DNA from: Candidatus Manganitrophaceae bacterium
GTDB taxonomy: Bacteria > Nitrospirota > Nitrospiria > SBBL01 > Manganitrophaceae
Direction of reading: 5' to 3'
DNA length: 64,000 nt
NCBI GenBank assembly: GCA_016200325.1
Contig: JACQEZ010000011.1
Location: 558,001 to 622,000 of the forward strand
Part shown: positions 1 to 64,000 of the stretch, in pieces
Layout of the letters: every line of letters begins with the position of its first letter
Numbering within the stretch: the first letter of the stretch is position 1
Notes under the pieces: generated by a model
Told to the model about the DNA's origin: nothing
The model's database searches: none
What the model saw: the letters and a program-made list of their open reading frames with translations, nothing else
Made by a program: the position numbers and the translations under genes

Positions 1-125
1 GCCGCGGCATACTGACCGAAACTCGAATGATTTGCAACCTCCGGGACGCGCAATTCGAGGACGAGCAAGGTCAATATGATTGCAAAAACCCCGTCACTGA
101 AGGCTTCAAGCCGAGCTTTTGACAT
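1..125 (-). CDS. TMEM175-family (DUF1211) membrane protein, N-terminal part only
   Basis: The minus strand reads from an ATG at 125 to the left edge without a stop. The first residues contain RLEAFSDGVFAI followed by a hydrophobic helix (ILTLLVLEL), the hallmark first-helix motif of TMEM175/DUF1211 proteins, which are potassium-conducting channels in the characterised cases. Only about 41 residues lie in the window, so length and the second repeat cannot be judged. The gene follows the cupin gene on the same strand with an 81 bp gap. Family assignment rests on the motif; ion selectivity is not shown. Confidence 0.75.
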   Translation of the reverse strand, partial: MSKARLEAFSDGVFAIILTLLVLELRVPEVANHSSFGQYAA

Positions 126-206
126 AGGTCATAACGATTTTGTTAATCTGCGCAGCCGGCGTTTGTGATAAACCCGACTTATGGCTGTTTCATTTTATTC
201 GGCCGA

Positions 207-605
207 TCATGAGGCCTGGTATTGTGCGTCGCTGACCTTTTCCATCCAGTGGACCACCTTCCCATCGAGCTGCTCCTGAATGGCGATGTGGGTCATGGCC
301 GTGGTCGGCGTGGCGCCGTGCCAATGCTTTTCATTCGGCGGGCACCAGACCACGTCTCCCGGCCGAATTTCCTGTTTCGGCCCCCCCTCGCTTTGCACCC
401 ACCCGTACCCGGACGTCACGATCAGGGTCTGCCCGAGCGGATGGGTGTGCCATGCAGAGCGGGCGCCGGGCTCGAACGTGACACTCGCGACACGCACGCG
501 TCCCGGATCGGGCGCCTCGAACAGCGGATCAACGCGTACATTGCCGGTAAAATAGTCGGCCGGTCCTTTGCCGGAAGGCTGTGAGCCGTTTCTTTTGATC
601 TCCAT
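207..605 (-). CDS. Small cupin-domain protein
   Basis: A 132-residue single-domain cupin. The core has the two conserved cupin motifs: [18 protein letters not shown] (about residues 49-66, with two metal-type histidines) and the later [17 protein letters not shown] with a further histidine. This layout matches the small cupins often annotated as carboxymuconolactone-decarboxylase-associated or quercetinase-like; the substrate is unknown. A good ribosome site (AAGGAG) precedes the ATG at 605. It lies 62 bp downstream of the alcohol dehydrogenase gene on the same strand, so the two are probably co-transcribed. The fold is clear, the reaction is not. Confidence 0.85.
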
Positions 606-667
606 CGTTCACTCCTTGCTGTAACGGTATCTTGTATCGGTCTCGCGCGGCATCTCCTTGCCTTGAT

Positions 668-1684
668 TCACGGCCGCAGCAGTGTCTTGATCGCGCGGCG
701 CTCATCCATCGCGCGGTAGCCCTCCGCTACCTGCTCCAGCGGCAGGGTCAGGTCGAAGACCTTGCCGGGGTCGATCTTCCGGTTCCAGACCCGGTCGATC
801 AGTCTGGGCAGAAAGCGGCGGACCGGGGCGGGACCGCCGTGGAGGTGAACGTGGGAGAAGAAGAGCGCTTGGCCGTCAAGCGCGACCCCGTGCGGGACGC
901 CGACGTAGCCCACATATCCACCCGGGCGGGTGGAGCGGATCGCCTGCATCATCGATTCCTGGGTGCCGACGCACTCCAGCACCGAATCCGCGCCGATTCC
1001 TTGGGTCAGTTCCTTGATGCGCGCCACCCCCTCGTCACCGCGCTCGGTCACGATGTCGGTCGCGCCGAACGCGCGGGCGAGCTTCTGCCGCGACGGGTGA
1101 CGGCTCATCGCGATGATCCGCTCGGCGCCCATCTCCCGGGCGGAGAGGACACCGAGGAGGCCGACCGCGCCGTCGCCGACGACCGCGACTGTCCGGCCCG
1201 GCTTCACCTGGGCCGCGTCGGCGGCGAACCAGCCGGTGCCCATGACGTCGGAGAGCGCCAGCAGGCTCGGGATCAGGTCGTCGGAGGGGACCTCCGGGGC
1301 GGCCACCAGGGTGCCGTCCGCAAGCGGGACGCGCAGCCGCGGCGCCTGCGCGCCGATCACGGGCTCCTTGTGCAGGCACGCCGTCTGATAGCCGTCCCGG
1401 CAGAGGGGGCAGCTGTTGTCGGAGGCGAAGAAGGAGCCGATGACGAACTGACCCGGTTTGATCGACGTGACCGCACGGCCGACCCCCTCGACGATGCCGC
1501 AGTACTCGTGCCCCATCGGGGTCGGCTGCGTGACCGGCTGAATGCCGCGGTAGGGCCACAGGTCCGACCCGCAGACGCAGGTGGCCGATATGCTGATGAC
1601 GGCATCGGTCGGTTTAATGATCTTCGGGGGGTCGCGCTCCTCGAAACGGACATCGCGCGGCCCGTAAAGAATGGCTCCTCGCAT
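668..1684 (-). CDS. Zinc-dependent alcohol dehydrogenase (MDR superfamily)
   Basis: A 338-residue medium-chain dehydrogenase. I chose the ATG at 1684 because it has an AAGGAG site 8 bp upstream and begins MRGAILYGPRDVRFEE, as is usual for the family; an upstream ATG at 1756 would add 24 unlikely residues. The catalytic zinc site is seen in CVCGSDLWPY and GHEYCGIVEGVG, and structural-zinc type cysteines lie in NSCPLCRDGYQTAC. The nucleotide-binding glycine motif is VVGDGAVGLLGVLSA. Zinc MDR enzymes oxidise alcohols or reduce aldehydes with NAD(P); the substrate cannot be told. It is probably the first gene of a unit with the downstream cupin. Confidence 0.9.
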   Translation of the reverse strand: MRGAILYGPRDVRFEERDPPKIIKPTDAVISISATCVCGSDLWPYRGIQPVTQPTPMGHEYCGIVEGVGRAVTSIKPGQFVIGSFFASDNSCPLCRDGYQTACLHKEPVIGAQAPRLRVPLADGTLVAAPEVPSDDLIPSLLALSDVMGTGWFAADAAQVKPGRTVAVVGDGAVGLLGVLSAREMGAERIIAMSRHPSRQKLARAFGATDIVTERGDEGVARIKELTQGIGADSVLECVGTQESMMQAIRSTRPGGYVGYVGVPHGVALDGQALFFSHVHLHGGPAPVRRFLPRLIDRVWNRKIDPGKVFDLTLPLEQVAEGYRAMDERRAIKTLLRP

Positions 1685-1744
1685 GATGGATCTCCTTTCT
1701 TTCATCGTGCCCGGCCTTTCGCCGCAGCCCTGTTGGCCGCAAGC

Positions 1745-2213
1745 TACGGAATGCAACCGGAGAACCCCTTTCGCTCAGCGGTCATTTGCTCCAAGGTTTC
1801 CGGATACCGGGCCCCTTCCACTTTGTCGATGATTCTATCGTACTCCGGATAGAGCGTGTGCAGCAATCAGGCCGTGGAATGTCGAAGGGTGAGGTCGCGT
1901 TTTAGCTGCTTGCCGAGCCGAACGATATTTCGAGGTCTGGTTTTGTGATTCTCCTCCTTCCACCTCTCTGCTCCTCCACCCACTCCTCCGACCGACGGTC
2001 GATCGGAATGGCGCCCGAACGGGATCTAGGCGATTTGACACTCTCATTGAATGCGCTAAAATTTTATCCATAATCGCTACAAGTGATCATCAGGATTCAA
2101 ATACACTCCCGATACGGTATTCCTTTGTTAAACCGGAAAAAACGGGTTTTCTCAAATAGGTCCAGTACGGGTGGAATCGATATCATAAGGTAGGTTTTAC
2201 AAGGAGAAAATGA
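1745..2213. other. Intergenic stretch with a possible eroded minus-strand ORF
   Basis: No confident gene. On the minus strand, one frame from about 1953 down to a TAG at 1744 reads like protein (for example LYPEYDRIIDKVEGARYPET) but is broken by an in-frame TGA at 1867-1869 and lacks a good start. It may be a remnant of an unrecognised gene. The right part, from about 2040, is AT-rich and probably holds the promoter of the zinc-ribbon gene that starts at 2214. Confidence 0.3.
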
Positions 2214-3296
2214 ATGGGCGTTGAGAAGAAAAACAGGAACGACATCCTTTACCGAATGGCCGCCGATCTCTTTGTGAAATCTAAGGAAGGCGAAGAGCTG
2301 TCATCCAAAATCGATTGTCTCCGCAATGGAATAAAAAAAGTATTCGAAAATGAGAATTCAATATTTATAAAATTCCGTGAACTTGTGGAATCGTTTGAGG
2401 AAATTATTCCGGAGGAGAAACAGCGTTATCACGCCGCGATCAAAGCGTTGTCGACGACTTCGAAGCTAAGCCGGCAAGAGATCGTCAAAGCCGTCAACAA
2501 TCAGCTTGAGGAGCTTAAAACGCTCGAGAAGGGCTTAATCCCAGCCCTCCCCGGCTGGCGCGACGAATTTAAGGTCATGAAAGCCAAATCGCTTGAGATT
2601 AAAGATGAGATATCGAAACTGCGCGAAAAAATAGGTCGGCTTGAGAGCGAAGAAAAAGGGATCATTAATGATATGGTGGCGCGGGAAAGGGAAATGGAAC
2701 TCGTCGAAAAGGCCGTGGGGGATCTCTTCGCGGAGATCGGGGCGGAGATAACCTATATCAAAAAGAAGGTGGAGGAATTTACTTCTGAAAGCGCGGCCGC
2801 TCAGCCCATCCCGCCCAGAGCTTCTATTCTTAAAAGCGATCTTCCCAGCGAGGAAAAGGGGGGCGGCGACCAGAAAGTCGAAATCCCTGAGTCTTCCGCG
2901 CCGCAGGAGACGGAATGGGAGAAAAAGTGCCCGATGTGCGGAGGTCAAATGAGCTTCCTCACAAGGGATCAAATGTGGCAGTGTTATACCTGCGCACACG
3001 AAGAATCAAAAAAAGATGAGGTTCGAAATAAAAGCGAAGAGAAAAGTGAACCTCCGAACGCGCCTAAACCCACTCCCGCTTCGAAGCCGATTTTCGATCC
3101 ATCCCTGCCCCTTGCCGCCCCTTTGTCATCCCCGTCTTCCAACGAAACCCAAAAACAAAAAAAGGGATTATCACCGTCCAATAACCCGCCATCGGGCAAA
3201 AAAAAGACCTGCCCGGCCTGCCGTGAGAAAATGGATTGGTACCAGGCGGAGAAGTCCTGGCGCTGCTCTTTCTGCGGATACTCGAGAAGTATTTAA
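2214..3296 (+). CDS. Coiled-coil protein with two C-terminal zinc ribbons
   Basis: A 360-residue soluble protein with no signal peptide. Residues ~1-190 are highly charged and helical with heptad-like Leu/Ile spacing, so a long coiled coil is likely. A proline-rich linker follows. The first zinc ribbon has C239, C242, C257 and C260 (CPMCGGQ ... CYTC). A second Pro/Ser/Lys-rich linker leads to a second ribbon at the very end with C333, C336, C351 and C354 (CPACREK ... CSFC). The two ribbons resemble each other, so they may be an internal duplication. The start has an AAGGAG site about 7 bp upstream. Base composition is more AT-rich than most neighbours, and transposase scraps follow, so it may have been acquired. 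No named family was recognised. Confidence 0.8.
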   Translation: MGVEKKNRNDILYRMAADLFVKSKEGEELSSKIDCLRNGIKKVFENENSIFIKFRELVESFEEIIPEEKQRYHAAIKALSTTSKLSRQEIVKAVNNQLEELKTLEKGLIPALPGWRDEFKVMKAKSLEIKDEISKLREKIGRLESEEKGIINDMVAREREMELVEKAVGDLFAEIGAEITYIKKKVEEFTSESAAAQPIPPRASILKSDLPSEEKGGGDQKVEIPESSAPQETEWEKKCPMCGGQMSFLTRDQMWQCYTCAHEESKKDEVRNKSEEKSEPPNAPKPTPASKPIFDPSLPLAAPLSSPSSNETQKQKKGLSPSNNPPSGKKKTCPACREKMDWYQAEKSWRCSFCGYSRSI

Positions 3297-3324
3297 ATAA
3301 ACGTGACTTTAAGCCGCAAGTACA

Positions 3325-3525
3325 ATGTCAATCCTTCGGTCACCCCTCGTTGAGGATGCAATATCAAATCTAAAGCTGGGAACCGATTTCTTCACGGTCG
3401 AGGTCTGGACACTAAACGGTCTTGTCACGTTCTATCTCCTTTTTTTCATTCGGGTCAGCAGTCGGGAGATTCATATCGCAGGAATCACCTCTCATCCGAA
3501 AAACGAGTCAGTCTTGATTTTTTGA
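3325..3525 (+). pseudogene. Fragment of an integrase-core (rve, DDE) transposase
   Basis: The reading frame contains TDFFTVEVWTLNGLVTFYLL and then FFIRVSSREIHIAGITSHP. This is the beginning of the DDE catalytic core of integrase-type transposases, where the D of TDFF is the first catalytic aspartate. The rest of the core, including the second Asp and the Glu, is missing, and the frame ends about 12 residues after the conserved HPKNE. The N-terminal helix-turn-helix region is also absent. It is best read as a degenerate piece of an insertion sequence, not a functional gene. Confidence 0.7.
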
Positions 3526-3626
3526 CTTGTGCGGAGGGGAGGAAGGGCTTTTATTAATAATAAATGTTTTCTTCGTCACTCATTCTGGGTCGGTTCGACA
3601 ATAGGCTTTGCACCAGAAGTCAAAAG

Positions 3627-3782
3627 TCAAAAAGTCAAGACTGACATCAATTCTGCCAATTCTCCTCCAATTCTCCACTGAGAAGTCAAAGACCGACACC
3701 CCATCCTCCATACCGTTTCTGGGATCAGAGACTCCAGAATCGCCCATTGCTCGTCTGTGAGTTCTTCTTTTTTGGCATGCAA
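3627..3782 (-). pseudogene. N-terminal remnant of an IS5-type transposase
   Basis: Read on the minus strand from about 3782, the frame gives KKEELTDEQWAILESLIPE, the conserved start of IS5-family transposases (LTDEQWA..EPLIP). After about 25 residues the similarity is lost and the frame stops at 3627. No terminal inverted repeats or target duplications could be recognised nearby. It lies in opposite orientation to the integrase-core scrap at 3325, so at least two different elements have decayed here. Confidence 0.65.
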
Positions 3783-3790
3783 AATTTAAC

Positions 3791-3967
3791 ATGGCGCAAA
3801 AGAAGTTAACAGATCCTATTTATGAAATGAGTTCCAGTGAAGGACGCGGTGTAATATCCCATACTGTGAGAGGCGAGAGCCATGTTATAGAATTTCCGGT
3901 ATCGTTCGAAATAACAGAAGGGAAAGAGGGCAGACCGCTCTCAACTGTTCGATCCCTTTTCGTCTAA
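3791..3967 (+). CDS. Possible 58-residue small protein
   Basis: An open frame from ATG 3791 to TAA 3967, beginning MAQKKLTDPIYEMSSSEGRG and rich in charged and beta-forming residues. It has no clear ribosome site: the sequence just upstream belongs to the transposase remnant on the other strand. No family was recognised. Composition is plausible for a protein, but at this length chance is a real alternative; it could also be the tail of a mobile-element gene. Confidence 0.25.
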   Translation: MAQKKLTDPIYEMSSSEGRGVISHTVRGESHVIEFPVSFEITEGKEGRPLSTVRSLFV

Positions 3968-3980
3968 GGCACGCCACCAC

Positions 3981-5009
3981 ATGGATGGTGTGATGGTCTC
4001 CGACCACTATAGCATCTGCGCATCGAAAGATATTATCGCCGATACCTTTGACAGTTTAAGAAGGAAGCGTTCGGTCCCGCCGGGGCGGCTTGTATTAATC
4101 GGCTTCCTCGCTTGGATCGGTTTGTCGGTCTGGTCTGCCTTTGTCGCCGCGGAAGGGTATGCACAAGAACTCGAGCCGAGAACCTATGCGAACACGCCGG
4201 TTGACCTGAATTTTCTGATCGCCGGCGATGGCTACTTGAAGGGAAGTGTTCTAACGGATCCCTCCCTGCCGTTAGAAGACGCCAAAGTACACGCCCAGGT
4301 GCCGATCTTTGCCTACGCGAGATCGCTCGATCTGTGGGGCAAGTCAGGGAAGGTGGACGCGATCTTCCCCTATGCCTGCGCTTCCGGGGCGGCGGAGTTT
4401 AAAGAAGTCCCCGTGGCGCGCGACGTCTGCGGATGGGGTGACCCCAGAATCAGACTTTCGATGAATTTTTACGGCGCTCCCGCTTTGTCGTTGAAGGAGT
4501 TCGCTGGCTACAAACCGGATTTAATCGTCGGAGCCAGTTTGCAGATCGGAATCCCCCTCGGTCGATACGACGCCGATCGGCTCTTGAACATTGGTACGCA
4601 TCGCTGGTCGATCAAACCCGAATTCGGTCTATCGAAGGCGATCGGCCCGGTGACGCTGGAACTGGTGATGGGGGTCGCCTTTTTCACCGACAACAACGCC
4701 TTTCTGGGGGACAAGAGGCGCGAGCAGGATCCGATTCTTTCCGTTCAGGGCCATCTCATTTATGGTTTCCGGTCCGGGATATGGTTCGCGTTGGATGCGA
4801 CCGGCTATCGGGGAGGCCGCACCACGATAGACGGTATTCGAAGCGATGATCTCCAGCAGAATACACGCTTGGGTGCGACCTTATCTCTGCCGGTGAACCG
4901 GTACAACGCGGTTAAGTTAAACGCCAGTTTGGGTCTCCTGACCCGCAGCGGAGGCAACTTCAAAATGATCGGTATCGCCTGGCAATACCGATGGGGAGGC
5001 GGGCTCTAG
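3981..5009 (+). CDS. Outer-membrane beta-barrel of the Phenol_MetA_deg (transporter) type
   Basis: A 342-residue exported protein. An atypically long N-terminus precedes a hydrophobic export segment (about residues 37-57, LVLIGFLAWIGLSVW) ending near AEGYAQE, so the true start may be internal. The mature part has alternating hydrophobic strands and phrases such as PVDLNFLIAGDGYLKG and GDPRIRLSMNFYG, typical of the Phenol_MetA_deg family of putative outer-membrane transporters. The last strand ends WQYRWGGGL. Four cysteines are spread in the first third. It is followed within 50 bp by the histidine kinase gene and may be co-transcribed with it. The transported compound is unknown. Confidence 0.75.
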   Translation: MDGVMVSDHYSICASKDIIADTFDSLRRKRSVPPGRLVLIGFLAWIGLSVWSAFVAAEGYAQELEPRTYANTPVDLNFLIAGDGYLKGSVLTDPSLPLEDAKVHAQVPIFAYARSLDLWGKSGKVDAIFPYACASGAAEFKEVPVARDVCGWGDPRIRLSMNFYGAPALSLKEFAGYKPDLIVGASLQIGIPLGRYDADRLLNIGTHRWSIKPEFGLSKAIGPVTLELVMGVAFFTDNNAFLGDKRREQDPILSVQGHLIYGFRSGIWFALDATGYRGGRTTIDGIRSDDLQQNTRLGATLSLPVNRYNAVKLNASLGLLTRSGGNFKMIGIAWQYRWGGGL

Positions 5010-5055
5010 ATAAAATGTGCGCCGAATAAACTGGATTAAAAAAGGAGGCGGACCG

Positions 5056-5850
5056 ATGACAACACCAAAACAGAGTGTAATCGCTTCAATTGATGTGGCT
5101 AAGATTCATTTGGAGCAGGCGTTGGAGCAGATGGAGCATTTACCCTCATTCGATCCGGGGGCGTTTCGATTCGCCGCGCATGCCATGGGCAATTATTTGG
5201 CAGTGGTGCAAGGCTCTGTTCAATTGCTGTCACGCGAGTTGGAAAATCATTCGAGTGTGAAGGTGCACAAGTGGCTTCATGGGATACAACATGCAAACAA
5301 TTTGATGACCCAGATGATCGGCCAGTTGATCCAGTCTTCGGCGGCGACCGACCTAAAATTGGTTTTCTCGAAATTTGATTTGGCAACGTTGGTGCGGAAT
5401 GCAGGCCAGATTTATCAACGCATTGCTTCGGAGAAAAATATCTCGGTCATTGTTGAATCAGATTTGAAAGAGGCCGATGTGTGGGCGGACGGGGTGGCCC
5501 TTGCGGCCGTTCTCGACAATCTGTTGTCGAATGCCGTCAAGTACTCACCGCCGGGGAAGCAGATCTTCATCCGACTTCTCTCCGAAGCGGATGATCTCGT
5601 TTGCAGTGTGATCGATGAAGGACCGGGACTGAGCAGGGAAGATCAGGCCAAGTTGTTCCAGCGGGGAGTTCGATTGAGTGCCGTGCCGACAGGGGGTGAA
5701 CCCTCCAGCGGATACGGTCTGTCGGTGGCGAAAGAATTGACGAGTAAAATGGGAGGCGAGATCTGGTGTGAGAGCCAATTCGGCCGGGGTGCGCAATTCA
5801 GTTTTCGTTTGCGGGTTTTTAAGGAGAAAAGAGAAAACGCCTCGTGCTGA
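5056..5850 (+). CDS. Soluble sensor histidine kinase (orphan)
   Basis: A 264-residue kinase without membrane segments. The start at ATG 5056 was chosen because AAAGGAGG lies 8 bp upstream; a GTG at 5017 would extend it by 13 residues. The dimerisation region contains HAMGNYLAVVQGSVQLL with the candidate phospho-histidine, but lacks the usual H-E-x-R/N-x-P-L pattern. The ATPase domain is complete: N box DNLLSNAVKYS, G1 DEGPGL, and G2 GYGLSVAKEL. There is no sensor domain beyond about 50 residues and no response regulator next to it, so its partner is elsewhere. A terminator follows at 5912. Confidence 0.85.
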   Translation: MTTPKQSVIASIDVAKIHLEQALEQMEHLPSFDPGAFRFAAHAMGNYLAVVQGSVQLLSRELENHSSVKVHKWLHGIQHANNLMTQMIGQLIQSSAATDLKLVFSKFDLATLVRNAGQIYQRIASEKNISVIVESDLKEADVWADGVALAAVLDNLLSNAVKYSPPGKQIFIRLLSEADDLVCSVIDEGPGLSREDQAKLFQRGVRLSAVPTGGEPSSGYGLSVAKELTSKMGGEIWCESQFGRGAQFSFRLRVFKEKRENASC

Positions 5851-5911
5851 AAGAGCGATTCACAAGCTCCGTTTCGAGGGTCCGTTGACAGCGCCCTCGA
5901 ATGAAATTTCC

Positions 5912-5942
5912 GAGCTGTCCGTCGTCCGACGGCTCTTTTTTT
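5912..5942 (+). terminator. Probable intrinsic terminator after the histidine kinase
   Basis: A short imperfect hairpin (CCGTC/GACGG with an outer GAGC/GCTC) is followed by seven T residues. It lies 62 bp after the kinase stop. The T run coincides with the left end of the long direct repeat. Confidence 0.5.
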
Positions 5943-6299
5943 CGCTTCGGTTAGGTTTTCTGTTTGCCCGACTTCGATTGAGAGTAATGGAGATGACTCA
6001 CTTTTATTAGCTAACGCAAACAGGGTCTGAGGGTTCTTGTTTATACTCATTCGAACGGGTGTATTGTGTTCTTTCTCTGTCTTTAAATAGAATGACTATC
6101 AGGCAGGGGATGACCCTCTACCCTTCGCCTCCGATCCAACCGCTCCTGATATCCAGACTATCCAGCGTTCCTCCGTTTCCGTATTTCCACGTTTACCTCT
6201 TTACACCTTTTTTAAACCATGAGCCTCCCTCGGCGATGAATGCGCCGAGGCAAAGCGAATCTTTATTCGGCAGCAACAGGACCACCTTTACGCTCCGCC
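5933..6299. repeat. Long direct repeat, copy 1 (~366 bp)
   Basis: This stretch matches 17581-17947 in the same orientation with only scattered substitutions and a few one- or two-base indels, roughly 95% identity by eye. Both copies start in the T run of a terminator (CTCTTTTTTTCGCTTCGG) and end inside a short coding remnant just after a frame reading DHLYAPP. Near the right end both carry a perfect hairpin, CCTCGGCG/CGCCGAGG (6228-6250 here). No transposase or terminal inverted repeat was seen, so it looks like a segmental duplication rather than an IS. Confidence 0.9.
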
Positions 6300-6504
6300 G
6301 CCGCTGGTCTCCGCCAAATTCGTCATCCCTTACCCGCCCGGCTTTCCAATCATGGTGCCGGGCCAGGTGATTACGAAGGAGACGATCAGGTTCATGCGGA
6401 AGTTGGACGTCAAAGAAATTCATGGTTTCAACGCCGTCAAGGGTCTCGAACTGCTGAAGGCCCATGCACTGACGAGACACAAGACGAAGAACGGTCGTCT
6501 TTAA
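6223..6504 (+). pseudogene. C-terminal remnant of an Orn/Lys/Arg-type decarboxylase
   Basis: The frame ending at TAA 6504 contains FVIPYPPGFPIMVPGQVI and then FMRKLDVKEIHGFN. These are the conserved C-terminal motifs of PLP-dependent ornithine/lysine/arginine decarboxylases. Only about the last 80 residues remain; the PLP domain is absent, and upstream is the repeat sequence with stops. It lies 56 bp before the AspT-type exchanger gene, the usual position of a decarboxylase in such pairs, so an original decarboxylase-exchanger pair was probably cut when the repeat formed. Confidence 0.8.
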
Positions 6505-6560
6505 AAAGGGTTTTCCCAGGCCCTGATGGATCAAGGGGCCCGGGTGCGGAAAGGAGCGAT

Positions 6561-8261
6561 ATGCATTGGTTGGTTGAGACGTTCAGACATTACCCGGAAC
6601 TGGCGATTTTTCTCACGCTGGCCCTGGGATATTGGGTCGGAAAGTTTAAATTCGGCAGCTTTACGCTCGGCGCGGTCACCGGAACGCTGCTGGTCGGCGT
6701 GCTCATCGGGCAGATGAAGATCGCGATCTCGCCGAATGTGAAATCGGTCTTCTTCCTTATGTTTCTCTTTGCCGTCGGCTACGGGGTCGGCCCGCAGTTC
6801 GTCCGCGGCCTGAAGAGCGACGGTGTCCCGCAGGCGCTCTTCGCCGTTCTTCAGTGCCTGGTCTCCTTGTTAACCGTCTTCGTCGTTGCGAAGTTCCTCG
6901 GGTTCAACGCCGGACTGGCGGCCGGGCTTCTCTCCGGCTCTCAGACCATCTCGGCGGTGCTCGGCGTCGCCACCGACGCGATCAACCGGCTGGGGACCTC
7001 GCCGGAAGAGAAGGAGGCGCTGATCAATGCCATGCCGGTCGCCTATGCCGTGACCTATCTCTTCGGCACCGCCGGATCGGCGTGGCTCCTCGCTTCGATC
7101 GGACCCAAAATCTTGAGGGTCGATCTTCCGGCCGAATGCAAAAAGCTCGAAGCGAAGATGGGGGGATGGGGGGATGCCGAAGCGGGGGTGGCATCGGCGG
7201 CCAAAAAGTTTGATGTCCGTGCCTACCGGGTGACAAACGAACGGTTCAACAACAAGACCGTCGCGGAGCTGGAAGCCAATGCCCTGAAGCAGGAACTCCG
7301 CGTCTTTATCGAACGAATCCGGCATGACGGCCGGATCAGCGATGCCGAGCCGGGCTCCGTCGTCCATCTGGGGGACACGGTTGCCGTCCTGGCGCGAATC
7401 GAACTCTTCATACAAAGAGGCCATGAAATCGGGGAAGAGGTCGATGACAAAGAACTTCTCGACTTTCCCGGAGAGGTGCTCGATATCGTGATCACCAACA
7501 AGTGGGTCGACGGCAAAACGCTGAAGCAACTGGCCGAGTCCGAGATCGGCAGCGCCAAGGGACGGGGGGTCTTTCTCCGGAAGCTGACGCGAGTCGGCCT
7601 GGAGATGCCGTTCACCCCGGCGACGGTGATCAATCGCGGCGACGTTCTTCAGGTCATCGGTCCGAAGCGAGGGGTCGAGCGTGTGGCCGCGGAACTCGGT
7701 TATGCCGATCGCCAAACGAATATGACCGACATGGTTTTTGTCGGCATCGGGATTGTCCTGGGAGGCCTGGTCGGCGCCGTGGCGATCAACATCGGCGGGA
7801 TCCCCATCAGCCTCAGCACCAGCGCCGGAACGCTCATCGCGGGGCTGATCTTCGGATGGCTCCGGTCGGTCTATCGCACCTTCGGCCGCGTCCCCGAGCC
7901 GGCCCTCTGGATGATGAATTCGGTGGGGCTCAACACCTTCATCGCGGTGGTCGGAATCACCTCCGGACCGGCGTTCATCACGGGGCTTCAGAAATCGGGG
8001 CTGAGTCTATTCCTCTCCGGGATCGTGGCGACCACCGTCCCGCTTCTGATCGGCATTCTGCTCGGAAAATATGTTTTCAAATTTCATCCGGCCATCACGC
8101 TCGGCGCCGCCGCCGGCGCACGGACCACCACCGCCGCGCTCGGTCTCATTCAAGACGCGGCGAAGAGCAAGACGCCGGCCCTCGGCTATACCGTCACCTA
8201 CGCCGTCGGCAATACACTGCTCATTCTCTGGGGTCTGGTGATCGTTCTGTTGATGACATAA
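6561..8261 (+). CDS. aspT: Aspartate:alanine exchanger (AspT) family transporter, copy 1
   Basis: A 566-residue inner-membrane protein; the start at 6561 has AAGGAG 5 bp upstream, and the longer open frame before it is the decarboxylase remnant in another frame. Five or so N-terminal helices (GYWVGKFKFGSFTLGAVTG, YGVGPQF) are followed by two cytosolic RCK/TrkA-C-like domains (about residues 210-390), then the second half of helices (SLSTSAGTLIAGLIFGW, TLGAAAGARTTTAALG). This is the layout of the AAEx family, whose founder exchanges aspartate for alanine and so builds a proton-motive force with aspartate decarboxylase. Both partner functions occur downstream (11464, 14395). The true substrate could be another amino-acid pair. 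Confidence 0.9.
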   Translation: MHWLVETFRHYPELAIFLTLALGYWVGKFKFGSFTLGAVTGTLLVGVLIGQMKIAISPNVKSVFFLMFLFAVGYGVGPQFVRGLKSDGVPQALFAVLQCLVSLLTVFVVAKFLGFNAGLAAGLLSGSQTISAVLGVATDAINRLGTSPEEKEALINAMPVAYAVTYLFGTAGSAWLLASIGPKILRVDLPAECKKLEAKMGGWGDAEAGVASAAKKFDVRAYRVTNERFNNKTVAELEANALKQELRVFIERIRHDGRISDAEPGSVVHLGDTVAVLARIELFIQRGHEIGEEVDDKELLDFPGEVLDIVITNKWVDGKTLKQLAESEIGSAKGRGVFLRKLTRVGLEMPFTPATVINRGDVLQVIGPKRGVERVAAELGYADRQTNMTDMVFVGIGIVLGGLVGAVAINIGGIPISLSTSAGTLIAGLIFGWLRSVYRTFGRVPEPALWMMNSVGLNTFIAVVGITSGPAFITGLQKSGLSLFLSGIVATTVPLLIGILLGKYVFKFHPAITLGAAAGARTTTAALGLIQDAAKSKTPALGYTVTYAVGNTLLILWGLVIVLLMT

Positions 8262-8292
8262 GTTGATGACATAAAAAGATGCGGGATCGGAA

Positions 8293-9468
8293 ATGATCAA
8301 AAAACAGAGGCGCAATCATCGGCAGTCACGCGTCCGAACTTTCAGGGCCAGGTGGACTTGGCTTGTGATTCTGATCGTCATGGCGGCGATCACGTGGAGC
8401 ATGAGTTCGACTCGCGATATGAGGGCGACCGCAGCGTCCGAGCCGGTGCCGGCAACGTTTTTGCCGACGATTCCGAACACGGTTCCTTCCCCCGGCCCCG
8501 CGCCGAAAGGGATGGTCTGGATTCCCGGTGGGGAGTTTTCGATGGGAGCGGCCGATCCCGTCGAGAGGGACATGAACAACGTGGGGATGAATGCTACGAA
8601 CGACTCTCGGCCGATCCATCGGGTTTACATGGACGGTTTCTGGATGGATGAGACCGACGTCACGAACGAACAGTTTGAGAAATTTGTAAGTGAGACCGGC
8701 TACATCACCGTGGCCGAGCGGACGCCGCGTCCCGAGGATTTTCCCGGCGCGCCGCCGGAGAATCTGGTGGCCGGCTCTGTTGTCTTCTCCCCGCCCGATC
8801 ACCCTGTTCCGCTCGACAATCATTTCCGGTGGTGGAGTTATGTCAAAGGGGCAAACTGGCGCCATCCAATCGGTCCGAAGAGTTCGATCAAAGGGAAAGA
8901 AAAATATCCGGTGGTGCAGGTCGCCTACGAGGACGCACTGGCCTATGCGAAATGGGCCGGGAAGCGGCTGCCGACCGAGGTGGAATGGGAGTTTGCAGCG
9001 CGCGGCGGGTTGACGGGAAAAGCCTACGTCTGGGGGGATCAATTCCATCCGGACGGAAAATGGATGGCAAACACCCATCAGGGCCACTTCCCCGATCAGG
9101 ATAAGGGAGAGGATGGATTCGTCGGCATCGCGCCGGTCGCGCAGTTTCAGTCGAACGGGTACGGATTGTATGACATGGCCGGCGACGTCTGGCAATGGAC
9201 GAGCGACTGGTACCGGCCGGACTATTACGCCCAACTGGCTCGGCTCGACGGCGTTGCGCGCAATCCAAAAGGACCCGAGTCGGCGTACGATCCATCCGAG
9301 CCCGGCGAGAAAAAGCGTGTCCTTCGCGGCGGATCGTTTCTCTGTACGGAACAATACTGCTCGCGTTATATGGTCGGGACACGGGGGAAAGGGGAAGTCA
9401 GCACCGGCACCAATCATCTCGGATTCCGGTGTGTGCAGGATGCAAAGGGGGCGCCATCAAAACTGTAA
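8293..9468 (+). CDS. Formylglycine-generating enzyme, membrane-anchored
   Basis: A 391-residue FGE/SUMF1-family protein. Residues ~22-37 form a single N-terminal membrane helix (WLVILIVMAAITWSM), followed by a Pro-rich linker. The catalytic domain begins MVWIPGGEFSMG and contains LPTEVEWEFAARGG and GNVWQW-like GDVWQWTSDWY. The copper-binding cysteine pair is intact: GGSFLCTEQYCSRY with C351 and C356 (C-x4-C), so it should be catalytic rather than a pseudo-FGE. It converts the active-site cysteine of sulfatases to formylglycine. The sulfatase gene follows 10 bp downstream. Most bacterial FGEs studied are cytosolic, so the anchor is unusual. The ribosome site is weak. Confidence 0.92.
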   Translation: MIKKQRRNHRQSRVRTFRARWTWLVILIVMAAITWSMSSTRDMRATAASEPVPATFLPTIPNTVPSPGPAPKGMVWIPGGEFSMGAADPVERDMNNVGMNATNDSRPIHRVYMDGFWMDETDVTNEQFEKFVSETGYITVAERTPRPEDFPGAPPENLVAGSVVFSPPDHPVPLDNHFRWWSYVKGANWRHPIGPKSSIKGKEKYPVVQVAYEDALAYAKWAGKRLPTEVEWEFAARGGLTGKAYVWGDQFHPDGKWMANTHQGHFPDQDKGEDGFVGIAPVAQFQSNGYGLYDMAGDVWQWTSDWYRPDYYAQLARLDGVARNPKGPESAYDPSEPGEKKRVLRGGSFLCTEQYCSRYMVGTRGKGEVSTGTNHLGFRCVQDAKGAPSKL

Positions 9469-9478
9469 GGAGTGTCAG

Positions 9479-11131
9479 ATGCAGATGAAGGATCATTCAT
9501 TTTATCGCCAGATGTGCAGGCATGCGCTTTCGGCCCTGGCGGTCGGATTGGTTGCACTCAGCGCAGCAAATGCGCTGGCGCAGCAAGCAGGCGCTAGGAA
9601 GCCCAACATCATCGTCATCATGGGCGACGACATCGGCTGGTTCAACATCGGCGCCTACAACCAGGGGATTATGGCTGGAAGAACGCCGAACCTCGACAAG
9701 ATGGCCGCCGAAGGGATGCGCTTCACCGACTACTACGCCGAGGCGAGTTGCACCGCCGGACGCGCCAACTTTATCACCGGTGAGCTTCCCATCCGCACCG
9801 GGATGACCACGGTCGGACAAGCCGGATCCAAGGTCGGCCTCCCCGACCAAGCGGTCACGATCGCCACTGCGCTGAAAGCCATGGGCTACGAAACCGGTCA
9901 GTTCGGCAAGAACCACCTTGGAGATCGCAACGAATATCTGCCGACCGTACATGGCTTTGATGAGTTCTGGGGTTACCTCTACCACCTCGACGCCATGGAG
10001 GATCCCTTCCATTCCAACTATCCGCAGTCGCTGAAAGACAAAGTCGGTCCGCGTAATCTGCTGCATTCCTTGGCGACGAACGTAGACGACCCAACCGTCG
10101 ATCCACGCTGGGGCAAAGTCGGCAAACAGAAGATCGTGGACGAAGGCCCGCTTCCACCGCATCCCATGCCGGGCATTAAGTACAACATGGAAACCGTCGA
10201 TGAGGTGATTCGCGATCACGCACTGCAATTCATCGATAAAGCCAAGGCGGATGGCAAGCCCTTTTTCGTGTGGCTGAACCCGACGCGCATGCACGTCGTG
10301 ACACATCTGTCACCGAAATATGAAGCCATGCGCACCCCGGAGAACGGTTGGACGATCCAGGAAGCCGGCATGGCGCAGATCGACGATATCGTCGGCTCGG
10401 TCATGCAGAGACTGAAAGATGCCGGCCTTGACGGCAACACCATCGTCGTCTTCACCACCGACAACGGCGCCGAGAACTTCACCTGGCCCGATGGTGGTCA
10501 GACGCCATTTGCCGGCGGCAAGGGAACGGTCCTCGAAGGCGGCTTTCGTGTCCCCTGCATCATTCGGTGGCCTGGCCATGTGCCCGCGGGCAAAGTGGAA
10601 AGTGGAATCATCTCTGGACTGGACTGGTTTCCCACTTTCCTTGCCGCCGCCGGTGATCCGAATATCGCCGAGGAGTTGAAAAGCGGCAAGCAGATCGGTG
10701 ATCGGACTTACAAGGTCCATCTCGATGGTTACAACCAGATGGACCTGATTACCGGCAAAGGGCCGTCCGCACGGCATGAGGTCTTCTACTTCGCGGAGGG
10801 GACTCTGGGATCTGTGCGTGTCAACGATTTTAAGTACCGCTTTATCGACCAGCCGGCTGGCTGGCTGGGCAACACGGTGAAAGTCGATTGGCCGATTCTG
10901 GTAAACCTGCGCCTCGATCCGTTAGAGCGCACGAGTTTGCCAACGCAGTCGATGGAACAGTTTTCGTGGCTTGCCTACGAGATCTGGCGTTTCGTGTTGG
11001 TGCAACAGGTTGTTGGACAATATGCACAAACCTTCATCGACTTTCCGCCGATGCAGAAAGGCGCCAGCTTCAATCTCGAACAAGTGAAGGAGGAGCTAAT
11101 GAAGAAAACACAGTCCCAAGCACCGCAGTGA
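9479..11131 (+). CDS. Exported arylsulfatase, cysteine type
   Basis: A 550-residue sulfatase (alkaline-phosphatase fold). The start at 9479 is set by an AAGGAG just upstream. A signal peptide covers about residues 1-35 (hydrophobic core LAVGLVALSAANALA, cleavage near AQQ). Metal ligands are seen in IVIMGDDIGW (D50, D51) and in FTTDNGAEN. The modification site is SCTAGRAN with C91: a C-x-A-x-R variant of C-x-P-x-R, which is found in other sulfatases. It is directly downstream of the FGE gene that should activate it. It hydrolyses sulfate esters in the periplasm; the natural substrate is unknown. A decayed second sulfatase follows. Confidence 0.93.
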   Translation: MQMKDHSFYRQMCRHALSALAVGLVALSAANALAQQAGARKPNIIVIMGDDIGWFNIGAYNQGIMAGRTPNLDKMAAEGMRFTDYYAEASCTAGRANFITGELPIRTGMTTVGQAGSKVGLPDQAVTIATALKAMGYETGQFGKNHLGDRNEYLPTVHGFDEFWGYLYHLDAMEDPFHSNYPQSLKDKVGPRNLLHSLATNVDDPTVDPRWGKVGKQKIVDEGPLPPHPMPGIKYNMETVDEVIRDHALQFIDKAKADGKPFFVWLNPTRMHVVTHLSPKYEAMRTPENGWTIQEAGMAQIDDIVGSVMQRLKDAGLDGNTIVVFTTDNGAENFTWPDGGQTPFAGGKGTVLEGGFRVPCIIRWPGHVPAGKVESGIISGLDWFPTFLAAAGDPNIAEELKSGKQIGDRTYKVHLDGYNQMDLITGKGPSARHEVFYFAEGTLGSVRVNDFKYRFIDQPAGWLGNTVKVDWPILVNLRLDPLERTSLPTQSMEQFSWLAYEIWRFVLVQQVVGQYAQTFIDFPPMQKGASFNLEQVKEELMKKTQSQAPQ

Positions 11132-11223
11132 GCCGGATTGCGAGATAAATCGCCATGACCGACATGGCTCGTGAAGTGAGCGTGGAGAGGCACATATCTG
11201 CGGGCGTAACCCGCTAGAGTTAA

Positions 11224-11396
11224 GAACCGTCACTGGATCTTTGATCTCATCAACGATCCGAAGGAGGAACACGGGGCGACCGCGAACGGGCTGGGTCGGG
11301 GGACCGGTGATGAAGATCGTGGGAGATTTTGAAGAATGCTCGAAAAGATTTCCGCCGATACAACCCGGCACCCCGGATCCCTCTATACTGCATTAG
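11224..11396 (+). pseudogene. C-terminal remnant of a second arylsulfatase, frameshifted
   Basis: From 11224 one frame reads NRHWIFDLINDPKEE, the usual C-terminal strand motif of arylsulfatases. Around 11290-11305 the similarity moves to another frame, reading GPVMKIVGDFEECSKRF then PPIQPGTPDPSILH up to TAG 11396, again a classical arylsulfatase tail. At least one frameshift is present and everything upstream of the motif is gone. The intact sulfatase next door has a different C-terminus, so this was a separate gene. The rest of 11132-11463 holds only the promoter and ribosome site of the next gene. Confidence 0.75.
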
Positions 11397-11463
11397 CGGA
11401 TCATCCGGGGGCGGGTCGTCGTTTTATTAATGACATCACGATAGAGAGAAGGAGATCCCACCC

Positions 11464-13194
11464 ATGGCCGCCAAAACGTCATTCGCAACCACTCCCCGCG
11501 ACGAACAAAAAGCGCTCCTCAAACTCAGTCCCTTTGAGCTCAAGGACACGCTCATTTCGCTCGCCGCCGAGAACGAAAAAGAAAGCGACATTCAGATGCT
11601 GAATGCCGGACGCGGCAATCCGAACTGGATCTGTACCACGCCGCGGGAGGCCTTCGGGACCTTGCTCCAATTCGGAATCGAAGAGTCGCGGCGCGATCTC
11701 AACCTGCCCGATGCCGGCCGGATGCCGCAAAAGAAGGGGGCCGCGACGCGCTTCGCCTGGTTTCTCGAAACCCATCAAGAAGCCCCCGGCGCCACGCTTC
11801 TTCGCGACGCGTTCAACTATGGGATCAAAACGCTGAAGTTCGATCCCGACACCTTCGCGCATGAATTGTCCGAAGGGATCATCGGCTGCATGTATCCGGT
11901 GCCGGATCGGATGCTGCGCTGTACCGAGCGGATCGTGCACGCGTACCTCGTCCGGGAGCTCTGCGCCGGAAAGCCCCCTGCGGGACGGTACGACCTTTTC
12001 GCGGTCGAGGGGGGGACGGCGGCGATGTGTTACATTTTCGATTCGCTCATGCTCAATCACCTGCTGCACCGCGGCGACACGATCGCGCTCGGGACGCCGA
12101 CCTTCACCCCGTACATCGAGATCCCGCATTTCGACCGCTACTCCTTCAACGTCGTGAACATCGACGCCGGCGTGGAAAGACGTCCCGACGGCACGCATAC
12201 GTGGCAGTATGCCGACGCGGAGATCGATCAGCTCGCCGACAAGCGGATCAAGGCCTTTTTCCTGGTCAACCCGAGCAACCCCCCTTCCTATGCCATGCGC
12301 CCAAGCAGCGTGAATCGCCTCGTCAAGCTGGTGAAGCGCAAACGACCCGATCTGATCATCATCACCGACGATGTTTATGCCACCTTCGTGCCGGGGTTCC
12401 GGTCGTTGATGGCCGAGTTGCCTCAAAATACCATCGGCGTCTATTCCTATTCGAAGCATTTCGGCGCCACCGGCTGGCGGCTCGGGGTCATCGCCATTCA
12501 CCAGAACAACCTCTTCGACCGGATGCTGGCGAAACTGCCGGCCAAGGAGCGCGCCGCGCTGAACCGACGCTACGGCAGCATCACGCTGACGCCGGAGAAA
12601 CTGAAGTTCATCGACCGGATGGTCGCCGACAGCCGCCAGGTCGCCCTGAACCACACCGCCGGCCTGTCGCTCCCCCAGCAAACCCAGATGGCCCTCTTCT
12701 CCCTCTTCGCGCTCCTCGACACGGCCGACAGCTACAAAACGCTCTGCCAGCTGGTCGTGCGCCGGCGGTACAAGGCGCTCTGGGACGGCGTCGGTCTTTC
12801 ACCCCCCCCCGATGAGAACCGGGCTTCTTATTACGCCGAACTCGACCTCATGGTCTGGGCCGAGAAGGAATACGGCCCCGACTTCGTGAAATTTCTTCGG
12901 AAGAACTACGAATGCGTCGATGTCCTCTTCCGCCTGGCGGAAAAGTCGGGGGTGGTGCTGCTGCACGGCGGCGGCTTCGCAGGGCCCGACTGGTCGGTCC
13001 GCGTCTCGCTCGCCAACCTCCCGGAGGAGACCTATCCGAAGATCGGCCAGTTCCTCCGGGAGACGGCCGAGGCCTACGTGAGGGAGTGGAAGGGATCGCA
13101 AAAAGGGAAAGAGATGAAAGGAACCAAAAAAGGGAACCACCATCGACGGGCCGGAGAATTACGGCCTGTTCAAAAGAGGAGGAGAACCCCATGA
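11464..13194 (+). CDS. aspD: Aspartate 4-decarboxylase / aspartate aminotransferase (PLP)
   Basis: A 576-residue fold-type I PLP enzyme. Seen: NPSNPP (269-274), the Asp-x-Tyr pair in ITDDVYATF (about 302-305), and the Schiff-base lysine K331 in YSYSKHFGATGWRLG. The long N-terminal part (NAGRGNPNWI) and total length match the bifunctional aspartate 4-decarboxylase group rather than ordinary aminotransferases of about 400 residues. The reaction is aspartate to alanine plus CO2, which consumes a proton. The last ~35 residues are Lys/Arg-rich (KGSQKGKEMKGTKKG) and not typical, perhaps an extension after loss of an earlier stop. It overlaps the asparaginase start by 4 bp (ATGA), so the two are translationally coupled. 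AAGGAGATCCC precedes the ATG. Confidence 0.9.
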   Translation: MAAKTSFATTPRDEQKALLKLSPFELKDTLISLAAENEKESDIQMLNAGRGNPNWICTTPREAFGTLLQFGIEESRRDLNLPDAGRMPQKKGAATRFAWFLETHQEAPGATLLRDAFNYGIKTLKFDPDTFAHELSEGIIGCMYPVPDRMLRCTERIVHAYLVRELCAGKPPAGRYDLFAVEGGTAAMCYIFDSLMLNHLLHRGDTIALGTPTFTPYIEIPHFDRYSFNVVNIDAGVERRPDGTHTWQYADAEIDQLADKRIKAFFLVNPSNPPSYAMRPSSVNRLVKLVKRKRPDLIIITDDVYATFVPGFRSLMAELPQNTIGVYSYSKHFGATGWRLGVIAIHQNNLFDRMLAKLPAKERAALNRRYGSITLTPEKLKFIDRMVADSRQVALNHTAGLSLPQQTQMALFSLFALLDTADSYKTLCQLVVRRRYKALWDGVGLSPPPDENRASYYAELDLMVWAEKEYGPDFVKFLRKNYECVDVLFRLAEKSGVVLLHGGGFAGPDWSVRVSLANLPEETYPKIGQFLRETAEAYVREWKGSQKGKEMKGTKKGNHHRRAGELRPVQKRRRTP

Positions 13195-14261
13195 GACATC
13201 ATACCCGTCCAATCAAATTATTCCTGCCGATCATGGCATTGCTTCTGGCGCTGGCGCCCGCGGCCTACGCCAAGCCGAAGATCGTCCTGCTGGCGACCGG
13301 GGGGACCATTGCCGGTGTGCAACCGAAAGAGGGCGAACCCGGCTACAAGTCCGGCGAGGTCTCAGTCGACCAGCTCATCGAGGCGGTCCCGAAGATCAAG
13401 GAGATCGCCGATCTCACCGGCGAGCAGGTGGCGAACATCGGCAGCCAGACGATGACGAACGACGTTTGGGTGAAGCTTGCGCAGCGGGCCAACGAGGTGC
13501 TGAAGGGGGATGCGGCGGGGGTGGTCATCACCCATGGCACCGATACCATGGAAGAGACCGGCTACTTTCTCAATCTCGTGGTGAAGAGCGAAAAGCCGGT
13601 GGTGCTGGTCGGCTCCATGCGGCCGGCGACGGCGATCAGCGCGGACGGTCCGGCCAATTTGTACGAGGCGGTCGCGCTTGCCGCAGACCCGGAGGCGAAG
13701 GGACGCGGGCCGATGATCGTCATCAATGACGAAATCCACTATGCGCGCGAGGCTCAAAAAATCAATACCACCAAACTCGAGGCATTCAAATCCCCCAACG
13801 CAGGCCCTGCCGGGATCTTCATCGGAAACAAGGCCCATTTCTTACTTCCAAACGATGAGCCCCACACCACGAAGAGCCCATTTTCCGTCGACGGCGTGAA
13901 GGCCGAGAATCTCCCCCGGGTCGAGGTGGTCTACTCCTACGCCAACTTCGGCCGCGACACGATCGATTTCCTGGTGCAAAAGGGGGTGAAGGGAATTGTC
14001 CTGGCCGGCGTGGGGGATGGGAATACGACCGATGAGGCGTTGAAGGGTCTGGCCGACGCCGCGAAGAAAGGGGTGGCCGTGGTTCGATCGACCCGCACCG
14101 GCAGCGGAATCGTGGCGCGCAACATGGAGGTCGAGGACGACAAGCTCGGTCTGATCGCGTCGAATGAATTAAATCCGCAGAAGGCACGGGTCCTGTTGAT
14201 GTTGGCGTTGACGCAGACCAAAGACCCGAAGAAACTTCAGGAAATTTTCAACACCTATTAA
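13191..14261 (+). CDS. Exported type II L-asparaginase
   Basis: A 356-residue asparaginase with a signal peptide (residues 1-27, core LFLPIMALLLALAP, cleavage after AYA). The nucleophile threonine T39 lies in LLATGGTIAG and the second catalytic set in VVITHGTDTMEET (T117, D118). The C-terminal half has the usual small domain. It hydrolyses asparagine to aspartate and ammonia in the periplasm, supplying aspartate for the neighbouring exchangers. AGGAGG lies about 9 bp before the ATG. It could show glutaminase side activity. The start overlaps the decarboxylase stop. Confidence 0.93.
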   Translation: MRHHTRPIKLFLPIMALLLALAPAAYAKPKIVLLATGGTIAGVQPKEGEPGYKSGEVSVDQLIEAVPKIKEIADLTGEQVANIGSQTMTNDVWVKLAQRANEVLKGDAAGVVITHGTDTMEETGYFLNLVVKSEKPVVLVGSMRPATAISADGPANLYEAVALAADPEAKGRGPMIVINDEIHYAREAQKINTTKLEAFKSPNAGPAGIFIGNKAHFLLPNDEPHTTKSPFSVDGVKAENLPRVEVVYSYANFGRDTIDFLVQKGVKGIVLAGVGDGNTTDEALKGLADAAKKGVAVVRSTRTGSGIVARNMEVEDDKLGLIASNELNPQKARVLLMLALTQTKDPKKLQEIFNTY

Positions 14262-14296
14262 TAGAGACGTAATCGATGGCGTTGCATTTACTGTAA

Positions 14297-14340
14297 GGGC
14301 AGGCCCCTGTGCCTGCCCTGGGCGGCCATGGGGCCGCCCC
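14297..14340. repeat. REP-like double palindrome
   Basis: Two adjacent perfect 8-bp-stem hairpins, GGGCAGGC/GCCTGCCC (14297-14318) and GGGCGGCC/GGCCGCCC (14320-14339), lie between the asparaginase and the second exchanger. The first resembles a widespread family of extragenic palindromes. It could act as a weak terminator or mRNA stabiliser; there is no T run. Confidence 0.7.
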
Positions 14341-14394
14341 GACCCAACCGATGTCACATTTTTATTTCTGCATGAGTCGAAAGGACGGGGTCCC

Positions 14395-16086
14395 ATGATC
14401 GAATGGTTTGTTTCAGCGTTGCGCGGAAATCCGGAGATCGCCCTCTTCCTTGCGCTCGGTCTGGGGTTCTGGATCGGATCGTGGAAGTTCGGCAGTTTCA
14501 GTCTGGGAGGGGTCACCGGATCGCTGATTGCGGCGCTGCTGATCGGCCAGGTGCATGTCGAGGTGCCGGGTCTGGTCAAGACGGTCCTCTTCATGCTCTT
14601 CCTGTTCGGGACCGGTTATTCCGTCGGGCCGCAGTTTTTCCGTTCTTTGAAGGGGGACGGCCTCCGTTCGCTCGCCTTCACGGCGGTACATTCCGGCGTG
14701 GGGCTCGCCATCGCCTATGCGGTGGCGCGACGGCTTCAACTCGATCTCGGCCTGTCGGCCGGCTTGCTCTCGGGCGGGCTGACCCAATCGGCCGCGATGG
14801 GAACCGCAAGCGATGCGATCATGGCGTTGCCGCTGCCGGAGGCCGAACGGCAGCTGCTGGTCGCCCATATCGCTGTGGCCGATGCGCTGACCTATCTCTT
14901 CGGCGTGATCGCGCCGATTGTCTTCCTCACGACCCTTGCGCCCCGCTTGATGGGGATCGACCTGAAGGCCGAGGCGGCGGCGCTCGAAGCGAAACTCGGG
15001 ATCAAACGGGCCGCCCCCAACATTATCTCGGCCTACCAGCGGTTCGCCTTCCGCGCCCACCGGGTCGAAAATGCCGATTTTATCGGAAAGCCCGCCAACG
15101 AGGTTGAGGTGATCCTGCCGACCGGAAGGATGTTCGTCGAGCGGCTCCGCCGCGGCGACCGAATCCTTCCGCTCGATTCGAACACGCGGATGGAGCGCGG
15201 CGACATCCTGGTCCTTTATGGACGCCGGGAGCTCGTCCTCGAGTTTGGGCCCCGCCTCGGTCCCGAAGTCCACGACCCGGAGCTGCTCGATTTTCCGATC
15301 CAGGTCGCCCGGGTCATCGTGACCAATAAGGACATTACGGGACGGAGTTTCGGCGAGCTGGCAAGCTGGCCGGCGGGCCGCGGGGTGGGGGTCCGAACGC
15401 TCCTGCGCGGCGGCCAAGCGATCCCGATCTCTCCCGAGACGGTCCTCGATCGCGGGGACGAGATCGAACTGATCGGGCCGCAGCCCTCCGTGGAGCATGT
15501 CGCGCGCGAGATCGGCCAGATCGAAGTCCCCACGGCGAGCACCAACCTCATGCTGGTCGCCACCGCCATTGTCCTCGGGGCCTTCATCGGTCTTCCATCC
15601 CTCATGCTCGGAACGTTGAAACTGTCGCTGACGACCAGCGTCGGCGTTTTGATCGCCGGTCTGGTCTTCGGCTGGCTGCACGCGGTGAGGCCGGCGATGG
15701 GAAAGATCCCCGACGCCGCGGTCAACCTGATGACGCAGCTCGGCCTGGCCGGATTCGTCGCGGTGGTCGGTCTGCATGCCGGGCCGATCTTCATCGAGGC
15801 GATCAAAGCGACCGGTCCGCGGCTGCTGCTCGGCGGGGCGGCGGTCACACTGACGCCGATGCTCGTCGCCTTCTGGTTCGGCCGATACGTCTTGCGGATG
15901 CACCCCATCCTTCTGGTCGGCGCCATCGCCGGCACCCAGACCGTCGCTCCGGCGCTGATCGCGTTGCAGGAGAAGGCTGACAGCCCGACGCCGGTCCTTG
16001 GCTACACCGTGCCGTATGCGCTGGCCAATATCCTGCTCACCATGTGGGGCACGTTCATCGTATTGTTGCGTTCGCAGTTTGGATAA
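14395..16086 (+). CDS. aspT: Aspartate:alanine exchanger (AspT) family transporter, copy 2
   Basis: A 563-residue paralogue of the transporter at 6561 with the same layout: N-terminal helices (GFWIGSWKFGSFSLGGVTG, YSVGPQFF), two RCK-like cytosolic domains (about 205-380), and C-terminal helices (SVGVLIAGLVFGW, VGAIAGTQTVAPAL). By eye the two copies share roughly half their residues, so the duplication is old. It starts 133 bp after the asparaginase. Probable role: electrogenic exchange of aspartate (in) for alanine (out), serving the decarboxylase at 11464. The two copies may differ in substrate. Likely regulation is not visible. A GGGGTCCC stretch before the ATG is a poor ribosome site. Confidence 0.9.
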   Translation: MIEWFVSALRGNPEIALFLALGLGFWIGSWKFGSFSLGGVTGSLIAALLIGQVHVEVPGLVKTVLFMLFLFGTGYSVGPQFFRSLKGDGLRSLAFTAVHSGVGLAIAYAVARRLQLDLGLSAGLLSGGLTQSAAMGTASDAIMALPLPEAERQLLVAHIAVADALTYLFGVIAPIVFLTTLAPRLMGIDLKAEAAALEAKLGIKRAAPNIISAYQRFAFRAHRVENADFIGKPANEVEVILPTGRMFVERLRRGDRILPLDSNTRMERGDILVLYGRRELVLEFGPRLGPEVHDPELLDFPIQVARVIVTNKDITGRSFGELASWPAGRGVGVRTLLRGGQAIPISPETVLDRGDEIELIGPQPSVEHVAREIGQIEVPTASTNLMLVATAIVLGAFIGLPSLMLGTLKLSLTTSVGVLIAGLVFGWLHAVRPAMGKIPDAAVNLMTQLGLAGFVAVVGLHAGPIFIEAIKATGPRLLLGGAAVTLTPMLVAFWFGRYVLRMHPILLVGAIAGTQTVAPALIALQEKADSPTPVLGYTVPYALANILLTMWGTFIVLLRSQFG

Positions 16087-16109
16087 AAATGAAACAGAGG
16101 AGAGGTCCA

Positions 16110-16305
16110 TGAAAAGTCAAAGATCGTTACGATGCTGTACTCATGATGTTCACGGCAGCGGTGTTGCTGATGTCGCCGTTCCGGGCGATGGCCCGGGAGG
16201 TCTCCACCGATTCGGCGACCCTCAAACGCCTCGTGCAGGAGGCCCAAAGTGATTGAGTATATCACCGCGCATCTCGGCGCGAACGTATTCGGCAGCGGCC
16301 AATAA
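16110..16305 (+). pseudogene. Frameshifted remnant of a small exported protein
   Basis: After a good ribosome site (GAGGAGAGGTCC) an ATG at 16110 opens a frame that soon makes no sense. The next frame gives a signal-peptide-like stretch (MMFTAAVLLMSPFRAMA) and STDSATLKRLVQEAQ, and a third frame continues KVIEYITAHLGANVFGSGQ to TAA 16305. Two frameshifts in about 200 bp indicate a dead gene. No family was recognised. Confidence 0.5.
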
Positions 16306-16347
16306 CCCTCAACCGGTATTCATGACGGCCTAAAGAAGGAGCGGGAC

Positions 16348-17532
16348 ATGAGAAAACAAATCGCAATGATGATCGCATTAACGGTCAGTCTATTCGGCAT
16401 CGGGCTCACTTTCTCCGGCGTAGAAGCGGCCGAAGGGCCACAGTTAGAGATTTATGGTTTTACTCAGTTGGATGCCATTTATGACTTCAAAAAGACCGAT
16501 CCTGATTGGGAGGCGACCCTCCGTCCCTCCAAGATCCCGGTCGAATGCGCGGGTCTCACTGCTGACCCAGGATGCGGTTTAAAGAACGGGAATACCCTCT
16601 TTAGTGTCCGGCAGTCGCGCTTCGGCGCCAAGGCCGACTTTCCGACGGATGCGGGACAGATACAGACAAAATTCGAATTCGACCTCTTCGGCGTCGGCGC
16701 GGATCAAGGTCAAACGACGATCCGCCTGCGCCACGCGTACGGAGAGTGGGGGCCCTTCCTGGCCGGCCAGACCAACAGCCTCTTCATGGACGGGGACGTC
16801 TTCCCCAACATCGTCGATTACTGGGGGCCGGGCGGCATGGTCTTCTTCCGCAATATCCAGTTCCGCTGGACGCCGCTGAAAACCGAGCAGCAGAAATTCG
16901 CGGTGGCCCTTGAGAACCCCGGGTCCGCACTCGACGTAGGGAACGCAGCCACGCCGGAAGGCTGGAAATCATGGAATCGCTATCCGGATGTGACCGCACA
17001 GTACCGCGTCGACCCGGCCTGGGGCCATGCGCAGCTGGCCGGCATCGGCCGTTGGCTCGGCTATCAGAATCCAACCATCCCGACCGGAAGAAATTCCGGA
17101 CACGTATTCGGCGGCGGGGCCAACCTGAGCGGAAGCCTCAAGACCATCGGCAAGGACAAGCTTCTGGCGCAGGTGGCCTACGGCAGAGGGATTGCCGCCT
17201 ACTTTAACGACTACTGCACCGATCTCGCCCCCAACGGGGCTCTGACAGAGGCCGAGGCCGTCCCCCTGCTGGGATGGCTTGTTTATTATGATCATTACTG
17301 GAGTGAGAGGTGGAGCAGCACCATCGGTTACAGCACACAACGCCAAAACAATACCGGCGGGCAGTCCGACAATGCCTTCAAGGATGGGGCCTACGCCTCG
17401 GGAAACCTGCTGTGGTACCCGACGAAGGAGGTCTTGATGGGGGTGGAGGTGCTTTGGGGCCAGCGCGAAAATAAGAATGGAGATAAGGGAGATGACACGC
17501 GCATGCAGTTCTCGGCAAAATACAACTTCTAA
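16348..17532 (+). CDS. DcaP-like outer-membrane porin
   Basis: A 394-residue exported porin. Signal peptide at 1-27 (core MIALTVSLFGIGLTFSG, cleavage near VEAAEG). The mature protein begins LEIYGFTQLDAIYDFKKTDP and has SVRQSRFGAKADFPT, FEFDLFG, LRHAYGEWGPFLAGQTNSLF and YWGPGGMVFFRN: the features of the DcaP-type trimeric porins, which take up dicarboxylates or other anions. It ends in aromatic KYNF, the expected signal for outer-membrane assembly. GGAGCGGGAC precedes the ATG. As the last intact gene of the repeat-bracketed block it could let aspartate and other anions into the periplasm. Family is firm; the substrate is inferred from context. Confidence 0.85.
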   Translation: MRKQIAMMIALTVSLFGIGLTFSGVEAAEGPQLEIYGFTQLDAIYDFKKTDPDWEATLRPSKIPVECAGLTADPGCGLKNGNTLFSVRQSRFGAKADFPTDAGQIQTKFEFDLFGVGADQGQTTIRLRHAYGEWGPFLAGQTNSLFMDGDVFPNIVDYWGPGGMVFFRNIQFRWTPLKTEQQKFAVALENPGSALDVGNAATPEGWKSWNRYPDVTAQYRVDPAWGHAQLAGIGRWLGYQNPTIPTGRNSGHVFGGGANLSGSLKTIGKDKLLAQVAYGRGIAAYFNDYCTDLAPNGALTEAEAVPLLGWLVYYDHYWSERWSSTIGYSTQRQNNTGGQSDNAFKDGAYASGNLLWYPTKEVLMGVEVLWGQRENKNGDKGDDTRMQFSAKYNF

Positions 17533-17543
17533 TGTAGGCTCAA

Positions 17544-17590
17544 GGGGCTGTTCCAAGCAACTTCCCGGTCGGTTGCCCAGCTCTTTTTTT
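17544..17590 (+). terminator. Probable intrinsic terminator after the porin gene
   Basis: A two-part stem (GCTG/CAGC outside, GCAAC/GTTGC inside) runs into seven T residues. As at 5912, the T run is where the long direct repeat begins. Confidence 0.45.
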
Positions 17591-17947
17591 CGCTTCGGTT
17601 AGGTTTTCTGTTTGCCCGACTTCGATTGAGAGTAATGGAGATGACTCACTTCTATTAGCTAACACAAACAGGGTCTGAGGGTTCTTGTTTATACTCATTC
17701 GAATGGGTGTATTGTGTTCTTTCTCTGTCTTTAAATAGAATGACCATCAGGCACGGATGACCCTCAACCGTTCGCCTCCGATCCAACCGCTCCTGATATC
17801 CAGAATATCCAACGTTCCTCCGTTTCCGTATTTCCACGTTTACCTCTTTACACCTTTTTAAACCATGAGCCTCCCTCGGCGATGAATGCGCCGAGGCAAA
17901 AGCGAATCTTGATTCAGCAGCAACGGGACCACCTTTATGCTCCGCCT
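17581..17947. repeat. Long direct repeat, copy 2
   Basis: Second copy of the ~366 bp sequence at 5933-6299, displaced by 11648 bp at its left end. It ends a few bases after the frame reading RDHLYAPP; the remainder of the decarboxylase tail present after copy 1 is absent here. The hairpin CCTCGGCG/CGCCGAGG is conserved (17875-17897). The next 110 bp lead to the GH15 gene and hold only its ribosome site. Confidence 0.9.
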
Positions 17948-18059
17948 GTTTACTGCGTGCATCAATACAAAGCAGACCGGCGCCTATGGCCATTCTCGGT
18001 CCAACGCGACAGAGCGCCTTCGAGATCGATCACAGCAGAGATGAGTTGGAGGAGAGAGT

Positions 18060-19838
18060 ATGCCATCACGGATTGAAGATTACGGCTTTATCGGAGACAG
18101 GTACGGCTCGGCGTTGGTGTCGCGCGAGGGATCGATCGATTGGCTCTGTGTCCCACGATTTGATTCGGACGCCTGCATGGCGGCGCTGCTCGGCCGAGAT
18201 GAGCATGGCTGTTGGCTCATTCATCCGGGCGTCGACGTGCGCCGCAACGCGCGTCGTTATCGGCCGGGGACGCTGATCCTGGAGACCGACTTCGAGTGCG
18301 ACGGCGGCGCGGTTCGGATGATCGATTTTATGCCGATCGGTCTCTATGCCCAGTCGGTGATCCGGATTATCGAAGGGCTTGAAGGAAGCGTCCCGGTTTT
18401 TTCGTGGCTTGGCGCGCGCTTCGGGTATGGCCGGAACAAACCCTGGATCGAAAAAACCGAAGACGGGATTCGGCTCACGGTCGCCCCCGACTCGCTGATT
18501 CTCAGAACCCCGGCCGCCGTTGAATGCACCGAGCACAATGTGCGCGGCCAGTTCACGGTGAAAAAGGGAGAGCGCGTCCCGTTTGTGCTGTCGTGGCAGG
18601 CGGCGCATCTTCCGCCCCCCGACCCGCTCGACCCGATCTCGGCCCTCTCCGAAACGGAGCGATGGTGGAAGGAGTGGTCGGGGCGATCCCGGTATCGAGG
18701 TCCATACAAAGAGGTCGTCGACCGCTCGCTCATCGTTCTCAAGGCGATGAGCTATGCCCCGACCGGGGGGATCATCGCCGCCCCGACGACCAGTCTTCCC
18801 GAAGAGGTCGGCGGCGTTCGCAACTGGGACTATCGTTTCTGTTGGCTGCGTGACGCGACCCTCACCCTCCGGGCGCTCATGGCCGGCGGCTATGTCGACG
18901 AGGCGACCGACTGGCGCAACTGGCTGTTGCGAGCGGTCGCGGGGGCGCCCGAAGAAATGCAGATCATGTATGGGGTGTTGGGAGAGCGCCGATTGACGGA
19001 GTTCGAGGCGCTGTGGCTCCCCGGCTATGAAGAGTCGCGTCCGGTTCGGATCGGCAACGCCGCAAGCGATCAGTTCCAGCTCGACGTCTATGGCGAGGTG
19101 ATCGAAGCGATGTATGAGGCGCGCCGCATGGGGATGTCGGAGGGGGCCGGGCGCGGGCAGTTGCGTGCTTTAATGGAGTTCCTCTCCACCGCGTGGCAGC
19201 GACCCGACGACGGCATCTGGGAGGTCCGCGGCGGACGACAACACTTTGTCTACTCCAAATTAATGGCCTGGGTGGCGATCGATCGGCTTGTGCGTTATAT
19301 CGAAGAGTTCCTCAAACCGGAGGATGAGCTTCACGCAATGCTGTCGTCGATCCGCGCCCTGCGAGATCGGATTCGTCGGGATATTCTCGAGCATGGTTTC
19401 AATCCGAAGCTCAATGCATTTACACAGGCCTACAACAGCGAAGCGCTCGATGCGACGGCACTCCTCATTCCAGAGATCGGTTTTTTACCGGGCAGCGATC
19501 CCCGCGTGCAAGGGACAATCCAGGCGATCGAAAAAAACCTTCTGCGAGACGGCTTCGTCCTCCGCTACAACACGGAGCATACGAACGACGGTCTTCCCGG
19601 CACCGAAGGGGCGTTTCTGGCATGCAGCTTCTGGCTCGTCGACGCCTATGCTTACTCAAACCGACGGAGTGAGGCGGAGGGGCTGTTCAACCGATTGCTA
19701 TCGCTGCGCAACGACCTCGGTCTCTTGTCCGAGGAGTACGAGCCGAGAACGGGTCGTCTGATTGGAAACTTCCCGCAGGCGTTCTCGCACCTGGCGCTGA
19801 TCCAATCGGCGCGCGTTCTCGGCACTGAAAACAGATAA
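18060..19838 (+). CDS. Glycoside hydrolase family 15 (glucoamylase or trehalase type)
   Basis: A 592-residue cytosolic enzyme. The start begins MPSRIEDYGFIGDRYGSALVS, the standard N-terminus of bacterial GH15 proteins, with GGAGGAGAG 4 bp upstream. The beta-sandwich domain (about 1-230) is followed by the (alpha/alpha)6 barrel with GGVRNWDYRFCWLRDATLT and, near the end, EHTNDGLPGTEGAFLACSFW, which carries one of the two catalytic glutamates in this family. It releases glucose from the ends of alpha-glucans or splits trehalose; the motifs do not decide which. It opens a region of alpha-glucan genes (20320, 27421, 28984). No signal peptide was seen. Confidence 0.92.
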   Translation: MPSRIEDYGFIGDRYGSALVSREGSIDWLCVPRFDSDACMAALLGRDEHGCWLIHPGVDVRRNARRYRPGTLILETDFECDGGAVRMIDFMPIGLYAQSVIRIIEGLEGSVPVFSWLGARFGYGRNKPWIEKTEDGIRLTVAPDSLILRTPAAVECTEHNVRGQFTVKKGERVPFVLSWQAAHLPPPDPLDPISALSETERWWKEWSGRSRYRGPYKEVVDRSLIVLKAMSYAPTGGIIAAPTTSLPEEVGGVRNWDYRFCWLRDATLTLRALMAGGYVDEATDWRNWLLRAVAGAPEEMQIMYGVLGERRLTEFEALWLPGYEESRPVRIGNAASDQFQLDVYGEVIEAMYEARRMGMSEGAGRGQLRALMEFLSTAWQRPDDGIWEVRGGRQHFVYSKLMAWVAIDRLVRYIEEFLKPEDELHAMLSSIRALRDRIRRDILEHGFNPKLNAFTQAYNSEALDATALLIPEIGFLPGSDPRVQGTIQAIEKNLLRDGFVLRYNTEHTNDGLPGTEGAFLACSFWLVDAYAYSNRRSEAEGLFNRLLSLRNDLGLLSEEYEPRTGRLIGNFPQAFSHLALIQSARVLGTENR

Positions 19839-19945
19839 CGAATGGGAACCGATCATTGGGAGCGGTCAAGGGGAGCGGTCAAGAACGAGAGCAGATCGGC
19901 GTGATGAAACGGAGTTGGACGGTAACAGAAAGGAAGGAGGAATTC

Positions 19946-20323
19946 ATGAATGCGGAAGAGTTGGAGAAATGGATGGAGCGGGTGCCGAAGGGAAAAAAGA
20001 AAATGCCGGCGCTGAAGGGGGTTCGGGGACGGGTGAAGTTCGAGGCGGAAGGGGGCGGGGCCTACCTCCTTCAGGTCGACGACGGCGAAGTGGAATTGAG
20101 GGGCGGCGGAGACAGTGCGGAGGCGGTCGTGATCTGCGAATCCAAGGCGGAGATCGCCCGGCTGCTGCGCGGCGAAGCGCACCCCGTCGTGGAGGCGCTG
20201 CAGGGGCGGGCCGCCGCGGGGCAAGGCGACCGGGAGCTGGCATTGAGGGTCGTCCTCGAGCTTCGGGGGGGCTCTCCCTTTATCGAAGGGAAAGAGGCGC
20301 GAAAGAAGGAGGGAGCGAAATGA
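19946..20323 (+). CDS. Small SCP2-like (sterol-carrier fold) protein
   Basis: A 125-residue protein; the ATG at 19946 has AAGGAGG 5 bp upstream. After a charged N-terminus, residues ~35-110 have the pattern of an SCP2 domain: a buried strand AYLLQVDDGEVELRGG, then SAEAVVICESKAEIARLLRG and a hydrophobic end strand ALRVVLELRGG. Such domains bind hydrophobic ligands. The tail is Lys/Glu-rich. Its stop overlaps the start of the debranching enzyme by 4 bp (ATGA), so the two are translationally coupled. The functional link between a lipid-binding fold and a glucan enzyme is unclear. The family call is tentative. Confidence 0.6.
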   Translation: MNAEELEKWMERVPKGKKKMPALKGVRGRVKFEAEGGGAYLLQVDDGEVELRGGGDSAEAVVICESKAEIARLLRGEAHPVVEALQGRAAAGQGDRELALRVVLELRGGSPFIEGKEARKKEGAK

Positions 20324-22362
20324 GTCAGACAATCAGCATTCTCGATGGGAACACCTTTGCCGTCAGCGATATTCGCGGCGACATGGAGGCGACGCCGGCC
20401 GATACCTATGGGCTGTTTCTCAACGATACCCGGTTCCTTTCCCGCTGGGTTCTCACGGTGGACGGACGCCGGCCGAATGTCCTTTCGACCGACACCCTCC
20501 ACTATTTCCGGGCGCAGTTCTACACCACCCTGTCGACCGGGACGATCTACGTCGACTCGGACATGTCGCTTGTGCGGCGGCGCGCGGTCGGAGACGGATT
20601 CATGGAGGAAATTATCATCGTCAATCACGGAAAAGAGCCGAAGAGGCTGCAGGTACGCATCGAGGCCGGCTCAGACTTCGCCGATCTCTTCGAGGTCAAA
20701 GATAAGCTGGCGAAGAAGGGGGAGTTCTATCACCGGCTGGACGCCGACAAGTTGGTGCTGGGATACCGGCGCGACCGCTTCGTCCGGGAGACCTGGATTC
20801 AAAGCAGCGCCCCCGCCACGCGGGAGGAAGGCGCGCTCAACTTCATCGCCGAAGTGCCCGCGCACGGCATGTGGACGACGACGATCGAGGTCGTGGCGGT
20901 GATCAACCCGGGGCGCCAGGTGAAGCCGCGGGTCAAGTACACTCCCAAAGACATCGAGCCGCGGCCCGAGCTCGGCGAGGGTCTGGAAGAGTGGATGGCG
21001 TCGGCGCCGCGCCTCAACGCTTCCTGGGAGCCGCTCAGCCGCATCTATGAGAGAAGCCTGCTCGATCTGGCGGCGCTCCGGTTCAGCTCTCCCGTCATTC
21101 CCGAGCCGGTTCCGGCGGCCGGCCTTCCCTGGTTCATGTCGCTTTTCGGACGGGACAGCCTAATCGTCAGCTTCCAGGCGCTCCCCTTCACCCCCGAGCT
21201 TGCCGCGGCGACCCTTCGTCTCCTGGCGCTTTTTCACGGCCGCGTCAACGATCCGTTTCGGGATGAAGAGCCGGGAAAAATATTGCACGAGCTGCGCCTC
21301 GGCGAGAAGACCGCCTTCGAGGAGCGCCCCCACTCGCCCTATTTCGGCTCTGCCGACGCGACGCCGCTCTTTCTCATTTTGCTGGAGGAGTACGAACGGT
21401 GGTCGGGAGACCGGAAACTGGTCGCCGCGCTGGAGCGTGAAGCACGCGGGGCGATCGAGTGGATCGATCGCTTTGGCGATCGCGATGGCGACGGCTATGT
21501 CGAATATGAGCGGCGCAACAAGGAGACCGGCCTGGAAAACCAATGCTGGAAAGATTCGTGGGATTCGATCGCGTTCGCCGACGGGACCCTGGCCCCCCTC
21601 CCCCGCGCCACCTGCGAGATCCAGGGCTATGTCTATGACGCCAAAATGCGAACCGCGCGCCTGGCCAGAGAGGTCTGGGGCGATCCCGCCTGGGCCGATC
21701 GCCTCGAACAGGATGCGAAGGCGTTGAAGGAGCGGTTCAACCGGGACTTCTGGATCCCCGAGCGGGGCTTCTTCGCCTTGGCGCTCGATGGACAAAAGAG
21801 GAAGGTCGACTCGCTCACATCGAACATCGGACATCTCCTCTGGAGCGGGATCGCCGACCAAGACAAAGCCGATCAGTGCGTCCGCCACCTGATGGGGGAT
21901 GCGCTCTTCTCCGGTTGGGGGGTGCGGACGATGGCGCGGGGGGAGGGCTCCTTCAATCCGATCGGATACCACGTCGGCACCGTCTGGCCCCACGACAATT
22001 CAATCATCGCCTGGGGACTGCGACGCTACGGCTACAAGGCCGAAGCGGCGCGCCTATCGCTCGGGATCTTGGAAGCGGCGGTTTATTTTCACCATCGCCT
22101 CCCCGAAGCCTTCGCCGGTTATCCGCGCGAGATGACGCAATTTCCGGTGGAGTATCCGACCGCCTGCAGTCCGCAGGCCTGGGCCACCGGCGCGCCGCTC
22201 CTCCTCATCCGTACCCTTCTGGGGCTTGAATCGGACGGGCAGCACCTAATCGTCGATCCGGCGATTCCGCCTCCGATCGACCGGCTGGAGCTTCTGGATG
22301 TGCCGGGCCGGTGGGGTCGGATGGATGCCTTTGGTCGGGCGCGGCTGGCTGCAGCCGCCTAA
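20320..22362 (+). CDS. Glycogen-debranching-type amylo-alpha-1,6-glucosidase
   Basis: A 680-residue protein. The N-terminal domain starts ISILDGNTFAVSDIRGDM and GLFLNDTRFLSRW, typical of the GDE N-terminal bis domain. The catalytic (alpha/alpha)6 part has GLPWFMSLFGRDSLIVSFQ, LGEKTAFEERPHSPYFGS, GLENQCWKDSWDSI and NPIGYHVGTVWPHDNSIIAW, which match the amylo-alpha-1,6-glucosidase family. Only the glucosidase half of eukaryotic debranching enzyme is present. It starts at the ATGA overlap with the SCP2-like gene, after GAAGGAGGGAG. It probably trims branches from glycogen or related glucans, or acts on another glycan. Cytosolic. Confidence 0.9.
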   Translation: MSQTISILDGNTFAVSDIRGDMEATPADTYGLFLNDTRFLSRWVLTVDGRRPNVLSTDTLHYFRAQFYTTLSTGTIYVDSDMSLVRRRAVGDGFMEEIIIVNHGKEPKRLQVRIEAGSDFADLFEVKDKLAKKGEFYHRLDADKLVLGYRRDRFVRETWIQSSAPATREEGALNFIAEVPAHGMWTTTIEVVAVINPGRQVKPRVKYTPKDIEPRPELGEGLEEWMASAPRLNASWEPLSRIYERSLLDLAALRFSSPVIPEPVPAAGLPWFMSLFGRDSLIVSFQALPFTPELAAATLRLLALFHGRVNDPFRDEEPGKILHELRLGEKTAFEERPHSPYFGSADATPLFLILLEEYERWSGDRKLVAALEREARGAIEWIDRFGDRDGDGYVEYERRNKETGLENQCWKDSWDSIAFADGTLAPLPRATCEIQGYVYDAKMRTARLAREVWGDPAWADRLEQDAKALKERFNRDFWIPERGFFALALDGQKRKVDSLTSNIGHLLWSGIADQDKADQCVRHLMGDALFSGWGVRTMARGEGSFNPIGYHVGTVWPHDNSIIAWGLRRYGYKAEAARLSLGILEAAVYFHHRLPEAFAGYPREMTQFPVEYPTACSPQAWATGAPLLLIRTLLGLESDGQHLIVDPAIPPPIDRLELLDVPGRWGRMDAFGRARLAAAA

Positions 22363-22418
22363 TCACCCAGATCGTGCGCGGTGAATGCAATTGGAAGGGA
22401 ATGTAAAAGGAACGGATC

Positions 22419-22814
22419 ATGAGGTCATTGATGTGGATGGGACCGTTATTTTTGATCGGTATGCTGATCGGATGCGCCGCCCATCCAACAGACATTATTC
22501 AAGATGAGGGTTTTCTCTCCGCCGGCGGTTTCAGGGTCATTCGTGCCGATGATTCTGAGAAACGACGGAATCTCGCGACCCTTCCCGCACACCGGCTGGT
22601 CACCGAGACCAAAGGGGGTGCTGTCTATTATGTTTATGCCGATTCGACCGTCTGCGGGTGTATCTACTTTGGGGATGAGGAGACCTATCAGGAATACCGA
22701 CGCCTTGCCCTTAACAGACACCTGACCCATCGGGAAGCGATGAAGGCCAAACCGGATCAGCGGATTGCGCTCGATTGGGCGGTGTGGGGAAATCCCGGTT
22801 GGTGGCTGGGATAA
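22419..22814 (+). CDS. Conserved hypothetical lipoprotein
   Basis: A 131-residue protein with a lipoprotein signal: hydrophobic MWMGPLFLIGMLIGCAAH with the lipobox LIGC, cysteine at position 19. The mature part contains VYYVYADSTVCGCIYFGDEE, with a C-x-C pair, and a charged helical segment ending NPGWWLG. Such short lipoproteins with a YADxxVCxCxYxGD segment are familiar as conserved hypotheticals, but no function is known to me. It is 9 bp upstream of another small exported gene and may be co-transcribed. A ribosome site (AAAGGAA) is present. Confidence 0.7.
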   Translation: MRSLMWMGPLFLIGMLIGCAAHPTDIIQDEGFLSAGGFRVIRADDSEKRRNLATLPAHRLVTETKGGAVYYVYADSTVCGCIYFGDEETYQEYRRLALNRHLTHREAMKAKPDQRIALDWAVWGNPGWWLG

Positions 22815-22823
22815 GGAGGCACC

Positions 22824-23294
22824 ATGCAAAGGGAAAATCATCTTCAAGATAATCGCGGGTCCCAATTCAGGATGAGAGGCGGAATGGTCGTTGCGCTCCT
22901 TCTGGCGATCTTGTCCCTCCCGATCGAATCGTGCAGCACCCTCGATGCGCACTCGATTCAATACGCCGGGGCGTCCCGCTTTCCAGCGAGCAATCCGGCC
23001 AGGGTAAAAATCTTGCGCGGGGAGCCGACAGATCGGAGTCAGAGGCTCGGCGAGATTGTTGTCGACGCGTCGGTCGATCCTGCGCCGTCTGTGTCGAAGG
23101 TGGAGGAGAGATTGCGTATGGAGGCAGGGAAGTTGGGGGCGGATGCGGTGGTGGTTGTGTATGACAGCATTCAGGCGATCGGTGTTTATCTCCTCGGCCC
23201 TTGGTGGAATGGAACCGTGCCTCTCAAAGGAGAACGACAGCTGATTGGGGTGGCGATTAAATATCTGAATCCGGCAATCAACGGACCCGGTTGA
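22824..23294 (+). CDS. Small exported or lipoprotein-like hypothetical
   Basis: A 156-residue protein; an internal Met at residue 17 or 21 could be the real start, giving a normal signal peptide (MVVALLLAILSLPIESCSTL). A cysteine after IES is a poor lipobox, so lipidation is uncertain. The mature part has VKILRGEPTDRSQRLGEIVVDA and RMEAGKLGADAVVVVYDS, a pattern shared with small envelope proteins that pack a beta sheet against a helix. No named family was recognised with confidence. AAGGAGG lies upstream of the first ATG. Confidence 0.6.
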   Translation: MQRENHLQDNRGSQFRMRGGMVVALLLAILSLPIESCSTLDAHSIQYAGASRFPASNPARVKILRGEPTDRSQRLGEIVVDASVDPAPSVSKVEERLRMEAGKLGADAVVVVYDSIQAIGVYLLGPWWNGTVPLKGERQLIGVAIKYLNPAINGPG

Positions 23295-23473
23295 TACACG
23301 TCTCGCGTCATCAGCATCCGTCCTTATCCCCTGTAAGTGCCTTGCATTCAGCGTCGGGAAAGGGGATGGAGAAAATAAGGCTGCAACACAGAAAAAGCAT
23401 GTCCAGACGATAGAAGAAATTTCATTGAGCGGGAGATCCGGCTTTACAATTATCCATTTTATAAGAGGAGACG

Positions 23474-24241
23474 ATGAAAACCATCAGAAGAACAAAGATC
23501 ATCGGGGTTGTCCTCATTGGGCTGACACTCGGACGGGGTGGGGCTTCCCTGAGCGCCGATCAGGGGGGACGCGCTTCCCCGCTGAAAATCACGGAATCAT
23601 CCGAGCAAAATGTCATTCATGAGGCCACTCACTTAGTAGGAGGAGAGACAATGAAGTCGATCGACAGAGCAGAAATCGTTTCAATGGCCCTGATTGGGCT
23701 GTTATTCGGTCTGGGAGATGTTTCCCTTGCCGCCGATCAGGGGACGGCCGCCGGTCCGGGAAATGTGGTAAGCGTCGAGAAAACCAGAGTGACGGCCCAG
23801 GTTAAGGCAATCGACAAGGCCAACCGATTGGTGACGCTTCAAACCCCCGACGGTGAGACCAGAACCATCGAGGTCCCAGAAGAGGCCAGAAACTTCGACC
23901 AGATCAAGGTCGGAGACAAGGTGACAATCGATTACCTTCAGACCGTCGCGGTGGCGATTAGAAAAGCCGGAGAACCAAAGCCGCCGTCCGACAGGGCGAC
24001 GGTCGAGGTAGCGCCCAAAGGCGAAAAACCATCCGGGAGGATTGTGAAAACCCACGAGATGACGGCCAATGTTGAAGCCGTCGATCCGGCCAAGCACACC
24101 GTGACACTGAAGGGCCCTGAGGGAAACTCGCAGACCTTTTCAGTCGATCCGCAGGTGAAGCTGGAGAAAATCAATGTCGGCGATAAAGTCGATGTTCAGT
24201 ACACCGAGGCACTCGCACTCAAGGTAACGAGCCCTTCCTAA
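23474..24241 (+). CDS. Exported two-repeat beta protein with a duplicated leader
   Basis: The open frame is 255 residues from ATG 23474, with a second ATG at 23651 (196 residues). Both starts have good ribosome sites (AAGAGGAGACG; TAGGAGGAGAG) and both begin a signal peptide: MKTIRRTKIIGVVLIGLTLG and MKSIDRAEIVSMALIGLLFG, each followed by SLSADQGG or SLAADQGT. The second is likely the working start. The mature part has two copies of a ~60-residue unit: AQVKAIDKANRLVTLQTPDG ... GDKVTIDYLQ and ANVEAVDPAKHTVTLKGPEG ... GDKVDVQYTE, each a small beta-barrel-like repeat seen in periplasmic proteins of unknown role. Confidence 0.7.
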   Translation: MKTIRRTKIIGVVLIGLTLGRGGASLSADQGGRASPLKITESSEQNVIHEATHLVGGETMKSIDRAEIVSMALIGLLFGLGDVSLAADQGTAAGPGNVVSVEKTRVTAQVKAIDKANRLVTLQTPDGETRTIEVPEEARNFDQIKVGDKVTIDYLQTVAVAIRKAGEPKPPSDRATVEVAPKGEKPSGRIVKTHEMTANVEAVDPAKHTVTLKGPEGNSQTFSVDPQVKLEKINVGDKVDVQYTEALALKVTSPS

Positions 24242-24663
24242 TTGCCATGCCGGGCGTCGGGGAGCGCGTGCGCTTCAGCCTTCTTCGACGTACCGGTACA
24301 GTTAGGCTGAATTGTTCCGGATAAGGAAAGAGGGGGCTTTTCTACAATACCGTATAGGAATGTTAGCCCGAATCTTCGTCGCGGTGGGAGCGCCTGTAGC
24401 GGACGGCGATCACTCACGACGGCGGAGGGTCTGACAAGAAAGGAAGAGCGCCTGAATGCCACGGGAGCCAGCCGTTGTGAGCCGCTCCGATAAATCCGGA
24501 CAAAGGCACACTATGTTGTTCCGAATTGGCCGATCCCGCAGGCTCAATAAGTTCGAACCGGGTTTCCGTGGGCGGCCGGTGACGGTCGGCCCAGAACGAC
24601 CGAACGGCCTGGCACGGTGACTGGTTTAACGCGGCGGGTAGAAGAAGATAGAAGGAGGCTTCG
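24242..24663. other. Gene-free interval
   Basis: About 420 bp without a recognisable gene, RNA or terminator. Short frames occur but none has a ribosome site or familiar motif. The last bases hold the GAAGGAGG ribosome site of the gene at 24664. Confidence 0.5.
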
Positions 24664-25197
24664 ATGAAAGGAATCGCAGGACTGACGGCGGCAATCTTGT
24701 TGGGAGGGGTATTCGGCCTCTCCGTTGTTGCTGCGGAGGAAAAGGTCGTGCAGGCGACCTCCCCGTGGCAGGCCCGGGGATATGCATTCCCGGTGAGCGA
24801 TGACGAGGTCTATTTGGTCAGCGTTTTCACCGGGACGATGTTCGTCACCAATGATAGAGGGGCGCTAAACTCGCTGTCGATTGTCTGTCCGGGAACGATG
24901 AATGGAAATTTGAAGACAAATACAAAAAGCGGGCAAGGCCGCTGCATCCTCAGCGACGTGGATGGTGACCGGGTGTATGCCCACTTTACCTGCACCGGAG
25001 ATCCGCAGAGCTGCCGCGGGCCGTTTGAATTGAACGGAGGCACCGGGAAATTCATCGGCATCACCGGCCGGGGAGAAATGATCTCCCAAATGCAGGTCCA
25101 TCAGACAGGAACGGTGGCGGGATATGAAACATCCCAGCTTTTGAGCGAAGGGGTCGCGGTTTGGCCGAAGTTGACCTACAACATCCCGGCGAAGTGA
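24664..25197 (+). CDS. Exported hypothetical protein, possible dirigent/allene-oxide-cyclase-like barrel
   Basis: A 177-residue protein with a signal peptide (MKGIAGLTAAILLGGVFGLS, cleavage near VAAEE). The mature part is beta-rich with four cysteines (IVCPGTM, GRCILSD, FTCTGDPQSCRG) likely to form periplasmic disulfides. It also has GPFELNGGTGKFIGITGRGE, a pattern like the GGTGxFxGxxG motif of dirigent and allene-oxide-cyclase-type barrels. That resemblance is short and may be convergent. GAAGGAGG lies 6 bp upstream of the ATG. It heads a run of small exported genes. Function unknown. Confidence 0.65.
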   Translation: MKGIAGLTAAILLGGVFGLSVVAAEEKVVQATSPWQARGYAFPVSDDEVYLVSVFTGTMFVTNDRGALNSLSIVCPGTMNGNLKTNTKSGQGRCILSDVDGDRVYAHFTCTGDPQSCRGPFELNGGTGKFIGITGRGEMISQMQVHQTGTVAGYETSQLLSEGVAVWPKLTYNIPAK

Positions 25198-25222
25198 ATG
25201 AGCGCGGGGAAATGGAGGGACC

Positions 25223-25690
25223 ATGAAGATTCATTTGATCATCGCTCTTTGGTTTTTGTTGGGTTTGGCCGTCATGAATGAAGTGCACGCTGAAATCTTT
25301 GTCTATCCCGAAAAAGGCCAAACCCAACAGCAGCAGGAGCAGGATGAATTTGCCTGCTACAGCTGGGCCAAGCAGCAAACCGGCGTCGATCCGAATCAAG
25401 TATCACAACAGCCGGCCGGCACGCCGCCCCCCAGCGGGGGGGCCGCCGGTGGGGCGGTAAGGGGAGCGGTTGCTGGGACGGTGGTGGGAGCCATTGCGGG
25501 CGATGCCGGAAAAGGAGCCGCGATCGGCGCCGGCGCCGGCGCGGTGGGAGGCGCTGCGAAACAGCGGAACCAAGCGGAGCAGCAACAACAAACGCAGCAA
25601 CAGGCGACGGCCCAGCAACAGCAGGCAAATCAAAGCTATAACCGCGCGTACAGCACCTGTTTGCAGGGGAAGGGCTATCGGGTCGGATAG
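25223..25690 (+). CDS. Glycine-zipper exported protein
   Basis: A 155-residue protein with a signal peptide (1-23, LIIALWFLLGLAVMNEVHA). The centre is a glycine-zipper, GGAAGGAVRGAVAGTVVGAI then GKGAAIGAGAGAVGGAAK, expected to insert in or associate with membranes. It is flanked by Gln-rich segments (TQQQQEQDEF; QQQQTQQQATAQQQQ). Two cysteines, FACYSWAKQQTG and STCLQGKGY near the end, may pair. The ending CLQGKGYRVG is common in this family of envelope proteins. Function is not known. Confidence 0.75.
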   Translation: MKIHLIIALWFLLGLAVMNEVHAEIFVYPEKGQTQQQQEQDEFACYSWAKQQTGVDPNQVSQQPAGTPPPSGGAAGGAVRGAVAGTVVGAIAGDAGKGAAIGAGAGAVGGAAKQRNQAEQQQQTQQQATAQQQQANQSYNRAYSTCLQGKGYRVG

Positions 25691-25744
25691 AACTCGACGA
25701 GAGATGATAACAGGCACAGATAGGTCCGCTGAAAGGAGCGATCT

Positions 25745-26533
25745 TTGAATGCAGTCAAGGGGATTCTATGCATCACCATGTTGCTGATCGCAGTATTGGA
25801 AATGCCTTCTTTTGCAGAAGAGACAGGAAACAATGAATGGGAGTGGACGATCGTTCCCTATGTCTGGATCCCCTCAATGAAAGGTCATCTGATCATTGGT
25901 CACGAGGTTCCGAGCAGAGATGTCGGAGTCGATGAAATTATCGATACTCCCGCCCTTGATGGCATGCTGCACCTGGAAGCGAGAAAGGGGGCATTCGGCC
26001 TCTTTCTGCAATCGAACTATTTTAAGTTCGACAATGATCAAGGAATTCGTGGGGTGAACGTAGATATCAACGTCATGGGATGGATGTTCGAATTCGGCGG
26101 ATTTTATCGGCTCGGGGAGTGGGGAAACAAGCGGCCAGGAGTTCTCGATCTGATTATTGGGGGAAGGCACTGGAGCGCGACAACAGAAGTCACTGCAAAT
26201 TCCCCTGTCCCTGGAGTGAGACTCGAATCCACCCAGGGCAACCATGTGCTCGATCCCCTTGTGGGCCTTCGTTTTGGGGCTTATGTGACGGACCGACTTG
26301 CTTTCACAATATGGGGAGATATCGGCGGGTTCGGGGTGAACAATACAAACTTCGAGGCCATACGGAGCTGGCAGACGCTCGGTTTTTTAGAATATGACTT
26401 TAATGACATGATCAGTTTGCAGGTCGGATATCGAGCCCTTGCGCTCAACGTCCGGGATAAAAATTTGAGCTCGAATAATGAGATGAAAATTACCGCCCAA
26501 GGGCCGGTCGTCGGATTGTCCTTCCGATTCTGA
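25745..26533 (+). CDS. Outer-membrane beta-barrel, tandem paralogue 1
   Basis: A 262-residue exported barrel that starts at a TTG (25745), supported by AAGGAG 5 bp upstream and a signal peptide right after it (GILCITMLLIAVLEMPSFAE). Short alternating strands follow (WEWTIVPYVWIPSMKGHLII, FGLFLQSNYFKF) and the protein ends GPVVGLSFRF with a C-terminal Phe, the outer-membrane assembly signal. The next gene (26602) is a clear paralogue of the same length. No pore function or ligand can be inferred; the family is a common one of small putative outer-membrane proteins. Confidence 0.75.
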   Translation: MNAVKGILCITMLLIAVLEMPSFAEETGNNEWEWTIVPYVWIPSMKGHLIIGHEVPSRDVGVDEIIDTPALDGMLHLEARKGAFGLFLQSNYFKFDNDQGIRGVNVDINVMGWMFEFGGFYRLGEWGNKRPGVLDLIIGGRHWSATTEVTANSPVPGVRLESTQGNHVLDPLVGLRFGAYVTDRLAFTIWGDIGGFGVNNTNFEAIRSWQTLGFLEYDFNDMISLQVGYRALALNVRDKNLSSNNEMKITAQGPVVGLSFRF

Positions 26534-26601
26534 TCGAAGGGAAATCCGACGAAGTGGAGGTGGACTGAGCGCACCTCATCCATATCAATCAGGAGGAATC
26601 T

Positions 26602-27390
26602 ATGAGCGCCATAAAAAGAATTCTGTTCATTGCGACATTGCTTCTCATCGTCGTGCCCGGAACACGCTCCTTCGCAGAAGACGATAAATTTGAATTTACG
26701 ATTGTTCCCTATTATTGGTCTCCCACTGTTCACGGCCATGTGACTATCGGAGAACAGACCCTAGGTGGGAATGCTGGGGTCGATCAGCTCTTGGACAAGA
26801 CCGATTCGGCTGTGATGGTGCAGATGGAAGCCAGATTCGGGCGCTTCGGTCTCTTTGTCCAGCCGAACTATCTTAAAGTAGAAGACACGCAGACTGTTCT
26901 GAACACGAACGTCGATACCACGCTTAAAGCCTGGATGACCGAGTTCGGCGGGTTCTTTCGTATCGCCGAATTAGGGGCCGGAACTCCGCACAGGACCTCT
27001 TTCGATCTGCTGATCGGAGGAAGGTATTGGGGACTCGAGACAGACACGACAGCGAGCGCTCCGATTGTCAATGTGACACTCAACAATCACAATAACACCG
27101 ATGTCGTCGAGCCATTCGTTGGGCTACGTCTTCTAACCCACTTGACGGAACATATCATATTCGGCGGGCGAGGAGATATCGGCGGCTTCGGTATCAGCAC
27201 AAATGACGTCAAATCAAAACTGACCTGGCAAGCGATCACCTTTTTGGGATACGAATTCAACAAGGTCATCGGAGTTGAAGCCGGATACCGCTGGTTGTCG
27301 ATCGATATGGAGGATAAAAACCTCTCCGTGAACAATGAAACCAAACTTACTTTTAATGGATGGATCGCCGGGGTATCGTTCCGATTCTAA
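26602..27390 (+). CDS. Outer-membrane beta-barrel, tandem paralogue 2
   Basis: A 262-residue exported barrel with signal peptide (RILFIATLLLIVVPGTRSFAE) and C-terminal AGVSFRF. It aligns along its whole length with the preceding gene: FTIVPYYWSPTVHGHVTIG against WTIVPYVWIPSMKGHLIIG, MEARFGRFGLFVQPNYLKV against LEARKGAFGLFLQSNYFKF, and GDIGGFGI against GDIGGFGV. By eye identity is about 40-45%. An ATG start with AGGAGG upstream is normal here. A tandem duplication followed by divergence is the simple reading. Possible paired or alternative expression is not shown. Confidence 0.75.
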   Translation: MSAIKRILFIATLLLIVVPGTRSFAEDDKFEFTIVPYYWSPTVHGHVTIGEQTLGGNAGVDQLLDKTDSAVMVQMEARFGRFGLFVQPNYLKVEDTQTVLNTNVDTTLKAWMTEFGGFFRIAELGAGTPHRTSFDLLIGGRYWGLETDTTASAPIVNVTLNNHNNTDVVEPFVGLRLLTHLTEHIIFGGRGDIGGFGISTNDVKSKLTWQAITFLGYEFNKVIGVEAGYRWLSIDMEDKNLSVNNETKLTFNGWIAGVSFRF

Positions 27391-27420
27391 ATGACGTGCT
27401 GAACGATCGGGAGAGGTCCG

Positions 27421-28971
27421 ATGGATCAACGCATACGATATCCCACGCTCTATCAGATCAATACGCCGATTTACTTGACCCAGCTTTCACGAAACCATCG
27501 GCGCCCCGCTACCCTAGACGACATCGCCGACTCGGATTTAAACGCGCTGGTGGCGTGGGGCTTCGACTGGGTCTGGCTTCTCGGAATTTGGCAGACCGGT
27601 CCGATGGGGCGGGAGGTCTCCCGCTCCATTCCCGAGTGGCGCCGGGAATATGAAGCACTTCTGCCGGATTTCTCCGAAGAGGATATCACCGGCTCCTTTT
27701 TCTCCGTGGCCGATTATTCGGTCCATTCAAATTTCGGCGGAGACCCGGCGCTGGCCCGTTTGCGCGAACGGCTGAAAGCCAGAGGGCTCAAATTGATGCT
27801 CGATTTCGTCCCGAACCATACGGCACGCGACCACCGATGGGTGCGGCAACACCCCGACTATTATGTGACGGGAAACGAAGCCGATCTCGCGCGGGAGCCC
27901 TGGAACTACACCCGCGTCGGCCGATCGGAAGATCGCGCCGACCGCGCCGATCGCATTATGGCCTACGGCCGGGATCCCTATTTCCCGGGATGGCCCGACA
28001 CATTCCAGCTCAATTACGGCCACCCTGCCGTGCAGGAGGCGATGATTGCAGAGCTCCTGAAGGTCGCCGCCCGTTGCGACGGCGTCCGCTGCGACATGGC
28101 GATGCTTCTGCTCCCGGAGGTCTTCGAGCGAACCTGGGGAATCAAGGCGGCGCCGTTCTGGCGAAAGGCCATCGACGCGGTTCGAGAGCAATATCCCGAA
28201 TTTCTCTTTATGGCCGAAGTCTACTGGGACTTGGAGTGGGCCCTGCAGCATCAAGGATTCGATTACTGTTACGACAAGCGGCTCTACGATCGATTGAGGG
28301 AGGGACAGGCCCGGCCGGTGCGGGAGCATCTCCGGGCCGGCTTGGATTTCCAAGATCGGCTGGCCCGCTTTCTGGAGAACCACGACGAGCCGCGTGCCGC
28401 CGCCGTTTTTCCGCCCGAAATACATCGTGCCGCCGCGGTGATCACCTTTCTTTCACCCGGCCTCCGCTTCTTTCACCAGGGAGAGCTCGAAGGGAAGCAG
28501 AAGCGGGTTCCGGTCCATTTGCGCCGGGGGCCGGAAGAGCCGGTCGATGAAGCGATGTTGAAATTCTACGATCTCTTACTCGCCTGCTTGAGGGAAGAGC
28601 CGTTCCGGCAGGGGAACTGGCGGCTCTTGGAGGCGGCCGCCGCCTGGGAGGGCAACGGGACCTTCGACCATTTTATTGCCTATGGATGGTCGGGACCCAA
28701 CGCCGCACAACGGCTGGTAGCGGTGAACTTCAGTTCCACCCAGGGCCAATGCTACGTGCGGCTTCCTTTCCCGAAGCTGGCGGGCCGCACTTGGCGTCTG
28801 CAAGATCGGATGGGGTCGGCCGTTTATGACCGAAACGGCGATGACCTCCTGAGCAGAGGTCTTTATCTCGACATGCCGGCATGGGGTTACCATCTTTTTT
28901 CAGTCGAAGCGCAGGTGGAGTCTGATGAGTCGATTCCGACACTTCTTTCCGAGGCGATCCGTTCTAACTAG
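27421..28971 (+). CDS. Alpha-amylase family (GH13) enzyme
   Basis: A 516-residue cytosolic GH13 protein. The conserved regions are present in order: DFVPNHTA (128-135), GVRCDMAM with the nucleophile D225, MAEVYW with the acid/base E266, and FLENHDEPR with D322. A small C-terminal beta domain follows. The N-terminus (IRYPTLYQINTPIYLTQL) and the absence of a starch-binding module fit a group of bacterial GH13 proteins of unsettled specificity, acting on alpha-glucans, trehalose or maltosides. It is 30 bp after the barrel gene and 12 bp before the GH63-like gene, so it likely shares an mRNA with the latter. Confidence 0.92.
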   Translation: MDQRIRYPTLYQINTPIYLTQLSRNHRRPATLDDIADSDLNALVAWGFDWVWLLGIWQTGPMGREVSRSIPEWRREYEALLPDFSEEDITGSFFSVADYSVHSNFGGDPALARLRERLKARGLKLMLDFVPNHTARDHRWVRQHPDYYVTGNEADLAREPWNYTRVGRSEDRADRADRIMAYGRDPYFPGWPDTFQLNYGHPAVQEAMIAELLKVAARCDGVRCDMAMLLLPEVFERTWGIKAAPFWRKAIDAVREQYPEFLFMAEVYWDLEWALQHQGFDYCYDKRLYDRLREGQARPVREHLRAGLDFQDRLARFLENHDEPRAAAVFPPEIHRAAAVITFLSPGLRFFHQGELEGKQKRVPVHLRRGPEEPVDEAMLKFYDLLLACLREEPFRQGNWRLLEAAAAWEGNGTFDHFIAYGWSGPNAAQRLVAVNFSSTQGQCYVRLPFPKLAGRTWRLQDRMGSAVYDRNGDDLLSRGLYLDMPAWGYHLFSVEAQVESDESIPTLLSEAIRSN

Positions 28972-28983
28972 AGGAGTCCTAAG

Positions 28984-31719
28984 ATGGGAAATAATAAAAC
29001 CGAAGAGCAGAAAAGATTAGAGGAAGCGTCCTCCCCACGGGGCCCGTGGAGAAAGTGGGGCCCTTATCTGAGTGAGCGGCAGTGGGGGACGGTGCGGGAA
29101 GATTACAGTGAATCGGGTGATGCCTGGAGCTACTTGTCACACGACCAGGCTCGATCCCGCGCCTACCAGTGGGGAGAGGACGGAATCGCGGGGATCTCCG
29201 ACGACAAGCAACGGCTCTGTTTCGCCCTTGCCTTCTGGAATGGTCAAGACGCGATCCTTAAAGAGCGGCTCTTCGGCTTGACCAATGCCGAGGGGAACCA
29301 TGGCGAGGATGTCAAAGAATATTATTTCTACATCGACAATATGCCGACGCACTCCTATATGAAATATCTCTACAAGTACCCGCAGGCTCCCTTTCCTTAC
29401 ACCGACCTCGTCTCCACGAATCAAGGAAGAAACCGAGGCGACTTCGAATACGAGCTGCTCGATACGGGGGTTTTCAAGGAGGACCGCTACTTTGATATTT
29501 TCGTCGAGTATGCCAAGGCTTCGCCCGAAGAGATTCTGATCAAAATCACCGCCCACAACCGCGGTCCCGAGCCGGCGTCGCTCCATCTGCTGCCGACCCT
29601 CTGGTACCGCAATACCTGGTCGTGGGGGGACGTCGTCCTCAAACCGCAACTTCAGCAGATCAATCCCGGCGAGGGGTGGGGGGCGAGCGTGATCGAGGCA
29701 TTCCATCCCGACCTCGGCCTGCGCTACCTTTATTGCGCCGGATCGCCTCCGCTCCTCTTCACCGAAAATGAAACGAACAACCAGCGGCTCTTCGGCGGGC
29801 GGAACGCTTCTCCCTATGTCAAAGACGGGATCAACGATTCGGTCGTGAACGGCCGGGGAGACGCGGTCAACCCGGGGAAGAAGGGGACAAAGGCCTCGGC
29901 CCATTATCAGATGGAGATCGGTCCCGGCCAAGAGGCGGCGGTTCAACTCCGCCTGATGAGGGTCGCGCCGGCCGATGTCCGCAACCACCTCTTCGGAATT
30001 CCTTTCGAAGAGATCGTGGAGACCCGGCAGCGGGAGGCGAATGAATTTTACCGTTCAATTACACCCGCCTCGGTCGGAGAGGAAGAGGCGCGGGTGATGC
30101 GCCAGGGGCTTGCCGGGATGCTCTGGTCGAAACAGTATTACCGATATGATCTGAGTCAATGGCTCGATCAGCATGACGCCGGGCCGAGGCATGGCATGCG
30201 GCGGCCGATCCGGAACCAGGATTGGTTCCACATGATCAATGAGCAGGTCATTTCGATGCCGGACAAATGGGAATACCCCTGGTATGCCGCCTGGGACCTC
30301 GCCTTTCACGCGGTGGCGCTCTCCGCCGTCGATGTCGATTTTGCCCAGGAGCAGCTCGATCTGATGTTGCGCGAATACTATCTTCATCCGAGCGGCCAGA
30401 TCCCGGCCTATGAGTGGAACTTCAGCGACGTGAACCCGCCGGTGCATGCCTGGGCGACGCTCTTCGTTTATCAGACTCAAAAAAGACTGCGCGGAAAGGG
30501 GGATATCGCTTTTCTGAAACGCGCTTTCAATAAGCTGATGGCCAATTTCACCTGGTGGGTGAACCGGAAAGACCGGGAAGGGCGGAACATCTTCGAAGGA
30601 GGCTTCCTCGGCCTCGACAACATCGGCGTCTTCGACCGGAGCGCGGCGCTCCCGACCGGCGGACATCTGGAGCAGGCCGACGGCACCGCCTGGATGGCGA
30701 TGTACTGCCAGAACATGCTGGAGATGGCGGCGGAGCTCGCCGTCGAGGATCCGGTCTACGACGATCTCGCCCCCAAATTCGCCGACCACTTCCTGTTGAT
30801 CGCGTCGGCGATGAACCGGATGGGGGGCGGGGCGACCGGACTTTGGGATGAAGAAGACGGTTTCTATTATGATGTCCTCCGGTTGCCGGACGGCCGTGCC
30901 GTGCCGCTCCGGGTCCGGTCGATGGTCGGCCTCCTTCCGCTCTGCGCGACCACGGTGGTGGAGCCGTATCAACGCGAACGTCTCCCCCATCTTTTAGAGC
31001 ATGCGTCCCGGCGGATGAAGCAGATGCGTCAGGCCTCGGCGATCCATCCGACCGGACCGGGGCGCCTCGGCGTCAACGGCCGCGGGATTCTGGCGCTGGT
31101 GAATCCGCACCGGCTGGTCCACATCTTGTCCCGCATGCTCGACGAGAATGAATTTTTGAGTCCCTATGGTTTGCGCTCCCTCTCCCGTTATCATGAGGAG
31201 CATCCCTACACTTTTTATGTCGACGGCCGGGCCTACCGGGTCGATTATCGACCGGCCGAATCGGACTCCGGGATGTTCGGCGGCAACTCCAACTGGCGCG
31301 GCCCGATCTGGTTCCCGGTGAACGTGCTGATCATCCGGGCCCTGCTCCAGTTCTATCTCTATTATGGAGACGACTTCAAAGTGGAATGCCCGACCGGCTC
31401 GGGAAACCGGATGAACCTCTTCGAAGTCGCCCGGGAAATCACGGCCCGCCTCACCCGCATTTTCCTTCCCGATGCGCAGGGCCGACGGCCGGTCTTCGGC
31501 GGGACGGAGAAGTTTCAGGCCGACCCGAATTGGCGGAACAATCTTTTGTTTTATGAATATTTTCACGGCGACAACGGCGCCGGTCTCGGCGCCAGCCATC
31601 AAACCGGTTGGACGGGAATGGTGGCCCCGTTGATCCAAATCTTCAACACGATCGATGCAAAGAGTTATCTCGAAGCGGGAAAGAAGTTCGGCGTGACCGA
31701 TGTCGCGGCGGCCGCTTAA
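28984..31719 (+). CDS. GH63-like (MGH1-type) glucosidase
   Basis: A 911-residue cytosolic protein of the large conserved bacterial glucosidase group related to mannosyl-oligosaccharide glucosidase (GH63). Characteristic segments are RKWGPYLSERQWGTVREDYS at the N-terminus, TRQ-like KEYYFYIDNMPTHSYMKYLY, NRGPEPASLHLLPTLWYRNT, and in the barrel DKWEYPWYAAWDLAFHAVAL, EWNFSDVNPPVHAWA and SNWRGPIWFPVNVLI. The usual acidic catalytic positions in this fold (Asp of WDLAFH and a later Glu) appear kept. It hydrolyses alpha-glucosyl residues, perhaps of glucosylglycerate, trehalose-like or glycogen-derived substrates. GAGGAGTCC precedes the ATG. Confidence 0.88.
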   Translation: MGNNKTEEQKRLEEASSPRGPWRKWGPYLSERQWGTVREDYSESGDAWSYLSHDQARSRAYQWGEDGIAGISDDKQRLCFALAFWNGQDAILKERLFGLTNAEGNHGEDVKEYYFYIDNMPTHSYMKYLYKYPQAPFPYTDLVSTNQGRNRGDFEYELLDTGVFKEDRYFDIFVEYAKASPEEILIKITAHNRGPEPASLHLLPTLWYRNTWSWGDVVLKPQLQQINPGEGWGASVIEAFHPDLGLRYLYCAGSPPLLFTENETNNQRLFGGRNASPYVKDGINDSVVNGRGDAVNPGKKGTKASAHYQMEIGPGQEAAVQLRLMRVAPADVRNHLFGIPFEEIVETRQREANEFYRSITPASVGEEEARVMRQGLAGMLWSKQYYRYDLSQWLDQHDAGPRHGMRRPIRNQDWFHMINEQVISMPDKWEYPWYAAWDLAFHAVALSAVDVDFAQEQLDLMLREYYLHPSGQIPAYEWNFSDVNPPVHAWATLFVYQTQKRLRGKGDIAFLKRAFNKLMANFTWWVNRKDREGRNIFEGGFLGLDNIGVFDRSAALPTGGHLEQADGTAWMAMYCQNMLEMAAELAVEDPVYDDLAPKFADHFLLIASAMNRMGGGATGLWDEEDGFYYDVLRLPDGRAVPLRVRSMVGLLPLCATTVVEPYQRERLPHLLEHASRRMKQMRQASAIHPTGPGRLGVNGRGILALVNPHRLVHILSRMLDENEFLSPYGLRSLSRYHEEHPYTFYVDGRAYRVDYRPAESDSGMFGGNSNWRGPIWFPVNVLIIRALLQFYLYYGDDFKVECPTGSGNRMNLFEVAREITARLTRIFLPDAQGRRPVFGGTEKFQADPNWRNNLLFYEYFHGDNGAGLGASHQTGWTGMVAPLIQIFNTIDAKSYLEAGKKFGVTDVAAAA

Positions 31720-31741
31720 ACGGATAAGGGAGGAGGGGAAA

Positions 31742-32554
31742 ATGCGGTTCAGAATGATTTTCGTTTTGCTGGGGCTGACGCTCGGCGTCGCGGTTTCCGG
31801 ATGGGCTGAAAGTGAAAGCGACAATGGACTCGATCCAACCAATCCAATCTCCCGGACTGACTTGCGATATCAATATCAAAATCTCCCCCCGTCAAACCAT
31901 GACCGCTTTCACAGCCTCGCACTCAGGGGAGACCAGCTTTATATAATGAGCCAAGAATGGGCGTGGGCGACCCGGCTTGATCTCCCACTCGTGATCACCA
32001 ATCAGGCCAGTTCGGACAATCCGAGCGGTGATACCAAGCTCGGATTCGGCGATGTTCTGCTCCAGGCAATCGTGATCAACAGACCGAGCAGCACCTTTGC
32101 CTGGATGGCCGGCAGTCAGTTTATCTTGCCGACGGCAAGTCAGGATCAAATGGGCGCAGGCAAATATCAGATCATTCCAAGTGCGGCAGCGCGGTGGACG
32201 CTCACCGGTCAAAGAGAGGGGAGTTGGTTCGCCCCATTGGTCCGCTACGCGGTCGATGTGGCCGGAGAGGATAATCGCAATCGGATACGGGAATTCCAGT
32301 TTGCCCCCAGCTTGAATCTCACACTGACGGAAGGATGGTTCCTGAATTTCTATCCAAGCAGCGATATCCGATACAACTTTGAGGCCCAAAGGCCGGGCGA
32401 CTCGGGGAAATGGTTTATCCCGTTCGATTTTTTGGTGGGAAGAAAGTGGAGTCCAACGACCATCGGAACCCTGGAGGTCTCTTTTCCCCTCGTGCAGCAA
32501 TATCAAGTTTATGACTTTAAAATAGAAGCGAACATCTACTTTTTATATTTCTAG
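31742..32554 (+). CDS. Outer-membrane transporter-like protein (Phenol_MetA_deg-like)
   Basis: A 270-residue exported protein. The ATG at 31742 follows AAGGGAGGAGGGG and begins a signal peptide (MIFVLLGLTLGVAVSGWAE). The mature part has TDLRYQYQNLPP, FGDVLLQAIV and AGSQFILPTASQDQMGAGKY, where the ILPTAS...GAGKY pattern is frequent in the Phenol_MetA_deg-type outer-membrane family. It ends IYFLYF. A longer frame begins at 31700 inside the previous gene but lacks a ribosome site. It sits between the GH63-like enzyme and a sugar porter, so a role in sugar or metabolite passage is possible but unproven. Confidence 0.7.
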   Translation: MRFRMIFVLLGLTLGVAVSGWAESESDNGLDPTNPISRTDLRYQYQNLPPSNHDRFHSLALRGDQLYIMSQEWAWATRLDLPLVITNQASSDNPSGDTKLGFGDVLLQAIVINRPSSTFAWMAGSQFILPTASQDQMGAGKYQIIPSAAARWTLTGQREGSWFAPLVRYAVDVAGEDNRNRIREFQFAPSLNLTLTEGWFLNFYPSSDIRYNFEAQRPGDSGKWFIPFDFLVGRKWSPTTIGTLEVSFPLVQQYQVYDFKIEANIYFLYF

Positions 32555-32621
32555 CGAGGAAGGATCTTCCGGGTCATGAAGCGCATATTAAAAATACCGA
32601 CCTGGTGAAAGGAAGGATGAA

Positions 32622-34058
32622 ATGGAAAAGGAAAATTTAAACGAAAAAGAAAACAGATCGAGACTGACGACCTATGTTCTTGTCGCTGCCGCCATCGCCG
32701 CGATCGGCGGGATTCTCTTCGGTTTCGATACGGGGGTCATCTCAGGCGCCATCCTCTTTATCGTGAAGCAGTGGAACCTTACGCACAAGCAGGCGGAGCT
32801 CGCGACCAGCTCGGTCCTGATCGGCGCGATCTTAGGGGCGCTCGCGGGAGGGGCCATGGGGGATCGCCTGGGCCGCCGTCTCTCCATCATCTATGCCACC
32901 CTTCTCTTTCTGGCGGGGACGGTGATCGTTTCAATCGCCGGCGGGATGACCTCTTTTCTGATCGGCCGGGTGCTGATCGGCGCGGCGATCGGGGTTGCCT
33001 CGTTTATGGTGCCCCTTTACATTTCCGAATTGGCCCCGGCGCAGATTCGGGGAAGCATGGTCTCGCTGAATCAGTTTGCGGTGACGGTCGGCATCCTCGT
33101 CTCATACGGCGTCAATTATTACTATGCTCCCGCCCAAAACTGGCGCGCGATGTTCGCGGTCGGCGCGCTTCCCGGTCTCATCCTCCTCTTTGGGATGTAT
33201 GCCTTGCCCGACAGCCCCCGATGGCTCGTCTCCGCCGGGCGCCGGGAGACGGCGGAAAAAGTATTGCCGAAAATCCGGGGGACGCCGCAGGTGACCGAGG
33301 AACTCGCCGAGATCGATGAGGCGATCCGTTCGGAGAGCGGCGGGAAGGTCTCGGATCTGCTCGCCCCGCCGGTCCGGTTGGCGCTGATCATCGGCGTGGG
33401 GCTGGCGATCCTCCAGCAGGTGACCGGGGTCAACACCGTCATCTACTATGCTCCGGCGATCTTCAAAGGGGCCGGCTTACAGTCGGATAGCGCCGCGATC
33501 GCCGCGACAAGCGGCATCGGCGTCGTGAACGTCCTCTTCACGGCGGTTTCCCTCTGGCTGATCGACCGGGTCGGCCGCCGACCGCTTCTGTTGTGGGGCG
33601 TTGCAGGGATGACCGCGGCGCTGATCCTGCTCGGATTGGGATTCGCGCTCCGGGGCGACCAGGCCGAGGCGGGAGGAGGAGGGTTGGGTCTGATCACCGC
33701 GATCTCCCTGATGATCTACATCGCTTTTTTCGCCATTGGATTGGGGCCGATTTTCTGGCTTCTGATCGCCGAGATTTACCCGCTCAAGTTACGCGCGCAG
33801 GGAATGGCCATTGCCACGGTTGCGAATTGGGGGGCGAACTTCTTGGTGGCCTACACATTTCTAACCTTGGCGGCTGTCTTAGGTAAAGCGGGTGTCTTCT
33901 GGTTTTACGCTCTCATGGGGGTGATCACCTGGTTCTTCGTCAAGCGGTTGGTGCCGGAGACCAAGGGGAAGACGCTGGAGGAAATCGAAGCGTATTTTAT
34001 TGCCCGCGGGGGGAGAGGGGAGACGTCGGAGCAACGCCGGTTTCGGGGGGCGGCCTGA
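32622..34058 (+). CDS. MFS sugar porter (XylE/GalP type)
   Basis: A 478-residue transporter with 12 predicted helices. Sugar-porter signatures are complete: GGILFGFDTGVISGAILF in helix 1, GDRLGRRLSI in loop 2-3, PLYISELAPAQIRG, LQQVTGVNTVIYYAPAIF in helix 7, DRVGRRPLLL, and PETKGKTLEEIE at the C-terminus. It likely imports a hexose or pentose with protons. AAGGAAGG lies 8 bp before the ATG. Its stop overlaps the start of the DUF3302 gene (TGATG), so the two are probably translated together. Its position among glucan-degrading enzymes fits glucose handling, but the sugar itself cannot be told. Confidence 0.93.
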   Translation: MEKENLNEKENRSRLTTYVLVAAAIAAIGGILFGFDTGVISGAILFIVKQWNLTHKQAELATSSVLIGAILGALAGGAMGDRLGRRLSIIYATLLFLAGTVIVSIAGGMTSFLIGRVLIGAAIGVASFMVPLYISELAPAQIRGSMVSLNQFAVTVGILVSYGVNYYYAPAQNWRAMFAVGALPGLILLFGMYALPDSPRWLVSAGRRETAEKVLPKIRGTPQVTEELAEIDEAIRSESGGKVSDLLAPPVRLALIIGVGLAILQQVTGVNTVIYYAPAIFKGAGLQSDSAAIAATSGIGVVNVLFTAVSLWLIDRVGRRPLLLWGVAGMTAALILLGLGFALRGDQAEAGGGGLGLITAISLMIYIAFFAIGLGPIFWLLIAEIYPLKLRAQGMAIATVANWGANFLVAYTFLTLAAVLGKAGVFWFYALMGVITWFFVKRLVPETKGKTLEEIEAYFIARGGRGETSEQRRFRGAA

Positions 34059-34507
34059 TGAAGAAAAATCAAAAAGGGCCCGCCCGCTCCACCCGGGGTG
34101 TCTCTTCCCCCGTTGTGCGCTCCGGCCTTTTCTTTTGGATCTTTGCCATCATTCTGATGTCGTCGATTCGGGCCTTTGCAGCGGAATCCGAAGGGCACGC
34201 TTTTGAAGACACCCTCGCCGACATTCTCACCTGGGTGGTACTGATCGTGGCGCCGATTGTGGCAATTGCGGTTTTTCTGATGGTGCACATCCTTCCGGAG
34301 AAATTCGCCGAAAAACGCAGGCACCCTCAGCTTGCCGCGATTAAGACCCTCTGCATTCTGTCGCTCTTTTTCGGAGGGTTGCTCTGGCCACTCGCCTGGC
34401 TCTGGGCCGCCACCAAACCGGTGATGTACAAAAGGGCTTATGGCACCGATGTGGCCGAACCGGAAGCGCCGTCGGAGCCGCAGGAACCGGAACGGAAGGC
34501 TGCATGA
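34058..34507 (+). CDS. DUF3302 inner-membrane protein (YiaW-like)
   Basis: A 149-residue protein with an N-terminal signal or helix (LFFWIFAIILMSSIRAFAAE) and two further membrane helices (LTWVVLIVAPIVAIAVFLMV and CILSLFFGGLLWPLAWLWA). Between them is HILPEKFAEKRRHPQL, the conserved cytosolic segment of DUF3302. In E. coli the same pair, yiaW next to the HlyD-like yiaV, is found; here the HlyD-like gene follows 16 bp downstream. It overlaps the sugar porter stop by one base. It is presumed to work with the membrane-fusion protein, but the mechanism is unknown. Confidence 0.8.
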   Translation: MKKNQKGPARSTRGVSSPVVRSGLFFWIFAIILMSSIRAFAAESEGHAFEDTLADILTWVVLIVAPIVAIAVFLMVHILPEKFAEKRRHPQLAAIKTLCILSLFFGGLLWPLAWLWAATKPVMYKRAYGTDVAEPEAPSEPQEPERKAA

Positions 34508-34523
34508 GAAGATGAGGTAACGT

Positions 34524-35474
34524 ATGGAAATCTTGCTTCTGCTGATCTATTCCTTTTTCGTCTGGCTCATTTTCTTTAAGTTCAAATGGCTGCCGTGGAA
34601 CTTTGTTTCCCAGGCGATCGTCATCACCTTCCCTTTTGTCATACTGGCACTGCTCATTTTCGTCCTGAACATTGTGGCGCCGTCGTCCCACGATGTGCGG
34701 GTGATCAACTACGTCGTGCAGATCCTGCCCCAGGTGCGGGGGCGCGTGATCGACGTACCGGTCGAACCCAACAGTGCGGTCAAAAAGGGAGACGTTCTGT
34801 TCCGGGTCGACCCCACCCCTTTCGAGCTCGATGTCAAACGGATCCAAGCCCAACTTGCGCTCGCCGAGACGCGCCTGAAACAATCGGCTGCGTTGGTGAA
34901 GACCGGCGCCGCCAGCCAGATTGATGTCGATCGCGACCGGAGCGATGCTCGGCAACTGCGCGCGCAGCTCGATTCGGCCCGCTGGAATCTCTCTGAAACA
35001 ACCGTCCTCGCCCCCGGGAGCGGCAAAGTGATCAACTTGCAGCTTCGGGTCGGTTCGTTCGTGGTGCCGTTCCCGATCACGCCGGCGATGAGTTTTGTCG
35101 AAGATGAACAGTGGGTCATCGCCCTTTTTGAACAGAACGAGCTGCGCAAGGTCAAGTCGGGCGATCAGGCCGAGATCATCCTGGAAACCTATCCCGGGCA
35201 GATTATCAAATGCCGGGTCGATTCCATCGTTTGGGCAACGGGGCAGGGCCAATTGCCGATCGGCGGCACTTTGCCGCAGGTGGGAGAAGCGCCGTCGCAG
35301 CGGTTCGCCGTGAAGCTGATGCTCGACGGCAAAGACAAGGATCTATTCCTCGCGCCGGGCGCGCGCGGCGCCGCCGCGATTTATACCGAGCAGTTGGCGC
35401 CGATTCATCTGCTTCGTAAGATCCTGCTCCGGGTGAGCGCCAAGCTCAATTGGTTCATCCTGAAGCTTCATTAG
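34524..35474 (+). CDS. HlyD-family membrane fusion protein (YiaV-like)
   Basis: A 316-residue protein with two N-terminal membrane helices (ILLLLIYSFFVWLIFFKF and VITFPFVILALLIFVLNIVA) and a periplasmic part. The split lipoyl domain is seen in LPQVRGRVIDVPVEPNSAVK and TVLAPGSGKVINLQLRVGS, flanking a short alpha-hairpin (about residues 108-155) that is much shorter than in MdtA-like proteins. A beta-barrel region follows. No inner-membrane pump of the RND, ABC or DHA2 kind is adjacent. Its partners are likely the DUF3302 protein and the NodT-type outer-membrane factor at 35616. GATGAGGTAACGT precedes the ATG. Confidence 0.82.
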   Translation: MEILLLLIYSFFVWLIFFKFKWLPWNFVSQAIVITFPFVILALLIFVLNIVAPSSHDVRVINYVVQILPQVRGRVIDVPVEPNSAVKKGDVLFRVDPTPFELDVKRIQAQLALAETRLKQSAALVKTGAASQIDVDRDRSDARQLRAQLDSARWNLSETTVLAPGSGKVINLQLRVGSFVVPFPITPAMSFVEDEQWVIALFEQNELRKVKSGDQAEIILETYPGQIIKCRVDSIVWATGQGQLPIGGTLPQVGEAPSQRFAVKLMLDGKDKDLFLAPGARGAAAIYTEQLAPIHLLRKILLRVSAKLNWFILKLH

Positions 35475-35495
35475 CGGGGTGATGAAACTCTTTGT

Positions 35496-35578
35496 CCGTC
35501 ATTCCCGAATGTTTAATCGGGAATCCAGTTTATTTGAAGTTATGACCTTCTGGATTCCCGCGTTCGCGGGAATGACGG
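35496..35578. repeat. Dispersed-type inverted repeat
   Basis: Inverted ends CCGTCATTCCCG (35496-35507) and CGGGAATGACGG (35567-35578), with inner matches GGGAATCCAG and CTGGATTCCC. This is the structure of a common class of mobile extragenic palindromes. It separates the HlyD-like gene from the NodT-like gene and may affect their shared transcript. Confidence 0.8.
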
Positions 35579-35615
35579 CTACTCAACCTTTATAGAAAAG
35601 AAAGAGCCGTATGCC

Positions 35616-37115
35616 ATGAAGAGATTCCGCCGTGCGAAACGGACGGCGCTCATCGCAACAGCGGTCATGATTGCGCTGCTTTCCAGTTGCAGCCTGAAAC
35701 GGCCGCCGGGACAAGAGGCGCTCAGAAGGGAAGCGCTCCCCCACGCAACCATTCCGGAGCACTGGAAGGTGAGCGGGAGCGCCGAGGGGGCGGTTCCGGC
35801 CGATTGGGTCGTCACATTCGGTGATGATCTCCTGAGTCATCTGGTCGAGGAGGCGTTGACCTACAATGCCGATCTGCAGGCCGGGGCGGCGCGCGTGCAA
35901 CAGGCGGCGGGCTACATGAAGGCGGCGGGGGGAGCCCTTTATCCGGCGGTCTCGGTGATCGGCAAGGGGAGTCGAGGAATGGGCGAGGGAACCGGGATCA
36001 ATTTCATCACCGCCTTGGCTTCGTGGGAGATCGACGTCTGGGGACGGGTGCGCGCCGGTAGGGCCGCAGCGGAGGAACAGTTCGTCTCTGCGGAGGCCGA
36101 TTATGCCTCCGCGCGCCTTTCACTCGCCGCTTTGGTCGCGCGGAGTTGGTTTCTGGCCGTGCAAGGTGTTTTGCAGGAGCGGACCGCCCGCCAGATGTTG
36201 GAATCGAGCGAACAGTTGTTGGAGCTGACGAAGAGCAAACGGAAGGTGGGCGCGGCGGGTGATCAGGATGTGGCGCTCGCCCGGGCCGACGCGGGAAGCC
36301 TTCGCGATAGTCTGCTGAAGCTTGAGCAGGCGAATGCGCAATCCCGGGGAGCGTTAGAAGTATTGGTCGGTCGATATCCTTCCGGGGAAATCAAGGTGGC
36401 CGAAGCGCTGGCCCGCATCACGACGCCGGTTCCGGCGGGGCTTCCTTCGGATCTGCTCGAACGTCGACCCGATATCTTCGCGGCGGAGCGCCGGGTTTCG
36501 TCGGCTTTCTTTCAAGTCGAGCAGGCGAAGGCGGCGATGCTTCCCCAATTCAGCCTGACCGCCTCACTCGGCCTGATCAGCAGCGAGGTATTCAGTAAAC
36601 GGTCCAGCTTCAGCAACCCGACCGGGGGAGTCGGAGGAAGCCTCCTCGCCCCCATCTTCCGGGGAGGGGAGCTTCGCGCGCAGGTCCAGATCAAAAACGC
36701 GGAGCAGCAGGAAGCGGTGATGCAATATGCGGCCGCGGTCCTCAACGCGTTTCAAGAGGTGGAGAACGCGCTGAATGCCGAGCAGACGCTGCGCCAGCGA
36801 CAGGAGGTGCTTGCACAAGTCGTGAACGACTACGAACGGGTCGTTGAGATCTCAGAGAGCCAGTATAAAGTGGGCAAAACCGATCTCCTCTCTGTGCTTC
36901 AACAGCGGCTGCGGCTCTACTCTGCACAAAGCACCAGTCTCAGCGTGCAGGGGGAGCGCTTGGTGCAGCGCGTGAACCTCTATCTGGCCCTCGGCGGAGG
37001 GTGGACGAAGAAGGAACCCAAAGCGGTGCCCCTGGGCGAAACCGGTGCCCCTTCGGAGGAGGCTTCTTCATCGCTGAAACACCAGGCCTCCGTCACGGCA
37101 CCGGGCCGTCCGTGA
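35616..37115 (+). CDS. NodT-family outer-membrane efflux lipoprotein
   Basis: A 499-residue outer-membrane factor. The lipobox LLSSC places the lipid on Cys26. Two OEP repeats give the TolC-like hairpins; conserved features include [35 protein letters not shown] and [11 protein letters not shown]. It would form the outer-membrane channel of a tripartite exporter. The nearest membrane-fusion protein is the YiaV-like gene 140 bp upstream, separated by a palindromic repeat. The C-terminal ~45 residues are Pro/Ala-rich and not typical. An AAAGAGCC stretch before the ATG is a modest ribosome site. Confidence 0.9.
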
Positions 37116-37223
37116 CCGAAGCCGGCCTCCCAGGCGGCACCATCCTTCCTGCGGCGACCCGAACCTAATGCAGGAAAATCGTCTCAGGGCCGGGATGCCA
37201 GAGACAATGATGAGGAAAACAAA

Positions 37224-38000
37224 ATGAAAAAAATATGGATCCTATCACTCCTCCTCTTGGCCACCGCTGTTTCCGCTTATGCCGAGGAGAAAGAGGCGAC
37301 CCTGGAGTTCGAAGGTCGTTACTGGTTCGCGGAATGGAGAGGCCATCTGGAGGCGAATGGGGAGGTCCGCGGGAGCGATGTCAGCTTGCAACGCGATCTC
37401 GATCTGGGCAACAACAACTTCCCGGAGGGAAGAATCACCTGGTATACGGGACCGAAGAGTCGGTTGTTTCTCGATGCGGTCTGGTCGAGCAACAGCGGAG
37501 AAAGAACGCTCGACCGGACGATTACGGTCCGGGATCGAACTTTTACGGTCGGGGCGCGGGTCTCTTCGGAGCTGAAGGTTCAAGAGTATCACTTCGCATG
37601 GATCTGGGAATTTATCAACATCGGCGACGGCCTGTTTAAATTCGGCACCATGCTCGATCTGCGTGCGGTCTATGCCTCCCTCTCGGTCGAGGGACAGCTG
37701 AACAACCTTTCTCAACGCGCGGAGGCAAGCCAAACCTTCCCCGTTCCATCGCTCGGCCTGGCGCTCGATCTCAATCCGTTGAAGTGGATGAATCTCTATG
37801 TTCAAGGTTCCGGCGTTCCGGGCGGCCCTTATGGTTACTTCATCAATGGGGAGACCGGCATCAAAATCATTCCGTTTAAGAACTTCAGCCTCGTCGGCGG
37901 ATATCGATATGAGGATTTCAATGCCAAAAGTACGAGTAACGACATTCAGGGAAGCTTCCGTCTGATCGGCCCGTTTGCAGGGTTATCGCTTCGATTTTAA
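37224..38000 (+). CDS. Putative outer-membrane beta-barrel
   Basis: A 258-residue exported protein with signal peptide (WILSLLLLATAVSAYAEE) and C-terminal FAGLSLRF, ending in Phe. Between them are alternating strands such as ATLEFEGRYWFAEWRGHLE, GRITWYTGPKSRLFLDAVW and FSLVGGYRYEDFNAK. The general plan resembles the barrels at 25745 and 26602, but the sequence is distinct. A possible ribosome site (GAGGAAAAC) lies before the ATG. It sits 108 bp after the NodT-like gene. No function is apparent. Confidence 0.7.
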   Translation: MKKIWILSLLLLATAVSAYAEEKEATLEFEGRYWFAEWRGHLEANGEVRGSDVSLQRDLDLGNNNFPEGRITWYTGPKSRLFLDAVWSSNSGERTLDRTITVRDRTFTVGARVSSELKVQEYHFAWIWEFINIGDGLFKFGTMLDLRAVYASLSVEGQLNNLSQRAEASQTFPVPSLGLALDLNPLKWMNLYVQGSGVPGGPYGYFINGETGIKIIPFKNFSLVGGYRYEDFNAKSTSNDIQGSFRLIGPFAGLSLRF

Positions 38001-38044
38001 CGGCGGATGAGCGTGGGGAAGAGGGGTAAAGGAGTCATTGATTC

Positions 38045-38932
38045 TTGAAGATACTGATCAGCGTCGAAAGGGCCGCCGAGTTGACGTTCGCTGCGGCGCG
38101 TGAATGGACGATGGATCGGTGTGATGGATTGTCCGCCGCCTTGTCGTTCAATCTGCTTCTTACGGTCACCCCTTTTTTGGCGTTTGTCCTGCTGATCGCA
38201 GGAAGCTTATTTGGAGAAGCCTGGACCCGAGCCCATTTCCTTCCTGTCATGGTCGGTTGGGTGGGACCGCATATTGCCGCGCTCGTGCGGCTCCTCCTGG
38301 TAGAGCGAGAGCACGTGGAACCGAGAGCGCTCCTCTCGCTGGGGATCGTCGGTGGGATTGCGCTGGTGGTCGGCGCATCGGGATATTTTACCCAGTTGCA
38401 CGATTCGCTTCAGACCATTTGGGATGTGCGCCGCGCGGTGCCCGGCTTCCGGGCGCAGCTAAAAAGGCGGTTTTTGGGCATCCTCTTTGCGTTCATTTCC
38501 GCGCTCATCGCACTGGCGGGTTTCCTGGCAGGCGCCCTGGTTCTGGGACCGGGTTCCGCTTTGACCGATGCGACACGACGGGCGGCCGGGACCCTCATTG
38601 CCTTTCTGACCTTCTGGTCCTTGATGATCCTCTGGTTCAAAATCTTGCTTCCGGTTCGCCTGACCTGGCGACAGATCATCCCTTGGGCGGCGTTGATCGC
38701 TCTCTTTCATTTGCTTGGGAAGTTAATTGTCGCTTGGGGAAGGAATAGACCCGATACCCCTTCGAACATCGAGTTCGCCGCATCACTGATCCTTGTGATG
38801 TTCTGGTTCTACTATGCGAATGGAATTTTTTTATACGGGGCCGAGTTGATGCGGATTTCTCTTCAACGGTCCGGTAAGCTCTCACGCAAGGAGTCCCGGG
38901 GCAAACCGCCCCGAATGCAAATCGGGGGGTAA
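38045..38932 (+). CDS. YihY/BrkB-family inner-membrane protein
   Basis: A 295-residue membrane protein starting at a TTG, supported by TAAAGGAG 11 bp upstream. Six helices can be seen. Family features are DGLSAALSFNLLLTVTPFLAF near the N-terminus, SLQTIWDVR in the central loop, and EFAASLILVMFWFYYANGIF followed by LYGAELMR near the end. Members were once called ribonuclease BN by error; their role is unknown. The C-terminal 20 residues are basic. The next gene starts 6 bp later. Confidence 0.88.
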   Translation: MKILISVERAAELTFAAAREWTMDRCDGLSAALSFNLLLTVTPFLAFVLLIAGSLFGEAWTRAHFLPVMVGWVGPHIAALVRLLLVEREHVEPRALLSLGIVGGIALVVGASGYFTQLHDSLQTIWDVRRAVPGFRAQLKRRFLGILFAFISALIALAGFLAGALVLGPGSALTDATRRAAGTLIAFLTFWSLMILWFKILLPVRLTWRQIIPWAALIALFHLLGKLIVAWGRNRPDTPSNIEFAASLILVMFWFYYANGIFLYGAELMRISLQRSGKLSRKESRGKPPRMQIGG

Positions 38933-38938
38933 GAAGAG

Positions 38939-39967
38939 GTGCGCTCTGACTGGACCCTCTCTCGGGAAAATATACGAACAGAGCGGGTCGTGGGACGCGT
39001 GGGCGGCTTTACGGCGATTCCCCGCGCCATCGCGACCGCCGTCAATCCGATACATGAGCTGAATGCCGTTATCGCCTGCCCCATTCTCGGCGCCCCGACG
39101 ACGAATTCGGTCTTGCGGATCGTGAATTCCGGCGCCCAAACACACTGGCTCGCACTGTTCGTTGTCTGTTGTTGTTTCTTGGGAACCGTCCATGCCGAAG
39201 AGACGGTATCGAACCGATTGGAGTTTTTACCGCAGCGACTCGATTATCAGACTTATATCGCCGACCCAAGGCAGCCTCGCTTTTCTGCGATTCTGCTCAG
39301 CGGCACCGGAGGAGCCGTCCAGAATGAGATTGCATTTGGAGGCGCCTTCCCCTTGTTGAACATGAATCACGAAGCAGCATCGACAGAGAGATTCCAACTG
39401 GCGGGAATGGCCGGGGTATGGTCTCGGTTCGATCTTCATCACACGTTGGATATGGTTGGGACGGATTACCGCGCCGGTATCTCAATCAGCGGAACCGGTA
39501 GGCTGTCGGCATGGCGTCTTCAGTATTCCCATGAGAGCGATCATCTCGGAGATGAGCTGATCCTGCGGGAAAATCTGAGCACGCGTATTGCGTACCGCCG
39601 CGAGGAGATCGCTTTCGGGACAGCGTACCTGCCTTCCGCGGCGCTTCGTTTCTATACCGAGGCAGGGTATGCTTTTATCCTGGGTGATGGGAACCGGCCG
39701 TGGCGCCTTCAGGCGGGGGCGGAGTGGGAGGGCGGGCCGAGCCTTCCGCTGGGAGCCCGCGGGTTTGCCGCGGCCGATCTTCAAAGCCGACAAGAGGTCG
39801 GCTGGAACGTCAGTTGGACAATCGAGGCAGGGGTCGTCAAATGGAACGAATCGCATACCCGCTCGATGAGGCTTTTCGTCAACTATCATTATGGTCATGA
39901 TCCCTTGGGTGAATTCTTCCGTGAGCGGTTAAATTATGCTTCAATCGGGTTGGCGTTTAACTTTTGA
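38939..39967 (+). CDS. DUF1207-family outer-membrane protein
   Basis: The frame from GTG 38939 gives 342 residues, but the first ~58 are unlike a signal peptide. A likelier start is TTG 39113 or GTG 39122, which place the export segment HWLALFVVCCCFLGTVHAEE near the N-terminus. The mature part has RLEFLPQRLDYQTYIADPRQ, RLQYSHESDHLGDELILREN and a final FRERLNYASIGLAFNF. The opening phrase on position in the envelope (YIADPRQPRFS) and the HESDHLGDE motif are characteristic of DUF1207. It ends in Phe as expected for a barrel. Function is unknown. Confidence 0.75.
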   Translation: MRSDWTLSRENIRTERVVGRVGGFTAIPRAIATAVNPIHELNAVIACPILGAPTTNSVLRIVNSGAQTHWLALFVVCCCFLGTVHAEETVSNRLEFLPQRLDYQTYIADPRQPRFSAILLSGTGGAVQNEIAFGGAFPLLNMNHEAASTERFQLAGMAGVWSRFDLHHTLDMVGTDYRAGISISGTGRLSAWRLQYSHESDHLGDELILRENLSTRIAYRREEIAFGTAYLPSAALRFYTEAGYAFILGDGNRPWRLQAGAEWEGGPSLPLGARGFAAADLQSRQEVGWNVSWTIEAGVVKWNESHTRSMRLFVNYHYGHDPLGEFFRERLNYASIGLAFNF

Positions 39968-40181
39968 GAAGGGGTCCTCCGAACGCGGGAAGTGAGTCCT
40001 GGAACCCGGCGGAGTTATTCGCTTCATGCTGCTCGATCTTCTAATGTTATTTCCTAAAGACCCGTGTTTATATCAGACCAGGTGTCATTTGTGTTTATTG
40101 TTAACGTAAGATGGGTTCGAATCCGATCTGGGATGATGGAGGATGTTTTGTGAACGCCAGAACGCGCGTTGAGATTTTTCT

Positions 40182-40231
40182 GTAAAAACAAAAGGAGGGG
40201 AGCCGTTTAATAATCGCAAACGGCTCCCCTC
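40182..40231 (-). terminator. Intrinsic terminator of tRNA-Asn
   Basis: A perfect 14-bp stem (40195-40208 with 40218-40231, arm GAGGGGAGCCGTTT) with a 9-nt loop. On the minus strand it is followed by CCTTTTGTTTTT. It begins 4 bp after the tRNA 3' end. Confidence 0.85.
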
Positions 40232-40235
40232 GAAG

Positions 40236-40308
40236 CTCCCCGGGCCGGATTCGAACCAGCGACACGACGGTTAACAGCCGTCTGCTCTGCCAGCTGAGCT
40301 ACCGGGGA
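40236..40308 (-). tRNA. tRNA-Asn (GTT)
   Basis: A 73-nt tRNA on the minus strand. The acceptor stem is TCCCCGG/CCGGGGA with discriminator G; D-arm TAGCTCAGCTGGCAGAGC; anticodon loop CTGTTAA gives GTT; T-arm GGTTCGAATCC. The 3' CCA is not encoded. Confidence 0.97.
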
Positions 40309-40432
40309 ATAAAGGAAAGAATGATGAAAGCGGGGAGTATTTTATCTGCCCCCACGCAGAAAGTCAATCTCTTTGACGAGCTGACCACAGGCGGTTTGTG
40401 TCACCCGGCTGATTTTCTCATCGTCATTCCGC

Positions 40433-40456
40433 GCCGCAAGCCGCTCGGCTTGCGGC
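40433..40456. other. Perfect 11-bp palindromic hairpin
   Basis: GCCGCAAGCCG and CGGCTTGCGGC separated by two bases, 34 bp after the stop of the minus-strand gene at 40490. It may terminate that transcript, but there is no T run. Confidence 0.5.
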
Positions 40457-40489
40457 TGGATACGGGAGAATTCCAAAAGGACCGGCCCC

Positions 40490-41143
40490 TTATTTCGTGC
40501 AGGGTTCTTTGAGGGGGATGACTTCAAGGGCCGAAGAGGGAATCGGTTCGAACGGGCCGGGAAAGGGGACGGCTGCCTGCTCGAACGCCGCCTGCATCTG
40601 TTGATTCAGAGAATCGATTGCATGGTTTAGCCCTTGGGCCGGCATGGGAAGAGAGTAGAGGAGGAGATCGTAGCCGGGGATTAAGCGAAGGGCCGAATAA
40701 ATTGCGTTCTGAAAGGCGACCCGCGTGATCTCCGAAAGGTCTTCCGACAACTGGTCTGAAAAGGATTCAAGCTCCCGCTCCTGGACCAAAACAATCATTG
40801 GAAAAATGCCAAGACGGGGTGACCGCTCCAGCGGTTCTTCTTCCGTCACGGGACCCATCGGGAGGACGCCTGCGCCGGAAAACATCTCCGCCAAGCGGGA
40901 AGGCCTCGATTTGAAACCCCATGAGAGGTACTCGGCGAGCGACAGCGGTCGATCGGCTAAAATCAGTGTTTGGCCGAGGTGGCGCTGGAGCACCTCGCGG
41001 ATTTCGGAGATCTGTTCCAGCGGTTGACGAAAATCTTTCCCTTCCCGACGGGGTCCATATAACGCGGTGAAGACCATCGCCATCGGAACGGCGTACGTTG
41101 CCTTCGGCCCCTTTTGAATCTTTTTTTTGATCTTCTTGATCAT
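40490..41143 (-). CDS. Hypothetical protein
   Basis: A 217-residue protein. I chose the ATG at 41143, which follows GGGAGGGG and begins MIKKIKKKIQKGPKATYAVP; a longer frame up to 41314 would overlap the neighbouring lipoprotein gene. There is a short hydrophobic stretch (VPMAMVFTALYG) and a body with charged helices such as QISEIREVLQRHLGQ and ESFSDQLSEDLSEITR. No signal peptide and no recognised family. It lies 70 bp downstream of the lipoprotein gene on the same strand and may share its mRNA. Confidence 0.6.
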   Translation of the reverse strand: MIKKIKKKIQKGPKATYAVPMAMVFTALYGPRREGKDFRQPLEQISEIREVLQRHLGQTLILADRPLSLAEYLSWGFKSRPSRLAEMFSGAGVLPMGPVTEEEPLERSPRLGIFPMIVLVQERELESFSDQLSEDLSEITRVAFQNAIYSALRLIPGYDLLLYSLPMPAQGLNHAIDSLNQQMQAAFEQAAVPFPGPFEPIPSSALEVIPLKEPCTK

Positions 41144-41213
41144 GTCCCCTCCCGGATCGATCCGCCGTCCGGTCGCGGCGTGATGAATCCAATAAAGCGC
41201 ACTTTGAGCAGGT

Positions 41214-41645
41214 TTATTTTGCCGCTTCAACGGAGGGACTCGCTGCAGGGCTGAGTTGGGAGGAGTAAGGGTCGTGTGGATCGAGGGCGACCATCGTCCC
41301 GTTGCTGAAGACAATCATTCGAAGCGAGGGATAGAGGTGGTTCTGCGGATTGAGGTCTTTGAGGTGATACACCCAGACCTCTCGGAGCTCCTCCGGAGAC
41401 ATCTGGCGCCGATTGATCTCGGCGGGTTCTCCGACGAGCTCCTTGACCGCCTCCCGCGACAATCCCGGTTTTAACTTGCCGAACCAGGTGGCTTTATAAA
41501 ATCGATAAGAGGGCCCGCCGCAGCCGACCATAAAGAGGAGGAGAAGGCCAATCACGGCCGAAGCGTGTCCGATTTTCCTCCATTCGGTTTTCTGCCGCCG
41601 GTCATTCATGACAGGCATTGTAGCCAGAGAGGCGCTGTTTTTCAA
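41214..41645 (-). CDS. Putative lipoprotein with SmpA/OmlA-like core
   Basis: A 143-residue protein with hydrophobic SAVIGLLLLFMVGCGGPSYR and lipobox MVGC (Cys42); the start may be the second or third Met (residues 10 or 13), giving a more usual signal length. The mature part reads FGKLKPGLSREAVKELVGEP then a beta strand with EVWVYHL and MIVFSNGTMVALDP. That matches the SmpA/OmlA-type fold: a helix after L-x-x-G-x-S/T, then strands. BamE has this fold, but many unrelated lipoproteins do too. Its role is unknown. Confidence 0.65.
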   Translation of the reverse strand: MKNSASLATMPVMNDRRQKTEWRKIGHASAVIGLLLLFMVGCGGPSYRFYKATWFGKLKPGLSREAVKELVGEPAEINRRQMSPEELREVWVYHLKDLNPQNHLYPSLRMIVFSNGTMVALDPHDPYSSQLSPAASPSVEAAK

Positions 41646-41732
41646 CCAAAATATGCCGACGGCGCTTCGTCGTCATCCTTGACGAAAGAAAGGAAAAAAT
41701 GTTACAACCGAACCTGTTTCGTGCTCAAGCGC

Positions 41733-41819
41733 CGGAGTGGCGGAATTGGTAGACGCAAGGGACTTAAAATCCCTCGTCCCGCAAGGGACGTGCCGGTTCG
41801 ATTCCGGCCTCCGGTACCA
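41733..41819 (+). tRNA. tRNA-Leu (TAA)
   Basis: An 87-nt class II tRNA. Acceptor GCCGGAG/CTCCGGT, D-arm GGCGGAATTGGTAGACGC, anticodon loop CTTAAAA giving TAA, a long variable arm (CGTCCCGCAAGGGACG), T-arm GGTTCGATTCC. The CCA end is encoded. Confidence 0.97.
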
Positions 41820-41953
41820 AGAAAATTTGGGTCGCTTCCTCTTTCCTGATTCGCTCTTCTTCTTCATCATCCCTATCGACGCAGCCGCGTGATTGCCAAA
41901 CGGACTGAATCGACTCCGGCTTCATTCTTTGATAAAGCAGCGGTCGATCTCGG

Positions 41954-42025
41954 ATTACAATTTGTTACAACTTGTTACGTTTGAGCAAAGCATCTTTTTG
42001 AAAACTTTGATACTTATTCTATAAT
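41954..42025 (+). promoter_or_regulatory. Triple GTTAC box and sigma-70 promoter of the LolA-like gene
   Basis: Three half-sites ATTAC, GTTAC and GTTAC at 41954, 41964 and 41974 have an exact 10-bp period. The reverse strand reads GTAAC-AAGTT-GTAAC, similar to the GTAAA-N5-GTAAA box of CpxR-type regulators. They lie just upstream of a promoter with TTGAAA (41998-42003), a 16-bp spacer and TATAAT (42020-42025). A near-identical box precedes the regulator gene at 43214. The rest of 41820-42154 holds no gene. Confidence 0.75.
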
Positions 42026-42154
42026 CGAATTATTCCGATGTCTCCTCCGCTTAAGCGGCTTTGGATTTTGGCCAAAGCCGAAGGCCTGCTTTGCTCCCTC
42101 GGACAAGCGCGCGGCTGAGGCGGTCACTAGAAAGCAACCAGAAATGGAGGAAGT

Positions 42155-42967
42155 ATGACCCAGAATATCCTCAGCAGTGCCTTCTTATTAGTTTCCCTGC
42201 TGGTTCTTCCACCCCTCTCCCTCGCCGACGATGAGAGCCCGGCCAAGCCGGTCCCTTCGGCCGAAGCGATTCTCAAGGCATCGAACAAACGGATCTATGA
42301 GCTGAAAGACCAGACCTCTCAGGTCACCTTCCGGTTGGTTAACACCGATGGAACCGAGAAGAAAACCGTGATGCGGCTCTATTGGAAGAACTATTTCGGC
42401 AAGGACAACATCAACAGCAAAACCCTCCTGGTGACCGAGTCGCCGGCCCATGATAAAGGAGAGAAATATCTCCTCTGGGAACGGCCTGAAGAGAAACAGG
42501 CCGACATTTGGCTCTATCTCCCGGAGCTGCGCCAGGTCCGCCGGCTTCAGTCGGGAGGCCACCACCACCATGACAAAGAGGACGATTCGGAGCTCGTTTT
42601 TGAAGACATGCATCAGCGGCCCCTTGAGCGGGATGAGCACAAGCTGCTCGCCGATGAGGAGGTCCGGGGAGAGCCCTGCTATGTCATTGAGACCCACTTC
42701 AAAGATCATCCGCTCTATAGCAAGAAGACCTCCTACATTTCCAAAAAGGAGGGGACGGTTCGGAGGATCGATTATTTCTCCGATGAGGGAAAACTGCTGA
42801 AGACGCAATGGATCGAATGGCAGCAGGTCGGCGAGAGTTTGGTCTGGAAGGGGTCCGAAGTCGTCAATGCGCAGACCTCCCGCAAAACCTTCGTTGAGCT
42901 GAGCAATGTCAAGGTGAACGTCGGTTTGTCGGAAGATCAATTCTCCGAGCGGGCGCTCCGTCAATAA
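42155..42967 (+). CDS. LolA-like outer-membrane lipoprotein-sorting family protein
   Basis: A 270-residue exported protein with signal peptide (LSSAFLLVSLLVLPPLSLAD). The beta-rich body fits the LolA-like fold family often called outer-membrane lipoprotein-sorting protein: SQVTFRLVNTDGTEKKTVMR, KYLLWERPEEKQADIWLYLP, DDSELVFEDMH and YVIETHFKDHPLYSKKTSYI. A loop at about 134-146 carries four consecutive histidines followed by acidic residues (GGHHHHDKEDD), which could bind metal. GAGGAAG precedes the ATG. The GTTAC boxes upstream suggest control by the two-component system encoded next. It could carry a lipid or lipoprotein in the periplasm. Confidence 0.85.
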   Translation: MTQNILSSAFLLVSLLVLPPLSLADDESPAKPVPSAEAILKASNKRIYELKDQTSQVTFRLVNTDGTEKKTVMRLYWKNYFGKDNINSKTLLVTESPAHDKGEKYLLWERPEEKQADIWLYLPELRQVRRLQSGGHHHHDKEDDSELVFEDMHQRPLERDEHKLLADEEVRGEPCYVIETHFKDHPLYSKKTSYISKKEGTVRRIDYFSDEGKLLKTQWIEWQQVGESLVWKGSEVVNAQTSRKTFVELSNVKVNVGLSEDQFSERALRQ

Positions 42968-43066
42968 GCGCTGTTGGGAAAAGGATGGATGCTCGTTGTG
43001 AATATTCCGAGAAGGCCGCGGATTGAGAGGATCGGCCTCAATGCGTTCAAGCGAAAGCGGGGTGCG

Positions 43067-43130
43067 AGTACATCTTGTTACAACTTGTTACTCCCGTGCA
43101 AAGCATCTCTCTTGGAATTTTGATACGATT
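43067..43130 (+). promoter_or_regulatory. GTTAC boxes before the response-regulator gene
   Basis: Half-sites AGTAC, GTTAC and GTTAC at 43067, 43077 and 43087, again with a 10-bp period, share CTTGTTACAACTTGTTAC with the box at 41954. The following bases also match (GCAAAGCATCT and TTTTGATAC), so the whole promoter unit is duplicated. A clear -10 is less evident here. Autoregulation by the adjacent regulator is the likely reading. Confidence 0.7.
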
Positions 43131-43213
43131 GGATCAGGTGATCCGATTCCTGTCTGACGCGGGATCGTTTCCATAAGGCAGGCCCCATTCACCTCCCTTG
43201 TGAGGGTAAGGAA

Positions 43214-43918
43214 ATGAAAGCAAATATACTGATCATTGATGATGACGCCAAGCTGAATCAGCTCCTGATCGGTTTTTTGACCGAATTTGATTTCAAGGTC
43301 GTCGCCGCGACCCACCCCGAGGAGGGGCTAAAAAAGTTGAAACAGGAAACCCCCGACCTGGTCATTTTGGATGTGATGCTTCCCGGAATGAACGGGTTTG
43401 AGGTCTGCAAAAAAATTCGTGAGTTCCAGACGGTTCCGATCATCATGCTGACCGCAAGGGGAGAGGTCACCGATAAAATCGTCGGCTTGGAGCTCGGCGC
43501 GGACGACTACCTTCCCAAACCGTTCGAGCCGAGGGAGTTGGTCGCCCGCATTCAGTCGGTGCTTCGAAGGGCGCGGGGACTCGACCAGATGCAGATCAAA
43601 CGGTTCGGCCGGTTGGAGATCGACTTTCCCAAACGGACGGCTCGGTTGGACGGCGCCGTCCTCGATTTAACGACGAACGAGTTTGCCGCCTTGGCGCTGC
43701 TGGTCAGAAACCCGAGAAAAGTGCTGAACCGAGACCAAATCCTGGAGGAGCTCGGCGGGGTGGAGTGGAATGCTTTCAATCGCACCGTCGATATCACCAT
43801 GAGCCGACTGCGGCACAAATTAAATGATGATCCGAAAACCCCCTCGTTTATAAAAACAGTCTGGGGGATCGGATATATTTTCATCGAAGCGGAAGATCCG
43901 GAACAGGTCGATCGATGA
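43214..43918 (+). CDS. OmpR-family response regulator (CpxR-like)
   Basis: A 234-residue regulator. The receiver domain has the acidic pair D9/D10, phospho-acceptor D53 in VILDVMLPG, T80 and K102. The C-terminal winged helix has LTTNEFAALALLVRNPRKVL, FNRTVDITMSRLRHKLNDDP and VWGIGYIF. TGAGGGTAAGGAA lies upstream. The stop overlaps the kinase ATG by 4 bp. The tandem GTTAC boxes with 10-bp spacing upstream of this gene and of 42155 match how OmpR-family dimers bind. CpxR-like is a functional guess from box, neighbour and gene order, not from a phylogeny. Confidence 0.92.
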   Translation: MKANILIIDDDAKLNQLLIGFLTEFDFKVVAATHPEEGLKKLKQETPDLVILDVMLPGMNGFEVCKKIREFQTVPIIMLTARGEVTDKIVGLELGADDYLPKPFEPRELVARIQSVLRRARGLDQMQIKRFGRLEIDFPKRTARLDGAVLDLTTNEFAALALLVRNPRKVLNRDQILEELGGVEWNAFNRTVDITMSRLRHKLNDDPKTPSFIKTVWGIGYIFIEAEDPEQVDR

Positions 43919-45240
43919 AGAGAATTTTAAACTCGGTTTTTACAAAGCTGCTCTTGATTCTCCTCGTCGCAGGGGTCTGCATCAATCTCTCGGTCACCGG
44001 CTTTATGCAGCAGATGGTGAAAAAAAACGAGCCGGCCAGGCAAAAGAATATCATTCACCATCTGATGTATATTGTCCAGGAAATCGGCAACCCGCCCGAC
44101 TTCGATCGGGCCAAGAGGGTCTCGCAGCAACTGACCTTTAATATCCGATATGAGAGCCCGGCCCAGAGCTGGTCGACGTCCGAATCGCTCTCTCCGCCGC
44201 CCCCGCTGAAATTGCAAACCTCAAACGAATACCCGAACTTCCAAATGGGGGAGGATCGGGGGCATCGGTTTTTTATATTAAATCAAGGAGAGGGCCGTTT
44301 TATTTTTGAGCTGGGGCGCGGCTTCGAATGGGATGTCCTCGATGTCGGCGCGGTGGTCCGTTTGGTGACCCTGTTGTCGCTGATCTTGGCGGGGGCCTAT
44401 CTGTTGATTCGCTCGGTGCTCAGCCCCGTGCGGGCGTTGAAGGAGGGGGTCCGGGAGGTGAGCAAAGGGAACCTCGATTATCGTCTCTCGCTCAAACGGT
44501 CGGATGAGCTGGGTGAATTGGCAAAAGCATTCAACGCCATGACCGACCGGATCCGGACCATGCTTCGAGCCAAAGAGCAGTTGATGCTCGACGTCAGCCA
44601 TGAGCTTCGCTCTCCCCTCACCCGGATGAAGGTGGCGCTCGAATCTCTTCCCGACGGCCATACCCAAAGAAGTATTAAAGAAGATGTTGCCGAGATGGAA
44701 GAGATGGTCTCGGAAGTACTCAAAACCGCTCGGTCGCATTATATGCACGCCCAGCTCAACCTGCAGCAGATCGACATCGTCGAGTTGTTATCCGGCGTTC
44801 TCGGAACATTTAAAGGACAGCATCCAGGGGTAGAAGCGATCAAGCTGCCCGATCGGATTGAGTTGACCGTCGACCCCGACCGGGTAAAGAGTGTTTTAAA
44901 GAATATCTTGGATAATGCAATCAAATATTCTTTCGACAGCAACGTGCCGGTAAAAGTGTTCATGGAGGATCGGGGGCCGTATCTGATCATCCGTGTCCAG
45001 GATCGGGGGATGGGGATTCCGGAGGATGAACTTCCCTTTATTTTCGAGCCGTTTTATCGGGTCGATAAATCGCGATCCAAAGATACGGGTGGATACGGGC
45101 TCGGGTTGAGCCTTTGTAAGACGATTATGGAGGGGCACCATGGAAAAATCGAAGTCGAGAGTGTGCCGGATGCAGGAACCATCGTCTCTCTTTTTTTCCC
45201 CCATTCAAAAAACGGAGGACCGGGGAACGGTGGATCATGA
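43915..45240 (+). CDS. Membrane sensor histidine kinase (CpxA-like)
   Basis: A 441-residue kinase with a first helix at about 10-30, a periplasmic sensor region (~31-143), a second helix at ~146-168 (VVRLVTLLSLILAGAYLLI), a HAMP domain (PVRALKEGVREVSKGNLDYR), HisKA with phospho-histidine H229 in VSHELRSPLTRMK, and an ATPase domain with NILDNAIKYS, DRGMGIPEDE, FEPFYRVD and GGYGLGLSLCK. All catalytic boxes are intact. The sensor has no recognised ligand-binding fold. It is translationally coupled with the regulator. The efflux operon downstream begins 350 bp later and has no visible GTTAC box. Confidence 0.92.
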   Translation: MKRILNSVFTKLLLILLVAGVCINLSVTGFMQQMVKKNEPARQKNIIHHLMYIVQEIGNPPDFDRAKRVSQQLTFNIRYESPAQSWSTSESLSPPPPLKLQTSNEYPNFQMGEDRGHRFFILNQGEGRFIFELGRGFEWDVLDVGAVVRLVTLLSLILAGAYLLIRSVLSPVRALKEGVREVSKGNLDYRLSLKRSDELGELAKAFNAMTDRIRTMLRAKEQLMLDVSHELRSPLTRMKVALESLPDGHTQRSIKEDVAEMEEMVSEVLKTARSHYMHAQLNLQQIDIVELLSGVLGTFKGQHPGVEAIKLPDRIELTVDPDRVKSVLKNILDNAIKYSFDSNVPVKVFMEDRGPYLIIRVQDRGMGIPEDELPFIFEPFYRVDKSRSKDTGGYGLGLSLCKTIMEGHHGKIEVESVPDAGTIVSLFFPHSKNGGPGNGGS

Positions 45241-45344
45241 TCGGAAGAAGGGAAATCTCTGCCGGTTCCATCGGCCCGACGCTAAGAATCTAGGACCGGT
45301 TTAATTTTAATTTTAATATTGATGATAAAGATGCGGAGTCGACG

Positions 45345-45541
45345 ATGGCTTGCCGACGATGCGGCATGATGGCGGTCGTCCCTTTCCCGAAGATCCGCGA
45401 TCAACAGAGAGCGCCCCGCCGGATTAAAATGCTCTTTTGTGCAGGGAGCGCCTCGACGCCATGATTTTGAAGAATCGATCGGAAGAGAAAGCGCCTGTGC
45501 CGGTGCGGAAACCGTCTCATTCCAGATCGATCCGCACTTGA
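45345..45541 (+). pseudogene. Frameshifted small zinc-ribbon protein
   Basis: The ATG at 45345 opens MACRRCGMMAVVPF, a C-x2-C start, and runs through RAPRRIKMLFC to a stop. From about 45436 another frame continues RERLDAMILKNRSEEKAP up to TGA 45541. Many small single-ribbon proteins have the plan C-x2-C ... C-x2-CG-x-x-LD-x-x-ILKNR, so the two frames fit one gene that lost a few bases around the second cysteine pair. It could be a true pseudogene or a sequencing error. The rest of 45241-45587 holds no gene. Confidence 0.5.
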
Positions 45542-45587
45542 TTCAGCCGATGACCTGTGTCATTTTTGGAAGAAAGGACAATAAAAC

Positions 45588-47000
45588 GTGCTAAAAGAGC
45601 GGGACCCGCATGAGCGGGAAGAGGTCTCCTCCGGGAAAGGTCGGGAGCTTTCCGGAGAGGCCGATCTTCCCAAATTGAACGGAACGAGTCGGAGATCGAC
45701 TGGGGTGAGGGGTAAAAAGGGACTCATTTTTATTCTTCTCGCGGTCGCAATGATCGCCGCCGTGATCGCCGCGCGCCTGCGTGCCGCCCCCGACGCCGGC
45801 CGATCGGCCCAAGGTCCTGGGAGCGGCGGCCCCGCCGCGCGTGCCGTTCCGGTCATCGCCGCCCCGGTGGTGGAGCGGGATATGCCGATCTACCTTGAAG
45901 GGCTCGGCAACGTCGCTGCATATAAAAGCGTCACGGTCAAGTCGCAGGTCGACGGACGGCTCAATGAGGTCTCCTTTCGAGAAGGGCAAGAGGTGCGCCG
46001 CGGAGAGTTGCTCGCCCAGATCGATCCCCGTCCTTTTCTGATTCAGCTCCGCCAGGCGGAAGGGGCGCTCGCCCGCGACAGTGCGCTGCTGCAGAGCGGA
46101 AAGCTGAATCTCGAGCGGTTCGCCACCCTTCGCGAGCAGAAGTTGATTGCCCAACAGCAGGTGGATGACCAGCGGGCGGCGGTCGGGCAATTGGAAGGGG
46201 CGGTCCGGGTCGATGAGGCAGTGATCGAGAGCGCTAAGCTGAATCTCGAATATGCGCGGATTATCTCACCGATCGACGGGGTTACCGGGGTCCGTCAGGT
46301 CGATCCGGGCAACCTCATCCGTGCCACCGATCAGAACGGCATCGTCCTGATCACCCAGCTCGATCCGATCTCGGTCCTCTTTACCCTCCCGGCCGAGAAC
46401 CTGACCCGGGTGGCCGAGCAGATGCGGGGAGGGGCGCTCCGGGTCGACGCCTACAGCCAAGACGGCGAGACCCTCTTGGCGACCGGAAAACTGGAGCTGA
46501 TTGACAATCAGATCAACGTCAACACCGCGACGATGCGGCTCAAGGCGGTCTTCCCCAATCCGAAGCGGCTTCTCTGGCCAAACCAATTTGTGAAGACCCG
46601 GCTGCTTCTGACCACAAACAAAAATGCGATGGTGGTCCCCTCCCCCGCCGTTCAGCGCGGTCCCAAGGGGCTCTTCGTCTACGTGATCAAATCCGATCAG
46701 ACGGTCGAGGCGCGCCCGGTCGAGGTCGCGTTGACGCAAGGCGATCTCACCGTCATCCGGAGCGGATTGAAAGTGGGTGAGCAGGTTGTCACCGACGGAC
46801 AAAATCAGCTCCGCCCCGACAGCAAGGTGCAACCCCGCAGCGGAGATCGGCCCGGCCCGCCCTCCGGCGCGGCCTCCGCTCCCGGCGTTCCATCCGCCTC
46901 GGGCGGCGCAACCCCTCCCTCCGGTACAACGCCCCCGGCGGGGGCCGGCTCGATGCCGGGGGGCTCGCCGGCGCCGGGTCCTGCGGGGAGCCGGTCGTGA
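45588..47000 (+). CDS. mdtA: RND efflux membrane-fusion protein (MdtA type)
   Basis: A 470-residue adaptor starting at a GTG with AAAGGAC upstream. A cytosolic basic N-terminus precedes one anchor helix (LIFILLAVAMIAAVIAARL). The lipoyl halves (NVAAYKSVTVKSQVDGRLNE; ARIISPIDGVTGVRQVDPGN) flank an alpha-hairpin. The beta-barrel and proximal domains follow (VVPSPAVQRGPKGLFVYVI). The C-terminal ~65 residues are Pro/Gly/Ala/Ser-rich, longer than in E. coli MdtA. The stop overlaps the next gene's GTG (GTGA). Two RND pumps and a TolC follow, the order of mdtABC plus outer-membrane factor. Substrates may be detergents, bile-like compounds, metals or drugs. Confidence 0.9.
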   Translation: MLKERDPHEREEVSSGKGRELSGEADLPKLNGTSRRSTGVRGKKGLIFILLAVAMIAAVIAARLRAAPDAGRSAQGPGSGGPAARAVPVIAAPVVERDMPIYLEGLGNVAAYKSVTVKSQVDGRLNEVSFREGQEVRRGELLAQIDPRPFLIQLRQAEGALARDSALLQSGKLNLERFATLREQKLIAQQQVDDQRAAVGQLEGAVRVDEAVIESAKLNLEYARIISPIDGVTGVRQVDPGNLIRATDQNGIVLITQLDPISVLFTLPAENLTRVAEQMRGGALRVDAYSQDGETLLATGKLELIDNQINVNTATMRLKAVFPNPKRLLWPNQFVKTRLLLTTNKNAMVVPSPAVQRGPKGLFVYVIKSDQTVEARPVEVALTQGDLTVIRSGLKVGEQVVTDGQNQLRPDSKVQPRSGDRPGPPSGAASAPGVPSASGGATPPSGTTPPAGAGSMPGGSPAPGPAGSRS

Positions 47001-50000
47001 GCATCTCCGAGCCGTTTATCCGGCGGCCGGTCGCGACGACCTTGCTGACGATCGGTCTGCTCTTGGCCGGGTTTGCGGGGTATCGGCAGCTTCCCGTCTC
47101 GGCCCTTCCGCAAGTCGAATATCCAACGATCGTCGTCTCGACGATCCTCCCCGGCGGCAGCGCCGACACGATGGCGTCGGCGGTGACGACGCCGCTGGAG
47201 CGGCAGTTCGGCCAGATGCCGTCGCTCACCCAGATGACGTCGGTCTCGAGCTTCGGCGCCTCCCAGATCACCCTTCAGTTTGACCTCGACCGGAATATCG
47301 ACGCCGCGGAGCAAGATGTGCAGGCCGCCATCAACGCCGCGTCGAACCTCCTTCCCCGGACCCTCCCGGCGCCGCCGACCTACTCGAAGAGCAATCCGGC
47401 CGATGCGCCGATTCTGACCCTCGCAGTCCGCTCCGACCTGCTTCCGCTGAGCGAGGTGAACGACTATGCCGATTCGATCCTGGCCCAGAAGATGTCGCAG
47501 GTCTCCGGGGTCGGACTCGTCACGATCAACGGCAGTCAGAAGCCGGCCGTCCGGGTGCAGGTCGATCCGGCGGCGCTTGCCGGCACCGGGCTGAGTCTGG
47601 AAGATGTCCGGCAGGTGCTGGCGCAGGCCAACGTCAACCAACCGAAAGGAAACATCGACGGCCCCCGGCAGAATTTTACCCTCGCCACCAACGATCAGTT
47701 TTTGAAGGCGGCCTCTTTTCGGCCGCTGATCCTCGCCTATCGAAACGGCGCGCCGATTCGCTTAAGCGACGTCGGTGATGTAATCGACGGCGTCGAGAAC
47801 ACTCAGCTTGCCGGCTGGGCGAACGACCAGCGGGCGATCATCATCAACGTCCAACGGCAGCCGGGGGCGAACGTCATCCAGACCGCCGACCGGGTGAAGG
47901 CCCTTTTGCCGCAGCTTCGGGCGACGCTGCCGCAAGGGATCGACGTCTCGGTCCTGAGCGATCGGACCGAGACGGTCCGGGCCTCCGTGGAAGATGTCCA
48001 ATTCACCTTGGTGCTGACCATCGTTTTGGTCGTTGCGGTCATGTATCTCTTTTTGCGAAGCCTCCGGGCGACCCTGATTCCCGGCGTTGCCGTTCCGCTC
48101 TCTTTGATCGGCACGTTCGGCTTGATGTACCTCGCCGGCTATAGCCTCAACAATTTAACGTTGATGGCGCTGACGATCTCCACCGGCTTCGTCGTCGACG
48201 ATGCGATCGTGATGATCGAGAACATCGCCCGATATATCGAAGAGGGGGATCCCCCCTTTGAGGCGGCGCTCAAAGGGGCGGGCCAGATTGGCTTTACGAT
48301 CGTGTCGCTCACCGTCTCGCTCGTCGCCGTGCTGATCCCGCTGCTCTTCATGGGGGGGATCATCGGCCGGCTCTTCCGCGAGTTTGCGATGACCCTCAGC
48401 ATTGCCATTTTCGTTTCCGCCATCCTCTCGTTGACGCTGACGGCGATGATGTGCGCGCACATCCTTCGCCCGCACGAAACGCAACAGGGGCGCTTCCAGC
48501 GTGCGTTGGAGCGGTTCTTCGATCGGATGGTGCAGATTTATGATCGCGGGCTGAAGTGGGTCCTCGACCATCAGCCGCTCACACTGGCGGTGACGCTGGC
48601 GACGCTGGCGCTGACCCTGCTGCTCGCGGTGATGATTCCGAAAGGATTTTTTCCCCAACAAGATACCGGAATCCTGATCGGGATTTCCGAGGCGGCGCCC
48701 GATGTGTCGTTCACCCGGATGATGGACCGGCAGCGGGCGCTCTCGGAGGTCGTATTGACCGATCCGGATGTGGTCAGTCTCTCCTCTTTCATCGGCGCCG
48801 ATGGAACCAACCCGACCCCCAACAGCGGGCGGATGTCGATTACCTTAAAACCGCGGTCGGCGCGCCGGGCGGGCGCCGAGGAAATCATCGCCCGTCTTCG
48901 GCCGAAGCTGTCCGAGGTGGAAGGGGTGACCCTTTACCTTCAGCCGGTGCAAGATCTGCAGATCGAAAATCGGGTCAGCAGCACGCAATTCCAGTACACC
49001 CTGGAAGATGCCGACGGCAATGAGCTCCGCGAGTGGGCGCCGAAGATGCTCCAGAAATTACGGACCCTCCCGGAGCTGCGGGATGCGGCGAGCGACCTGC
49101 AACTCGGCGGCCTACAGCTCGCCCTGACGATCGACCGCGATGCCGCCTCGCGACTCGGCATTCTGCCGCAGGCGATCGACGACACCCTTTACGACGCGTT
49201 CGGGCAACGGATCGTTTCGACCATCTTCACTCAGTTGAATCAATACCGGGTGATTTTGGAAGTGCAGCCGGCGTTTCAGAAGAATGTCGAGGCGCTTCAC
49301 CAAATTTACGTCCGCTCTCAGACCGGCGAGCAGGTCCCACTCAGCGCCTTCGTTCACTTTGAGCCGACCTCCACCGCTCTGGCAATCAACCATCAGGGAC
49401 AGTTTCCCGCCGTGACGCTGTCATTTAATCTGGCGTCGGGGACGTCGCTCGGCGAGGCGGTCGCGGCGATCCATCAGGCCGAAAAGGAGGTCAATCTTCC
49501 CCCCGGCCTCCATGCCGGTTTTGTCGGAACGGCGCAGGCGTTTCGCGAATCGCTCGCCAGCGAGCCGATCTTAATCGTGGCGGCGCTCTTGACCGTCTAC
49601 ATCGTCCTCGGCGTTCTTTATGAAAGTTATATCCATCCGATCACGATCCTCTCCACGCTCCCGTCGGCCGGGGTGGGGGCCTTTTTGGCGCTGATGCTCT
49701 GCGGAACCGAGTTCAGCATCATTGCGTTGATCGGGATTATCCTGCTGATTGGAATCGTGAAGAAGAATGCGATCATGATGATCGACTTTGCCCTGGAGGC
49801 GGAGCGGGAGCAGGGACTCTCGCCGCGCGAGTCGATCTACCAGGCCTGCCTGCTCCGGTTTCGGCCGATCATGATGACGACGATGGCGGCGCTCCTCGGC
49901 GGCCTGCCGTTGGCGCTCGGGAGCGGCACCGGCTCCGAGTTGCGCCGCCCGCTCGGGATCTCCATCGTCGGCGGCCTGATCCTCTCACAGCTGCTGACCC

Positions 50001-50101
50001 TTTATACCACCACGGTGATCTATCTTTATATGGAGCGGCTTCGGAGCTGGGCGCAGCGCCGGCGGCCCGCGCCGGTCGCCGTCTCGAGTGAAAAAGGATG
50101 A
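46997..50101 (+). CDS. mdtB: RND efflux pump subunit (MdtB type)
   Basis: A 1034-residue HAE1-type RND transporter with twelve helices and two large periplasmic loops. Seen: the N-terminal FIRRPVATTLLTIGLLLAGF, PTIVVSTILPGGSADTMAS, and in helix 4 the proton-relay aspartates GFVVDDAIVMIEN. The second half has LYESYIHPITILSTLPSAG and IGIVKKNAIMMIDFALEAE. It starts with GTG overlapping the adaptor stop and overlaps the next pump by 4 bp. Like E. coli MdtB and MdtC, the two pumps probably form a heterotrimer, with unequal roles in drug binding and proton transfer. Confidence 0.92.
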   Translation: MSISEPFIRRPVATTLLTIGLLLAGFAGYRQLPVSALPQVEYPTIVVSTILPGGSADTMASAVTTPLERQFGQMPSLTQMTSVSSFGASQITLQFDLDRNIDAAEQDVQAAINAASNLLPRTLPAPPTYSKSNPADAPILTLAVRSDLLPLSEVNDYADSILAQKMSQVSGVGLVTINGSQKPAVRVQVDPAALAGTGLSLEDVRQVLAQANVNQPKGNIDGPRQNFTLATNDQFLKAASFRPLILAYRNGAPIRLSDVGDVIDGVENTQLAGWANDQRAIIINVQRQPGANVIQTADRVKALLPQLRATLPQGIDVSVLSDRTETVRASVEDVQFTLVLTIVLVVAVMYLFLRSLRATLIPGVAVPLSLIGTFGLMYLAGYSLNNLTLMALTISTGFVVDDAIVMIENIARYIEEGDPPFEAALKGAGQIGFTIVSLTVSLVAVLIPLLFMGGIIGRLFREFAMTLSIAIFVSAILSLTLTAMMCAHILRPHETQQGRFQRALERFFDRMVQIYDRGLKWVLDHQPLTLAVTLATLALTLLLAVMIPKGFFPQQDTGILIGISEAAPDVSFTRMMDRQRALSEVVLTDPDVVSLSSFIGADGTNPTPNSGRMSITLKPRSARRAGAEEIIARLRPKLSEVEGVTLYLQPVQDLQIENRVSSTQFQYTLEDADGNELREWAPKMLQKLRTLPELRDAASDLQLGGLQLALTIDRDAASRLGILPQAIDDTLYDAFGQRIVSTIFTQLNQYRVILEVQPAFQKNVEALHQIYVRSQTGEQVPLSAFVHFEPTSTALAINHQGQFPAVTLSFNLASGTSLGEAVAAIHQAEKEVNLPPGLHAGFVGTAQAFRESLASEPILIVAALLTVYIVLGVLYESYIHPITILSTLPSAGVGAFLALMLCGTEFSIIALIGIILLIGIVKKNAIMMIDFALEAEREQGLSPRESIYQACLLRFRPIMMTTMAALLGGLPLALGSGTGSELRRPLGISIVGGLILSQLLTLYTTTVIYLYMERLRSWAQRRRPAPVAVSSEKG

Positions 50102-53100
50102 ATCTCTCCCGTCCCTTCATCCAAAGGCCGGTGGCCACGGTGTTGTTTGCCGCCGCGCTGCTGCTGGCCGGCCTCTCCGGTTACCTCCGGCTCCCGGTGG
50201 CGCCGCTCCCCCGCGTCGACATGCCGACGATCTCGGTTTCGGCGAGCCTTCCCGGCGCGAGCCCCGAGACGATGGCGTCCGCCGTGGCGACCCCGCTGGA
50301 GCGGCGCTTCGGGCGGATCGCCGGTCTGACCGAGATGACCTCGAGCAGCTCGCTCGGGACGACCAACATCACTTTACAATTTGATCTCGACCGCGATGTC
50401 GATTCCGCCGCGCGCGACGTCCAAGCCGCCATCAATGCCGCCGGCGGCGATCTGCCGGCGAACCTTCCGACCCGCCCGAACTATCGGAAGGTCAATCCCG
50501 CCGATGCGCCGATCCTGATTTTATCGCTCACCTCGGACACCCTGCCGCTCGGCCAGATGTTCGACGCGGCCAATACCGTTTTAGCCCAAAAGATATCGCA
50601 GGTCTCCGGCGTCGGACAGGTCTTCGTCGGGGGAGGACAGCAGCCGGCGGTGCGTGTGCAGATCGATCCGGTGGCGTTGGCCGGCGTCGGCCTCGGCTTG
50701 GAGGATGTTCGGGCGGTATTGGCCCAGTCGACGGTGAACCAGCCGAAGGGGGCGCTCAACGGCGCCGAGCAGACCCATACGATCGCCGCGAACGACCAAT
50801 TGCTTCGCGCCGACGGTTACCGGCCGCTCATCTTGGCCTACCGCGACGGGGCGCCGGTCCGGCTCGGCGATGTGGCGAAGGTCTTCGATGACGTGGAGAA
50901 CAATCGGCTCGCCGCCTGGACCGACGGGAAACGGGCGGTACTCGTGATCATCCGCCGCCAGCCGGGCGCGAACATCATCGACGTCATCGACCGGATCAAA
51001 GGGATCCTCCCCCAGCTGAGCGAGTCGATCTCGCCGGCGATCAAGATCGATGTGGCGAGCGACCGGAGCCAGACGATCCGCGGCTCCGTTCAAGATGTCG
51101 AGCTCACCCTCCTCATCTCGATCGCGCTGGTCATCCTGGTGGTCTTTCTCTTCTTGCGCAGCGGCTGGGCCACCTCCATTCCGAGCGTCGCGGTTCCCCT
51201 CTCTCTCATCGCGACCTTCGGCGCGATGTATCTCTGCGGCTACAGTCTCGATAACCTGTCGTTGATGGCGCTGACCATTTCGACCGGGTTCGTCGTTGAC
51301 GATGCGATTGTCGTGACGGAGAACATCACCCGCTATATCGAGCGGGGCCGGCCCCCGATGGAGGCGGCGCTCATCGGCGCCAAACAGATCGGCTTCACCA
51401 TCGTCTCGATCAGCGTGTCGCTGTTGGCGGTGTTTATCCCGATCCTCCTCATGGGCGGGGTGGTCGGACGGCTCTTCCGGGAATTTGCGGTCACCCTCAG
51501 CATCGCAATTACGATTTCCGCGGTTCTCTCCCTTACCCTGACCCCGATGATGTGCTCCCGTCTTTTACGCCGCCGCGAGACGGAGGAGCACGGCCGCTTT
51601 TATCGGGTGTCGGAGCGCTTCTTCGATGGGATGCTCCATCTCTACGACCGCGGGCTGCGCTGGGTCTTGAACCATCATACCTTGATGTTGATCCTCACCC
51701 TCGGAACATTGGCCTTGACCGTTTATCTCTATGTCATCATCCCGAAGGGGCTCTTTCCGCAGCAGGACACGGGACAATTGAACGGAATTTCCGACGCGCC
51801 GCAAGATATCTCCTTTACCGCCATGCGAACGCGTCAAGAGGCGCTCAACGCGGTGGTCATGGCCGACCCCGGCGTGGCGCACATGGTCTCAAACATCGGC
51901 GGCGGCGGGGGCTCGTCGCTGAATACCGGCTCGATGTTTATTGAGCTCAAGCCGCTGTCGGAACGAAAGGCGACTGTCGAGCAGATCATCACACGCCTTC
52001 GTCCGAAGCTGGCGCAGGTGGAAGGGATCAATCTCTACCTGCAAGCGGTGCAGGATGTCCGGATCGGTGGACGCTTGGGCCGGACCCAATATCAATATAC
52101 GCTTCAGGACGCCGACCTCGACGAGTTGAAACGGTGGGCCCCCCGCGTGCTGGAGAAGATGCGCGGGCTGCCGCAGCTCAGAGACGTCGCAACCGACCAG
52201 CAGACCAATGCGCTCCAGCTCGATGTGAACATCGACCGCGACACCGCCTCCCGGCTTGGGATTCTGCCGCAGGCGGTGGATGATACCTTGTATGACGCGC
52301 TCGGCCAACGGCAGGTGGCGACGCTGTTCACCCAGCTCAATCAATACCGGGTGGTGTTGGAGGTCAAACCGGAGTTCCGGCAGCATCCCGATGCGCTCAG
52401 CCATATTTATGTGAAATCTCAAACGGGAGTGCCGGTGCCGCTCGGCACCTTCGCGCGCTTCTCGCCGTCGGCGACATCGCTCTCGATCAACCATCAAGGA
52501 CAGTTCCCCTCGGTCACCCTGTCGTTCAACATGGCCCCCGGCGTCGCCCTCGGAGAGGGGATCGATGCGATTCATCGGATCGAGCGGGAGATGGGCCTTC
52601 CCGCCAGCATTCATGCCTCCTTTCAAGGGACGGCGCAGGCCTTCAGTGAGTCGCTGGCGAGCCAGCCGATCCTGGTCCTGGCGGCGCTCTTTGCGGTATA
52701 TATCGTCTTGGGAGTCCTTTATGAAAGCTACATCCACCCGATCACCATCTTGTCGACGCTGCCGTCGGCCGGCGTCGGCGCGCTGTTGGCCCTGATGTTT
52801 TTTAATACCGAGTTCAGTATTATCGCTCTGATCGGAATTCTTCTTTTAATCGGGATCGTGAAGAAAAATGCGATCATGATGATCGACTTTGCCCTGGAGG
52901 CGGAACGGGAGCAGGGGCTCAGCACCCGAGAAGCGATTTATCAGGCCTGTCTCTTGCGCTTTCGCCCAATCATGATGACGACGATGGCGGCGATGCTCGG
53001 CGGGTTGCCGCTGGCGCTCGGCCACGGCATCGGCGCGGAGCTGCGGCGGCCGCTCGGAATCACGATCGTCGGCGGACTGCTCCTCTCTCAGCTTCTCACG

Positions 53101-53241
53101 CTTTACACGACCCCGGTCATCTATCTGACGCTCGATCGCTTTTCCAAACACCGTCGCCGGGAGGGATCTTTCCAAACGACCGGGGCGGCGCAGGAAGGGC
53201 TCATGCGGGTCAGCGAGCCCGGCGGCGAGAAACATTCATAG
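50098..53241 (+). CDS. mdtC: RND efflux pump subunit (MdtC type)
   Basis: A 1047-residue paralogue of the preceding pump, with FIQRPVATVLFAAALLLAGL, PTISVSASLPGASPETMASA, GFVVDDAIVVTENI and a helix 10-11 block IGIVKKNAIMMIDFALEAE that is almost identical in the two proteins. The two genes share high identity at the C-terminal end, in the range of recent tandem duplicates, while the porter loops differ more. An ATGA overlap with mdtB indicates coupling. The last 40 residues, after the final helix, are cytosolic and charged. Confidence 0.92.
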   Translation: MNLSRPFIQRPVATVLFAAALLLAGLSGYLRLPVAPLPRVDMPTISVSASLPGASPETMASAVATPLERRFGRIAGLTEMTSSSSLGTTNITLQFDLDRDVDSAARDVQAAINAAGGDLPANLPTRPNYRKVNPADAPILILSLTSDTLPLGQMFDAANTVLAQKISQVSGVGQVFVGGGQQPAVRVQIDPVALAGVGLGLEDVRAVLAQSTVNQPKGALNGAEQTHTIAANDQLLRADGYRPLILAYRDGAPVRLGDVAKVFDDVENNRLAAWTDGKRAVLVIIRRQPGANIIDVIDRIKGILPQLSESISPAIKIDVASDRSQTIRGSVQDVELTLLISIALVILVVFLFLRSGWATSIPSVAVPLSLIATFGAMYLCGYSLDNLSLMALTISTGFVVDDAIVVTENITRYIERGRPPMEAALIGAKQIGFTIVSISVSLLAVFIPILLMGGVVGRLFREFAVTLSIAITISAVLSLTLTPMMCSRLLRRRETEEHGRFYRVSERFFDGMLHLYDRGLRWVLNHHTLMLILTLGTLALTVYLYVIIPKGLFPQQDTGQLNGISDAPQDISFTAMRTRQEALNAVVMADPGVAHMVSNIGGGGGSSLNTGSMFIELKPLSERKATVEQIITRLRPKLAQVEGINLYLQAVQDVRIGGRLGRTQYQYTLQDADLDELKRWAPRVLEKMRGLPQLRDVATDQQTNALQLDVNIDRDTASRLGILPQAVDDTLYDALGQRQVATLFTQLNQYRVVLEVKPEFRQHPDALSHIYVKSQTGVPVPLGTFARFSPSATSLSINHQGQFPSVTLSFNMAPGVALGEGIDAIHRIEREMGLPASIHASFQGTAQAFSESLASQPILVLAALFAVYIVLGVLYESYIHPITILSTLPSAGVGALLALMFFNTEFSIIALIGILLLIGIVKKNAIMMIDFALEAEREQGLSTREAIYQACLLRFRPIMMTTMAAMLGGLPLALGHGIGAELRRPLGITIVGGLLLSQLLTLYTTPVIYLTLDRFSKHRRREGSFQTTGAAQEGLMRVSEPGGEKHS

Positions 53242-53248
53242 GAGGGTT

Positions 53249-54574
53249 ATGCCGAAAAGAGACGCCATCATCCGATTTACCATCACGCTTCTGCTCCTCT
53301 CAACGCCGGCGTGGGGGGAGACCTCTCCCCCCCGAACCCTTTCCCTGGGAGAGGCGCTTCAGACTGCCCGGACAAACCAACCTCAACTCCGCCAAGCCCG
53401 CGCCGGTACGGAAGCGGCCCGCGCCCGCGCCGATGAGGCGCGCGCGCCCCTCTTGCCGCAGGTAAGTGCAAACGCCAACTATCAACGGGCCACGGCCAAT
53501 CGGGTCATTCGTCCCGGCGCGACGACCTTCTCCACGATCAACCCCTTGTCCCGGTTCGACACCTTTGACTTTTACAGCTTCGGCCTTGGCGCGAGCCAGC
53601 TCGTCTATGACTTTGGTCAAACGACGGGGCGATGGAAGGCCGCCAAGGCGATTGCGCAAGCGCAGGCCGAGACCGAGCGGGCTACCCTTCTTGAGATCGA
53701 CCTCAACCTCCGGATCGCCTACTTTAATGCGCGCGCCGCGAAAGAGTTGCTTCAGGTCGCGCAGGAGACGCTGGCGAACCAGGAGCGGCACTTTGTTCAG
53801 GTCCAAGGATTTGTCCAGGTCGGCACCCAACCGGAAATCGATCTGGCACAGGCCCGGACCAACCTGGCGAATGCCCGTGTGCAGCTGATCAACGCTCAGA
53901 ACGGGTATGAGACCGGCAAGGCCCAGTTGAATCAGGCAATGGGAATCGAAGGTCCGACGAATTATGACGTCGTCGATGAGACCCTTCCTCCGCTCGAGAA
54001 TGAGAACAGTCCGATTGACCCGCTGCTGGAGGAGGCGCTGAAAGCCCGGCCGGAATTCGCCGCCTTCGCAAACCAGGTCCGCGCGCAGGAGTTGACGATG
54101 CGATCGATTAAGGGGGCCTATTGGCCGACCCTGAGCGTGTCGACCGACCTGACCAAGGCGGGAACCGGACTCGGAGATCTCGCGTGGAATTGGGATGCCA
54201 ATGTCCTTCTCTCCTGGCCGTTGTTCCAAGGGGGATTGACCCGGGCACAAAGCAGAGAGGCCCGCGCCAATCTGACCAATCTCAACGCCCAGGTCGATAC
54301 ATTTCGGCAGGAGGTGCGCCTCGTCGTCGACCAAGCGCGCCTGGCGGTCCTGGCCGCTCAGGCGGCCATCGGGGCGGCGGGCGAAGCGGTGCTCAACGCG
54401 AAAGAGCAGCTCCGGCTGGCGGAGAAGCGGTACGAAACGGGGGTCGGCAATATTATCGAGCTGTCGGATGCGCAGCTTGCCTTGACCAACGCCGAGGCGC
54501 AGAAGGTGCAGGCCGACTACAATCTCGCCTCCGCGCGGGCGCGTCTGCTGCAGGCGCTCGGACGGACTTCATAA
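53249..54574 (+). CDS. TolC-family outer-membrane factor
   Basis: A 441-residue exported channel subunit. Signal peptide: IIRFTITLLLLSTPAWGE. Two OEP domains with TolC-type hairpins contain ALQTARTNQPQLRQARAG, LGASQLVYDFGQTTGRWKAA, QPEIDLAQARTNLANARVQL, LLSWPLFQGGLTRAQSREAR and YETGVGNIIELSDAQLALTN. It has no lipobox, unlike the NodT-like protein at 35616. It starts 7 bp after the pump gene with GGAGGG upstream, as last gene of the efflux operon, and would form the outer-membrane exit duct. No terminator was seen in the following 187 bp, which hold no other gene. Confidence 0.92.
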   Translation: MPKRDAIIRFTITLLLLSTPAWGETSPPRTLSLGEALQTARTNQPQLRQARAGTEAARARADEARAPLLPQVSANANYQRATANRVIRPGATTFSTINPLSRFDTFDFYSFGLGASQLVYDFGQTTGRWKAAKAIAQAQAETERATLLEIDLNLRIAYFNARAAKELLQVAQETLANQERHFVQVQGFVQVGTQPEIDLAQARTNLANARVQLINAQNGYETGKAQLNQAMGIEGPTNYDVVDETLPPLENENSPIDPLLEEALKARPEFAAFANQVRAQELTMRSIKGAYWPTLSVSTDLTKAGTGLGDLAWNWDANVLLSWPLFQGGLTRAQSREARANLTNLNAQVDTFRQEVRLVVDQARLAVLAAQAAIGAAGEAVLNAKEQLRLAEKRYETGVGNIIELSDAQLALTNAEAQKVQADYNLASARARLLQALGRTS

Positions 54575-54761
54575 GGAGGATCGGGCGATGGCTCGGTGGC
54601 TTTAGAAACGCGTTAAGTTCACTCATAGGTGAAGCGAAATAGCTTAAATAAAGATGAGCAGAGAGGCTGTTATCCCAACCATGGATTTGAAGCGATCGAT
54701 ATCAAGGAGGGCTGCCGGGAGGATGCGATGGGGAGAGGCTCAATACAAACGAGACGTTGAA

Positions 54762-55145
54762 TTACGGCGTGACGGTCAACGTGCCGCGCATTTCCATGTG
54801 AATGGCGCAAAAGAAGTCGTAGGTGCCGGGCTTATCAAATTGCATTTGAAAGGTCTCGCCGGGGGGAAGGAGATGGTGAATCAAAAGATCATCGACGACA
54901 TGCGCCGGCTCTTTCCGGTTCGGATCGGCGGCGGTCAGAAAGTGGGTTCGCTTGTCTTCATTAATCCAGGTGACCTGGCTCCCCATTTTGATCTGTTGTG
55001 TTTTGGGTGAAAACTCGGTCCGGCCTTCCGGAATTTTGAATTCGATCTTATTGGCTGCATCGGCCCCCTGCAAATTCAGCAGGGCGACCCAGAGGATGAT
55101 GAGGAGCAGACCGACTCGAAAAAGGGACGACTTTTTTTTATTCAT
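54762..55145 (-). CDS. Small periplasmic cupredoxin
   Basis: A 127-residue exported protein. The ATG at 55145 follows GAGGGC and begins MNKKKSSLFRVGLLLIILWV, a good signal peptide ending near ADAAN; an ATG at 55187 would add 14 residues. The mature part is a plastocyanin-like fold with candidate type I copper ligands H68 (EDKRTHFLT), C113, H116 and M119 (FFCAIHMEMRG). The ligand spacing C-x2-H-x2-M is the short loop seen in plastocyanin- or amicyanin-like proteins. It probably transfers electrons or binds copper. It stands alone between the efflux operon and the cold-shock gene. Confidence 0.82.
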   Translation of the reverse strand: MNKKKSSLFRVGLLLIILWVALLNLQGADAANKIEFKIPEGRTEFSPKTQQIKMGSQVTWINEDKRTHFLTAADPNRKEPAHVVDDLLIHHLLPPGETFQMQFDKPGTYDFFCAIHMEMRGTLTVTP

Positions 55146-55290
55146 ACTTACGCCCTCGTTCATGATAATAAATTTTCGTTGGAACATCTCTTAAATTAAT
55201 TGTAGCGGACAGTGCAGGATAAAGCAATCATACCACAGGCCAAGCCCAACGTCAGGGGCAAGTCAGGGGGAGGACGATTCGAGCCGTTTT

Positions 55291-55331
55291 CAAAACAAAA
55301 AAGCCCCGCCGGAGGAAAAATCCGGCGGGGC
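55291..55331 (-). terminator. Intrinsic terminator of the cold-shock gene
   Basis: A perfect 11-bp GC-rich stem (GCCCCGCCGGA 55303-55313 with TCCGGCGGGGC 55321-55331) and a 7-nt loop. On the minus strand it is followed by TTTTTTGTTTTG. It lies 22 bp after the stop. Confidence 0.9.
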
Positions 55332-55353
55332 GATTCGATCAGAAAAAATCCCT

Positions 55354-55560
55354 TTAGGAAATTAATCTGACATTGGTGGCTTGAGGACCTTTCTGCCCTT
55401 GCGTGACATCGAATTCGACTTTGTTGCCTTCTTCAAGGGACTTGTAGCCGTCACCGACAATGGCCGAAAAGTGAACAAACACATCGGCTCCCCCATCCTC
55501 ACGGGTAATAAATCCATAGCCTTTGCTGCCGTTGAACCACTTTACTGTTCCTTTGATCAT
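55354..55560 (-). CDS. Cold-shock domain protein (CspA family)
   Basis: A 68-residue single-domain protein. The start is the ATG at 55560, with AGAGGAGAAACACCCA upstream; the frame extending to 55602 is untranslated leader. RNP1 is KGYGFITRE and RNP2 is DVFVHFSAI; both carry the aromatic residues that stack on nucleic acid. It binds single-stranded RNA or DNA as a chaperone. The gene is preceded by an unusually structured leader (55604-55693) and followed by a strong terminator. Confidence 0.96.
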
Positions 55561-55603
55561 TGGGTGTTTCTCCTCTTTTTTATCAGCTCTCGCTGATGGC
55601 AAC

Positions 55604-55693
55604 GTCCATTGTTCTAAGTTAAAAAAAAAGCTGCAGCGAGTTGTAATAGCTGCAGCCGATCCGGTTTTCTCCTCTTCAACTTTTACAATGGAC
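55604..55693 (-). promoter_or_regulatory. Structured leader with terminator-like hairpin before the cold-shock gene
   Basis: On the minus strand an 8-bp hairpin (GCTGCAGC twice, 55630-55637 and 55649-55656) is followed at once by nine or ten T residues, like an intrinsic terminator. Around it, longer complementary arms can pair: ACAATGGAC (55685-55693) with GTCCATTGT (55604-55612) and AACTT (55678-55682) with AAGTT (55616-55620). The start codon is 44 bp further on, after another small hairpin (ATCAGC/GCTGAT). Possible -35 TTGACA lies at 55752-55757 on the minus strand. This suggests transcript attenuation or a temperature-responsive leader. Confidence 0.6.
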
Positions 55694-55864
55694 TCCCCTC
55701 ACTTGTACCATGATTTTTTATAAAAAATCAACGAAATTAATTTCTCTTTTGTCAAGGGGATTCACACGGGGGAGTCGGTTCTCCGACCTCCCTTATTTTA
55801 TTGAGGCGGTGTATAATCGCTGACGGCCGGCGCCTCCGCGGCGCGCCCTCTTTTCTGGAGGAAG

Positions 55865-58378
55865 ATGTCACTCCCGATTGATGAAGTCATCCCCCCACTG
55901 CGGCAGCGTTTGTCCGCTCATTCTGCCGTGGTTTTACAGGCGCCTCCCGGCGCCGGCAAGACGACCCGCATTCCGCAGGCTCTGCTGCGAGAGCCGTGGC
56001 TGAGAGATCGGTCGATTCTGATGCTGGAGCCGCGCCGGCTGGCGGCACGGGCGGCGGCGGCGCGGATTGCGGCGCTGTTGGGAGAATCGGTCGGCGAGAC
56101 GGTCGGCTATCGGATTCGCTTCGAAACAAAGGTTTCAAAGAAGACCCGGATCGAAGTGCTGACCGAGGGAATTCTGACCCGTCGCTTGCAGTCCGATCCG
56201 GCATTGGAAGGGGTCGGTCTCGTGATCTTCGATGAGTTTCATGAACGGCATCTCCATGGCGATCTCGCCCTCGCCCTCTGTCTCGACAGTCAACGGGTCT
56301 TGCGCGACGATTTAAAGCTCCTCGTCATGTCGGCGACGCTGGAGGGAGCCGCCGTGGCCTCCCTCCTCGGCGACGCACCGGTGATCACGAGTCAGGGGCG
56401 ACAATTTCCGGTCGACATCCGTTACGCTTCCCGCGATCCTGAAGGCCGACTGCCGCAGGTCGTCCATCAAGCAGTCCTCCAGGCGCTCGACCGGGACCCA
56501 GGAGACCTCCTCGTCTTTCTTCCGGGGTCGTCCGAGATACGCCGGACGCAGGCGCTGCTCACGCCGCTGTTGAGTCCGCGCCGGATCGAACTCTTTCCAT
56601 TGTATGGCGACCTGCCTTGGGAGGCACAAGATCGTGCCCTCCGACCGACGACGGGGGGGCGCAAGGTGGTGCTCGCGACGCCGATTGCGGAGACGAGTTT
56701 GACCATCGAGGGGGTCGGCGTGGTGATCGATGCCGGATTTGTCCGGGTTCCCGAATTTGATCCGGCCCGCGGATTGACCCGGCTGACGACCAAGCGGATT
56801 TCCCGCGCTTCGGCCGAACAGCGGGCGGGCCGCGCCGGACGGCTCGGTCCCGGCATCTGCTACCGGCTCTGGAGTGAGGCGACGCAGCGGGGGTTGATGG
56901 CCCAGCCGATTCCCGAAATCCGCACCGCTGATCTGACGCCGCTGGCGCTCGAGCTTGCGCAGTGGGGGGTGCGCGAGGCCGACACCCTCTCCTGGCTCGA
57001 CCCCCCTCCGCAGGCGGCCCTCGCCCAAGCACGCCGCTTGCTGACGGAACTCGACGCGTTGGACGAAGCGGGATCGATCACCCCGTCGGGCCGGGCGATG
57101 GTCGCCTTCCCCTTGCATCCCCGTTTGGCGCACATGTTGTCCCGGGCCGAGGCGCGCGGATTCGGCCGTCTCGCCTGCGACCTTGCCGCGTTGTTGTCGG
57201 AGCGAGAGATCCTCGTTGGGGATCGGCGGCGCTCTTGCAATCTGATCGATCGGCTGGAGGCGCTGCGCGCCTTTCGGGAGGAGGGGAGAGCGGGAGCAGC
57301 GTCGCACGGCGCCGATCCGAGCGCCTGCCAGCGGGTCGAACAGGCGGCGCATCAGTATCAGCGGCTCCTGCGCGGCCAAAAAACGGACGCCGGACGGGAT
57401 CTGGAGCAGGCCGGTCTCCTCCTCGCGTTCGCCTATCCCGACCGGGTCGCACAGCAGCGCGCTCCCGGAGAGGTTCGCTACCTTCTCGCTTCCGGCCGCG
57501 GCGCCCGCCTGCCGGAGCAGGAACAGCGGCTACGCCAGCCGACGCTGGTGGTGGCGAGTCTGGACGCAGGCGAAATAGAGGGGGCGATCTATTTGGCGGC
57601 CGCCGTTGAGATCGATCAATTACGGCAAGAGCTGGCCGCGCACGTTCGGACCGAAGCGGTCATCCGGTGGGACACGCGCCAGCAGCGGGTGATTGCGTTG
57701 AAGGAAGAACGGCTCGGTGAATTGGTCATCGACAGCGTGCCCCTTTCCACCCCCGATCGGGAGCGGCTTCGCGGTGCGATGCTGGAGGGGGTTCGGCAGT
57801 TGGGTGTCGCCGCGCTGCCTTGGGGCGATGAGGCGCGCGATTGGCAGGCGCGGGTTTTGTCGCTGCGTCACTGGTTTCCGGAGGAGGGTTGGCCCGATCT
57901 CTCCGATGTTGCGCTGGGGGAGACGTTGGAAGAATGGCTCGCCCCCTTTCTCGATCGGTTCACCCGCCGCGAGCAGCTGAAGCAGCTCGACCTGCTCGCC
58001 GCCTTAAAAGCCCGGCTCGACTGGAATCAAGGCCGGCGATTGGAAGAGGGTGCGCCAAGCCATCTGACGGTCCCCAGCGGATCGCGACTCCGGCTGGAAT
58101 ACCGGCCTGGAGAGCCGCCGGTGCTCGCCGTCAAACTGCAAGAGATGTTCGGGCTTGCCGAAACGCCCCGGGTCGCCTGGGGGAAGGTGCCGGTCACGCT
58201 CCATCTTCTCTCCCCGGCGCGTCGTCCCATCCAAGTGACCCAAGATCTGCGCGGCTTCTGGGAACGGACCTATGCTGAGGTCAAGAAAGAGTTAAAGGGA
58301 CGCTATCCGAAACATCCGTGGCCCGATGACCCGTGGAATGCGGTGCCGACCCGACGCTTGAGGCCGCGCTCTCCTTAA
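55865..58378 (+). CDS. hrpB: ATP-dependent DEAH-box helicase HrpB
   Basis: An 837-residue helicase. Motif I is APPGAGKTT (25-33), motif II DEFHER, motif III SATLEG, and motif VI QRAGRAGRLGPG. The C-terminal part holds the HrpB-specific region with WLAPFLDR near residue 680 and the closing RYPKHPWPDDPW, a hallmark of HrpB's end. The length matches E. coli HrpB (about 810). It lacks features of HrpA. The role in bacteria is poorly defined, with RNA metabolism likely. GGAGGAAG lies upstream of the ATG. It is divergent from the cold-shock gene. Confidence 0.95.
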   Translation: MSLPIDEVIPPLRQRLSAHSAVVLQAPPGAGKTTRIPQALLREPWLRDRSILMLEPRRLAARAAAARIAALLGESVGETVGYRIRFETKVSKKTRIEVLTEGILTRRLQSDPALEGVGLVIFDEFHERHLHGDLALALCLDSQRVLRDDLKLLVMSATLEGAAVASLLGDAPVITSQGRQFPVDIRYASRDPEGRLPQVVHQAVLQALDRDPGDLLVFLPGSSEIRRTQALLTPLLSPRRIELFPLYGDLPWEAQDRALRPTTGGRKVVLATPIAETSLTIEGVGVVIDAGFVRVPEFDPARGLTRLTTKRISRASAEQRAGRAGRLGPGICYRLWSEATQRGLMAQPIPEIRTADLTPLALELAQWGVREADTLSWLDPPPQAALAQARRLLTELDALDEAGSITPSGRAMVAFPLHPRLAHMLSRAEARGFGRLACDLAALLSEREILVGDRRRSCNLIDRLEALRAFREEGRAGAASHGADPSACQRVEQAAHQYQRLLRGQKTDAGRDLEQAGLLLAFAYPDRVAQQRAPGEVRYLLASGRGARLPEQEQRLRQPTLVVASLDAGEIEGAIYLAAAVEIDQLRQELAAHVRTEAVIRWDTRQQRVIALKEERLGELVIDSVPLSTPDRERLRGAMLEGVRQLGVAALPWGDEARDWQARVLSLRHWFPEEGWPDLSDVALGETLEEWLAPFLDRFTRREQLKQLDLLAALKARLDWNQGRRLEEGAPSHLTVPSGSRLRLEYRPGEPPVLAVKLQEMFGLAETPRVAWGKVPVTLHLLSPARRPIQVTQDLRGFWERTYAEVKKELKGRYPKHPWPDDPWNAVPTRRLRPRSP

Positions 58379-58385
58379 GCGCCGT

Positions 58386-58871
58386 TTATTTTGGGACAAA
58401 TTTCAACGCGGCCGAATTGATACAGTACCGAAGCCGCGTCGGCGGGGGACCGTCATCAAAGAGGTGTCCTTGATGGCCTCCGCATCGGCGGCAATGGACC
58501 TCGGTCCGGGGGTAGAGGAGCTTCCAGTCGGTTTTCGTACGGACCGCCGTCGGCTCGATCGGTTTCCAGAAGCTCGGCCAGCCGGTGTGGCTGTCATATT
58601 TGGTCTCGGAGGAGAAAAGGGGGAGGTCGCATCCGGCACAGCTGTAGAGGCCCGGTTTTTTGTTGTTGAAATAGGGATTTTTGAAGGGAGGCTCCGTCGC
58701 CTCTTTTCGGAGGACATTAAATTGCTCCGAGGTCAGGACCGCCCGCCACTCCTCTTCCGTTTTTTTAATCTCGAAGGCCTCTTCAGGCGCTTCAGCGCGT
58801 ACCGGCCAAAGGTCCATAAAATAGGCGATTGTCCCCAGCATTCCGATTTTTAATGCGTCTCTCCGGTTCAT
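58386..58871 (-). CDS. msrB: Exported methionine-(R)-sulfoxide reductase
   Basis: A 161-residue MsrB with an N-terminal export segment (MNRRDALKIGMLGTIAYFMD); the RR pair followed by a hydrophobic run resembles a Tat signal. The catalytic domain has two CxxC zinc pairs (SCAGCDLP; CRRCGGHQGH) and the catalytic cysteine in RYCINSAALKF. It repairs oxidised methionine, here probably in the periplasm, which is less usual for MsrB alone. It converges with hrpB, whose stop is 7 bp away. GGAGGC precedes the ATG. Confidence 0.93.
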   Translation of the reverse strand: MNRRDALKIGMLGTIAYFMDLWPVRAEAPEEAFEIKKTEEEWRAVLTSEQFNVLRKEATEPPFKNPYFNNKKPGLYSCAGCDLPLFSSETKYDSHTGWPSFWKPIEPTAVRTKTDWKLLYPRTEVHCRRCGGHQGHLFDDGPPPTRLRYCINSAALKFVPK

Positions 58872-59149
58872 GGCGCCTCCTTTCCATTGCCGATGTCGTC
58901 ATTACACCCCTACCTTCATCTTACTCCGTTTTTTACTTTCTCTTCCTATTGGTCGCGTAACCGATCCCTTCCTTACATCGCTATCGACCGCGGTTTTTGA
59001 GCGATGGCGCCATTTCCTGGAAAGCGAGAACCGGCAAGAGCGATCCGCTTTTGCAATTGATTGTGGTCGGTGACTGTGATAAAAAATAATCATACCTGTT
59101 ACCGAGCGGTCTCTTACATACAAAACATCTCTCGGCAGGGGAGGAAACC

Positions 59150-59554
59150 ATGTCCTCGATGTCAGAGGAAATCGTTCCAGCTCGCCAATCCGTTCCGGCC
59201 GACATTATTTTTTTGGGCGTTCTGATGATTCTCTCGGGGGTCATGGATACCTATATTATTATCGCGAACCCAGCGTACGGGCTTCCTGTTTTTGGAATGA
59301 AGCTGACCGGACCGGCGGGATGGTTTTTTAAATTCCTTTCTCCCGTGCTTCATTTTGCCTCCGGTTATGGCGCCATCCTCGGCCGCCGGTGGGCGTATCC
59401 TCTTTTCATCTTTTATTCTCTCTATGGTTTGGCCAGCGCAACGGTCAGCCGTCTGGTCCTCCCTCCTCCGCATCGGATTCGGATGATTTTTATCCTGATC
59501 CTCCTGATCTTGTTGCCTTATCTTTATGCCCGAAGGAAAGCCTTTCGAAACTGA
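59150..59554 (+). CDS. Small integral membrane protein
   Basis: A 134-residue protein with four hydrophobic segments (IIFLGVLMILSGVMDTYIII, WFFKFLSPVLHFASGYGAIL, YPLFIFYSLYGLASATVSRL, IFILILLILLPYLYA) and a basic C-terminus. GGGGAGGAAACC lies 4 bp before the ATG. No named family was recognised; its plan is like small DUF-type membrane proteins with four helices. It stands alone. The 225 bp after it hold no gene, and a two-way terminator follows at 59780. Confidence 0.7.
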   Translation: MSSMSEEIVPARQSVPADIIFLGVLMILSGVMDTYIIIANPAYGLPVFGMKLTGPAGWFFKFLSPVLHFASGYGAILGRRWAYPLFIFYSLYGLASATVSRLVLPPPHRIRMIFILILLILLPYLYARRKAFRN

Positions 59555-59779
59555 GGCAAATCGGCGTAACGATTAAGGGGTTTTCCCGGAAGCCTTGGAT
59601 GGCCGAAAGCGTATTCGTGCCGAGGGCCTATAAAGTGAGAGGAATATATGATGATGCGATCCAGGATTACGGAGAGCGAAAAACTGAAGAGGAGAGCAGC
59701 CGGAGAGATCTCGGCAGCGCTTATGTTCAATTCGATATGAGCGGAAATGATAAGAGACGCTTCTGGATCTTTAAAGCAA

Positions 59780-59823
59780 AAAGATCGCCCCGGCCGATCC
59801 GATCGGGGCACGGGGCGATCTTT
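59780..59823. terminator. Bidirectional terminator between the membrane-protein gene and hsp20
   Basis: A perfect 13-bp stem, AAAGATCGCCCCG (59780-59792) with CGGGGCGATCTTT (59811-59823). It lies 8 bp after the hsp20 stop on the minus strand. Confidence 0.8.
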
Positions 59824-59831
59824 CAACAAGA

Positions 59832-60278
59832 TTAATGGACTTCGACGGTGATGCTTCTCGGTTTGGTCTCTTCGCGTTTGGGGAGGGTCAGGGTGAGGAC
59901 ACCCTTTTCATATTTCGCCTTGATTTTCTCCTGATCGACCGTTCCGGGAAGCCGGAAGGAGCGGGCAAATCGGCCGAACACCCGTTCTATCCGATAGTAG
60001 TGCTCTTTTTTATCTTCCTTCTCGATCTTTTTTTCTCCCTTAATTTCCAGGAGATTGTTCGCCACTTTGACCTCAATTTCTTTCATCTCCATACCGGGGA
60101 GCTCCGCGTGGAGCTGAATCGCATCGGCGTCCTCATAAATGTCGACCGCAGGGATCCAGTCTTGAACGGTCCGTCCGTTTTCGGTCTCATACGTGTTTAG
60201 GGTATCCGACAAGAATTGATTCATCCGATCCTGCAATGTGACCAGGTCTTTCAGGGGTTCCCATTTTGCGATTGCCAT
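59832..60278 (-). CDS. Hsp20-family small heat-shock protein
   Basis: A 148-residue alpha-crystallin-domain chaperone. N-terminal arm: WEPLKDLVTLQDRMNQFLSD. The core has WIPAVDIYEDADAIQLHAEL, GMEMKEIEVKVANNLLEIKG and the end signature KYEKGVLTLTLPKREE. It keeps unfolded proteins soluble under stress. GAAAGGAGGAAT precedes the ATG. It is divergent from the sigma-32-type gene, which suggests heat-shock control. A promoter for it is proposed at 60396-60423. Confidence 0.95.
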   Translation of the reverse strand: MAIAKWEPLKDLVTLQDRMNQFLSDTLNTYETENGRTVQDWIPAVDIYEDADAIQLHAELPGMEMKEIEVKVANNLLEIKGEKKIEKEDKKEHYYRIERVFGRFARSFRLPGTVDQEKIKAKYEKGVLTLTLPKREETKPRSITVEVH

Positions 60279-60395
60279 AGATTCCTCCTTTCAATAATCC
60301 GCCTGCAGGGCGGGTCAATTAAATCGTTCTTCTCCTTTCCATTTCAGAAGCGGGCTCATCCAAACTTATTACAAATTGATGAACCACACGTTTTT

Positions 60396-60423
60396 AACAT
60401 AAGTCGCCTTTCCTCCAGGTCAA
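60396..60423 (-). promoter_or_regulatory. Candidate hsp20 promoter
   Basis: On the minus strand TTGACC (60418-60423), a 16-bp spacer and TATGTT (60396-60401). This looks more like a sigma-70 than a sigma-32 promoter. The leader would be about 110 nt. Confidence 0.4.
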
Positions 60424-60505
60424 GGGGGGACCATTTCCTCCCAGTATCTTTTTTATCGATCTGTTTTTTGTTATACTTCCCCTTCGTTTTACATTGGATT
60501 CGAAA

Positions 60506-61492
60506 ATGGAAGAGTCGGACATCGAAGATATAGAGGAAGAGCTAGAGCCGGGGCCGGAAGCAGAGCCGGGAGCAGAGATAGATCAGACGGACGGAGTAGG
60601 GCTGATCCCAGAAATCGACGGCGAGCCGGAGGAGCAGGGGCTCACGATTTATGATCCCCTTCAGCGATTCCTGGCCGAAGTTCGAAAATATCCGTTTCTA
60701 AGCCGAGAGGAGGAAAAACGGCTTGCGATTAAATTTAAAGAAGAGGGGGATCTTCAGGCGGTCACGCAGCTGGTCCTCTCCCATCTTCGCCTCGTCGTCT
60801 CAATCGCCATGGAGTATAAGAATCTCCCCTTCAACACCATGGATCTGATTCAAGAGGGGAATGTCGGCTTAATGCAAGGGATCAAAAAGTTTGATCCGTA
60901 TAAAGACATCCGTGTATCGACTTACGCGACCTGGTGGATTCGGGCCTATATTTTAAAATACATCCTTCAGAATTGGCGGCTGGTCCGGATCGGCACCACC
61001 GAGGCGCAACGAAAACTCTTCTTCCGGCTTTCTAAGGAGCGGGAGCGGTTGGAGAAGATGGGTTACGAAGCCGGCCCCAAACTTCTGGCAGACCGACTCG
61101 ATGTGAAAGAAAAAGAGGTTATTGAGATGGAGCAGCGGCTCGGAGGAAGGGAGCATTCTCTGGATGAGCCGGTCGGCGCCGAGTCGGATGAAACGCTGGC
61201 GAACATTCTCCCATCGGATCAGGAGCCGGCCGATGAGCGACTGGCGAACGATGAGCTCCGGGATCTCTTTCAGGCGAAGCTGAAGGAATTTTCAAAAACG
61301 CTGAAGCCGCGGGAGTTGGAGATCCTTCAAGATCGCATCTTATCGGAGCACCCCAAGACGCTCGATGTGTTCGGTAAAAAATACAGTATCTCAAAGGAGC
61401 GGGTTCGCCAGCTCGAAGAAAATCTGATCAAGAAGCTGAAGCAGTTTATGAAAGAGAATATTAAAGATTTTAAAGATATCGGCCCGCTCTGA
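60506..61492 (+). CDS. rpoH: RNA polymerase sigma-32 factor
   Basis: A 328-residue sigma-70-family protein. An acidic ~50-residue N-terminal extension is followed by region 2 (LSHLRLVVSIAMEYKNLPFN, DLIQEGNVGLMQGIKKFDP, STYATWWIRAYILKYI), the RpoH box AQRKLFFRLSKE, region 3, and region 4 with KTLDVFGKKYSISKERVRQL. The box and lack of region 1.1 point to RpoH. The ATG at 60506 is assumed; a TTG at 60494 adds four residues. Neither has a clear ribosome site, and a -10-like TATACT lies at 60472, so the leader may be very short. It neighbours divergent hsp20. Confidence 0.9.
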   Translation: MEESDIEDIEEELEPGPEAEPGAEIDQTDGVGLIPEIDGEPEEQGLTIYDPLQRFLAEVRKYPFLSREEEKRLAIKFKEEGDLQAVTQLVLSHLRLVVSIAMEYKNLPFNTMDLIQEGNVGLMQGIKKFDPYKDIRVSTYATWWIRAYILKYILQNWRLVRIGTTEAQRKLFFRLSKERERLEKMGYEAGPKLLADRLDVKEKEVIEMEQRLGGREHSLDEPVGAESDETLANILPSDQEPADERLANDELRDLFQAKLKEFSKTLKPRELEILQDRILSEHPKTLDVFGKKYSISKERVRQLEENLIKKLKQFMKENIKDFKDIGPL

Positions 61493-61547
61493 CCGGCGTT
61501 TACATTTGCCGGTCGGTATGTTATAACCCGGCTGAATCGGGGGACCC

Positions 61548-61835
61548 ATGTTTTATCATCTCTTCGTCTGTACCGGGCCGACCTGCAGCCAGCAGGGGGC
61601 GGAAGAAACACTGCAAACCCTTCAGACCAGCTTAGAAAAGCACCACCTTCGCAGAAGTGTCCGGGTGACCCTCTGTCGCTGCCTCGGCCAATGCGGCAAC
61701 GGCCCGAATCTCGTTGTCTATCCGGAAGGGACCTGGTACGGCCATGTCGAGGAAAAAGAAGCCGACCGGCTCGTCCGAGAGCATCTCATCGAGGGAAAGC
61801 CGCTCTCCCACCTGATCCAGCTCCCCGTCGATTAA
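61548..61835 (+). CDS. Thioredoxin-like [2Fe-2S] ferredoxin
   Basis: A 95-residue protein with the cysteine pattern of the thioredoxin-like 2Fe-2S group: C8 and C13 (VCTGPTC), then C45 and C49 in LCRCLGQCGNGPN. It ends in a helical segment after VVYPEGTWYGHV. These proteins carry electrons and occur alone or as NuoE-like domains. It stands between rpoH (56 bp upstream) and folB (193 bp downstream). GGGGGACCC is a possible ribosome site. Specific partners are not known. Confidence 0.9.
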   Translation: MFYHLFVCTGPTCSQQGAEETLQTLQTSLEKHHLRRSVRVTLCRCLGQCGNGPNLVVYPEGTWYGHVEEKEADRLVREHLIEGKPLSHLIQLPVD

Positions 61836-61970
61836 TTAGAGAGAGCGCCGAAAATTGTGAATGGAATGTGTGGCTGCCGCTATCAGTCTTCCAGGAAGCA
61901 GGCTTCCTGAAAACCCGGATCCAAAAACAACAAAGGCGAGCAGCCGGCTTTGCCGGTGCGAGCCGCGGGG

Positions 61971-62023
61971 TGTGGGGGCATCGGAGGACCCTTTCTTTAT
62001 CACTTGCCGGACGGGCCCCCACA
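61971..62023. other. Inverted repeat just before folB
   Basis: TGTGGGGGC (61971-61979) and GCCCCCACA (62015-62023) are perfectly complementary and end 5 bp before the folB ATG, where no ribosome site can be seen. A second small hairpin (CAGGAAGC/GCTTCCTG) is at 61892-61909. Confidence 0.5.
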
Positions 62024-62028
62024 GATAA

Positions 62029-62388
62029 ATGGACAAACTGATTATCCATCAAATAGAGTTTCACGGCCACTGCGGGGTGACGCAAGAAGAGCGGACCATC
62101 GGCCAGCGTCTGTCGGTCGACGTGGAGATGCGCTGCGATTTAAAGCGGGCCGCCGAGGCGGATCGCCTTGAAGCGACGATCGACTACGATCGGCTCTCCG
62201 GAGAGATCGCACGGATCGGACGGGAGAGCCAAGTTCACCTGATCGAGACCCTCGCCGAGCGGATTGCCGCGAAAGTGTTAAAAGATCCCCGGGTGGCCTC
62301 GGTGACCGTTCGTGTGAAGAAATGCCTCCCTCCCCGCGAAGAGATCAAGGGAGGGGTCGTCGTAGAAATCGTTCGGAGTGCGGAATGA
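62029..62388 (+). CDS. folB: Dihydroneopterin aldolase
   Basis: A 119-residue FolB. It begins MDKLIIHQIEFHGHCGVTQE, and has the substrate-binding glutamates and lysine in VHLIETLAERIAAKVL and VTVRVKKCLPP. It cleaves dihydroneopterin to 6-hydroxymethyl-dihydropterin in folate synthesis. Length and motifs are complete. There is no other folate gene in the window. It lacks a clear ribosome site and has an inverted repeat against its start. Confidence 0.95.
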   Translation: MDKLIIHQIEFHGHCGVTQEERTIGQRLSVDVEMRCDLKRAAEADRLEATIDYDRLSGEIARIGRESQVHLIETLAERIAAKVLKDPRVASVTVRVKKCLPPREEIKGGVVVEIVRSAE

Positions 62389-62442
62389 AGATAAATAGAT
62401 GAAGGCCGTTTTCACTCCGCACGCCGAATTCCACACTTTCTT

Positions 62443-62793
<351 letters not shown>

Positions 62794-62828
62794 TTAGATG
62801 AGAAAAAGGCTATTATAAACGAAAGAAA

Positions 62829-64000
62829 TTAAAGATTGTAACTGGTCTCCCCATGCTCCGACATGTCGAGCCCGGTGATCTCGTCCTCCCGCGTGACGCG
62901 CAGTCCGATGGTTGCATCGACTATTTTAAGGAGGATCATCGTCATGACGAAGGCGAAGACCCAGGTGGCCGCCACCGTGATTCCCTGAATCATCAGCTGC
63001 TTGGGGTTTCCGAAGAAGAGCCCGTCGGCACCGGCGGCATTGATCGCTTTTGTGGCAAAGAGCCCGGTGGCCAACGCGCCGAAGGTGCCGCCGAGTCCAT
63101 GGACGCCGAAGGCATCGAGGGAGTCGTCATAGCCGAGTTTGTTCTTCAGGATCACCGCACCGAAATAGCAGACCGCCCCGCCGCCGATCCCGATAAAAAT
63201 AGAAGAGATCGGACCGACAAAGCCGGACGCCGGTGTGATGGCGACCAATCCGGCCACCGCGCCGCTGACGGCGCCGAGCACGGTCGGCTTGCCGCGATGC
63301 GACCACTCCACGATCATCCAGGTGAGGGCCGCGGCTGCCGCCGCGGTATTCGTCACGACAAAGGCGGAGGTTGCGAGAGACCCGGAGGCGACGGCGCTTC
63401 CGGCGTTAAAGCCGAACCAACCGAACCAGAGAATCCCGGCGCCGAGGACCGTCATCGGCAGGTTATGCGGCGGCATCGGATCTTTTCCATAGCCGACCCG
63501 CTTCCCCATATAGAGGGCCGCGGCCAGCGCAGAGACGCCGGAGCTGATGTGAACGACGGTGCCGCCGGCGAAATCAAGCGCACCCATGTTGCGCATCCAC
63601 CCGCCGACCCCCCACACCCAGTGCGCCAGCGGATCATAAACCAAGGTCGCCCAGAGAAGCGAGAAGACCAAAAAGGCGGAGAACTTCATCCGCTCGGCGA
63701 TGGCGCCGGTGATCAGCGCAGGCGTAATAATGGCGAACATCGCCTGGAAGATCATGAAGGCCTGGTGCGGCACGGTCGCGCCGTAATCAGGATTCGGCTC
63801 CAGCCCCACCCCATTGAGCCCCAGCCAGGCCAGGCTCCCGATGACCCCTCCTTGGTCGGGGCCGAAGGAGAGAGAATAACCCCAGAGCACCCACTGGATG
63901 CTGATTACACAGATCAAGATGAAGCTCTGCATGAACGTCCCCAACACATTTTTGGTCCGGACCATCCCGCCGTAGAAGAGGGCGAGCCCGGGGGTCATCA
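62829..64000 (-). CDS. amt: Ammonium transporter, N-terminus beyond the window
   Basis: About 390 residues of an Amt/Rh channel run off the right edge. Visible features are TPGLALFYGGMVRTKNVLGT (the second helix of the usual protein), the ammonium-pathway phrase FAGGTVVHISSGVSALAAAL with the conserved His, LGAGILWFGWFGFNAGSA, GAVSGAVAGLVAITPASGFV and DDSLDAFGVHGLGGTFGALA with the second pore His. The cytosolic tail has DEITGLDMSEHGETSYNL, suitable for P-II contact. It takes up ammonium under nitrogen limitation. The downstream glnK gene is likely co-transcribed. Confidence 0.96.
   Translation of the reverse strand, partial: MTPGLALFYGGMVRTKNVLGTFMQSFILICVISIQWVLWGYSLSFGPDQGGVIGSLAWLGLNGVGLEPNPDYGATVPHQAFMIFQAMFAIITPALITGAIAERMKFSAFLVFSLLWATLVYDPLAHWVWGVGGWMRNMGALDFAGGTVVHISSGVSALAAALYMGKRVGYGKDPMPPHNLPMTVLGAGILWFGWFGFNAGSAVASGSLATSAFVVTNTAAAAAALTWMIVEWSHRGKPTVLGAVSGAVAGLVAITPASGFVGPISSIFIGIGGGAVCYFGAVILKNKLGYDDSLDAFGVHGLGGTFGALATGLFATKAINAAGADGLFFGNPKQLMIQGITVAATWVFAFVMTMILLKIVDATIGLRVTREDEITGLDMSEHGETSYNL

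Follow-up and report, generated by a model that had tools for sequence, protein, structure and literature searches.

The csp gene examined here encodes a 68-aa cold-shock protein on the minus strand of the window, the whole 64-kb stretch of DNA that was analysed (start ATG at 55560, coding sequence 55560-55354), and is one of eight cold-shock domain (CSD) matches in the 4.2-Mb genome to which the window belongs. It is preceded by a leader of ~135 nt, counted from a predicted +1 at ~55695. By eye, the divergently transcribed neighbour (55865-58378, plus strand) resembles an HrpB-type ATP-dependent helicase, the minus-strand gene at 54762-55187 looks like one for a secreted protein of cupredoxin type, and that at 58386-58871 like one for a methionine sulfoxide reductase B. 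A search of the 64-kb window against Rfam at the gathering cut-off returned nothing except two tRNAs. All parts of the leader were read on the minus strand, the hairpin and its flanking arms at the positions given by an earlier sequence-only reading of this DNA, which had described an 8-bp hairpin followed by nine or more T residues upstream of the csp start. These parts, with the gene and its own terminator, are:

55726..55731, minus strand: −35-like hexamer TTGATT (read; near-fixed spacing to the P1 5' arm among 23 aligned leaders)
55702..55707, minus strand: −10-like hexamer TACAAG within TGGTACAAG (read; 23-leader alignment)
55685..55693, minus strand: 5' arm of the outer stem P1, GUCCAUUGU (reading, fold, covariation, shuffles)
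55678..55682, minus strand: 5' arm of the inner stem P2, AAGUU (fold)
55665..55677, minus strand: purine-rich tract GAAGAGGAGAAAA (fold; purine tract conserved among leaders)
55629..55657, minus strand: terminator-like hairpin P3 (reading, fold, terminator scan, covariation)
55621..55629, minus strand: U tract of nine U (reading; conserved among leaders)
55616..55620, minus strand: 3' arm of P2, AACUU (reading, fold)
55604..55612, minus strand: 3' arm of P1, ACAAUGGAC, 3' of the terminator (reading, fold, covariation, shuffles)
55582..55597, minus strand: hairpin P4, AUCAGC-GAGA-GCUGAU, 5' of the ribosome-binding site (fold; covariation)
55570..55574, minus strand: Shine-Dalgarno AGGAG, mostly accessible by prediction (reading, fold)
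55354..55560, minus strand: csp coding sequence, cold-shock domain, 68 aa (open reading frame; CSD match; NCBIfam NF049933)
55303..55331, minus strand: strong intrinsic terminator at the 3' end of the csp gene itself (terminator scan)

The P3 hairpin joins GGCUGCAGC (55657-55649) with GCUGCAGCU (55637-55629) through eight Watson-Crick pairs and a basal G-U pair, and closes on a loop of 11 nt. Around P3 and the U tract (55657-55621), the 9-bp P1 stem pairs 55693-55685 with 55612-55604, and the AAGUU/AACUU arms lie inside it, so that the flanking arms proposed to enclose the hairpin were indeed found. The inner stem P2 extends to 7-8 bp in same-genus orthologs, for example AAGUUGAG/CUCGACUU, and the evidence for it is confined to the genus level. 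In the fold of the full leader, part of the purine-rich tract GAAGAGGAGAAAA pairs with the U tract.

The predicted minimum free energy of the leader was −50.0 kcal/mol, as compared to −30.5 +/- 3.4 for 200 dinucleotide shuffles (z = −5.73, none of the 200 being as low). The outer helix, taken alone, was equalled in none of 100 shuffles, nor did any 3' region swapped in from unrelated leaders give an equal helix. The paired arms were also found to covary, in two different alignments. In a MAFFT alignment of 14 sequences, 94% of cells were paired, against 25-49% for structures slid along the alignment, and seven pairs had changed on both sides, with four of the nine P1 pairs among them. When 27 distinct copies were aligned to the covariance model, the corresponding values were 96% against 28-50%, both sides had changed in 11 of 22 pairs (39 cells), and the covariation score was reached in none of 500 shuffles; this alignment is biased towards the structure, a bias that the MAFFT alignment does not share. 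A minor contaminant, the antisense of L040, was present among the 30 matches aligned. Covariation was seen in all three helices (P1, P3, and P4) and was strongest in P1, where six of nine pairs showed double changes and pair 7 occurred as U-A (n = 13), A-U (n = 10), or C-G (n = 1). For P3, both sides had changed in two of seven pairs and 94.9% of cells were paired.

Since csp orthologs and paralogs alike are preceded by this element, in versions that differ by compensatory changes, the leader is not a product of chance, and we regard its anatomy and conservation as nearly certain. That the hairpin arose by chance, or that it terminates a gene lying upstream, is a most improbable explanation, being contradicted by both conservation and covariation; moreover, no gene on the same strand needs a terminator at this place, because the neighbour at 55865 is divergent.

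The orthologs in five same-genus genomes and the csp genes of a family of the same order (f5) carry the leader. A covariance model (R1) built from 14 leaders was used to search 246 genomes of the class and found 25 copies in 14 of them, all within the order of the window, in the manganese-oxidising Candidatus Manganitrophus and in one sister family, and each copy that was read ended at a csp start codon. In the genome of the window, the R1 leader precedes three csp genes, one of them weakly, and is absent from five of the eight. A wider search of the phylum with the model added nothing credible; one weak match (L241, E = 0.096) was set aside, no csp gene being recognised by eye in its sequence. 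Another csp gene of the same genome (L004) may have a degenerate version of the leader, in which GCAAAUGAUUUUGC and, further on, GCAAAUUAUUUGC pair to enclose a GC-rich hairpin with a weak T run.

Upstream of P1, the two hexamers resemble a consensus promoter and are separated by a spacer of 18 nt. Same-genus relatives have TTGACC at the position of the −35-like hexamer, and the counterpart of TGGTACAAG in relatives is TATGGTATAAAA. Across 23 leaders, the TTGA-like and TATGGTATAAAA-like elements stand at a near-constant distance 5' of P1, and this distance leads to a predicted start about two bases 5' of the P1 5' arm, that is, at ~55695 in the window, the arm itself starting at about +3 of the predicted transcript. 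No promoter-like site was detected when the same strand of the leader was scanned 3' of the hairpin. These results disfavour a transcription start downstream of the hairpin, which the sequence-only reading had named, beside a lack of covariation in the arms, as an observation that would undo it, although the start itself is a predicted one.

A stable hairpin directly followed by a U tract lies between a predicted promoter and a gene, and the P3 stem has been kept by compensatory change, as expected of an intrinsic attenuator. Judged from these sequences, P3 probably works as a terminator, and early termination is suggested to keep csp genes at a low level. How widely such hairpins occur was assessed on csp leaders collected from 57 relatives' genomes, in a mechanical scan for hairpins with a U tract behind them. 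A terminator-like hairpin was found 35-140 nt 5' of the start in 49 of 113 csp leaders, as compared to seven of 128 control leaders, which belonged to other genes with a free upstream region in the window and in the relatives' genomes (Fisher, p = 1.4e-12). After removal of the R1-type leaders, 32 of 94 csp leaders still carried one (p = 5e-8); both p-values are overstated, since related leaders were counted as independent. These hairpins were spread over nine families of the class and had diverged in sequence, their cores commonly sharing CCGCAG..CUGCGG or CUGCAG..CUGCAG. The core ACCGCAG..CUGCGGU was seen class-wide (L021, L025, L026, L028, L029, L031, L083, L101, L117, L120, L130, and others).

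The enclosing stem has a narrower distribution. It is well supported in the order of the window and reasonably supported in the AGCUUUGUUUC group, where 97% of cells were paired against 32-48% for slid structures but few double changes were present. It possibly occurs in the UUGGUAAUU group, and in groups C, D, E, G, and I it was not convincingly above shuffles. An enclosing stem common to the whole class was consequently rejected.

Among the csp genes of other phyla, those of Chloroflexota have leaders in which a hairpin is followed by a T-rich run and shows compensatory changes, for example CGGCUCAUGG..CCAUGAGCCG with UUUUGUUUU. In seven of these leaders (L179, L183, L184, L196, L198, L210, and L231), the order of parts is an arm, the terminator-like hairpin, a second arm, and then a hairpin (UUGCC..AGGAGGCAA) that includes the Shine-Dalgarno sequence. 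Single-sequence folds gave a longer enclosing stem in most Chloroflexota leaders; the consensus fold of these leaders did not recover it.

A rival explanation sees in the leader above all a structure for stabilisation or processing: the P1-P2-P3 rod would guard the 5' end against 5'-end-dependent RNases or be a substrate of RNase III, and the resemblance of P3 to a terminator would be secondary. P1 starts at the predicted 5' end and is retained in L059, which has lost P3, and in L051, where P3 is weak; the full leader, as folded, pairs its U tract with the purine tract; and a cspA 5'UTR hairpin of S. aureus is cut by RNase III (PMC3386247). However, most copies keep an uninterrupted G/C-rich P3 stem with seven to nine U immediately after it, and csp leaders from nine families repeat the hairpin with diverged sequence; a stabiliser would have no need of these features. 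We thus consider this explanation unlikely on the whole, even if it is the most probable of the competing ones. In L051 and L059, both from genome G009, the outer stem, the purine tract, and the P4 region are conserved. The retention of P1 and P4 in these two leaders suggests that P1 has a role of its own, most simply in mRNA stability, and the degenerate P3 indicates that attenuation is not indispensable in these two relatives.

The promoter and terminator would also yield a discrete RNA of ~75 nt, and the core sequence of P3 is conserved, as might be expected if the terminated leader were a trans-acting small RNA and csp were expressed by leaky read-through. Nevertheless, every copy that was read is joined to csp, R1 found no free-standing copies, and the covarying P1 and P4 helices sit partly or wholly past the terminator, and such a role for the leader appears very unlikely.

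The sequence-only reading had proposed that the transcript is attenuated at normal temperature and read through in the cold. In equilibrium predictions from 5 to 55 °C, P3 formed in the nascent leader with a probability of 0.97-0.996 (98% at 37 °C), P1 formed in the full leader with 0.96-0.99, the ribosome-binding site was mostly open, and no structure competing with P3 or P1 was seen. The description of the csp leader is supported, with a hairpin resembling an intrinsic terminator enclosed by a longer stem. A cold-driven switch in the RNA itself is not supported, the predicted folding being constant from 5 to 55 °C; kinetic effects are outside the reach of an equilibrium computation. An attenuator that senses cold without a protein, through an altered speed of the polymerase or altered folding that lets it pass the terminator, would fit the nature of the downstream gene and the precedent of the E. 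coli cspA leader, a thermosensor. In view of the constant predicted folding, which leaves polymerase and folding kinetics aside, we hold this to be improbable.

Two further candidates for a switch within the RNA were rejected. The outer stem cannot decide whether the polymerase stops, because its 3' arm is made after the U tract, and the stem and the terminator coexist. Pseudoknot pairing of the P3 loop with the segment upstream of it (AGUUG/CAACU and GAAAG/CUUUC by eye) was at chance level, with three of 41 leaders ranking among the top 5% against their own shuffles and a median fraction of 0.41, and thus no pseudoknot antiterminator was found in the RNA. More generally, the leader showed no mutually exclusive RNA antiterminator of the riboswitch or leader-peptide type; attenuators relieved by a protein need none. 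As P3 has no upstream competitor, any regulation would have to rely on polymerase kinetics or on a signal external to the RNA.

For the source of such a signal, the gene family itself is a natural candidate. E. coli CspA, CspC, CspE, and CspD lower intrinsic termination (PMC9765468, PMC11648934), and the protein encoded in the window scored 120.3 bits against the CspE antiterminator family (NCBIfam NF049933, cut-off 120), a marginal pass by 0.3 bits. Taken together, E. coli Csp antitermination and this family score make Csp proteins the natural candidates for release.

The best explanation, to which we give a probability of about 0.5, is that the leader is a conserved cis-acting intrinsic attenuator of csp, for which Csp-type RNA chaperones are the likeliest means of relief, with a stem that closes the 5' end after read-through. 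RNA polymerase would start about two bases 5' of the outer 5' arm and make P3 and the nine U, where by default some transcripts would end and leave a leader RNA of ~75 nt. A polymerase that escapes termination would go on to make the 3' arm, and P1 and P2 would then close the leader as a rod, pairing the extreme 5' end and covering the U tract while the Shine-Dalgarno sequence stays open. The rod would probably shield the mRNA from 5'-end-dependent decay; for a stabilising effect of P1 on the read-through mRNA, we put the odds at about even. The release signal would most likely be a member of the Csp family, a single-strand-binding chaperone that binds the nascent leader and hinders P3 in a positive feedback. 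By analogy with E. coli, relief of P3 termination by Csp is a tentative proposal. It is somewhat more doubtful still that csp genes of Nitrospirota, and those of Chloroflexota by independent or ancient origin, have a terminator that is relieved by their own product, with the 5' end of the read-through RNA subsequently locked in a stem around that terminator. Such an arrangement would join Csp antitermination to the leader control of csp genes, and it predicts that Csp feeds back directly on the transcription of its own gene. It would also describe a structured RNA outside the Rfam families with an odd order of parts, the 5'-end stem being completed only by polymerases that have gone past the terminator.

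The leader in the window shares features with several known systems and is distinct from each of them. In E. coli, the thermosensor in the cspA leader refolds with temperature and so acts on translation and stability. The cspA leader and that of the window are both long structured csp leaders 5' of a ribosome-binding site, but the leader in the window shows no predicted refolding from 5 to 55 °C at equilibrium. In agreement with the view of the sequence-only reading that it differs from the cspA model, the window scored 50.3 bits against the E. coli cspA 5'UTR family (RF01766), below the gathering cut-off of 78, with a model of 428 positions that here covers the coding region too. Three csp loci of relatives (L101, L184, and L198) pass this cut-off with the same model, which spans coding sequence. 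Moreover, the terminator scan used above found no such hairpin in the leaders of E. coli cspA, cspB, cspE, cspF, cspG, and cspI, and a marginal one in that of cspH. Premature termination near the csp start is also known from the 5'UTRs of E. coli cspB and cspG, where it is reported to be Rho-dependent (PMC7815308), whereas in the window it would depend on an intrinsic hairpin and a U tract. The lowering of intrinsic termination by Csp at metY-rpsO, and by CspD at small RNA terminators, resembles the proposed release step, but acts on other genes, and the accessible portions of these reports contain no csp leader built like that of the window. In S. aureus, RNase III cleavage of a long cspA 5'UTR hairpin raises stability and translation; regulation there proceeds by processing, and no terminator is mentioned in the available part of that report (PMC3386247).

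Rfam contains no family for this csp leader, and the literature searched, mostly open access, described no intrinsic terminator for any csp leader, whether alone or inside a 5'-end stem. Stem-loops of the ompA type at the 5' terminus stabilise mRNA. The paired 5' end is common to these and to the leader in the window, whose stem instead encloses an intrinsic terminator and would form only after read-through. The leader would thus be of attenuator type, in a gene family whose control through leaders is already known.
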